36,815 nucleotides of DNA from assembly GCA_903902345.1 (NCBI GenBank), contig CAIUUR010000184.1, positions 1 to 36,815 of the forward strand. The letters run 5' to 3'. Within the stretch, counting starts at the first letter, position 1. The number at the start of each line of letters is the position of its first letter. This DNA comes from an uncultured Geobacteraceae bacterium. GTDB taxonomy: Bacteria; Desulfobacterota; Desulfuromonadia; Geobacterales; CAIOGM01. Below are positions 1-36,815 of this stretch, in pieces. The notes beneath the pieces are model-generated. The model searched no databases and was not told the DNA's origin. It worked only from the letters and a program-made list of their open reading frames with translations. The position numbers and the translations under genes were made by a program.

Positions 1-786
1 GATGAGGAGGTAACCGATGATGGCGTCCTGGGCGTCGCGGAGAGCCGTGACGGAGACCACCGCCGGGAAGCGACTCCCGTCTTTGCGGATGTAGGTCAGC
101 TCGTAGATATCCTCGATCCCTCGGGAGGCCTTGAAGACTAGAGCCTCGAACCCCGGCGTTATGGGGGTATCCAGTTCGCTGCTCAGCGCCTGGGCCCGGG
201 CGATGACCTCCTGGGGATCGGAGATGTCCGCCGGAGTGATCTTGTTCATCATGTCGGCTGCCGCGTACCCCAGCATCCGTTCCGCTCCCACGTTGAAAAT
301 CTGGATGACCCCCTTGGCGTCGGTGGCGATGCTGGAGAAGTTGGCACTGTTGAAAATGGCGCTCTGCAGCGCCCCCGCCTTGAGGAGCGCCTCTTCCGCT
401 TGCTTGCGCGCGGTGTTGTCGGTGCCGATGAGGAGGTAGCCGATGATGGCGTCCTGGGCGTCGCGTAGGGCCGTGACGGAGACCACCGCCGGGAAGCGGC
501 TCCCGTCTTTGCGGATGTAGGTCAGCTCGTAGATATCCTCGATCCCCCGGGAGGCCTTGAAGACCAGGGCTTCGAACCCCGGCATGATCAGGGTCCCCAG
601 TTCGCTGCTCAGCGCCTGGGCGCGGGCGATGACCTCCTGGGGGTCGGAGATGTCCGCCGGGGTGATCTTGTTCATCACGTCGTCGGCTGCGTACCCCAGC
701 ATCCGTTCCGCTCCCACATTGAAGATCTGGATGACCCCCTTGGCATCGGTGGCGATGTAGGAAAAGTTGGCGCTGTTGAAAATGGC
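1..786. repeat. 426-bp tandem DNA repeat encoding duplicated PAS domains
   Basis: Bases 1-360 align without gaps to bases 427-786, a 426-bp (142-codon) period. I counted about 28 mismatches by eye over 360 positions, roughly 92% identity. Similarity falls away after about base 380/806. The duplication is in frame and falls inside the PAS sensor gene. The copy nearer the left edge is cut, so further copies may lie outside the window. Confidence 0.9.
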
Positions 787-1260
787 GTTTTGCAACGTCC
801 CCGACTGCAGCAGTGATTCTTCCTGGATCTTAAGGAGCCGTTCCGTTTCCAGTCGGATCAGATTCTTGAGCCGACGCTCCGTCTCCCGATGGAATAAATA
901 GGCAAAGAGCAGAGTGAGCAGGAGAGAGAGGAGGCCGGCGGCGATGATGACGGTAAGGATGCGCCCCATCTCCTCTTGGAACTCCGCTTCGTGCTGCGCC
1001 AGGAGGGAGCTGCTGTCGTGGGCCGCCTCGTACTGCTTCCGGAGCGTACTGTCAACGGGGGGTGAAGAGCCGTTCCCACCGCCTTGAAAGGCTCTCAGTT
1101 GGGAGAGCAAGGCATCCGCGCTGCGCAGCGCCACGGCGTATTTGCGACTCTCCGCCGCTGCCCGGATCTGCCCGAAAATCGAAAACGATACCGCCGCCGC
1201 CAGGGAAAGGAGGAGGGCTGTACCCACAAGGGATGCGATTATTTTGCGTTTGGATTTCAT
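1..1260 (-). CDS. Membrane PAS-domain sensor protein (C-terminus beyond window)
   Basis: The reading frame from the ATG at 1260 stays open to base 1, giving 420 residues and no stop, so the C-terminal output domain lies off the left edge. An AAGGAG ribosome site precedes the start. Residues 5-25 form a membrane segment or uncleaved signal, residues about 28-100 would be periplasmic, and 101-122 form a second membrane segment. Two PAS domains follow (about 152-290 and from 294). They are near copies with a 142-residue period and share the motifs FNSANFS, IATDAKGVIQIFN and IRKDGSRFPAVV, typical of S-box PAS domains. It probably senses a periplasmic or redox cue and signals through a kinase or cyclase domain not visible here. 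It lies 40 bases downstream of the kinase gene at 1301-2944 and is probably co-transcribed with it. Confidence 0.85.
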   Translation of the reverse strand, partial: MKSKRKIIASLVGTALLLSLAAAVSFSIFGQIRAAAESRKYAVALRSADALLSQLRAFQGGGNGSSPPVDSTLRKQYEAAHDSSSLLAQHEAEFQEEMGRILTVIIAAGLLSLLLTLLFAYLFHRETERRLKNLIRLETERLLKIQEESLLQSGTLQNAIFNSANFSYIATDAKGVIQIFNVGAERMLGYAADDVMNKITPADISDPQEVIARAQALSSELGTLIMPGFEALVFKASRGIEDIYELTYIRKDGSRFPAVVSVTALRDAQDAIIGYLLIGTDNTARKQAEEALLKAGALQSAIFNSANFSSIATDAKGVIQIFNVGAERMLGYAAADMMNKITPADISDPQEVIARAQALSSELDTPITPGFEALVFKASRGIEDIYELTYIRKDGSRFPAVVSVTALRDAQDAIIGYLLI

Positions 1261-1300
1261 GATGTTGTCTCCTTGCGGTATCCGGGCCTGTTCAGATGAT

Positions 1301-2944
1301 TCAAACCGCTGCCACCGGAGTTCGGGGGAGTTTCACCGTGAAGGTGGTTCCGATGCCGACAACGCTCTCCACCAGAAGCTCTCCGTTATGTTTTTTTATG
1401 ATTTCGTAGGAGGTGTTGAGCCCCAGGCCGGTCCCCTGTCCCACATCCTTGGTCGTATAGAAGGGGTCGAAGATCCTGTGTTGAATTTTTTCGGGGATAC
1501 CGCTCCCGGTGTCGCTCACCGAGGCATACACGAAATGGTTGTCATGTCGGCTCCTCAGGACGATCTCTCCCGGCGGAGTTATCGCCTGACCGGCGTTGAC
1601 CAACAGCTGGAGAAAAACCTGGTTCAATTGGCCGGGATGACAGAGCACCACCTGGTCCGATTCGTACTCCTTCCGGATGGTTGCCACCCTGCTCAACTCG
1701 TTGAAACAGATGGAGAGGGCGCTTTCCATACAGGAACTGAGCTTCATCGCTTCATACTCCCGCCGGTCCACCCGGGAAAAACTCTTCAGATCACTGACGA
1801 TCTTTGCGACCCGCGCCGCTCCGCTCAATGACTCGTTGATCAGATCGATGCCGTCTGCCAGGATTTTATCAATCTCCAGAGTGTTTCTGCTGCCCGTCAT
1901 GTCCTCCCGGGTGGAGTGGGAGAGGGTACCGGCGTCGCTTGCCTGTCGGATCTCGTCGAACTGGATTATCTGGCCGAAATACTCGGCCAGGACCCCCAGG
2001 TTGGAGGAGATGACCGCTAGGGGAGTATTGATTTCATGGGCCATGCCCGCCGCCAGTTGGCCGACGGATGCCATTTTTTCACTCCGCATGAGCGCCTGAT
2101 CCTTGAGCAGTAGCTCCTCCTGGTTCTTCTTCTCCTGGGTGATGTCCTGCATGGCGAGGAGAATGCGGCGTGAGCCGATATCGTTGTTTAAAATCTGTCG
2201 CGCGTTGAGGAGGATACTCTTGTGCCCGATACCGGGGAATTCATGCTCCACTTCATAGCCGTTGAACACCGTGTCGTGGGGGAGTATTTCTTCAAAGAGG
2301 GTTCGGAGCCGGGGTATGTCCCACTGCCCGTTCCCCAGGTCATGGATGAACTTCCCCAAGGTTTCCCGTGGGGTGACCTTGAAGGTGTCGTAGAAACTGG
2401 AATTGGCGGTGAGGATTTTCAGGTCGGAATTAAGCACCACCAGTGGTTCCCGAACGGTTTCCACGATATTTTCGGCATATTGCCGGGCATCCTGGATATC
2501 CGTCACCATCTGTTCCAGGTGTTCGTTCTGCCGGCTGAGACGCTGTTGCAGGGAGCGTAGTCTCAGGTGGGTTTTCACGCGGGCGTATACCTCTTCCAGC
2601 TGGAAAGGTTTGGTTACGTAGTCCACCCCCCCCACGCGGAATGCTTTCACCTTATCCATGGTTTCATCCAGCACGCTCATGAAAATGACGGGGATCTCTT
2701 GCAGCAACTCATCGCTCTTGAGGAGTTCGCAGAGTTCGTAGCCGTTCATCTCCGGCATATTGACATCCAGCAGGATCAGGTCGGGGAGTTCTGCTCGGGC
2801 GGCCTGCAGTGCCAGTTTGGCGCTGAGAACCGGTCTTGCGTGGTAACCTTGCGTCGTGAGCATTCGGGTGAGAAGGAGGACATTGGCCGGTGTGTCATCC
2901 ACGATGAGGATGTTCGGGGGTTTTTGTTCTGCATTGTCAGTCAT
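1301..2944 (-). CDS. Response regulator / PAS / sensor histidine kinase
   Basis: A 547-residue cytoplasmic protein with no membrane segment. The order is receiver domain (about 10-125, phospho-acceptor D60 in LILLDVNMPEMNG), a coiled linker, a PAS domain (about 155-275), a DHp domain with the H-box GMAHEINTP (H303), then a HATPase domain with N-box QLLVNAGQAI and G-boxes DTGSGIP and GTGLGL. An N-terminal receiver means it may be controlled by another kinase before phosphorylating its own partner, which is not identifiable here. The DHp and ATPase parts closely resemble the kinase at 12372-14339, including the LAEYF stretch and the end TFTVKLPRT. The PAS sensor downstream at 1260 is probably in the same operon. 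Confidence 0.9.
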   Translation of the reverse strand: MTDNAEQKPPNILIVDDTPANVLLLTRMLTTQGYHARPVLSAKLALQAARAELPDLILLDVNMPEMNGYELCELLKSDELLQEIPVIFMSVLDETMDKVKAFRVGGVDYVTKPFQLEEVYARVKTHLRLRSLQQRLSRQNEHLEQMVTDIQDARQYAENIVETVREPLVVLNSDLKILTANSSFYDTFKVTPRETLGKFIHDLGNGQWDIPRLRTLFEEILPHDTVFNGYEVEHEFPGIGHKSILLNARQILNNDIGSRRILLAMQDITQEKKNQEELLLKDQALMRSEKMASVGQLAAGMAHEINTPLAVISSNLGVLAEYFGQIIQFDEIRQASDAGTLSHSTREDMTGSRNTLEIDKILADGIDLINESLSGAARVAKIVSDLKSFSRVDRREYEAMKLSSCMESALSICFNELSRVATIRKEYESDQVVLCHPGQLNQVFLQLLVNAGQAITPPGEIVLRSRHDNHFVYASVSDTGSGIPEKIQHRIFDPFYTTKDVGQGTGLGLNTSYEIIKKHNGELLVESVVGIGTTFTVKLPRTPVAAV

Positions 2945-3148
2945 GGCCTGTTACCTCTCGCATTCTGCTGTGCCGCCATCAACTACGTTGCGGGGGTAAT
3001 TTTGGCTTGAGTAAATATTTGAAATTCAATGGCTTTTGTTTTGAGGTCAGATCATCGACCATACGCTTAATCTCGCAGAAAGCACGACAATACTGACTAT
3101 TATTGAAAATGAGGTGAGTTCCGGGTCGGAAGGTGGGGGAGGGGAGGG
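2945..3148. other. Intergenic region, 204 bases
   Basis: This lies between the stop of the alkyltransferase and the start of the kinase, both on the minus strand. It must hold the kinase promoter. I see no convincing -35/-10 pair, hairpin terminator or small gene. Confidence 0.5.
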
Positions 3149-3706
3149 TTATCTTCTCTCCAGTTCCAGCAGGGCGGCTTTGCGGAGCAGACCCCCGGCG
3201 TATCCGGTGAGCGAACCGTTGGCCCCCACCACGCGGTGGCAGGGGATGATGATGGTCAGAGGATTATGCCCCACGGCGCCCCCCACCGCCTGGGGACAGG
3301 GGAGGGGAGGGGGGCGAAGCAGGGCGAGTTGTTGCGCCAGGGCGCCATAGGTGGTGGTGGCGCCGAAGGGGATGGTCCGGAGCAACTCCCAGACCGCTTG
3401 GCGAAAGGGGGTCCCTTGGGGAGCCAGCGGCAGGTCGAAGAGTTGACGCTCTCCTCTGAAATAGGCCTCCAGTTGTTCCTCCAGCGCCGTGAACAACGGG
3501 AGATCGGGGGCGTGCCGCCACTCTTCGTCCGGACGGGGGAGGAATTTCTGGTCCGTAAACCAGAGGCCGGCTACTGCTCCCCTTTCGGCAAGGGCGATCA
3601 TCTCTCCCAGCGGTGATGGGATGTTCCGGTAATACTTTGCGCTGTTCATGGGCGCCACCTTTCCGCCCCATGGGGTCGGGGCGTCATCCTCCCTGATTCT
3701 TACCAT
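3149..3706 (-). CDS. ogt: Methylated-DNA--protein-cysteine methyltransferase (Ogt type)
   Basis: Family members repair O6-alkylguanine by moving the alkyl group to an active-site Cys in a one-turnover reaction. The 185-residue frame has the signature IPCHRVVG with nucleophile C156, followed by GSLTGYAGGL, and the DNA-binding region GTPFRQAVWELL. Length and motifs fit Ogt/MGMT. The residue matching the Arg finger (normally in RAVG, 17 residues before the Cys) is Gln139 here (CPQAVGGAVGHNP), which is unusual. Two starts are possible: 3706 (GGAGAG upstream) and 3649 (MNSAKYY, AAAGGTGG upstream, 166 residues). The shorter form starts closer to the usual family N-terminus. It appears to be a single-gene unit. 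Confidence 0.88.
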   Translation of the reverse strand: MVRIREDDAPTPWGGKVAPMNSAKYYRNIPSPLGEMIALAERGAVAGLWFTDQKFLPRPDEEWRHAPDLPLFTALEEQLEAYFRGERQLFDLPLAPQGTPFRQAVWELLRTIPFGATTTYGALAQQLALLRPPPLPCPQAVGGAVGHNPLTIIIPCHRVVGANGSLTGYAGGLLRKAALLELERR

Positions 3707-3929
3707 GGATGGCTCTCCGAAGGGAAGAATTTGTCCTTAGGCAAACGTTTTCGAAGTTGAGGGGGCAGGGGGGAGAGGTGACGAATTGGGGGTTGTTCAG
3801 CTTCGAGTATTTGGATTATACTGAAAAAACGAGTGGCGGGTGTTCCGGCGTGAAAGGTTCGGAGGAGACGTTTCGTTTGCGGAGCGAGGGTGATGTCGGC
3901 GTAAGTTTGTGCAATGAACGGGTATAGAT
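3707..3929. other. Intergenic region, 223 bases
   Basis: This separates the divergent alkyltransferase (minus) and NERD-like gene (plus), so both promoters should lie here. A short plus-strand frame at 3709-3927 has no ribosome site and low-complexity translation, and I do not consider it a gene. No terminator or clear operator is seen. Confidence 0.5.
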
Positions 3930-4670
3930 ATGAAAGAGCGGTCTTTTATCGTCATGGGAGTCACCGTCGCTGCCGCCGCCATAGGTATAATCAGCTTGGC
4001 GCGGCATGAAACTGTAGTCATACGGTTTGTTTTACCGGGTTTGGCGCTGGTTATCGTCTCGGCGGTACTGTCATATGTCATGCGGCATGGCGCGAGTAAC
4101 TCGTGGTACGGAATAAGTAAAAGAGATTATTATAAAAAAAGCGGGAAGCAGAAGTGCGGTGATCTCCCCTCGAGCTCAAATCCGCTGGACATATTGTTGC
4201 AGTTGCCAAAAGAGTACATCGTCATACATCACTATGAGAGAAACGGTTTGGATTTGGAGTACGTCGTTATCGGGCCCACCGGAATTTTTATCCTAGACAG
4301 CAACGGCATCAGAGGGAGCATCGATGTCGCCGGGGATCATCTGATCCTCGACGGCAAGCATGCCGTGGATAAAGCAGTAGAAAAAGTAAAAAGGAGCGCC
4401 CGGCGGATGGGGAATGATTTCAAGACGTTCAATGCGAGAAAGAATTTGCTGAAGGCGGTACTCTGTTTTCCCCACGCCGCCGTAAAAGGCGCGTCCGGAA
4501 AAATCTTCAGTGACGTCCTGGTGGCATCCGGGGATGATTTAATCGAAACGATACAAGGACATCCTCAGCTTCTTGATGCCGCGGACATCGTGGGAATTTG
4601 TTCCTATCTGAAGAAAAATGCGAACTACGCGAGTTGCAGAGAACTAAGGTCAAAAGGGGAAATAGCATGA
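3930..4670 (+). CDS. Membrane-anchored NERD-like protein, catalytic residues altered
   Basis: A 246-residue protein with two N-terminal membrane segments (about 6-23 and 30-49) and a soluble domain from about 90. That domain has the core pattern of NERD (nuclease-related) domains: LPKEYIVIHHYERNG, then LEYVVIGPTGIFILDSNGIRG. In typical NERD proteins this reads roughly DHVVVGPGGVFVIETKNYSG. Here the Asp of the DH pair is Glu, the Glu of the ETK motif is Asp and the Lys is Asn, so nuclease activity is doubtful. The rest (IFSDVLVASGDDLIETI) fits the NERD C-terminal part. The stop overlaps the start of the next gene by four bases (ATGA), so the two are translationally coupled. The NERD assignment is by pattern only. 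Confidence 0.7.
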   Translation: MKERSFIVMGVTVAAAAIGIISLARHETVVIRFVLPGLALVIVSAVLSYVMRHGASNSWYGISKRDYYKKSGKQKCGDLPSSSNPLDILLQLPKEYIVIHHYERNGLDLEYVVIGPTGIFILDSNGIRGSIDVAGDHLILDGKHAVDKAVEKVKRSARRMGNDFKTFNARKNLLKAVLCFPHAAVKGASGKIFSDVLVASGDDLIETIQGHPQLLDAADIVGICSYLKKNANYASCRELRSKGEIA

Positions 4671-6646
4671 AATTCAGGTTCAGCCCGTTTCTCCTGACCC
4701 TATGGCTCTTCGCCCTCTCTGCGAGTGCCACTCCGACCCCGGCGGAGCAGTTCGACTTTCTTCTTTCCCAGGTGCGCAGCTGCAACAGCTCCATGACCGG
4801 AGGGAAGGCATATTTTTACGACGCCGGGAGTACCACGCTGAAGCCTGTCTGCCTTGACCCCCACTGCGCCACACGGGCCGCCAATCCCTACACTCTGGAC
4901 GGCAACGGCATGGCGCCGCTGTACGGACGGGGACTCTATCGAGTGGTTATCAAGGACGCCGGCGGCATTTGTTTCGAACGGGACAACGTCGCCATCGGCG
5001 GCGACGCCTCGTACCTGAACGTAGATGATTACCCCACGGTGACGCAGGCCGATGTCGCGGCCACGACGTCAGGTAAGGAGCTTCGGCTTAACTCCAGCAT
5101 CACGCTATCTGCTTCAACCACGCTCGGCGCAACGGTGAAAATCAGCCCGGGAGTCATCATTACGGTACCCAACGGCATAACGTTGACCATCAACAGCCCG
5201 TTCAACAATGGACTGAATTGGTGCTTCAGGTGTACGGGAACAGGTAAAGTGCTCTTCACTTCCGTCACGGAGGTGTTTCCGGAATGGTGGGGCGCCAAGG
5301 CTGATTGGAATGGTGTTGTTGGGACAAACTCTTCGTCAGCGTTGTCGGCCGCCGCGGCAACTGGGCAACCGGTCAGGTTCGCAAAGGGGGCATACTATTT
5401 CACCTACCCTGTCACCTTTCATTCCTCATCCACCACAAACAGTATGTTTACCGGCGCGGGGATGTCTAATACTCAACTGATCTATCGCGGGCCGGCGGGT
5501 ACTCATGCGTTTGAGGCTGCCATCGATACTGCGACAAATCCTGGAGATGCCAACTGGCCGGGACGGGCAGTGTTCTCCGACTTCTCGATCAACGGTGTCG
5601 GTACCGGAGGTAATCTGGGGCGTGACGCTACTACCGGGGGTATTTACGCCGCTAATACTAACAGCTCCCAGCTGGTGAATATTCCGCATTACTCCTTCAA
5701 TCGTGTGCGTTTATACGGGCTTACTGTCGGGGTACAGGTAGAAGGCTACGGTCATATTTTTACCGACTGTATTGCTGAAGCATGTGGGATTGGTTATGAG
5801 ATAACTCATCCGGAACAGGTGTCGCTGAATGGGTGCTGGGCAAATTATTGCGGAATCGGTTTGCAATCTAATATTAGAAAAGCTCATTTTGGCCATACAT
5901 TTATAATTCAAGGCGGGGCTTATCAACGGTGTAATATCGGAATTCAATTAGGTAATGTGCTCGAGGCAACAATAAACACATACTTTGAGTTAAATAATGT
6001 GTCTGATATTGTTTTGGGTAATCCGTCATCACCACGAGGATATGAATACTCGACTAAAAACGTAACTATCGCAGGCAACTTTAACTCATCATCAGGGATA
6101 GGGCCGAATATCGACTGTTATTCCACTGTTGGCGCAAAGATAGCATTTCACAGTTTCGGGAGCACAAAGAGTAACGCGCCATTAGTCCGTACCAGCGGTT
6201 GGTCGAAATACATAGACGTAGAATATAACCCCGAGGAATTGCCAAAGGGGAATGTCGAACCCTTTGACTTCCGCAATGAAAGTGCGCTTACTTCCATAGC
6301 GAGGCAACAAGGTTCAGGGGAAAAATCCAAAATCCCGACGCTGGCCAGCCCATACAGTGCCAGTGACCCGCTGCTTGTATACTACAAAACGCAACGGGAC
6401 ATGGTGAGGGTTCAGGGTAGCGTTATTTCCGGTGCGGGGGGATCATCTCAAATATTTGTATTGCCTGCGGCGTATAAGCCGGCGTACACACAGACATTTC
6501 CCTGTGTGTACTATAAAGCGGGATGGCATAGCACCTTTGTGCAAATCAAGGCTGATACGTTGGAGGTTTACTGGAATGAGGCAGTGTCTGGCGCAACTCT
6601 GTATATAACCGCTGATTTTAGGACGTATGCCTCAGGTGTAAACTAA
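4667..6646 (+). CDS. Exported tailspike-like right-handed beta-helix protein
   Basis: A 659-residue protein. I chose the ATG at 4667 because AGGGGA lies just upstream and translation then begins with a signal peptide (FLLTLWLFALSASA). After it comes GGKAYFYDAGST...NPYTLDGNGMAPLYGRGLYRVVIKDAGG, the N-terminal pattern of phage tail-fibre and tailspike adaptors. Next is a pectate-lyase-like entry (VFPEWWGAKADWNG, then FAKGAYYFTYPV) and Gly/Asn-rich beta-helix rungs to about residue 520. The C-terminal part (VRVQGSVISGAGG to the end) resembles small beta domains closing tail fibres. Function is unknown; surface polysaccharide binding or cleavage is an inference. The DNA is GC-rich to about 5600 and clearly AT-richer from about 5640 to the end, suggesting a mosaic or transferred origin. 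It is coupled to the NERD-like gene by an ATGA overlap. Confidence 0.8.
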   Translation: MKFRFSPFLLTLWLFALSASATPTPAEQFDFLLSQVRSCNSSMTGGKAYFYDAGSTTLKPVCLDPHCATRAANPYTLDGNGMAPLYGRGLYRVVIKDAGGICFERDNVAIGGDASYLNVDDYPTVTQADVAATTSGKELRLNSSITLSASTTLGATVKISPGVIITVPNGITLTINSPFNNGLNWCFRCTGTGKVLFTSVTEVFPEWWGAKADWNGVVGTNSSSALSAAAATGQPVRFAKGAYYFTYPVTFHSSSTTNSMFTGAGMSNTQLIYRGPAGTHAFEAAIDTATNPGDANWPGRAVFSDFSINGVGTGGNLGRDATTGGIYAANTNSSQLVNIPHYSFNRVRLYGLTVGVQVEGYGHIFTDCIAEACGIGYEITHPEQVSLNGCWANYCGIGLQSNIRKAHFGHTFIIQGGAYQRCNIGIQLGNVLEATINTYFELNNVSDIVLGNPSSPRGYEYSTKNVTIAGNFNSSSGIGPNIDCYSTVGAKIAFHSFGSTKSNAPLVRTSGWSKYIDVEYNPEELPKGNVEPFDFRNESALTSIARQQGSGEKSKIPTLASPYSASDPLLVYYKTQRDMVRVQGSVISGAGGSSQIFVLPAAYKPAYTQTFPCVYYKAGWHSTFVQIKADTLEVYWNEAVSGATLYITADFRTYASGVN

Positions 6647-6699
6647 ACAGCCATGAGCAACTCGATCTGCACCGTACCATGCTCTTTCGACAGCAATAC

Positions 6700-6737
6700 A
6701 AAAAAGCACCCACCAGTTAAGGTAAGTGCTTTTTTTT
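6700..6737. terminator. Bidirectional intrinsic terminator
   Basis: The arms AAAAAAGCAC (6700-6709) and GTGCTTTTTT (6726-6735) can pair, with a run of T on the right and a run of A on the left. It can end the beta-helix transcript on the plus strand and the tRNA transcript on the minus strand. Confidence 0.75.
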
Positions 6738-6739
6738 AT

Positions 6740-6815
6740 TGGTGGACGCCATTGGGATCGAACCAATGACCTGCCGATTAAGAGTCGGCTGCTCTACCAA
6801 CTAAGCTAGGCGTCC
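6740..6815 (-). tRNA. tRNA-Lys (anticodon CTT)
   Basis: On the minus strand the acceptor arms GGACGCC and GGCGTCC pair. The D stem (GCTT/GAGC), anticodon stem (GCCGA/TCGGC) and T stem (ATTGG/CCAAT, loop TTCGATC) are all present. The anticodon loop is CTCTTAA, giving CTT. The discriminator base is A and CCA is encoded. It is 46 bases downstream of the second tRNA-Lys and probably on the same transcript. Confidence 0.97.
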
Positions 6816-6861
6816 AGGATGTTAAAAGGGGACGGACATTGCCCGTCCCCCTTGGTGTAAA

Positions 6862-6937
6862 TGGTGAGCCGCGTTGGGATCGAACCAACGACCACCTGAT
6901 TAAAAGTCAGGTGCTCTACCTACTGAGCTAGCGGCTC
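6862..6937 (-). tRNA. tRNA-Lys (anticodon TTT)
   Basis: The acceptor arms GAGCCGC/GCGGCTC, anticodon stem CCTGA/TCAGG with loop CTTTTAA, and T stem GTTGG/CCAAC all pair. The anticodon is TTT, the discriminator is A and CCA is encoded. With the CTT tRNA it covers both lysine codons. Confidence 0.97.
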
Positions 6938-6955
6938 GCTTGCAAACGAATCAAC

Positions 6956-6984
6956 TTTTTAGACTATTTTTCCGTTTTCGTCAA
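6956..6984 (-). promoter_or_regulatory. Probable promoter of the tRNA-Lys pair
   Basis: On the minus strand TTGACG (6979-6984) is followed after 17 bases by TAAAAA (6956-6961), 18 bases before the TTT tRNA. The -35 matches consensus at five of six positions and the -10 at four. Confidence 0.55.
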
Positions 6985-7020
6985 GAACTTTTTACATCGC
7001 AGGCAAATTTTCCGAATTGT

Positions 7021-9087
7021 TTAGAACTTGGCCAACAGCGGCACGATGAGAAGAGAGACGATGTTAATGATCTTGATCATGGGGTTGACGGCCGGGCCGG
7101 CGGTGTCCTTATAGGGGTCTCCCACGGTGTCACCGGTAACAGCGGCCTTGTGGGCGTCACCACCCTTGCCGCCGTGATGACCGTCCTCTATGTATTTCTT
7201 GGCGTTATCCCAGGCGCCCCCCCCCGTGGTCATGGAGATTGCCACGAAGATACCGGTGACGATGGTCCCCACGATGACCCCTCCCAAGGCCTTGGGGCCC
7301 AGGGTGAAGCCGACGATCACCGGCGCCAGGATCGGAATCAGACCGGGAATGACCATCTCTTTCAGGGCGGTCTTGGTGACGATGTCGACGCACGCCGCGT
7401 AGTCAGGTTTACCGGTTCCTTCCATGATTCCCTTGATTTCACGGAACTGGCGACGGACCTCCACGACTACCGCTCCGCCTGCTTTTCCTACCGCTTCCAT
7501 GCATTGTGCGGCGAAGTAGTAGGGGAGCATGCCGCCGATAAAGAGACCGACGATGATGTAGGGATCGGAAAGATCGAATTTGATGATTTCCTTCCCCGCG
7601 AGCTGCAGGGCATGATTCAGTTCGTCCACGTAGGAGGTGAAGAGGATGACGGCGGCCAGACCGGCTGAGCCGATGGCGTATCCCTTGGTGACGGCCTTGG
7701 TGGTGTTCCCCACGGCATCCAGCGGATCGGTGACGGCACGCACGGAGTCGTCCAGTTCGGCCATCTCGGCGATGCCGCCGGCGTTGTCGGTGATAGGGCC
7801 GTAGGCGTCCATGGCGACGACGATGCCGGTGAGGGAGAGCATGGAGACGGCGGCGATGGCGATGCCGTAGACCCCGGCGCACTGGAAGGCTACGATGATG
7901 CCGGCGGCAATGACGATCACCGGGGCGGCGGTGGCCTTCATGGAGACCCCCAGGCCGGCGATGACGTTGGTGCCGTGGCCGGTGGTGGAGGCCTGGGCGA
8001 TATGCTGCACCGGACCGTATTCGGTGGAGGTGTAATATTCGGTGATCCAGAAGATGGCGCCGGTGACGACCAGGCCGACGATGGCGGAGATGAAGATGTT
8101 CATGGTGCTGAAGTTCTGTCCGGCGGCGTTGGTCAGCCCTTCCGGAAACATCCGGACCGTGACGCCGTAGAAGGCGGCGCAGGCGAGGACGCCGGAGACG
8201 ATGAGCCCCTTGTACAGAGCCGTCATGATCTTGCCGCTACTCCCCAGTTTGACGAAGTAGGTGCCGATGATGGAGGCGATGATGGAGATTCCCCCCAGGA
8301 TCAGCGGGTAGCTTACCGTGGCCGAGTTGCTGCTGAAAGTTATGGCGCCCAGGAGCATGGCGGCGATGAGGGTTACGGCGTAGGTCTCGAAGAGGTCGGC
8401 GGCCATGCCGGCACAGTCACCCACGTTGTCACCCACGTTGTCGGCGATGACTGCCGGATTGCGCGGGTCGTCTTCGGGGATGCCTGCTTCCACTTTTCCC
8501 ACCAGGTCGGCCCCTACGTCGGCCCCCTTGGTGAAGATACCACCACCCAGACGGGCGAAGATGGAGATGAGGGAGCCGCCGAAGCCGAGACCCACCAGTT
8601 GGCTGACGACTTCCTTGACGGGCGCGCCAGGCATCAGTTTCAGAAGGATGAGATAGTAGCCGGCCACACCCAGAAGCCCCAGTCCCACGACGAGCATGCC
8701 GGTGATGGCGCCCCCCTTGAAGGCGACATTAAGCGCCTTGTGGATGCCTGACTTGGCAGCCTCGGTGGTTCGTACATTGGCGCGCACCGAGACGAACATG
8801 CCGATGAACCCCGTCAGCCCGGAGAAGAGTGCGCCCACGGCGAAGCCGACAGCGGTCTTGGCGCCCAGGGTCGCGAAGAGCGCCACGAACATGACCACCC
8901 CCACCAAGGCGATGATGGTGTACTGGCGCTTCATGTAGGCGCCGGCCCCTTCCTGAATCGCTGCGGCGATCTGCTTCATCCGCTCGTTTCCCTGGGGGAG
9001 CCCCAGGATCCACTGGGCCGTGATCAGACCGTAGGCCACTGCGGCCGCGGCACAGATCAGGGCAAAATAAATCGCGTACTGTTCCAT
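7021..9087 (-). CDS. hppA: Membrane-bound H+-translocating pyrophosphatase
   Basis: An integral membrane protein of 688 residues (family length 660-770) with about 16 hydrophobic segments. It couples pyrophosphate hydrolysis to ion pumping across the inner membrane. The active-site motif [11 protein letters not shown] is at 190-200, followed by [20 protein letters not shown] (205-224), and the second acidic cluster is in [12 protein letters not shown]. The motif GNTTKA (460-465) has Lys where K+-dependent enzymes have Ala, which in this family marks K+-independent H+ pumps. It is a single-gene unit with a good ribosome site (AGGAGGA). A TTGACA sequence lies upstream on the minus strand at 9196-9201. 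It may recover energy from pyrophosphate made by acyl-CoA ligases such as the one at 21241. Confidence 0.97.
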
Positions 9088-9195
9088 TACATTCCTCCTC
9101 TTTTTATGCCTTCACTAAGGCTTGATCTTGCCGTTGAGAAAATGTGCTCACCCCCAGCGAGCGAGGCCGAAATAGTTACTGGAAAACCCCCCACT

Positions 9196-9201
9196 TGTCA
9201 A
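9196..9201 (-). promoter_or_regulatory. Possible -35 element upstream of hppA
   Basis: A perfect TTGACA on the minus strand about 110 bases before the hppA start. No good -10 follows at 16-18 bases, so this is weak. Confidence 0.3.
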
Positions 9202-9288
9202 CCGTAAATACGCCTTTATGGAGAACTTTTCCCCTCAGCGACACCGTTTTCGTGAGGATCCTTCCCCGGAATAGTCACCGGATAGCAC

Positions 9289-9317
9289 TTGACACCGATT
9301 TCCGGTTGCAATAGTAT
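9289..9317 (+). promoter_or_regulatory. Sigma-70-type promoter of the rubredoxin-like gene
   Basis: TTGACA (9289-9294, perfect) and TAGTAT (9312-9317, four of six) are separated by exactly 17 bases, 33 bases before the rubredoxin-like ATG. Confidence 0.65.
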
Positions 9318-9349
9318 TCTATTCGACAATCAACCCGGAGGAGGAGAGT

Positions 9350-9457
9350 ATGAAACAATGGCGTTGTATCATCTGTGACTACATTCACGAAGGCCCGGAA
9401 CCGCTGGATATCTGCCCGGAGTGTGGCGCGGGGCGCGAAAGCTTCGAAGAGGTTTAA
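9350..9457 (+). CDS. Rubredoxin-like small iron protein (35 aa)
   Basis: The protein reads MKQWRCIICDYIHEG, then DICPECGAGRESFEEV and stop. Two CXXC pairs (WRCIIC and ICPEC) and the YxHEG context match the Fe(Cys)4 domain of rubredoxins and of the rubrerythrin C-terminus. It is far shorter than normal rubredoxin (about 52 residues) and lacks the central region, so it resembles a free-standing rubrerythrin knuckle. The ribosome site GGAGGAGGAG is very strong, and there is a good promoter in front and a hairpin behind. It probably acts as a small electron carrier in oxidative-stress defence, which is an inference. Confidence 0.85.
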   Translation: MKQWRCIICDYIHEGPEPLDICPECGAGRESFEEV

Positions 9458-9525
9458 GGCATGGCCGGAAGCAGCAGTTCCGGGAACTTGACCGAAGAAA
9501 TCTGATCGGCGGGATTGACGCCTGT

Positions 9526-9549
9526 GGCGCGGGGGATTACCCTCGCGCC
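9526..9549 (+). terminator. GC-rich hairpin downstream of rubredoxin-like gene
   Basis: GGCGCGGGGG (9526-9535) pairs with CCCTCGCGCC (9540-9549) with one mismatch around a four-base loop. A weak T-containing stretch follows. It is probably a terminator, or an attenuator before the LarA-like gene. Confidence 0.5.
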
Positions 9550-9586
9550 GCTTGCATTTTCTCCCCCGAATGGGTAAGCTGACGGC

Positions 9587-10852
9587 ATGCGACTTCGGTA
9601 TGGCGACAGTTCAGTTCCTTGCAGCATTCACTCCGGACGGCTCCTTGCCGTTGTCCGCGCCGACCCGTTACTGCCGGAGGGTTCTCCGGAAGAACTCATC
9701 CTGGCAGCCCTTGCCCGATGCGCCACTATCCTGGCAACGTTCACCCCCGGCCAGCGAGTTGTCATCGTGACTTCGGATATTACCCGTTATACCGGTAGCG
9801 AGCTGTATCTTCCCCTTCTCGTGGATGAACTGAACCGCCGTGGAATTCCCGACCGGGATATTACCATCATAATCGCCCTGGGGATTCACCGGAAACAGTC
9901 CGAACGCGAGCATAAGAAGATCGTCGGCGCCCTCCATGGCCGGATCACCGTCCTGGATCACGATTGCGACGACCCGGGGAAGCTGGTCTCCCTGGGAATG
10001 ACGACCAATGGTATCGACGTGCTGATCAATCGCACCGCGGCGGAGGCCGACAGGCTGATTCTTTCGGGGACCATCGGCTTTCACTACTTTGCCGGCTTCG
10101 GCGGCGGCAGGAAGGCGCTCCTGCCGGGGATCGGGGGACGCGCCTCCTGTCTTGCCAGCCACTTCACCGTACTCCATCCGGATCCGGGAGGGGGACGGCA
10201 CCCCCTGGCTACGGTGGGGGTCCTGGATGGCAACCCGGTGCATCAGGCGCTTTGTGAGGCGTGCGCCCTGGCGGAGCCTGATCTGATCCTCAACACGGTC
10301 CTGGACCCGGATAAAAAGATCATCGCCGTTTTTTCCGGGGAGTGGGACCGTGCCCACCGGGCCGGGTGCCGTTTTTACGGAGAGCAGTTCACCTATCTTC
10401 TGAGTCGGCAGGCCGACCTGGTCGTTGCCTCCTGTGGCGGCTATCCCAAGGATATCAACCTGATTCAGGCCCACAAGGCCATGGAGTACGCCAGTCGGGC
10501 GCTGAAAGAGGGGGGGGTGATGATTCTGCTGGCCGCCTGCGGTGACGGCTACGGAAATCCCACCTTTTTTAACTGGTTCCGGCATCGGGAGCTGGCAGAG
10601 TTCGAGGCGGCGCTTCGAGCCCGCTACGAGATCAACGGCCAGACTGCTTATGCCCTCTTGGACAAAGCCAAGCGGTTTCGGATCATTCTGGTCTCCCACC
10701 TGCCGCCGGAGGAGGTGAGAACTCTCTCCATGATTCCGGCAGGGACTCTGGAGGAGGCGATGACCATCGCGGCGGAGCTGTTGCCGGAAGAGTACACTGC
10801 GTATGTCATCCCCGAAGCGGGAACGGTGTTGCCGGTGTTAAAACCGGGTTAA
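9587..10852 (+). CDS. larA: LarA-type nickel-pincer racemase (lactate racemase family)
   Basis: A 421-residue protein of the DUF2088/LarA family, which interconverts 2-hydroxyacids such as D- and L-lactate using a nickel-pincer nucleotide. The known active-site positions of Lactobacillus LarA are all present at a near-constant offset of 7-8: D64 and R67 (TSDITR), H101 (GIHR), H166 (GFHYFAG), cofactor-linking K176 (FGGGRK) and H192. A later Lys lies in YPKDINLIQAHK. The start MRLRYGD fits the family N-terminus although the ribosome site is weak. The cofactor-making larB/C/E genes are not in the window. The next gene is a GlcD-type FAD oxidase, so racemisation followed by D-lactate oxidation is plausible. 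Another 2-hydroxyacid substrate remains possible. Confidence 0.88.
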   Translation: MRLRYGDSSVPCSIHSGRLLAVVRADPLLPEGSPEELILAALARCATILATFTPGQRVVIVTSDITRYTGSELYLPLLVDELNRRGIPDRDITIIIALGIHRKQSEREHKKIVGALHGRITVLDHDCDDPGKLVSLGMTTNGIDVLINRTAAEADRLILSGTIGFHYFAGFGGGRKALLPGIGGRASCLASHFTVLHPDPGGGRHPLATVGVLDGNPVHQALCEACALAEPDLILNTVLDPDKKIIAVFSGEWDRAHRAGCRFYGEQFTYLLSRQADLVVASCGGYPKDINLIQAHKAMEYASRALKEGGVMILLAACGDGYGNPTFFNWFRHRELAEFEAALRARYEINGQTAYALLDKAKRFRIILVSHLPPEEVRTLSMIPAGTLEEAMTIAAELLPEEYTAYVIPEAGTVLPVLKPG

Positions 10853-10957
10853 AACCGGGTTAAAACCGGTTCAAGGTTCAGGGTTTAAGGTTAAACCTCG
10901 ACCCTCGAACCTCGAACCTTGAACATCGACCCCCGAACCTTGAACCTTGAACGAGGT
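10837..10957. repeat. Short tandem and inverted repeats between larA and glcD
   Basis: Three perfect 11-bp units GTTAAAACCGG (10837-10869) start inside the last codons of larA and include its stop. They are followed by GGTTCAAGGTTC-like sequence and then by many GAACCTTGAAC/GAACCTCG units to about 10957. The two halves are complementary, so the transcript could form a long imperfect hairpin just before the glcD ribosome site. Confidence 0.8.
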
Positions 10958-10961
10958 GAAC

Positions 10962-12338
10962 ATGCTCGCTCCACATATCGTTACAGAACTGAAGAAGCTC
11001 CTGGGCCCGGCAAACGTGGCCACCGACCTCCAGGATCTTATCTGCTACGGCTACGACGCCACCCAGATGGAGTTTCTCCCCGATGCGGTGGTTCATCCGG
11101 CCGGTCCCGAAGAGGTCTCCCTGGTGCTGAAGTTGGCCAACCGGGAACAGATCCCCGTTTTTCCCCGGGGTGCGGGGAGCGGCTTCACCGGCGGCGCACT
11201 TCCCAAGGGTGGGGGGATCGTCCTCGTCACCACCCGGATGAACCGGATCTTGAGGATCGACACCGAGAACCTCATCGCCGAGGTGGAGCCGGGGGTGGTC
11301 ACCGACGATTTCCAGCAGGCAGTGGAAAAGCTCGGCCTCTTCTATCCGCCGGACCCCGCTTCTCTGAAGTTTTCCACCCTGGGGGGAAACGTGGCCGAAA
11401 ACGCCGGCGGTCCCCGCTGCATCAAATACGGCGTCACCCGGGATTTCGTCATGGGACTGGAGGTGGTGCTCCCCACCGGCGAGATCATCCGGACCGGCAC
11501 GGAGACCTACAAGGCGGTGGTGGGGTATGATATGACCCGGCTCCTCTGCGGCTCCGAGGGGACCCTGGGGGTGATCACCAAGATCATCTTCAAGCTCCTC
11601 CCCCTCCCCGAGGCGAAGAAGACCATGCTGACCATCTTTGACTCCATCGACGGCGCCGCCAGGGCGGTCTCCATCATTATCGGCGCCCGGATTATCCCCA
11701 CCACCCTGGAGTTTATGGATTACGCCACCCTTCAGTGCGTGGAAAAACGTTACAATCTGGGGATTCCCCCCCAGGGGCGGGCGGTGCTCATCATCGAGGT
11801 GGACGGCGACCGGGATTTGATAGAGAAACAGGCAACGAGAATTCAGGAACTCATCGCCCCCCTGGGATTGGTTCAGTGCAAGGTGGCCAAGGATGCCGCC
11901 GAGTCCGAGGCGCTCTGGCGGGTGCGGCGCCTGGTCTCCCCCACGTTGCGGGAGATAAACCCGACCAAGTACAATGAGGATATTGTCGTCCCCCGGAGCA
12001 AGGTTCCCGATGTCATCCGGCAGATCGAGCGGATTCAGAGCAAGTACGACATTCCCATCGTGAACTTCGGCCATGCGGGCGACGGCAACATCCACGTTAA
12101 TGTGATGATCGATAAGGATATTCCGGGGATGGAAGAGAAGGCCCACCGTGCGATCCGGGAGGTCTTTCAGGCGGCGCTGGATCTGAACGGCACCATGTCC
12201 GGCGAGCACGGGGTCGGTCTCGCCAAGCAGCCATACATCTCCATGGAGCTGTCGCCGGTGCAGATTGCCACCATGAAGTCCATCAAGCATGCACTGGACC
12301 CCAACAACATTCTCAATCCGGGGAAGATGTTCCCGTAG
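10962..12338 (+). CDS. FAD-linked 2-hydroxyacid oxidase (GlcD / D-lactate dehydrogenase family)
   Basis: A 458-residue flavoprotein of the FAD_binding_4/FAD-oxidase_C type. The FAD-binding loop PRGAGSGFTGGALP (68-81), FSTLGGNVAENAGGPRCIKYG, the C-terminal motif GHAGDGNIH (about 370) and SGEHGVG are all typical. It would oxidise D-lactate or glycolate at the membrane, passing electrons to an Fe-S partner or quinone. No GlcF-type Fe-S subunit is next to it. The ATG at 10962 is preferred because of GAGGTG just upstream; a TTG 15 bases earlier lies inside the repeats. It sits downstream of larA and 33 bases upstream of the kinase gene. Confidence 0.9.
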   Translation: MLAPHIVTELKKLLGPANVATDLQDLICYGYDATQMEFLPDAVVHPAGPEEVSLVLKLANREQIPVFPRGAGSGFTGGALPKGGGIVLVTTRMNRILRIDTENLIAEVEPGVVTDDFQQAVEKLGLFYPPDPASLKFSTLGGNVAENAGGPRCIKYGVTRDFVMGLEVVLPTGEIIRTGTETYKAVVGYDMTRLLCGSEGTLGVITKIIFKLLPLPEAKKTMLTIFDSIDGAARAVSIIIGARIIPTTLEFMDYATLQCVEKRYNLGIPPQGRAVLIIEVDGDRDLIEKQATRIQELIAPLGLVQCKVAKDAAESEALWRVRRLVSPTLREINPTKYNEDIVVPRSKVPDVIRQIERIQSKYDIPIVNFGHAGDGNIHVNVMIDKDIPGMEEKAHRAIREVFQAALDLNGTMSGEHGVGLAKQPYISMELSPVQIATMKSIKHALDPNNILNPGKMFP

Positions 12339-12371
12339 TGGCTTCGGCGTATTTCAGGGAAGGGTGGTGCC

Positions 12372-14339
12372 ATGAAAATGCCCCGCATCATTAATTACTA
12401 CCTCAATTTTTCCGTCAGATTACGGCTGACCGTCCTTTGTCTCTGCTATACCGCAGCTCTGTTTGCCGTGGATTTCAGCGCCCGGTTCAGTCAGAGCACC
12501 CATGCCATCACCATTGCCGCCATCGTGCTCCTGGGGGGAATCTTCGGCTGGCTCAACATCTGGTCCATCCACCAGGCCATTGCTCGCGCCTCCAAATACC
12601 TCACGGCCATGGCTGACGGTGACCTGAATCAGGAGATTGTGATTCATCGGGACAACGAGATCAGCAATATGCTGGTCTGTATGAGAACGCTTCAGGAGTC
12701 GGTGCAGAGGCTCTCCGCAGATACCGGTATGCTGACCTGGGCGGCAGTTAACGGCGACCTTGCCACCAGGGTCAGCTCCGACAGGCACCATGGAGATTTT
12801 CGGCAGATCGTGGAGGGAATCAATGCAACCCTGGACGCCGTCATCGCCCCGCTGAACATCGCCGCCGGCTCCCTTCACAAGCTGGGGGCCGGGCTGATTC
12901 CCTATGAAGCCACCGGGGAGTTCAGGGGGGACTACGAGCGGATCAAGAGTGGCGTTAACGGCGTCCTTGCCGCCATCAAGATGCGGAACGAGGATCTCGA
13001 ACTCCTCAGCAGTGCCGTCTCCCAGGGAAACCTGGCCGTCCGCGCCGATACCTCCCGGTACGCCGGTTACCATCAGAAAACGGTGAGCATCGTCAACGAA
13101 ATTCTGGACCAATTGATCGATCCGCTCAATCTGGCCGCCACCTATGTGGACCGGATTTCCAAGGGGGATATCCCGGAGAAAATCACCGCCCCCTATCACG
13201 GCGACTTCAATGTGATCAAGAACAACCTCAATACCTGTATCGATATCATGAACAACCTTCTCAGCGAAACCAACCGGGTTGTGCTGGCCGCGGCGGAGGG
13301 GAGGCTGGATGAACGGGCCGATGTGGAGCTCTTTATCGGAGGCTGGAAGCAGCTTGTCCTGAGTGTCAACGATATCGTCACCAACATCGTCAATCCGTTG
13401 CGGCGCACTGCGGAACTCCTGAACCTGGAAGTAATCCAGCGGCGCGAGGCCCAGGAGTTGCAGCAACGGCAGCAACAGCAGCTTGAGCTCCTGAACACGG
13501 GGCTTGAGGAGCGGGTCTCCGAAGAGGTGAAGAAAAATCGTGAAAAGGATCAGGCTCTCATGCAGGGTGAAAAGCTTGCCTCCCTGGGGCAGATGGCGGC
13601 GGGAGTCGCCCATGAGATCAACAATCCCATGACCTACATATCCGGCAACCTGAGTATCCTGGCCGAGTATTTTGACACCATACTCAAGTTCGACCGTATC
13701 CTGCGGGCAGAGGGGTGCGACAGCGTGGGGCGGGAAGAGGTGGAGCGGAGCCGAAAATCGTTGAAAATCGAGGCGATCCTGGCGGACGGCCCCATCCTCA
13801 TCGCCGAGTCGCTGGACGGAGCGGAACGGATTACGAAAATTGTCAAAGACTTCAAGGGCTTTTCCCGGATGGATTCCCTGGAGCTGGAACCGGCATCACT
13901 GGATTCATGCATGGAGAGGGCTCTCACCATCTGCTATAACGAGTTGAAATACGTGGCCTCAATCCGGAAAGAGTACGGCGGATTGCCGGAGATCCTCTGC
14001 CACCCGGGTAAACTTAATCAGGTCTTTCTCAACCTGCTGGTCAACGCCGGTCAGTCCATCACCCCACGGGGAGAGATCGTACTGAGGAGCTGGTACGACG
14101 ATCTCTTCATCTATGCCTCGGTGAGTGATACCGGGGAGGGGATTCCGGCGGAGAATCTGGGGAGGATCTTCGAGCCGTTCTTCACCACCAAGAAGGAGGG
14201 GAAGGGGACCGGCCTGGGGCTCAGTGTCTCCTACGATATCATCAAAAAACATGGTGGAGAGCTTTTGGTGGCAAGCGTTCCGGGAAAGGGAACCACCTTC
14301 ACGGTGAAGCTCCCCCGTACCGCTGGGGAAGCCGCGTAG
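12372..14339 (+). CDS. Membrane sensor histidine kinase with HAMP-like repeats
   Basis: A 655-residue protein. Two adjacent hydrophobic segments (about 17-36 and 44-66) are separated by only a few residues, so there is no periplasmic sensor. They are followed by HAMP-like units containing the recurring pattern ...GDL/GDIxxxI...G.. between about 67 and 345, then a Gln-rich coiled coil (361-371), the H-box GVAHEINNP (H414), N-box [10 protein letters not shown] and G-boxes DTGEGIP and GTGLGL. Such proteins are thought to sense membrane or cytoplasmic state. The catalytic half is a close paralogue of the kinase at 1301-2944. No response regulator is adjacent; the nearest on this strand is the receiver protein at 16442. 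Confidence 0.88.
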
Positions 14340-14360
14340 TACGTCCATGGGATTTCCCTT

Positions 14361-15119
14361 ATGATCAAGGCCATTCTCGCCCGGAGAAAGCAGGGGCATC
14401 GAACAATGGGGTATCCCCGGGAACCGGCCTTGTTGCCGGAGCTGTTCCGTGGATATCCCCGGCTGGCGCCGGAGCTCTGTCCCTCCGGTTGCGCCTGTTG
14501 TGTTTCCGTTTGTCCGGTGGGGGCGATCTCGCGGGAGGGGGGGCTCACTCTGGATCTGGGGAAATGTCTCCTCTGCCCGGACTGCAGCCGGGCGTGTCCA
14601 GGCGGCGCCATAAGTTTCACCTCCGATCCCCGCCTGGCCACTCGCCGCCGTGAAGAGCTCATCTGCACCGCCGGGGAGGAACGGCGGTACGCCACGGAGT
14701 TGGGGCGGGAGCTCCTTCGGCTCTTCGGTCGTTCACTCAAACTGCGGGAGGTAAGCGCCGGTGGTTGCAATGCCTGCGAGGCTGACACGGCCGTTCTTTC
14801 CACCATCGGCTTCGATCTGGGCCGGTTTGGCATCCAGTTTGTCGCCTCACCCCGTCATGCAGACGGACTCTTTGTCACCGGTCCGGTGTCGGAGAATATG
14901 CGGGAGGCGCTTCTCATGAGTTATGAGGCGATTCCTGCCCCCAAACTGGTCATCGCCTCCGGGGCCTGCGCCATCGGCGGCGGCCCCTTCGTGGGGAGCC
15001 CGGAGGTGCGCAACGGTCTGGAAAATCTCCTCCCCGTGGATCTCTACATCCCCGGCTGTCCCCCCCACCCCATAACCATTCTGGACGGGCTACTCCGCCT
15101 TCTGGGTAAGATGCCCTGA
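14361..15119 (+). CDS. HycF-HycG-like fusion: ferredoxin domain plus hydrogenase/complex I small-subunit domain
   Basis: A 252-residue protein. Residues 1-95 match HycF-type ferredoxins (MIKAILARRKQG..GYPREP...FRGYP) and carry two cluster motifs. The second, C69-C72-C75-C79, is canonical. The first, C40, C44, C47, C51, has one extra residue between the first two Cys, with C46 also available. Residues about 128-245 match HycG/NuoB: GGCNACE (C136, C139), SPRHAD, GACAIGG (C203) and YIPGCPPHP (C233). E. coli has these as separate subunits of formate hydrogenlyase. No HycE-like catalytic subunit or membrane subunit is in the window, so its complex is unknown. It lies between a kinase gene and mobA, with small gaps on both sides. 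Confidence 0.85.
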   Translation: MIKAILARRKQGHRTMGYPREPALLPELFRGYPRLAPELCPSGCACCVSVCPVGAISREGGLTLDLGKCLLCPDCSRACPGGAISFTSDPRLATRRREELICTAGEERRYATELGRELLRLFGRSLKLREVSAGGCNACEADTAVLSTIGFDLGRFGIQFVASPRHADGLFVTGPVSENMREALLMSYEAIPAPKLVIASGACAIGGGPFVGSPEVRNGLENLLPVDLYIPGCPPHPITILDGLLRLLGKMP

Positions 15120-15143
15120 CGGTAGCTACAGAGGTGAGAATGT

Positions 15144-15752
15144 ATGGATCAGAAAAAACCTTCCGGCGTCACCGGTGTCGTCCTCGTGGGGGGGAAGAGT
15201 CGTCGGATGGGGCAGGACAAGTCCCTTCTGCAACTGGAGGGGAAAACGCTTCTCCAGCTCACCCTGGCTGCCTTTTGCCAGGCGCTCTCCACCGTCATCC
15301 TGGTGGGGGACCGTCCGGAACGGTTCCCCGACGTGAAACTCCCCATCCACCCCGACATCTATCCCGGCAGCGCCCTGGGGGGACTGTACACCGGACTCAT
15401 CCGGGCGGAGAGTTCCCACATCTTTCTCGGTTCCTGTGATCTTCCCTATCCCAGCGCCCCGCTCATCCGCCACCTGGTGGCCTGCGCCACCGGTAACGAC
15501 GTGGTGGTGGTGCAGGGTTCCGCCGGTTATGAACCGCTCTTCGCCCTCTATTCCCAGAGCTGTCGCCCGCCGATCCTGCGGCAGATCCGGGAGGAAAACT
15601 ACTGCATTTACGACTTCTACCCTCAGGTCACGACCCGTATTGTCACCCTGGAGGAGATCGCGCACCTGGGCGACCCCCAACGCCTCTTTCTCAACCTCAA
15701 CACGCCGGAGGAATACCGGCGTATCGCTCAGGAGGGCCGGAGATGTCCGTGA
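15144..15752 (+). CDS. mobA: Molybdenum cofactor guanylyltransferase
   Basis: A 202-residue protein that attaches GMP to molybdopterin to form the guanine dinucleotide cofactor used by the DMSO-reductase family. The nucleotide-binding signature GGKSRRMGQDK is at 16-26, and the metal-binding GSCDLPYP follows in the middle; both are typical. The ribosome site GAGGTGAGA precedes the start. The gene overlaps mobB by 10 bases, so the two are coupled. Confidence 0.93.
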   Translation: MDQKKPSGVTGVVLVGGKSRRMGQDKSLLQLEGKTLLQLTLAAFCQALSTVILVGDRPERFPDVKLPIHPDIYPGSALGGLYTGLIRAESSHIFLGSCDLPYPSAPLIRHLVACATGNDVVVVQGSAGYEPLFALYSQSCRPPILRQIREENYCIYDFYPQVTTRIVTLEEIAHLGDPQRLFLNLNTPEEYRRIAQEGRRCP

Positions 15753-16303
15753 CCGTCGTATCGTTTGTCGCAAAATCGGGGACCGGCAAGACCACCCTGC
15801 TGGAGAAGCTCATCGCCGAACTGAAGGTGCGAGGTTACCGGGTGGGGGCCATCAAGCATGACGCCCACAACTTCGACATCGATCATCCCGGCAAGGACAG
15901 CCACCGCCTCACCGCCGCCGGAGCGGATACAACCCTCATCTCCTCCCCGGAGAAATTGGCACTCATCAGGAAGCATGCCGTCCCCCCCACGGTGGAAGAG
16001 CTTCTTGAAACCTACTTCACCGATCTGGATATCGTCGTCACCGAGGGGTTCAAGAAGAGCCATCTTCCCAAGATCGAGATCCACCGGAGGGAGCGGAGTT
16101 CCACTCTCCTCTGCCGGGGGGAGGAGCATGATCCGACACTGGTCGCCGTGGCCAGCGACGAGCCGCTGGAGCTGGATGTCCCGGTGCTGAATCTGAACGA
16201 TACGGATGAGATCGCCGATTTTGTGGTGCGACGGTTTTTGTCCGGGAATGAACCCTTACTCGCTGGGGAGTTCGGGGACAGTGTGTTTGATGGATACCTT
16301 TGA
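15743..16303 (+). CDS. mobB: Molybdopterin-guanine dinucleotide biosynthesis adaptor MobB
   Basis: A 186-residue GTP-binding protein that assists MobA. It has the P-loop KSGTGKTT (11-18), the family motif GAIKHDAHNFDIDHPGKDSH and VTEGFKKSHLPKIE. The length is normal. The start lies inside the end of mobA (10-base overlap), with GGAGGGCCGGAG upstream. It ends the operon; no clear terminator follows. Confidence 0.93.
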   Translation: MSVTVVSFVAKSGTGKTTLLEKLIAELKVRGYRVGAIKHDAHNFDIDHPGKDSHRLTAAGADTTLISSPEKLALIRKHAVPPTVEELLETYFTDLDIVVTEGFKKSHLPKIEIHRRERSSTLLCRGEEHDPTLVAVASDEPLELDVPVLNLNDTDEIADFVVRRFLSGNEPLLAGEFGDSVFDGYL

Positions 16304-16441
16304 AATGGGTTTCATTTCGCGAGGGATAAAGGTATACTCCGATTGCTTTGAAGTAGGCAGGTTGCTGGATTAATTGGTGGTAATTGTGCGTGGTGTTTTT
16401 CATAAAATCGCCGACTATGCCTGAGTGAGGTCCTCCCTAGT

Positions 16442-16945
16442 ATGAGTGACGAGATTCCCCCCCCCAGGGACGCAATGATGAGTTCTGGACGCCTGACGGT
16501 TGCGGCTTCCGCCGTTGAGCTTGATCGGGTCGCCGCGAAAAAAGCGCTGACCGGTTGCCGGGTGCTGATGGTTGAAGATCAGATGATCAATCAGATGGTT
16601 CTGCGAGAAATTCTGGAGCATGTGGGGGTGCATGTCACCACCGCCAACAACGGCCGGGAAGCCATAACCGTCATGACCTGCGAAGCCGGACGGTTCGATC
16701 TGGTGCTCATGGATCTGCAGATGCCGGTGCTGGACGGTTATGAGGCAACCCGGATTCTCCGAAAGGAGTGGTCCGCCGACCAGCTCCCCATCATTGCCGT
16801 GACGGCTCATGCCCTTCAGGAAGATCGACAGCACTGTCTGCAGGTGGGGATGAACGACCACCTGACCAAACCGGTGGAGCAGGACCAGCTCTACGTTTGC
16901 ATGATCAAGTGGTTGAAGGGGGCGTGCTGTTCCGGCCTGCGGTAA
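16442..16945 (+). CDS. Single-domain response regulator (receiver)
   Basis: A 167-residue protein. The receiver domain covers about 38-160, with acidic pocket VEDQ (45-46), phospho-acceptor D91 (LVLMDLQMPVLDG), T/A switch VTAHAL and Lys in LTKPV. The sequence is close to the receivers found in hybrid kinases. There is no output domain. The first 37 residues are a poorly conserved extension; an internal ATG at 16475 could be an alternative start. It probably works as a CheY-like phosphorelay protein with one of the kinases here. Confidence 0.88.
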   Translation: MSDEIPPPRDAMMSSGRLTVAASAVELDRVAAKKALTGCRVLMVEDQMINQMVLREILEHVGVHVTTANNGREAITVMTCEAGRFDLVLMDLQMPVLDGYEATRILRKEWSADQLPIIAVTAHALQEDRQHCLQVGMNDHLTKPVEQDQLYVCMIKWLKGACCSGLR

Positions 16946-16996
16946 TGGTGGCAATCCAAAAAAGAGCAAAAAGATCCTTTAGCTCTTCATTGCCCT

Positions 16997-17004
16997 GCCG
17001 ATAA
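16997..17004 (+). promoter_or_regulatory. Sigma-28 (FliA)-like -10 element
   Basis: GCCGATAA matches the full FliA -10 consensus and lies 43 bases before the next ATG. The -35 position (11 bases upstream) is only about half matched (TTTAGCTC against TAAAGTTT). Confidence 0.5.
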
Positions 17005-17047
17005 GAATAGCATAAGGTAGGTATCAGTACGGTCAGGAGGCTTCACC

Positions 17048-17269
17048 ATGTCAGTATCAGGCGTATCATCCGGCTCAGCGGCTGCGGCATACATTCCACC
17101 AGTTCAGCAGCAAAAAGCAGCACCGCTTCCTCCCAAGGCTCAGGGAGCGGACTCGGTCTCCTTGTCACCCCAGGCCCAGAAGCTGGCAACCGATGGTGAC
17201 ACCGCAGCACAGGAGACCCAAGAGAGCTCCATCCAGAGGGCTTCGGAAAAAGCGTCCGGTATCGCCTGA
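17048..17269 (+). CDS. Small protein with FlgM-like DSVSLSPQA motif (73 aa)
   Basis: A 73-residue, Ala/Gln/Ser-rich, probably disordered protein with an excellent ribosome site (AGGAGG, 7 bases before ATG) and its own terminator. The short motif DSVSLSPQAQKLA resembles the region of flagellar anti-sigma factor FlgM and other flagellum-associated small proteins just before the sigma-binding helices, but the C-terminus is too short to be a normal FlgM. Together with the sigma-28-like element upstream this suggests a link to motility, which is an inference. The protein is not confidently recognised. Confidence 0.75.
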   Translation: MSVSGVSSGSAAAAYIPPVQQQKAAPLPPKAQGADSVSLSPQAQKLATDGDTAAQETQESSIQRASEKASGIA

Positions 17270-17296
17270 CTTCCGATGTGGTGTAAAAAAGAGTAC

Positions 17297-17334
17297 AAAG
17301 GGCTGGACGGCATCTGACCGTTCAGCCTTTTTTT
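17297..17334 (+). terminator. Intrinsic terminator
   Basis: AAAGGGCTGGACGG (17297-17310) pairs, with a bulge and a G-T pair, with CCGTTCAGCCTTT, followed by a run of T. It lies between the convergent 73-residue gene and the HD-GYP gene. Confidence 0.85.
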
Positions 17335-18859
17335 AATCGACGTTTGTCCGGTTCCCGATGAAGCGGATGAAGAGCTCAACGGCCTGGGGATCGAAAAGGA
17401 TTCCCGACTTGGCCCGGAGGTACTCCAGAATTTGCTCCTCGCCCCATTTCTGCCGGTAGGGGCGGTCGGAGCGGAGCGCGTCCCAGTTGTCCACAATGGC
17501 GAAAAGCCGGGCTGCCACCGGTATCTCTTCCCCCTTGAGCCCACGGGGATAACCGCTGCCGTCCCATCTCTCGTGATGGCAGTAGGGAATGTCCAGGGCG
17601 GGACGAAGATATTCGATGGGCCAAAGGAGGTCCAGGGCATGCCCGGGATGTCGGCGCATGATCCGCCATTCCTCCTCGGTGAGAGTGCCCGATTTGTGCA
17701 GGATGGCGTCGGGAACCCCCATCTTGCCGATGTCGTGGAGCAGAGCTCCCCGGTGGGCCTGGAGCACCTCCGTCTCGGTCATCCCTGCCTGGCGTGCCAA
17801 CAGATCCGTCAACGACGTAACGCGCCGGGAGTGTCCCTCGGTCTCCCGGTCCCGAAGATCAAGGGCTCGTGACCACCCTTCCAGTGTCGTGTCGTAGGCG
17901 ACCTTGAGGTTCAGGTTCGATCTCTGCAGGTCGGTATACAGGTTGGCGTTATCCACGGAAATAGCCACGCGATTGGCCAGCTCCTGAACGAAGGGGAAGT
18001 CGTCGGGATTAATCGTTTTTCCCGGGATGATGCCGGCAAGCCAGAAGGTTCCGATGATCTGGCCGTGGGTTGAGAGGGGAACAATGAGCAGACTCCCAAT
18101 GCCAAGGCGGTCCAGTTGCGGCAGCTGGTCCGGATTCATGGCATGTCGCGCCTCTTCCGGGGAAAAATCGGTGATGAGGAGCTGCTGACCCGTGGTGGCG
18201 ACCTGACCGCAGCTTCCCCGGTTTACCGGGAACGGATGAGCGGTGAGACAGTCGCGCAGCTCTTGTCTCACCGTCGGGTCAGGGTGGTATAACGCCACCG
18301 GATCCAGCCATTGGCCGTCCTCCGATAGAAGAGAGATCAGGCAGAGGTCACCGATGGTTTCGGCGGAGTGTCTCGCCGCCAGCTCCACCCCTTCCCGATA
18401 ATCCCGGAAATTTCGTGAAAGAGCCAACGATATTTCGTCCAGCAGCCGCAACCTCTCCCCGTTGCGACGATTCTGGCGACGGACTTCCGCTTCCCGGATC
18501 TCCCGCTGCACTGCGGGGACCAGCCGGCTCAGGTTGTCCTTGAGTACGAAATCCACCGCTCCTCCTTTCATGAGAGAGACCGCAGTCTCTTCCCCCACGA
18601 AACCGGAAACCACGATACAGGGAATATCCCGACCGCTACCCCGGAGTAGCGTCAGCGCCTGAGGAGCGGAAAAAGCCGGCAGATTGTAGTCGCAGAGGAT
18701 GATCTGCCAAGGGTTTTCCGTCAGGGCTGCGGAGAACTCCTCCTGCGTCTCCACGCGGAGCAGTTGGGGAAGATACCCTCCCTTGACCAGTTGCCGGGTG
18801 ATCAGCCCGGCATCGGTGGCTGAATCCTCAATCATCAGGAGTCGCAGTGGTTCCGACAT
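17333..18859 (-). CDS. Response regulator with GAF and HD-GYP domains (c-di-GMP phosphodiesterase family)
   Basis: A 508-residue cytoplasmic protein: receiver (1-122, D57 in ILCDYNLP), GAF domain (about 135-305), HD-GYP domain (about 320-500). The HD-GYP motifs are intact: HDIGKMGVPD (H375, D376), HHERWDGSGYPRGLKG (428-443) and DALRSDRPYR. This family hydrolyses cyclic di-GMP. I prefer the start at 18859 (GAGGACA upstream; MSEPLRLLMIEDS begins directly at the receiver) to a longer frame that would overlap the upstream gene. The receiver gene upstream is 16 bases away, so the two form an operon. Confidence 0.92.
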   Translation of the reverse strand: MSEPLRLLMIEDSATDAGLITRQLVKGGYLPQLLRVETQEEFSAALTENPWQIILCDYNLPAFSAPQALTLLRGSGRDIPCIVVSGFVGEETAVSLMKGGAVDFVLKDNLSRLVPAVQREIREAEVRRQNRRNGERLRLLDEISLALSRNFRDYREGVELAARHSAETIGDLCLISLLSEDGQWLDPVALYHPDPTVRQELRDCLTAHPFPVNRGSCGQVATTGQQLLITDFSPEEARHAMNPDQLPQLDRLGIGSLLIVPLSTHGQIIGTFWLAGIIPGKTINPDDFPFVQELANRVAISVDNANLYTDLQRSNLNLKVAYDTTLEGWSRALDLRDRETEGHSRRVTSLTDLLARQAGMTETEVLQAHRGALLHDIGKMGVPDAILHKSGTLTEEEWRIMRRHPGHALDLLWPIEYLRPALDIPYCHHERWDGSGYPRGLKGEEIPVAARLFAIVDNWDALRSDRPYRQKWGEEQILEYLRAKSGILFDPQAVELFIRFIGNRTNVD

Positions 18860-18875
18860 GACGTTGTCCTCAGCG

Positions 18876-19316
18876 TTATCCGCCCGGTGGAATGTTGTGC
18901 ACAACCCAGTATACACCCAAATGAGCCACAGCTTGGGCGAATTCGGTGAAATCCAGAGGTTTCCGAACAAAACTGTTTGCCCCGTTTTCGTAGCTTTTCA
19001 GTCGATCATCCTCTTCGTCGGATGACGTCAGGACAACGATGGGAATGGTGCGGGTCCGCTGGTCGCCGCGCAGTCGAGTCAACACCTCCAGGCCGTTGAC
19101 TCGCGGCAGGTTTATGTCCAGCAGGACCACCGCCGGGAGCCCCACTCTGCCGTCTTCGGCAAATTCCCCCTCGTGAAACAGGTAATCCAGGGCCTGCTGA
19201 CCGTCTCGGACGACATCCACCTGATTGGCCAGGTTGACCTTGCGCAGTGAGCGGAGAATCAGCATTTCGTCCTGCTGGTTATCCTCCACCAGCAGGATAT
19301 TGAGTATGTTTTTCAT
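18876..19316 (-). CDS. Rcp1-type single-domain response regulator
   Basis: A 146-residue receiver protein of the Rcp1/phytochrome-partner type: LLVEDNQQDE, D67 in VVLLDINLPRVNG, VLTSSDEEDD and VRKPLDFTEF. The start at 19316 follows GAGGGAGATA. It has no output domain and is the first gene of a two-gene operon with the HD-GYP regulator. Similar proteins usually pair with PAS/GAF kinases. Confidence 0.92.
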   Translation of the reverse strand: MKNILNILLVEDNQQDEMLILRSLRKVNLANQVDVVRDGQQALDYLFHEGEFAEDGRVGLPAVVLLDINLPRVNGLEVLTRLRGDQRTRTIPIVVLTSSDEEDDRLKSYENGANSFVRKPLDFTEFAQAVAHLGVYWVVHNIPPGG

Positions 19317-19352
19317 GGTATCTCCCTCAAAGCCTGTGCTGTTATCGGCCAT

Positions 19353-19564
19353 GCCGTAGCAGGGTGGAGCTTATGGAGATGATTTTTTTTGCTGGAATCA
19401 TGCCCCGTTGCTCCTTCGATGTCTGTTTGAATAATCTATATTGTAGTATGCTGATTATTTTATTGTCAATATTTCATCCTGTTCTTTTATTTCGTTTGCC
19501 TTCCGTTCTCCGCATTTGCTATAAAGATTCTATAGGCCAACCGCAGGATAAAGGAGGCAGTTCC
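19353..19564. other. Divergent intergenic region
   Basis: Roughly 210 AT-richer bases between the receiver gene (minus) and tatA (plus). It must contain two promoters, but I cannot pick out a convincing pair of elements. Confidence 0.4.
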
Positions 19565-19750
19565 ATGTTCGGATTCAGCACCCCCGCCATCGTCCTCATC
19601 GGCGTCATCGCTCTGGTTATCTTCGGACCGGGCAAACTTCCGGAACTTGGTTCCGCTCTGGGGAAGGCCATCCACGGCTTCCGCAAGGGAGCCGATCAGC
19701 AGCCGGAGCTTGCCGCCAAGGAAAAAGAACAAAAAAGTAGCGAAGTTTAA
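19565..19750 (+). CDS. tatA: Twin-arginine translocase subunit TatA/E
   Basis: A 61-residue protein with one N-terminal membrane helix (PAIVLIGVIALVIF), the conserved FGPGKLPELG hinge, an amphipathic helix (SALGKAIHGFRKGA) and a charged tail. It forms the pore for export of folded proteins by the Tat pathway. The ATG follows AAAGGAGG. TatC is not in the window. The hydrogenase small subunit at 31209 carries a Tat signal and is a likely client. The stop is 4 bases from the moaA start, so they are co-transcribed. Confidence 0.95.
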   Translation: MFGFSTPAIVLIGVIALVIFGPGKLPELGSALGKAIHGFRKGADQQPELAAKEKEQKSSEV

Positions 19751-19754
19751 TCCC

Positions 19755-20735
19755 GTGAACCTCACTGATGCCCACGGCCGGGCCATCTCCTATCTTCGCC
19801 TCTCCGTCACCGACCGCTGCAATCTCCGCTGCTCCTACTGTATGCCCGAGGCAGGGATCGCCAAGTCTACTCACGGAGAGATTCTTCGCTTTGAAGAGCT
19901 GGAGCAGATTACGGAGATCGCCGTCTCCCTGGGGATCGAGAAGGTCCGGATTACCGGGGGAGAGCCGCTGATCCGAAAAGGGCTCGTCCCGTTCCTGGGG
20001 CGGATCTCCGCCATTCCCGGCCTCAACTACCTGGTTCTCACCACCAACGGCGTCCGTTTGGCGGATATGGCCGATGAACTCCGTTCCGCCGGGGTGGAAC
20101 GGCTCAATGTCAGTCTGGACTCTCTCCGGAGCGAGACCTTTCGGGCCATCACGCGGGGGGGGGATCTGGCTGAGGTTCTGCGGGGGCTTGACGCAGCGGT
20201 GCGGGTCGGGCTCCCCCATCCCAAGCTCAATATGGTGGTCATGAAGGGGATCAACGACGACGAGCTTGTGGATTTCGCGCTTCTGGCCCGGGAACGGGGG
20301 TGCACCGTCCGGTTCATCGAGTATATGCCCACCAACCGGGTGGAGGGGTGGCAGGAACGGTTTCTTCCCGCCGAGGAGATCTACCACCGGATTGCCTGCC
20401 GTTTCGACCTGGTTGCGGCCGGTGACGGACGGAGCGCCGGGCCGGCCAAGAGCTACCGCTTTAGTGACGTTCCCGGTGGGATCGGGATAATCTCCGCCGT
20501 TTCCGGTCATTTCTGTGCCGGTTGCAACCGGATCAGGGTTACTGCGGGGGGGATTGCCCGGAGTTGTCTCTTTGCCGACGATGCCCTGGACCTGAAGCCG
20601 CTGCTGCGGCAGGGGAGTCGGGACGATGTCGTCGCGGCCCTGCAGCGGTTCGTTCTGACCAAACCGGGGCATCACCGGATGACCCCTGACCAAGCCCATC
20701 ACACCCCCTTCACCATGGCGGGGATCGGAGGATAG
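19755..20735 (+). CDS. moaA: GTP 3',8-cyclase (molybdenum cofactor biosynthesis)
   Basis: A 326-residue radical-SAM enzyme making the first molybdopterin precursor from GTP. The N-terminal cluster is C22-C26-C29 (DRCNLRCSYCMP). The C-terminal cluster is C254-C257-C271 (CAGCN...SCLF). The chain ends in the expected Gly-Gly. I chose the GTG at 19755 because it gives the standard N-terminus (NLTDAHGRAISYLRLSVTDR); no ATG fits and the ribosome site is weak, suggesting coupling to tatA. MobA and MobB lie 3.5 kb away on the same strand. Confidence 0.95.
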   Translation: MNLTDAHGRAISYLRLSVTDRCNLRCSYCMPEAGIAKSTHGEILRFEELEQITEIAVSLGIEKVRITGGEPLIRKGLVPFLGRISAIPGLNYLVLTTNGVRLADMADELRSAGVERLNVSLDSLRSETFRAITRGGDLAEVLRGLDAAVRVGLPHPKLNMVVMKGINDDELVDFALLARERGCTVRFIEYMPTNRVEGWQERFLPAEEIYHRIACRFDLVAAGDGRSAGPAKSYRFSDVPGGIGIISAVSGHFCAGCNRIRVTAGGIARSCLFADDALDLKPLLRQGSRDDVVAALQRFVLTKPGHHRMTPDQAHHTPFTMAGIGG

Positions 20736-20738
20736 CGT

Positions 20739-21173
20739 ATGTCGGCCCAGGTCGTCGCCGTCTGTATCAGCGAAAAGAAGGGTGAGCGGAAGACGCCGGT
20801 GGCTTCGGTGGAACTTCGGGAGGAGCACGGCATCGTGGGGGATGCCCATGCCGGAGCATGGCATCGTCAGGTGAGCCTGCTGGCTCATGAGAGTATCGAG
20901 AAGATGCAGTCGATGGGGTTGGAGGTGGATTCGGGGGACTTTGCGGAAAACATCACCACCAGCGGTATAAAGCTCTTCACTCTGCCGGTGGGGACACGGT
21001 TGACGGTGGGAGAGGCGCTCCTGGAGGTGACTCAGATCGGGAAGGAGTGTCACACCCGCTGCGCCATCTTTTATCAGGCAGGCGACTGTGTCATGCCCAA
21101 GGAGGGGATCTTCGCCCGGGTGCTTCGGGGGGGGACGGTCAAGGCAGGAGACGGGGTGATTCTTTGCGAGTGA
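20739..21173 (+). CDS. MOSC-domain protein
   Basis: A 144-residue stand-alone MOSC domain, the sulfur-carrying beta-barrel of molybdenum-cofactor sulfurases. It shows GIVGDAHAG, the region DFAENITTSG, and C104, C108 and C117 in GKECHTRCAIFYQAGDC. Small MOSC proteins of this kind are often next to moa/mog genes. It begins 3 bases after the moaA stop, in the same operon. The exact reaction is unknown. Confidence 0.9.
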   Translation: MSAQVVAVCISEKKGERKTPVASVELREEHGIVGDAHAGAWHRQVSLLAHESIEKMQSMGLEVDSGDFAENITTSGIKLFTLPVGTRLTVGEALLEVTQIGKECHTRCAIFYQAGDCVMPKEGIFARVLRGGTVKAGDGVILCE

Positions 21174-21195
21174 GGAGAGAACTGATGATCGCTCT

Positions 21196-21223
21196 GTAGG
21201 GGCACGGCGCGCCGTGCCCCTAC
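21196..21223. repeat. Perfect 28-bp GC-rich palindrome, likely bidirectional terminator or REP-like element
   Basis: The left arm GTAGGGGCACGGCG and its exact complement meet without a spacer, between convergent genes (MOSC protein and acyl-CoA ligase). There is no T-run, so terminator function is uncertain. The sequence type resembles repetitive intergenic palindromes seen in many genomes. Confidence 0.85.
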
Positions 21224-21240
21224 ACCTCAACCTGCTGTTC

Positions 21241-22887
21241 CTACCGGTACTTCTCCCGCAACGCTACCTTGTTGATCTTTCCCACGCTGGTCTTGTCGAT
21301 GCTCTCCACGAAGCGGAATTTAAGCAGCACCACCTGTTTGGTGATCATCCCTTTGTCCGCATACTCCCTGACATGGTGCAGGAGCGATTTCTCCGTTACC
21401 TTGTCCCGCTGTTCGGCCTTGAGGATAATGAGAGCCAGGGGGCGTTCCCCCCATTTTTCGTCGGGGAGGCCGATGACCGCCGCCTCGGCGATGGCCGGGT
21501 GATGGACGAGTATATCCTCCAACTCCAGGGAGGAGATCCACTCACCCGCTACCTTGATGACGTCCTTGGTCCGGTCGGTGATCTTCACATATCCCAGGGA
21601 GTCCACCGTGGCTACGTCGTTGGTGTGGAGATACCCTCCTTCCCAGAGCTTTTCCGAGGTCTTGTGGTCCTTCAGATACCCCTGGGTCAGCCAGGGGGCG
21701 CGGACCACAATCTCCCCCGTGCTCCGACCATCCCGCGGCACATCCTGGAATTGGCTGTCCACGATGCGGAGGTTCACCAACGGCAACGGGAGGCCGGTCT
21801 TGCAGCGGATCTCGGCCTGGAGCTCCGGCTCCTGTTGCAGCATCTCCGGCGTCAGGTGGGAGAGAGTAAGAAGCGGGCAGGTCTCGGACATCCCGTAGCC
21901 GGTGAAAAGGTCGATCCCCCGCCCCATGGCCTCTAGGCAGAGCGCCTTGGTCATGACCGCGCCGCCGATGATCACCTTCCAGTGGGACAGATCGATCCGG
22001 TCGATATGCGGCGCCTTGAGGAGCATATGGAGGATGGTGGGGACGCAGTGGGAGAAGGTGACCTTTTCCTGGGCGATGAGATCCAGCAGGTGATCGGGGA
22101 CATACCGGCCGGGGTAGACCTGCTTGACCCCCATGCAGGTGGCCACATAGGGGAGTCCCCAGGCGTGGACATGAAACATGGGGGTGATGGGCATATAGAC
22201 ATCCCCCCGATGGAAGCGGCCGTGCTCCGGCGAACTCCCCAGCCCCGCCATGACCCCCAGGGTGTGGAGGACCAACTGCCGATGGCTGAAGTAGACCCCC
22301 TTGGGGAGGCCGGTGGTGCCGGTGGTGTAGAAGGTCGTGGCGCGGGTGTTCTCGTCGAAGTCGGGAAAGTCGAAATCGGGGGAGGCTGCCGCCAGGAGCG
22401 CCTCGTACTCACCGGCAAAGCTGATGTGGGTGACCGGAGGAGTGGCCTCGTCGGACAGGAGGATATACTGCTTGACCGTGTCGATTCGCCCCTTGATCTG
22501 CTCCATGATGGGGATAAATTCGTTGTTCACCAGCAGCACGTCGTCCTCGGCGTGGTCGATGGTATAGAGGATCTGTTCCGGGGAGAGCCGAATATTGATA
22601 GTGTGCAACACTGCGCCGATCATGGGGACGGCGAAGAAGCACTCCAGGTAGCGGTGGCTGTCCCAGTCCATGACGGCCACGGTGTCCCCCGGCTTCACTC
22701 CCAGCGTGGTGAGGGCATCGGCCAGTCGTCGGATCCGTTCACCCAGGGTTCGGTAGGAGTAGCGGAGTTGACCCCGGTAGACGATCTCCTGAGCAGCGTT
22801 GTTGCCGATGGACGAGAGGAGCAGGTTCTTGATGAGGAGCGGGTAGGAGTAGGCCGATTCGGTGCGAGGAATGAGAGTGTCTGTCAT
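21241..22887 (-). CDS. Fatty-acyl-CoA synthetase (AMP-forming)
   Basis: A 548-residue ANL-superfamily ligase that activates a carboxylic acid to its CoA thioester, releasing AMP and pyrophosphate. Motifs: P-loop YTTGTTGLPKG (187-197), FTGYGMSETCP, the hinge region ITDRTKDVIKVAGEWIS and the catalytic Lys (about K537, SVGKINK). The sequence pattern is of the medium/long-chain FadD type rather than acetyl-CoA synthetase. The ATG at 22887 follows GGAAGGA; upstream in-frame sequence lies in the promoter region. Substrate chain length cannot be told from sequence alone. Confidence 0.92.
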   Translation of the reverse strand: MTDTLIPRTESAYSYPLLIKNLLLSSIGNNAAQEIVYRGQLRYSYRTLGERIRRLADALTTLGVKPGDTVAVMDWDSHRYLECFFAVPMIGAVLHTINIRLSPEQILYTIDHAEDDVLLVNNEFIPIMEQIKGRIDTVKQYILLSDEATPPVTHISFAGEYEALLAAASPDFDFPDFDENTRATTFYTTGTTGLPKGVYFSHRQLVLHTLGVMAGLGSSPEHGRFHRGDVYMPITPMFHVHAWGLPYVATCMGVKQVYPGRYVPDHLLDLIAQEKVTFSHCVPTILHMLLKAPHIDRIDLSHWKVIIGGAVMTKALCLEAMGRGIDLFTGYGMSETCPLLTLSHLTPEMLQQEPELQAEIRCKTGLPLPLVNLRIVDSQFQDVPRDGRSTGEIVVRAPWLTQGYLKDHKTSEKLWEGGYLHTNDVATVDSLGYVKITDRTKDVIKVAGEWISSLELEDILVHHPAIAEAAVIGLPDEKWGERPLALIILKAEQRDKVTEKSLLHHVREYADKGMITKQVVLLKFRFVESIDKTSVGKINKVALREKYR

Positions 22888-23216
22888 GAGTAAGATCCTT
22901 CCGGGAGTGACCTCTGGGGCGCAGCGCCACCATAATTTAATGATAACCTGAAAGCGTTCTTTGAAAAAGAGAAAATGACGGTGACGGGGAAAAAGATCCG
23001 CAGAGTTTTCCTTGCCTATTCTCATTATACTGTAAAGTAATCCGACACATCATGTCGAAAACTCTTACAGTCGGCTCTTTTCCCTTCCGGATCGCCACTA
23101 TCGCTGCTATTTCAACACGCCGATAATAAACGATATATCCCTTTTCTACGCGGATTTGAATCAAGGCACGGTTCGTGCAGCGGGGTGGTTTGTCCGTTAT
23201 GGGGTGGAGGTGGGTC
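22888..23216. other. Divergent intergenic region, 329 bases
   Basis: This lies between the acyl-CoA ligase (minus) and a small membrane protein (plus). It contains a probable minus-strand promoter with a palindrome (see 23024-23057). A minus-strand frame at 22937-23371 has no family resemblance and runs antisense to the small gene; I do not call it. Confidence 0.5.
23024..23057 (-). promoter_or_regulatory. Candidate promoter and operator of the acyl-CoA ligase
   Basis: On the minus strand there is a perfect -10 TATAAT (23024-23029). Over the expected -35 position lies the inverted repeat CGACA-N5-TGTCG (23043-23057). The -35 itself is poor, as in activator- or repressor-controlled promoters. 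Confidence 0.4.
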
Positions 23217-23378
23217 ATGGTAGTTCTCAAGAGTCTGGTGGCGGCAGCCCTGCTCCTCCCGGTGACGTCGGCGTATGCCGCTACGGAAAGCGCCCGCTGG
23301 CCCGGTCCTCCGGTTGCGGCACTCTTGGGGGTGGTGATTGTCGTCTTTGTGCTGGCCCGGTGGAAAAGCAAACCGTAG
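23217..23378 (+). CDS. Small membrane protein (53 aa)
   Basis: MVVLKSLVAAALLLPVTSAYA looks like a signal peptide or first membrane helix; a second helix follows (VAALLGVVIVVFVLARW) with a basic KSKP tail. The ATG at 23217 has a very good ribosome site (GGAGGTG, 5 bases away). No family is recognised. It is convergent with the hybrid kinase gene. Confidence 0.7.
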   Translation: MVVLKSLVAAALLLPVTSAYAATESARWPGPPVAALLGVVIVVFVLARWKSKP

Positions 23379-23430
23379 CGGAGTCGATGTTATCTGATTC
23401 GTCCCCCGTGGAAATTGAGCAGATTATTCT

Positions 23431-26400
23431 CTATTCCCCTGACGCCGGTTCCGGACAGAACGTGGAACCGCCATCCGGCGCGGCTTGATACTCCTCGTCC
23501 AGCCGCAGGGCGATCCCCCGGAGTTCCGCCAGTGCTTCGGTCAACCGGAGGATAAGCCGATCCACCTCACCCCGGTCTCCCTGCTTCAGGGCCGTTTCCA
23601 GTTCAGTTGCAATACGGGAAACCGTGACGGCCGACAGGTTGGCGGCAACCCCCTTCAGTCCATGGGCAATCTCTGCCGCCTGGTGGAGGTTCCCCGCGGC
23701 AACGGCCCCTCTGATTCCTGCGGCGTCGTCCCCGTGGAGTCTGACTAATGTATCGATTAGCTCCCGGAAGAACCCCTCATCACCGTCGACAGAGGCGATC
23801 CCTTTGGCCAGGTTCAGACCGGGGAGCTGTTTCGATAACGTTGCTACCTGCTCCTGGGGCGAACTCGCCGGCGTCCGGGGAACAGTGATCCCTTCTTCAT
23901 TCCCGGGGGGAGATGTCCAGCGGAGGAGCAGGGAGACCATCTCTTCCAGATCCATCGGTTTGGGCAGGAAGTCGTTGACTCCGGCGTCCAACGCCCTCTG
24001 CCGCTCGCCATGGAGCACTCCGGCGGTAAAGGCGATGACGGGGAGATTTGTCAGTCCCAGCTCCCGGCGGAGGAAGCGGGTGGCGGTGAGGCCGTCCATC
24101 ACCGGCATCTGGATGTCCATGAGAATGGCATCGAATCCCTGGGGGTTTTCCTGGAGAAAGTCCAGGGCCTGCCGGCCGTCGGCAGCCAGGGAGGTCGTTC
24201 CCCCCTCCCGCGATACTGCCCGGAACGCCAGATTCCGGTTGATCTCGTTGTCATCCGCCACGAGAAACCTTAGCCCCTTCAGGCGGTTTCCCCTGGGGGA
24301 GAATCCTCGGGAAAGATGCCCCGTACCCGCGGCGACGGCGGTAGCTCGCCCGAAGGGAAGTTCGAACCAGAAGCAGCTTCCTACCCCCTCCACACTCTCC
24401 ACGCCGATCTCCCCCCCCATCAGCTCCACCAGCCGTTTGCAGATGGAGAGTCCCAGCCCGGTTCCGCCAAAGCGCCTGGTGATGCTCCCGTCGGCTTGGA
24501 TGAATGGTTTGAACAGGGTGGGAAGAACCTCGGGAGCGATGCCGATGCCGCTGTCCTGGACCTGGAAGCGGAGGCGAACCCCGCTCCCGGTCTGCTCCCG
24601 CGGGATGATCCTGAGCAAAATCTCGCCACGTCGGGTGAATTTTACGGCGTTACCCAGCAGATTGAGCAGGATCTGTTCAAGTCTGAGGGGATCCCCCAGA
24701 AGGGGGCCTTGTACCTCAGCCGGAGCCTCCAGCCGGAGTTCCTGATCCTTGTCCCGGACCATTTCCCGGGTGATCCCGGTTATCTGATCCAGCAGTTCCA
24801 CCAGGTCGAAGGGGCGTTGTTCTATGGCCAGCTGACCGGCCTCAATCTTGGAGAAATCCAGGATGTCGTTGAGTATTCTCAGGAGAGAACGTCCCGACGA
24901 GCGGATCCGCTGCACCCTGTCGCGCTGATCGGGGGAGAGCTGCTCCGCCTCCAGCAGTTGCGTCAGTCCCAGGACGGCATTCATGGGGGTGCGGATCTCG
25001 TGGCTCATGTTGGAGAGGAAATCGCTCTTGGCCCGGTTGGCAGTATCGGCGGCCTCCCTTGCTTGCTGAAGCTCGCGCTCGTACCGTTTGCTCCTGGTGA
25101 TGTCGTGGGCTACATGCACGGTTTCCAGGTATTCACCCCGGACATCGAAGACCGGCGTGGTGCTGACCTGGAAATGACGCCCCAGGCGCTCCACCATAAT
25201 CTCTACCTCATGTCCCTTGTGATCCTGCAGGGTTTTGGCCTGTGGGCAGTTGACCGGACTTGTCCCGGCGCCATGCATGCAGACGCAGCAGTGGTCGTCA
25301 CTCAAATCAGCCAGAGAAATGACGCCCAGGACGTCCAGGGCTGCCTGGTTGATCCGGATGATGCGATAGTCGGCGTCCAGGATGAAGATAAGATCCGGCA
25401 TGGCGTCAAAGGTTCGTTTCCATTCATCATGGCTCCGGAGTAGTTCTCGTTCACTCTTCTTACGCAGGGAGATATCCCGGGCGATGGCGCAGTTCCGCTC
25501 CTCCGTCCCCAAGCGGACATAGTTGGCGACGACCTCCATCGGGATCAGGCGGCCGTCCTTGGTGCGATGTTCCGTCTCGAACTTCAGGGAACCACGTTTT
25601 CGGAGCTCGGGGAAATGCTGTCGCCAGATCTCGTCATTGTAGTGCGGATCAATGTCCGGAATGCTCATCCGGAGGAGCTCTTCCCGTGTGTATCCCAGGG
25701 TGCTGCACACCGCCGGATTGACATCCACGATGCGGGCGTCCGGTGTTATCCAGTAGATTTCATCGCTGGCCGCCTCCAGGCTGACTCGCGTCATGCGAAG
25801 TTCGTCTTCGATCCGCTTCCTCTCGGTGATATTTTCATGGGAGATCACCAGTCGGATCGGTCCCTCTCCGGCAACGTGGGTTACCCGGCCATGGAACCAG
25901 CGCTGTTCCGACGGAGAATGGCAGGCGTACTCCTGCTCATAACCGGCACTCTCTCCGGTAAGGACGGAGTTGATCCCCCGGGCAAAAAGCCGGGCGCTCT
26001 CCCCCCCGTCCCCCTGGGCGTTGGCGCAGATTCGGGTGTAGTTGGCGCCGACGCCATACTTGTCCGGTATGGGGGGATTGGCGTCGGCGAACTCTCGCCA
26101 CCTCCGGTTGACCGCCAGGATCATCCCCCCGGCGTCCAGGACGCAGATCTCCGAGGGGAGGGCGTCCAGGGTCGTCCGGGTCAAATCTTCCGACGAGCGG
26201 AGCGCCTCCTCCACCCGTTTGCGTTGGGTGATGTCCCGGGTGATTCCTCGCATCCCCCCGTACTCGCCGGAGGGGGTGAAGAGGGGGACCCCGCTGAACT
26301 CTCCCACGACCAGTCGTCCCTCCTTGTGCATGATCCGGTATTCCAGGGCGGAAAAGGGCCGGCGGGCGGCCGCAACCGTCAGGAACTCCCCGCCGCAGTG

Positions 26401-26898
26401 GGTGGTGTCATCCTCGGGGACCAGTTCCAGCGGGGAGAGGCCGAGGAACTCGGCGGGAGGGTAGCCGGTCAACTCCTGGAACGTGGGACTGAGGTAGGTG
26501 AAGCGTCCCTGCTCGTCCACCTCCCAGAGGGAGTCACTGGTTCTTTCCACCAGGGCGCGGTACTTTGCCTCGCTCTCTTGCAGCCGTTCATTTTGCTGCA
26601 GCAGGAGCTGGTGCTCTTTTTTGAGGGTACGTTGCGCCGCCAGCAGGCGGAGTGTCAGAGCAAGGAGGAGCCCCATGGCCACTGCCCCCCCCGCCATTTG
26701 TTGCGGGTAGCGGTCCAGCAGTTCCTGCCGACCGGAGTGTGATGGAGAGAGGGGTGCTCCCCCTCCGTTGCCGGTGGGTACGCCGATGCTAACCGGCTCC
26801 ATACCACCTGCCGGCGGCGAAAGCTGCAGGATCACTCCCAGGAAAACCACCAGCAGGGTTCCTTGAAGGACGCGGTTGTTTCGCTCATGTTTCTGCAT
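23431..26898 (-). CDS. Hybrid sensor histidine kinase (4 PAS, HisKA, HATPase, receiver, HPt)
   Basis: A 1155-residue membrane protein. Two membrane segments (about 10-28 and 65-87) frame a short outer loop. Four PAS domains follow (about 109-228, 236-363, 370-483, 490-608), then HisKA with H633 (NMSHEIRTPMNAVLG), HATPase (733-850, GIGIAPE and GTGLGL), a receiver (876-993, D928 in AILMDIQMPVMDG) and a C-terminal HPt domain with H1079 (AHGLKGVAANL). The full phosphorelay His-Asp-His is therefore in one chain. PAS4 contains a Cys-rich stretch (HCCVCMHG...NCPQ) that could bind metal or haem. The ATG at 26898 follows AAGGA and is preferred to a GTG 36 bases upstream. The final acceptor might be the receiver protein at 16442 or 19316. 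Confidence 0.93.
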   Translation of the reverse strand: MQKHERNNRVLQGTLLVVFLGVILQLSPPAGGMEPVSIGVPTGNGGGAPLSPSHSGRQELLDRYPQQMAGGAVAMGLLLALTLRLLAAQRTLKKEHQLLLQQNERLQESEAKYRALVERTSDSLWEVDEQGRFTYLSPTFQELTGYPPAEFLGLSPLELVPEDDTTHCGGEFLTVAAARRPFSALEYRIMHKEGRLVVGEFSGVPLFTPSGEYGGMRGITRDITQRKRVEEALRSSEDLTRTTLDALPSEICVLDAGGMILAVNRRWREFADANPPIPDKYGVGANYTRICANAQGDGGESARLFARGINSVLTGESAGYEQEYACHSPSEQRWFHGRVTHVAGEGPIRLVISHENITERKRIEDELRMTRVSLEAASDEIYWITPDARIVDVNPAVCSTLGYTREELLRMSIPDIDPHYNDEIWRQHFPELRKRGSLKFETEHRTKDGRLIPMEVVANYVRLGTEERNCAIARDISLRKKSERELLRSHDEWKRTFDAMPDLIFILDADYRIIRINQAALDVLGVISLADLSDDHCCVCMHGAGTSPVNCPQAKTLQDHKGHEVEIMVERLGRHFQVSTTPVFDVRGEYLETVHVAHDITRSKRYERELQQAREAADTANRAKSDFLSNMSHEIRTPMNAVLGLTQLLEAEQLSPDQRDRVQRIRSSGRSLLRILNDILDFSKIEAGQLAIEQRPFDLVELLDQITGITREMVRDKDQELRLEAPAEVQGPLLGDPLRLEQILLNLLGNAVKFTRRGEILLRIIPREQTGSGVRLRFQVQDSGIGIAPEVLPTLFKPFIQADGSITRRFGGTGLGLSICKRLVELMGGEIGVESVEGVGSCFWFELPFGRATAVAAGTGHLSRGFSPRGNRLKGLRFLVADDNEINRNLAFRAVSREGGTTSLAADGRQALDFLQENPQGFDAILMDIQMPVMDGLTATRFLRRELGLTNLPVIAFTAGVLHGERQRALDAGVNDFLPKPMDLEEMVSLLLRWTSPPGNEEGITVPRTPASSPQEQVATLSKQLPGLNLAKGIASVDGDEGFFRELIDTLVRLHGDDAAGIRGAVAAGNLHQAAEIAHGLKGVAANLSAVTVSRIATELETALKQGDRGEVDRLILRLTEALAELRGIALRLDEEYQAAPDGGSTFCPEPASGE

Positions 26899-27030
26899 GA
26901 TTTGACGGTCCTTAGTGCGTGCAATAAAAGCCACGGAGCCGATCGCACGTTATACCCCATAGTTATGACTTACTCCTCTCCCTGTAAAATTGCAATGGAA
27001 ATGGCGTTTTGACGGGGAGATAGGCCGACT

Positions 27031-27588
27031 TCACCTGCCCAGCGAACCGATTTTATTGCTACTCTGTAATAAAAATTCAAGTGGGAGAGGGGCCTGGCAC
27101 ACCCTGGAAGGCGTCACCCCCCATGCCGCCAACTCACGCAGTACTCCATCCAGAAGTTTCTCCACTTGCGCCGAAACCGTTGGCGTCAACGTTGTCCCCA
27201 TGCTTATCTCCTCCGGTTGAACCCCCAGCAGAATCATTTCATCCGGAGCAAATCCCCGCAATCCCGCCACGAGGAGAAAGTCCTGAAGCCCCGCCTGATG
27301 GGGGGAGAGGATGGTCCGGAAGGTGATGTTGAGCTCCTCTCCCGTCAGGCGGACGAGGGTCCCCGGAGGGCCGCCGGTCTCGACGGCATCCACAATGACC
27401 AGCCGCCGGACCCCCTCAAGGTGGGGGAGGAGATCCAGCCCCAGAGTTCCGCCATCAATGAGTTCTACATTTTCAGGGAAACGATACCGTTCCTGGAGAA
27501 GGTGGATGATCCGGACACCGACCCCATCGTCGGTCATGATGAGATTGCCGATGCCGAGAATCAGGATGTGGGGGGATGCTGGAGCCAT
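27031..27588 (-). CDS. [NiFe] hydrogenase maturation protease (HybD/HyaD family)
   Basis: A 185-residue endopeptidase that removes the C-terminal tail of the large subunit after nickel insertion. It shows GIGNLIMTDDGVGVR, VDAVE and SPHQAG. The nickel-sensing residues of E. coli HybD (E16, D62, H93) map to D21, D67 and H97, the first being a conservative Glu-to-Asp change. The ATG at 27588 follows AGGAG. It is the last gene of the hydrogenase operon, after the cytochrome gene. Its substrate is most likely the 15-residue tail of the large subunit encoded at 29520-31157. Confidence 0.93.
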   Translation of the reverse strand: MAPASPHILILGIGNLIMTDDGVGVRIIHLLQERYRFPENVELIDGGTLGLDLLPHLEGVRRLVIVDAVETGGPPGTLVRLTGEELNITFRTILSPHQAGLQDFLLVAGLRGFAPDEMILLGVQPEEISMGTTLTPTVSAQVEKLLDGVLRELAAWGVTPSRVCQAPLPLEFLLQSSNKIGSLGR

Positions 27589-27616
27589 GGCGTTTTCTCC
27601 TGAATTGACGAAATGT

Positions 27617-27643
27617 GAAGGGAAGCCCTGCGGGCTTCCCTTC
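27617..27643. terminator. Perfect 12-bp hairpin between cytochrome and protease genes
   Basis: GAAGGGAAGCCC and GGGCTTCCCTTC pair perfectly around a 3-base loop. There is no long T-run on the minus strand, so it may be a weak terminator or mRNA-stability element reducing protease expression relative to the structural genes. Confidence 0.7.
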
Positions 27644-27691
27644 TTTGCTGTGGATGAACTTTTTTTGTTCACTGTCGCCCTGTCCGTGGTC

Positions 27692-29491
27692 CTACGGCGT
27701 CCACTGTCCCGCAAGAGGTGTGGTATAGGGGGTGGAGGCGTGGCAGTTGGTGCAACTGTCATACTTGGCCGGTTTCAGGGTCGGGAAGGTTACCCCCGTG
27801 GAGGTGATGGCCAATGATATGGGTGCGGTCACGATGGCGGCTTTCCCGTCGGTGACCGTGGCAGTGAAGAGGTACTTCCCGCGGGAGGTGGGCGTCCCGG
27901 AGATTACCCCGGCAGAGGTTACGGTGAGCCCCGGCGGCAGGATGCCGGCGGTCTTCCAGGTATACGGGGACTGACCGCCGTACGCCAGGAGCTTGTTGGT
28001 ATACGGGGTGTCCACCGCTCCTGCGGTGAGGGTGGCGCCGGTTATGGTCAATGGGGCGGTCCTGGCCACGACCACGGTAAGAATACGGGTGGCGCTGGCG
28101 GAAGAAGCGTCCGCCACTCGCACCGTGAAGCTGTAGGTCCCGAGAGCGGTGGGGGTCCCGGAGAGAAGGCCGGTGGTGTAGAGGCCGATTCCCGGGGGGA
28201 GGGCGCCGCTGTAACTCCAGCTGTAGGGAGCAGTCCCCCCGCCGGCGACCAGGGTCTGACCATAGGGACCCTGCATGACAGCCACGGGAAGAGTTGTGGT
28301 GGTGACCGTCAGTGAGGTTACCAATCCACCGAGATAGGTGGCGATGGCCTGCATCTGTGTCGCCACCAGCGAGATGCTGCTGTGAATTGCCAGGCTCAGG
28401 GCCGTCTGGATCTGGGCGAGGGTACGCCCTGAGAGACCTGTTGCCGTATGGCAGGCGACACAATTGCTACTGAAGAGCGTAGCGCCGTCGGTGGAGGAGG
28501 CGGTGGCCGAGATCGTGATCGTGACGGTGGCCGTGGCCGTTGCCTTGGTGGCCGCGGAGTCGGTAACCTGGAGTGTCACCATGGTGGTTGTTGCCGCCGT
28601 GGGGGTACCGCTGATAACCCCGGCGCTGCTGAGAGTCAGCCCTGACGGGAGCGTCCCCGAGGAAAGTGCCCAGGTATAGGGTGCGGTCCCTCCGGTGGCG
28701 GCCAGGGTTTGGCTGTAGGCGGTGCCGACGACTCCGGTTGCCGGGGAAGCCGTGGCGATGGCCAGGGCCGTTGAGGTGGAAGCCAGGTAGGTGGCCAGAG
28801 CCGTGAAGTCGGCGGTCGTCAGTGACGCGGCGAAACTGCTGTGGTTGGAGACCGCCGTCATGGCTGTCTGGATCTGGGCGGCCGTTCTGCCGCTCAGGTT
28901 TGCCTGGGTGTGGCATTTGGCGCAGTAGGTGGTGAAGAGCGTGGCGCCGGTGGTCGTGGAGCCGGCGGCGGAGACCGTGACGGAGAGCGTCGCCGTGGCC
29001 GTCGCCTTAATGGTGGCGGAGTCGGTGGCCTGGAACGTCACGCTGGCGGTGGTGGCGGCGGTGGGGGTCCCGCTGATGACCCCGGCGCTGCTGAGAGCCA
29101 GTCCTGCCGGGAGCGTACCAGCAGAGACGGCCCAGGTGTAAGGTGAGGCGCCGCCGGACGCGGCCAGGGTTTGGCTGTAGGCCGTTCCCACGGTCCCACC
29201 CGTCAGGGAAGCCGTGGAGATGGCCAGGGTGGTAGTGGTTGAAGCCAGGTAGGTGGCAAGGGCCGTGTAGTCGGCAGCCACCAATGACGATGCGAAACTA
29301 CTGTGGTTGGAGACCGCCGTCATGGCTGTCTGGATCTGGGCGGCCGTTCTGCCGCTCAGGTTTGCCTGGGTGTGGCATTTGACGCAGTAGGTGGTGAAGA
29401 GTGTGGCGCCGTCGGCGGCTACGGCCAGGGTCGGTAGCGCCAGCACCATGAGGAACATGGTGCTGCGGATGAGCTGTATCAACGATTTCAT
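27692..29491 (-). CDS. Exported multihaem cytochrome c with Ig-like (He_PIG) repeats
   Basis: A 599-residue protein with a signal peptide ([15 protein letters not shown]) and four haem-binding motifs: CVKCH (36-40), CAKCH (190-194), CVACH (344-348) and CTNCH (580-584). The first three stand at an exact 154-residue period. Between them lie Ig-like putative domains of the He_PIG type ([15 protein letters not shown]...[18 protein letters not shown]), four in all, two of them in tandem after the third haem module. The ATG at 29491 follows AGGAGG; 28 bases separate it from the hydrogenase large-subunit stop. Its place in the operon suggests that it takes electrons from the hydrogenase in the periplasm or at the cell surface, which is an inference. 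Confidence 0.9.
28841..29400. repeat. 462-bp direct repeat within the cytochrome gene
   Basis: A stretch of about 100 bases at 28841 onward recurs almost unchanged at 29303, giving a 462-bp period equal to 154 codons. The high DNA identity around the haem modules points to recent duplication or ongoing gene conversion. Confidence 0.8.
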
Positions 29492-29519
29492 GGATATCCT
29501 CCTGTCATCGGATTCCGGA

Positions 29520-31157
29520 TTAACGGATAGTGATGTCGACGGCGTCGCCGCCCGCTGGATCGAAGAGATGGACGGCGCAGGCGAGGCAGGGGTCGAAGGA
29601 GTGGACGACCCGCAGGATCTCCAGCGGTTTGGTCTGATCCGCCACCGGGGTATCCACCAGCGCCTGTTCCACCGGTCCGGCCACGCCGTTGGCGTCACGA
29701 GGACCGAAGTTCCAGGTGGAAGGAACCACCATCTGGTAGTTGGTGATCTTTCCTCCGGAATAGGTCACCCAGTGTCCCAGGGCGCCGCGGGGAGCCTCGG
29801 AGAGAGCCACCCCGCTGCCGCCGGAGGTCATGGTGAAACTCTTTTTGTTGGTGAGATCACCCGAGTTGAGCCGGGCCAGGAGGGAACTGTTCCACCCGGG
29901 AAGGGCGTCGGCAATGACCTTGGTTTCGATTGCCCGCGCGGCGGTGCGACCGATGGTGGAGTACATCTGGGCCAGGGTGAGACCGGTGCTCTTGAGGAAG
30001 GCGTTCACTGCCGACACCATGGTCGGCATATTTTTACCGTAACCGACCATGACCCGGGCCAGAGGGCCGACCTCCATGGGCTGCCCCTGGTACCGGGGAG
30101 CCTTGAGCCAACTGTATTTCGAGGAGAGGTTAATTCCGGAATAGGCGGGAATGGCTTCACCCACGGTTGGGTTGAGTGCATCGCTCCCATCGTACCAGCT
30201 CCGGGCCACATGCTCGGTGATGTTGGCCACGTCCACCGGCTGTACCTGAGTCGTGGCTTGATTGAAGATCGCGCCACGGGGGAAGAAGGGGCTGCCTGTC
30301 CCGCTGCTGGAGAGGGGGAACTCCCCGAAGGAGAGGAGATTGGCGGTATCACCGATCCCGGCGTACCCCTTGTAGACGGTGGCGATGGCGGTGGTATCGG
30401 GGAGATAGTAGGTCGTGACGAAATCCTTGGCGGCGGTGAGGAGCGTGGCCACCTCGTTCAACCGTGCCGCGGTGAAATCAAGCTTGAGGGAAACTCCGCC
30501 GATGAGCATCCCCTGGGGATGGGGGTTCTTCCCTCCCAGGATCGCATGGATTTTGGCCACTTTCCCCTGGAAATTGAGGGCTTCCAGATAATTGGCCATG
30601 AAGACAAGACTCTGTTCCGCGGAGAGGAGGTACCCGGAATGTCCCCAGTAGCCGTTGGCGAAGGGGCCAAGTTGGCCGCTGTTCACGAAGGTGGTGAGTT
30701 TCTGCTTCACCGCGGTAAAGTAGGCGGCGTTCCGGGTGCGGGTTGGCGATATCTGTTTGTCCACCGTCACGGTTTTTGCCGGATCGGCCAGGATGGCCTT
30801 GGTGATGTCCACCCAGTCCAGCAGGTGGAGGGTGTAGAAATGGACGATGTGGTCGTGGATGTACTGGGATCCCATGAGGAGGTTACGGATTATCCGGGCG
30901 TTCTCGGGAACCGTCAGGTTGAGAGAGTTTTCCACACTCTGGATGGAGGCGATCCCCTGGACGTAGGTGCAGATACCACAAACCCGTTGCGTGATCATCC
31001 AGGCGTCCAGCGGGTCACGGTTCTGAAGAATCGCCTCCACACCCCGATACAGGGTGCCGGTGCTCCAGGCGTTGCTCACCTTGCCGCTCGTAACCTCCGT
31101 TTCCAGTCGCATGTGCCCCTCGATGCGGGTTACCGGGTCGAGTACTATGTTTGCCAT
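29520..31157 (-). CDS. [NiFe] hydrogenase large subunit (group 1, periplasmic)
   Basis: A 545-residue catalytic subunit. Nickel ligands are C60 and C63 ([10 protein letters not shown]) and C524 and C527 (DPCLACAVH). The N-terminal signature DPVTRIEGH is intact. The C-terminal His530 is followed by a 15-residue extension ([15 protein letters not shown]), the expected substrate of the maturation protease downstream. In the first motif the usual His (CGxCTxxH) is Gln67, encoded CAG. The subunit has no signal of its own and would be exported with the small subunit. It lies 51 bases after the small-subunit stop. Confidence 0.95.
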
Positions 31158-31208
31158 GATATGGTTCTCCTTTTTGTGCGTCTAACGGAAATGTTTTTCG
31201 GAGTATGG

Positions 31209-32117
31209 TCAGGAACCGCCGCTGTAATCGTAGAAATTCCCCTTGTCGAAGAAATCCGGCATGCTGCAGCCGTAGCAGGGAGCATCGGCTTGTACCGGCC
31301 AGCTTGCCGCTTCGTTGAATTTCACCGATGGGCAGTTGTTGTAGGTCAGCGTGCCGCGGCAGCCGTATCCCTTCAGGCAGTTTGCGGTCCCCACGCGGGA
31401 ACAGGCGCTGTGGACGGTATTCCCGTAGGCGAAAACCGGGCGCCCCAGGCTGTCCAGTTCCGGGAAGGTCCCGGACAGGAGATAATTGGTGATGGTGGCC
31501 ACCAGGGTCACCGGATTGGGAGGGCAACCGGCAATGTTGATGGTGGGGAATCCCCCCAGGGCGCCGTGGACGCTGGTGGCGCCGGTCTCGTTGCCGGCCG
31601 CTCCCGGCATGCCGCCGAAGGAAGCGCAGGTCCCCAGGGAGATGACCGCCTTGGCTTTGGAGCAGACTTCCTGGGCGATCTGGAGCATGGTCTTGTTGCC
31701 GATCATGCCGTAGACCCCATTCTCCGCAGTGGGGATGGCCCCCTCGCAGATGCAGATAAATTGTCCCGCGTACTGGGTGAGCGCATTCTTCAGGCGGGAG
31801 GTGGCGGCATCCCCCGAGGCGGCCATAAGGCATTCATGGTACTCCACCGAGAGTGTTCCCAGGATGATGTCGGAGACCAGGGGGTTGGACGAACGGAGGA
31901 ACGACTCGGTGCATCCGGTGCATGAGGCGAAATGCAGCCAGACGATGGGGGGGCGGGGCGCGGTGAGGGCGTGGGCCACCTTGGGGATGAATGAGGCGTC
32001 CAATCCCAGGGCTGCGGTCACCACTCCGCAATACTTCAGGAAGTCACGTCGGGAAACCCCTTTTCTCCCTGAAAAATCCAGCTCCAGTGATGATGGTTCT
32101 ACGGTTTCTTCTTCCAT
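31209..32117 (-). CDS. [NiFe] hydrogenase small subunit, Tat-exported
   Basis: A 302-residue Fe-S subunit. The Tat signal SRRDFLK is at 22-28 with a hydrophobic stretch and AHA cleavage site (about 50). Proximal cluster ligands are C66, C69 (CTGC), C164 and C198. The medial cluster uses C262, C281 and C284. The distal cluster uses H236, C239, C247 and C253. CTGC rather than CTCC means the extra Cys of O2-tolerant enzymes is absent. The C239-C247 spacing is 8 residues, while Desulfovibrio-type enzymes have about 25. There is no C-terminal membrane anchor, so the enzyme should be soluble in the periplasm. Additional Cys occur at 96, 122 and 124. The start follows AGGAGG. Confidence 0.94.
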   Translation of the reverse strand: MEEETVEPSSLELDFSGRKGVSRRDFLKYCGVVTAALGLDASFIPKVAHALTAPRPPIVWLHFASCTGCTESFLRSSNPLVSDIILGTLSVEYHECLMAASGDAATSRLKNALTQYAGQFICICEGAIPTAENGVYGMIGNKTMLQIAQEVCSKAKAVISLGTCASFGGMPGAAGNETGATSVHGALGGFPTINIAGCPPNPVTLVATITNYLLSGTFPELDSLGRPVFAYGNTVHSACSRVGTANCLKGYGCRGTLTYNNCPSVKFNEAASWPVQADAPCYGCSMPDFFDKGNFYDYSGGS

Positions 32118-32200
32118 GTTGCTCCTCCTTGGTGGCGATACCTGCGTGGTAAGATTCGGTATCCGGCTTGAGACGGTGACCCGATCCTACGCCCCTTTTT

Positions 32201-32250
32201 CGTAAAGTAGTGTCAGGAGCTGTCAGAAAGTGTAAGGATTTGTTTATGAT
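32201..32250. promoter_or_regulatory. Five 10-bp-phased direct repeats upstream of the hydrogenase operon
   Basis: Consecutive decamers begin CGTAAAG, TGTCAGG, TGTCAGA, TGTAAGG and TGTTTAT at 32201, 32211, 32221, 32231 and 32241. Exact 10-bp spacing puts them on one face of the helix, as for OmpR/PhoB-type regulators. They lie about 85 bases before the small-subunit start. Confidence 0.5.
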
Positions 32251-32270
32251 GACAAATCTTAACTGTTCCC

Positions 32271-32312
32271 GGCAAAACTTTACACACGTTTGCCGCGGGG
32301 TGCGGTTATACT
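32271..32312 (+). promoter_or_regulatory. Promoter with 24-bp inverted repeat before the NikM-like gene
   Basis: GGCAAA (32271-32276) and TTTGCC (32289-32294) form an inverted repeat with a 12-base centre. It covers the -35 region of a promoter whose -10 is TATACT (32307-32312). A small perfect hairpin CCTCAC-GGAA-GTGAGG (32313-32328) follows in the leader. The layout suggests a repressor site; the regulator is unknown. Confidence 0.45.
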
Positions 32313-32352
32313 CCTCACGGAAGTGAGGAAACCAGAGAGAAGGAGATAACCC

Positions 32353-33432
32353 ATGCATATGGCGGATGCGCTGCTTTCACCGGCGGTGGGGGGGGTGATG
32401 TGGGCGGTTTCAGCCGGAACCATCGCACACTGCTCGAAAAAAGTGAGCGAAGAGTTGGATGAGCGGAAGATCCCTCTCATGGGGGTTCTGGGCGCTTTTA
32501 TTTTCGCCGCTCAGATGATCAATTTCACGATCCCGGCAACGGGGTCAAGCGGACATCTGGGTGGGGGACTCCTCCTGGCGGTACTGCTCGGCCCCCATGC
32601 CGCCTTCCTGGTCATAGCCTCGGTTCTGATCATTCAGGCGCTCTTTTTCGCCGACGGCGGCCTCTTGGCCCTGGGGTGCAACATCTTTAACCTGGGATTT
32701 TTCCCGGCGTTTATTGCCTATCCCCTCCTCTACCGGAGAATTGCCGGAGATGGGGCGGATCGACGCCGGATGACGGCGGCTGCGCTCTGCGCCGCTGTGG
32801 CGGGATTGCTGCTGGGGGCTTGCGGGGTGCTGCTTGAGACTATCTGTTCCGGAGTTTCCGCACTCCCTTTTGTTCCTTTCATGGCTCTCATGCTGCCGAT
32901 TCACCTGGCCATCGGTCTGGTTGAGGGGATGGTGACGGCGGCGGTTGTCTCACTGGTAGCCACGGCCCGTCCCGAGTTGCTCCGTGCCAATCTCTCCCCT
33001 ACTTCTGATACCAGGCGCTACCTTCGGACGGTAACCTTCACCTTTCTGGCCTTTGCGCTCCTCAGCGGCGGATTTTTTTCTCTTTGGGCATCCGAACGGC
33101 CCGACGGGCTGGAGTGGTCCATTGCCCGGATCACCGGCGGTGAGGGGCTCAAAAAGGGGGGGGAGGGGATACAGGGGGCCGCCGCCGCGTTACAGGAAAA
33201 ACTGGCGTTTCTGCCTGAGTATACCTTTAGGAAACCTGCGGCGTCAGGGGGGAAGAGTTTGCACGTGAGCGGAGCCGGGTGTAACGGAGCGGGTCAGGGG
33301 GAAGGAAAAGGTGGGAGAAATTCCGCCGCCACCGGTGTGGCGGGGATCGTCGGGGGAGCCATCACCATGGCGGTGGTGTTCCTCGCCGGTATTCTGTTGA
33401 AAAAAAGAACATCGGGACAAGGCCCCCTGTAA
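32353..33432 (+). CDS. ECF-type metal transporter component NikM/CbiM with C-terminal PDGLE (NikN/CbiN-like) part
   Basis: A 359-residue membrane protein. The N-terminus MHMADALLSPAVGG carries the second-position His that binds metal in CbiM/NikM. About seven membrane helices cover 1-215. After a linker comes LLSGGFFSLWASERPDGLEWS, the NikN/PDGLE pattern, and a last helix near 335-350. The start at 32353 is fixed by AAGGAG and by the need for His2. Such proteins take up Ni2+ or Co2+ with an ABC ATPase and a Q-type permease, neither of which is in the window. Its position divergent from [NiFe] hydrogenase genes favours nickel. Confidence 0.9.
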   Translation: MHMADALLSPAVGGVMWAVSAGTIAHCSKKVSEELDERKIPLMGVLGAFIFAAQMINFTIPATGSSGHLGGGLLLAVLLGPHAAFLVIASVLIIQALFFADGGLLALGCNIFNLGFFPAFIAYPLLYRRIAGDGADRRRMTAAALCAAVAGLLLGACGVLLETICSGVSALPFVPFMALMLPIHLAIGLVEGMVTAAVVSLVATARPELLRANLSPTSDTRRYLRTVTFTFLAFALLSGGFFSLWASERPDGLEWSIARITGGEGLKKGGEGIQGAAAALQEKLAFLPEYTFRKPAASGGKSLHVSGAGCNGAGQGEGKGGRNSAATGVAGIVGGAITMAVVFLAGILLKKRTSGQGPL

Positions 33433-33512
33433 TCTCTCCGGGTAGGAAAAAAAGCGGATCGCCACCTTCATATTGCCCTTGATATAGGGAAATAGTTTCT
33501 CTATTGTTTTGC

Positions 33513-33599
33513 ATGGGGCAAATATATTCGGGCAATGGGTGGATACTTAAAGTGCAAGGTGCTGAACATCCGCCTGTGCATGTCTATCTACTGAGGTAA
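33513..33599 (+). pseudogene. Possible truncated DUF4160-like remnant (28 aa)
   Basis: The short frame MGQIYSGNGWILKV...EHPPVHVYLLR resembles the first third of DUF4160 proteins (pattern EHxPPHVHV), which commonly precede DUF2442 genes. It stops after 28 residues, against about 80-90 in the family, 3 bases before the DUF2442 gene, and has no ribosome site. It may be a decayed partner gene. Confidence 0.4.
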
Positions 33600-33602
33600 G
33601 AC

Positions 33603-34049
33603 ATGAAAAAACAGACTCCACGTTTGCAGAGTGTGACCGTGCTTCCCGATCTTGTCGTATCCGCAACCTACACGGACAGAAGAACCGTAACCGTTTCCAT
33701 GCGTGACGTAATTAAGAGCTATCCGGCATTTGCACGTCTGAGTTCTGCGGAAGAATGCGCCACTGTCAAGGTTGCCGACTGGGGCTTTTCTTTGGAATGG
33801 AGATGTGGCATGTCGCTTGATTGCGACCGTTTTTTTGAGCTGGCTCTTGAACAATCCGACATGATAGAAAATGTCCGCTTTCGCCAGTGGCAGGACAGCC
33901 ACGCACTTTCCCTTGCAGAAGCAGCCAAAGCCATAGGTCTTTCCCGCCGCACCATCAGCCAATACCGCACCGGAGCCCGAACAGTGCCGCGTGTGGTTAC
34001 TCTTGCCTGTAAAGGGTGGAGTAATGATCAGGTAAAAGAAGCTGCGTAG
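33603..34049 (+). CDS. DUF2442 protein with C-terminal helix-turn-helix
   Basis: A 148-residue protein. Residues about 8-85 follow the DUF2442 pattern (VLPDLVVSATYTDRRTVTVSMRDVI, then DWGFSLEWRCGMSLDCDRFFELA). Residues 102-129 form an XRE-like helix-turn-helix (LSLAEAAKAIGLSRRTISQY). Fusions like this are found next to DUF4160 genes and are thought of as antitoxin-like, but function is not established. The ribosome site GAGGTAAG overlaps the end of the short upstream frame. No intact toxin gene is adjacent. Confidence 0.8.
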   Translation: MKKQTPRLQSVTVLPDLVVSATYTDRRTVTVSMRDVIKSYPAFARLSSAEECATVKVADWGFSLEWRCGMSLDCDRFFELALEQSDMIENVRFRQWQDSHALSLAEAAKAIGLSRRTISQYRTGARTVPRVVTLACKGWSNDQVKEAA

Positions 34050-34122
34050 GTTCAAGTAGTGGGGGGATAGGAGCGCCCAAGTGTGACAGCTGACTTCTAC
34101 CCAATCACCGTCGTGCTTGGCC

Positions 34123-34446
34123 TCACGGACCTTGCCAGACGACGGTTAGTTTCTTCAGCCCCTTCGATGTCGTTATGTAAACCGGAGTTTCTCTCAGGCC
34201 GACGACGCTCTCGGCCCGACCAATCACATTTTTCTCCGGTCCGACGGCCTGGATCACCATGAGCGTCCCCTCCCGACGAGCGCTGATTTTCACCACACCG
34301 ACCCCTTCAACCTTGAGAGTGCCCAGTTCCTGGGATGTTGCGACCTGACCAGCCGGAAGATTGACCTTCAGGATTTCTCCTTCGGCGGCCCAACAAGCAG
34401 GAGCAGTCAGCAACAGAAACATCACCAGAGAGTTTAGTATTTTCAT
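34123..34446 (-). CDS. Small exported protein of unknown function (107 aa)
   Basis: A signal peptide (LVMFLLLTAPACWA) precedes an 85-residue mature part rich in beta-forming residues (VEGVGVVKISARREGTLMVIQAVG, split over two strands). The repeated short strands recall the N-terminal domain of secretin-type pilus assembly proteins, but the match is too weak to name. I prefer the ATG at 34446 to a GTG three codons earlier. It stands alone, downstream of a MITE-like element. Confidence 0.7.
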   Translation of the reverse strand: MKILNSLVMFLLLTAPACWAAEGEILKVNLPAGQVATSQELGTLKVEGVGVVKISARREGTLMVIQAVGPEKNVIGRAESVVGLRETPVYITTSKGLKKLTVVWQGP

Positions 34447-34483
34447 GATTTTCACCAGTCCGGAGAAATTATCAAAAACGACA

Positions 34484-34596
34484 TTTTCACCACAGAGTCA
34501 CAGAGAGCAGAGAGAAAGCATTGGACCTAATCCTCGGTCGCAGTAATATTTGCCGGCTTTTTATCTCCGTGGCCTCTATGACTCAGTGGTGAACTG
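34484..34596. repeat. MITE-like imperfect inverted repeat
   Basis: The left arm TTCACCACAGAGTCACAGAG and the complement of the right arm, TTCACCACTGAGTCATAGAG, match at most positions over about 33 bases and flank a 40-base centre. There is no coding capacity. It lies between two minus-strand genes. Confidence 0.6.
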
Positions 34597-34630
34597 CTTT
34601 TCAAGATTATTGCCGTTACAGTGATGCCGT

Positions 34631-36815
34631 TCAGGGGCCGAAGGTGATGACCCGGACCTGGTTGGAACCGGTGCTGACCAGCAGTAGTCCGTCTCTGTCC
34701 AGAATCATCCCCGAGGGTGCATACTGGCACCCGTTACCGGCGCAGCCTGTTCCCAAGGTCAGTTCATCGACGAATGAACCGTCTTCGTTAAGGCGAATAA
34801 TCTTGTTTGTCCAGAAATCGGCGATGAGGATCTGCCTATTTGGCAGTTGAATGGATTCGTGTTGTCCGGATAAATCGGGATGGCTGATCGTTCCGTCAGC
34901 GTTCAGAGTCATCCCGGTCGGCGGCTGAGTAAACGTCAAAGGGGTCAGATCAGGTTTGAGAAATAGAAGTGAGCCGCCATACGGAGTTGGATAAGAATTT
35001 CCGACGTTGCTTACCACATAATTACCGTTGGCAAGCTGCGTCGGCGCACCGGCACCTTTGGCCGCTATCGATGGATTCGTGACGGTTGTGGCGAGCGTCG
35101 TAAGGTCAGGTTGCAATAGATCGAACTTGCCTGGGGAAGTATATCCTACCCAAACGAGACCGGACGCCGACTGCATGAAGCAGAGGGTTTGGCCCCAATT
35201 ACCTGATTTCTGGAGAATTCCCCCATAATTGTATCTCGTTCCAACAACACCACCTATCAGCAATGTCTTGTCGAACAACGGGGTGATAAAGTGCGGAAGG
35301 GTCAGCCCGCTGCCAAAGGCGGTGAGGGTTCCGTCTGGAGCGATCTTGTTCAGCGAGCCTGATTGGTAATTGGCCGTGAGCAAGGTTCCGTCTCCGAGTT
35401 GCACTATGCCTCTGTTGCCGGGGACACTCGTACCGCCAGCGGTAAGTACCGTACCTGTGTAGGTCAGCGGTTTGGAGAAGTTAACTCCAGAGAAGTTAAA
35501 ACCGGCGGCGCCGACATAAGAACGGCAGGCCGGCGTTGCTCCGGCTTCGGCCTGACACAACCCGACCGGGGCAACAAATGGGCTCGACGCCGGACAGTAG
35601 ACGTTTACCGGAGTCCCCTTGCCGTCCGGATCTATCGAATAGGTTCCGTCAGGAAGACCGGCCTGGCGAACGTCAAGGCAACTGTGGAATGTTGTAGACA
35701 GGTCGACGACACTCACACTATCGATTGCAGGTCCAAATGCGACAGTTGGTCCGGTGTCGCCAGTAGCCACAAGCCGAACGGTGGTTGATGGCCCGGTAGC
35801 AGTGAACGTGTACTCAAAAGATGTAAAAGTTGCAGATGCCGTAAAAGATTGATTTATCAGTGATCCCGCAGAAACTAGTCCAGTTGAGCCACGACCGGCA
35901 CTCGTTGCACTGAAACTAAGCTTATATGTGGCGCCTGTGATAGTCGGAATGACTGTGGAAATAGAACTGTTATAATAGTGTTGCATGTCAATTGAATGGA
36001 TTCCTGTGTCTACTGGCCATGGAGCTAACAACCAATCCACACCATCACCTGGCACTCCAACCGTCCAGCCAGTTATTGTCGTGTTGTCACCAGGGTAGAT
36101 CCCCATATATCCAGAACCAGCACCATGGGGGTTTCCACCACCATTCACAAAATTGCCGAGTTCGAAGCTGCCTGCTCCTATGCCATACGTCGCATCAATA
36201 ATGTTGTTAGTTATTATAGTGAATGGCAATTTCGCAGAACCGCCAAGAGTGGTAACCCTCAGTGTCGTCGTACCGATGGTGGCCAGTAGGTCGATTGTGA
36301 TGCTTGCTACCACACTGGTATCGCTTCGACTGATAATGGAGCCGCTCACACCGGGGTTATCCGAGACCACGGCGTTGACCGTGGCGAGATTGGTCCCGGT
36401 GAAGGTGACGTTAATGGTGGTTCCCTGGACGCCGGTAGCTGGACTCAGTTGAACAAGCGTCGGGACGTTTGGGATAGATGAGTTGTAAAGTGCCTTAACT
36501 TCGGTTGCACTTAATGCTTTATTGTATATTGCGACTTCGTCAATAAACCCATGAAATAAATTTTCGGGTATACCATTATTGTTAAATAACCCACCAACCA
36601 TAAAGTCTGCGATATTATTTGAGTATGCGCCCCAACCGGAACCTACGAGATTGCCATCAACATACAAGCTTGTTGATCCATTGTTATAGACACCAACCAA
36701 ATCGTGCCACAGACCATCATTGACAGGGGGGCCACCAACTGCTGTAGGGGAAGAAGGCCCTCCAATAGAACGAAACCCTGCCATATTATTTTGAGTATAA
36801 CCATCGTTAACATTA
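34631..36815 (-). CDS. Modular extracellular protein, N-terminus beyond window
   Basis: The frame is open from the right edge to a TGA at 34631, about 727 residues. The internal Met at 36784 is not the start, since in-frame sequence continues to the edge. Order of domains: LamG/concanavalin-like (DGLWHDLVGVYNNGSTSLYV, FHGFIDEVAIYNKALSATEV); IPT/TIG (LSPATGVQGTTINVTFTGTN); a choice-of-anchor-C/DUF642-like module (TITGWTV, SFEYTFTA, GPAIDSVSV); a fibrinogen-like start (SCLDVRQ, LPDGTYSIDPDGKG, VYC); then propeller-like repeats (LNKIAPDGTL, ILIADFWTNKIIRLNEDGS). It is probably a secreted or surface adhesion or binding protein. The upstream part (from about 35950) is AT-richer than neighbouring genes. 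Confidence 0.85.
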   Translation of the reverse strand, partial: NVNDGYTQNNMAGFRSIGGPSSPTAVGGPPVNDGLWHDLVGVYNNGSTSLYVDGNLVGSGWGAYSNNIADFMVGGLFNNNGIPENLFHGFIDEVAIYNKALSATEVKALYNSSIPNVPTLVQLSPATGVQGTTINVTFTGTNLATVNAVVSDNPGVSGSIISRSDTSVVASITIDLLATIGTTTLRVTTLGGSAKLPFTIITNNIIDATYGIGAGSFELGNFVNGGGNPHGAGSGYMGIYPGDNTTITGWTVGVPGDGVDWLLAPWPVDTGIHSIDMQHYYNSSISTVIPTITGATYKLSFSATSAGRGSTGLVSAGSLINQSFTASATFTSFEYTFTATGPSTTVRLVATGDTGPTVAFGPAIDSVSVVDLSTTFHSCLDVRQAGLPDGTYSIDPDGKGTPVNVYCPASSPFVAPVGLCQAEAGATPACRSYVGAAGFNFSGVNFSKPLTYTGTVLTAGGTSVPGNRGIVQLGDGTLLTANYQSGSLNKIAPDGTLTAFGSGLTLPHFITPLFDKTLLIGGVVGTRYNYGGILQKSGNWGQTLCFMQSASGLVWVGYTSPGKFDLLQPDLTTLATTVTNPSIAAKGAGAPTQLANGNYVVSNVGNSYPTPYGGSLLFLKPDLTPLTFTQPPTGMTLNADGTISHPDLSGQHESIQLPNRQILIADFWTNKIIRLNEDGSFVDELTLGTGCAGNGCQYAPSGMILDRDGLLLVSTGSNQVRVITFGP

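Follow-up and report, generated by a model that had tools for sequence, protein, structure and literature searches.

By what route do electrons from H2 leave a [NiFe] hydrogenase whose operon provides neither a membrane anchor nor a cytochrome b, and is the secreted protein of haem and Ig-like modules encoded beside it the outlet? The question is raised by a stretch of 36,815 nt from an uncultured Geobacteraceae bacterium (contig CAIUUR010000184.1; this whole stretch is called the window), in which the genes for the small subunit, the large subunit, the haem / He_PIG protein and a HyaD/HybD-type protease follow one another on the minus strand. The answer that we favour, and consider rather probable, is that a soluble, Tat-exported group 1 [NiFe] hydrogenase works with a dedicated exported haem / He_PIG partner that replaces the membrane cytochrome b.

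A soluble hydrogenase operon and its third gene

The small subunit (31209..32117, 302 aa) matches Oxidored_q6, NiFe_hyd_SSU_C, TIGR00391 (hydA) and TIGR01409, the last of these reflecting its Tat signal, SRRDFLK. A C-terminal hydrophobic helix is absent, the best 19-residue hydropathy mean being 0.99; the two other group 1 small subunits of the same genome, which are anchored, reach 1.61 and 1.73. The large subunit (29520..31157, 545 aa) is covered by PF00374 (NiFeSe_Hases) over residues 38-530 (E = 2e-194) and terminates in DPCLACAVH followed by a 15-aa extension. With the full-length NiFeSe_Hases domain, the DPCxxC-H motif and the Fe-S cysteines of the small subunit, the predicted enzyme is a group 1 [NiFe] hydrogenase, and the Tat signal together with the missing C-terminal membrane helix assigns it to the soluble periplasmic type. 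Consistent with the extension on the large subunit, the gene behind the haem gene (27031..27588) encodes a hydrogenase maturation protease of the HyaD/HybD family (TIGR00140 hupD over the cut-off, PF01750). No membrane cytochrome b or HybB-type subunit is encoded between 27031 and 32117, and no compact tetrahaem cytochrome c3 at the hydrogenase locus, where the gene next to the large subunit is that of the haem / He_PIG protein; in the paralogous group 1 operon on contig C182 of this genome a gene of cytochrome b type stands directly behind the large subunit. Gene order, hydropathy and gene content thus bear out the preliminary description, which had placed a cytochrome as the third gene of an anchorless hydrogenase operon free of cytochrome b.

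A gene for a CbiM + PDGLE cobalt/nickel uptake protein (32353..33432, plus strand; Pfam) is divergent from the operon, and the sister genome (L054) has a divergent frame of similar length and place. The protein likely supplies nickel and is treated here as context, outside the machine. The gap upstream of the hydrogenase operon gave no match to a sigma-54 promoter, the sigma-70 and terminator scans returned nothing beyond chance, and no Rfam riboswitch was matched upstream of CbiM. Two long frames elsewhere in the window (4598-6646 and 21982-22893) have no Pfam match.

The open frame of the third gene (27692-29491, minus strand) encodes a secreted haem / He_PIG protein of 599 aa (P0001). Its ATG, with AGGAGG just upstream, lies 28 bases past the stop codon of the large subunit, and direct reading of the sequence gives a Sec-type signal peptide at about residues 1-26 (29414..29491). 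This is the one export signal of the protein, in which we found no lipobox, outer-membrane domain or known sorting domain. Pfam assigns three stretches to Cytochrome_CBB3 (PF13442; E = 7e-15) and four to He_PIG (E = 3e-46), both above the curated cut-offs. From the N-terminus, the haem motif CVKCH (29372..29386, residues 36-40) is followed by He_PIG domain 1 (28976..29224), CAKCH (28910..28924, residues 190-194), He_PIG domain 2 (28514..28756), CVACH (28448..28462, residues 344-348), He_PIG domains 3 (28064..28303) and 4 (27806..28042) and a short C-terminal motif, CTNCH (27740..27754, residues 580-584). The last motif lies outside any cytochrome domain and is homologous to the lone haem motif of the partner proteins at three related loci (L055, L063 and L064). 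A strict alternation of haem and Ig modules, as had been described, is therefore true of three of the four haems and fails for the fourth, a CXXCH without cytochrome domain that stands behind two He_PIG domains. With four CXXCH in 599 aa, spaced by 154, 154 and 236 residues, the haems are not closely packed. Comparison with the sister species gives the gene a dN/dS of 0.17 over 445 codons, which indicates purifying selection; the hydrogenase subunits give 0.10 and 0.12 in the same comparison. In a model of the full-length protein (pTM 0.30) the domains fold, the haem modules as helices, and the arrangement of the domains is not fixed; Foldseek matches of the model are generic Ig/cadherin strings.

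At the class I Met-ligand loop (GGM), modules 1-3 of the window partner read NHSS or IHSS and contain no Met, and the N-terminal modules of the partners at five other loci (L056, L057, L058, L059 and L062) read HKG or HKS. GGMG is kept in an unlinked Geobacter relative and in two solved single-haem cytochromes (8qjg, 8qj6). Every partner with several haems thus has HSS or HKG in place of the GGM Met in its N-terminal module. The window haem modules are presumably His/His-ligated and of low potential, the sixth ligand being assigned from sequence only in an alignment that is off by one residue; such a potential would suit H2 as the donor.

Linkage and haem number across the order

Searches of 141 genomes of the order with the small subunit returned 12 loci of one discrete hydrogenase clade, spread over four families (f1-f4), and the search with the large subunit agrees. 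The small subunits of the clade are 57-100% identical and the next best sequence in the order reaches 52%; one member comes from a named strain, Geobacter sp. OR-1. As the contig of L061 stops at the large subunit, 11 loci can be read downstream. Ten of these, from all four families (the window, L054, L055, L056, L057, L058, L059, L062, L063 and L064), have a same-strand gene for a secreted He_PIG protein with CXXCH directly downstream, whose start lies at -64 to +69 bases relative to the stop codon of the large subunit; the exception is L060, with an opposite-strand frame 109 bases behind the large subunit. The remaining flanking genes differ between the linked loci, so the adjacency is not that of a simple large block. 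The linkage that the preliminary description had proposed to look for in other genomes is thus found, and the soluble [NiFe] hydrogenase and its exported haem / He_PIG protein form a real and conserved pair. In a sister genus from the same class (f122, three genomes, large subunits 64-67% identical) no partner gene adjoins the hydrogenase and none was found elsewhere at E 1e-8.

Three other He_PIG proteins are encoded in the window's genome and contain no CXXCH, which leaves the partner as the only one with haem motifs. The sister genome encodes three further He_PIG proteins with haem motifs (L187, L222 and L223), none of them near this hydrogenase clade. Because such fusions also occur away from hydrogenases, the architecture alone is not diagnostic; it is a general habit of these bacteria, and this hydrogenase clade has a dedicated copy of its own.

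Modules 1 and 2 of the window partner share 79% identity in protein and 75% in DNA over 300 nt, and the partner of the sister species (G001, L054) has just two modules, 155 residues apart, together with the same C-terminal haem. On these two observations we read the exact 154-residue period as a recent, lineage-specific duplication and not as a conserved spacing, which rules out a fixed ladder of haems at 154 residues. A chain of single haems had been put forward as the essential design, and this did not hold up: the number of haems at orthologous loci ranges from 1 (L055, L063 and L064) through 4 (L056) and 6 (L057 and L058, and L062 when counted across an assembly gap) to 7 (L059), and several relatives cluster their haems without Ig spacers. 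All linked partners are secreted and contain one or more CXXCH and one or more He_PIG domains.

Relatives of the enzyme in Desulfobacterota

A maximum-likelihood tree built from 90 large subunits places the Geobacter-type loci, f122 and six sequences of other Desulfobacterota (L084, L086, L091, L113, L118 and L122) in one clade of 20 members with SH-aLRT support of 100, and the nearest groups outside it are soluble enzymes of Desulfacinum and Syntrophobacteraceae. The small-subunit tree, like that of the large subunits a quick search without bootstrap, has the same core with f122 (support 96) and a wider group, also at 96, that includes three sequences from contigs without a usable large subunit.

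Several of these six have additions to the subunits or beside them. In L118 (Desulfosarcina alkanivorans; L118:6971-10448) and L122 (Halodesulfovibrio spirochaetisodalis; L122:6992-10403) a C-terminal extension of the small subunit contains two CXXCH, and the large subunit begins with two repeats; structure prediction gives these as beta domains (pLDDT 87), with matches to tandem Ig structures. At L086 (1402-4819) a large subunit with a proline-rich N-terminus is followed by the gene of a 10-haem predicted lipoprotein, and the large subunit of L091 has an N-terminal extension. Within the large-subunit clade it looks as if haem outlets had been added repeatedly, as fusions in L118 and L122 and as the lipoprotein in L086. 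Extended further, this could mean that one [NiFe] lineage of Desulfobacterota became an extracellular or outer-face family, which acquired Ig-like domains and haem outlets again and again (as separate He_PIG haem proteins, as haem tails on the small subunit or as 10-haem lipoproteins) and feeds extracellular acceptors without the quinone pool; we regard this broader proposal as speculative, with the balance against it.

Some individual features of the subunits were also recorded. L113 (Fundidesulfovibrio agrisoli) has two near-identical clade small subunit genes in tandem (6953-7909 and 10410-11078) and a large subunit that begins with a Thr/Ala-rich tail. The large subunits at L063 (7148-8833) and L064 (9888-11573) end exactly at DPCIACAVH with no C-terminal extension and with differing stop codons, and should consequently mature without a protease, an uncommon trait among group 1 [NiFe] hydrogenases. 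Selenocysteine at an in-frame TGA or TAA was considered for these two and rejected, as the frame simply ends at ...CAVH and the stops differ between the species. The small subunits of L057, L058, L059, L060, L061, L062, L118 and L122 have Cys where the WPV motif next to the medial cluster has its Pro, which suggests a medial [4Fe-4S] instead of a [3Fe-4S] cluster; the window small subunit keeps the Pro.

Proposed electron route and comparison with known systems

The best PDB matches for both window subunits are the soluble periplasmic [NiFe] hydrogenases of Desulfovibrio (PDB 1h2a/1h2r, 1frv, 1yqw), which are likewise Tat-exported, anchorless heterodimers with the same cofactor motifs. The Desulfovibrio-type enzymes have the tetrahaem cytochrome c3 as their partner, whereas the tree places the window enzyme in a clade apart from theirs, and its partner is built of He_PIG domains and monohaem modules. 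The window pair most likely functions in the manner of the Desulfovibrio pair of hydrogenase and cytochrome c3, with a partner of another kind. Hya (GSU0120-23) and Hyb (HybSABLP) of Geobacter are membrane-bound hydrogenases (PMC7894505, PMC2825233), group 1 and periplasm-facing like the window enzyme, and related operons lie on contigs C182 and C245 of the window's genome. Their small subunit has a C-terminal anchor and they include a membrane subunit for the quinone pool; the window enzyme, about 50% identical, lacks both. The Desulfacinum and Syntrophobacteraceae hydrogenases (L081, L172-L178), a sister group with large subunits about 53% identical, are anchorless too, but their next gene is usually a protease or unrelated and they have no He_PIG partner. 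L118 and L122 belong to the same 20-member clade as the window enzyme, but their CXXCH and beta-sandwich domains are fused to the subunits whereas those of the window are on a separate protein.

The alternation of haem and He_PIG in the window partner is shared by a Geobacter lipoprotein (L187:7359-8786; DUF5666 - haem - He_PIG - haem), which is 49% identical over 163 aa to the first 178 residues of the partner. Unlike the partner, it is a predicted lipoprotein with a Met-type ligand (GGMGS) and is encoded away from hydrogenases. Different again are the outer-surface multihaem cytochromes of the MtrC/OmcS type, with closely packed haems and many CXXCH per 100 residues. A search of the literature returned no paper that joins a hydrogenase with He_PIG or Calx-beta, and for extracellular or haem-fused hydrogenases, judged mostly by title, no title that describes this system.

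In the route that we propose, H2 would be split at the Ni-Fe site and the electrons would exit via the Fe-S relay of the small subunit. The distal cluster would reduce a low-potential, probably His/His cytochrome module, bypassing the membrane cytochrome b and the quinone pool, and the partner would hand the electrons on to other c-type cytochromes in the periplasm or the outer membrane. The He_PIG domains may serve as spacers or tethers, so that every haem module could dock on its own, giving a flexible arm with several heads and not a wire. An Ig domain measures about 4 nm and a cytochrome about 3 nm, and the limit for fast tunnelling is roughly 1.4 nm. The gap between haems in an extended chain would exceed this limit unless the chain folds back, so an electron wire along the He_PIG-spaced string is unlikely. 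The partner probably carries electrons away from the hydrogenase, and their delivery to the cell surface is possible. In favour of this explanation are the discreteness of the hydrogenase clade and its support in the trees, the partner gene at 10 of 11 readable loci, the missing anchor and cytochrome b, the His in place of Met in the haem modules, the haem outlets added elsewhere in the large-subunit clade and the purifying selection on the partner. Against it weigh the three f122 genomes with no partner gene, the opposite-strand frame of L060, the variable number and order of the haems, the He_PIG proteins with haem motifs that the sister species encodes away from hydrogenases, and a sixth ligand that is read from sequence.

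Enzyme and partner could also both sit at the outer surface, from where electrons of H2 would pass straight to minerals, electrodes or partner cells with no use of the quinone pool. For this tentative alternative speak the partners of L055, L063 and L064, which end in an 81-aa domain that recurs mostly at the ends of large repeat proteins. The domain (L063:10122-10364 in the L063 partner), for which Pfam has no model, has an L(K/R)GGY motif, is present in 3-16 copies per genome, with 16 in the window's genome, and is possibly a sorting domain that directs proteins to the surface. The operon of L063 and L064 is moreover divergent from the gene of a 26-haem cytochrome in both species (L063:936-5588, L064:13143-17807), the two N-terminal domains of the L118 and L122 large subunits are predicted as Ig-like beta sandwiches, and the L086 enzyme adjoins its 10-haem predicted lipoprotein. 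The window partner, however, has neither the 81-aa domain nor a lipobox nor any export signal beyond Sec, and Tat and Sec reach the periplasm only.

The remaining alternatives concern the direction of the reaction and the role of the partner. Soluble periplasmic hydrogenases are generally reversible, and the enzyme might run mainly in reverse as an electron sink, making H2 from electrons that cytochromes deliver. H2 evolution has been proposed for the Hya enzyme of G. sulfurreducens (PMC7894505), but no feature of the window locus favours either direction, and we think reversal unlikely as the main function. It is similarly improbable that the partner is a scaffold, adhesin or redox sensor that holds the hydrogenase near cytochromes, with its haems off the main path and PpcA- or c3-like carriers taking the electrons. 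Such a role would fit a haem count that falls to one while the Ig domains are always there, and the f122 lineage, which manages without a partner gene; yet every linked partner keeps at least one CXXCH, and the same clade adds haems by other means. That a common Geobacter surface cytochrome sits by chance in a cluster inherited as a block seems very improbable: such fusions do occur elsewhere in the sister genome, but the adjacency holds at 10 of 11 loci in four families with differing flanks.

Hyb, the required uptake hydrogenase of G. sulfurreducens, is considered to pass its electrons to the quinone pool (PMC7894505). For Fe(III) reduction the electrons are needed outside the cell, and an exported haem partner, if the favoured reading is true, would connect H2 with the cytochrome network by a route that bypasses the inner membrane. 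Such a route would alter the energy yield, and may bear on H2 cycling in the subsurface, on electron transfer between species and on the corrosion of metals.
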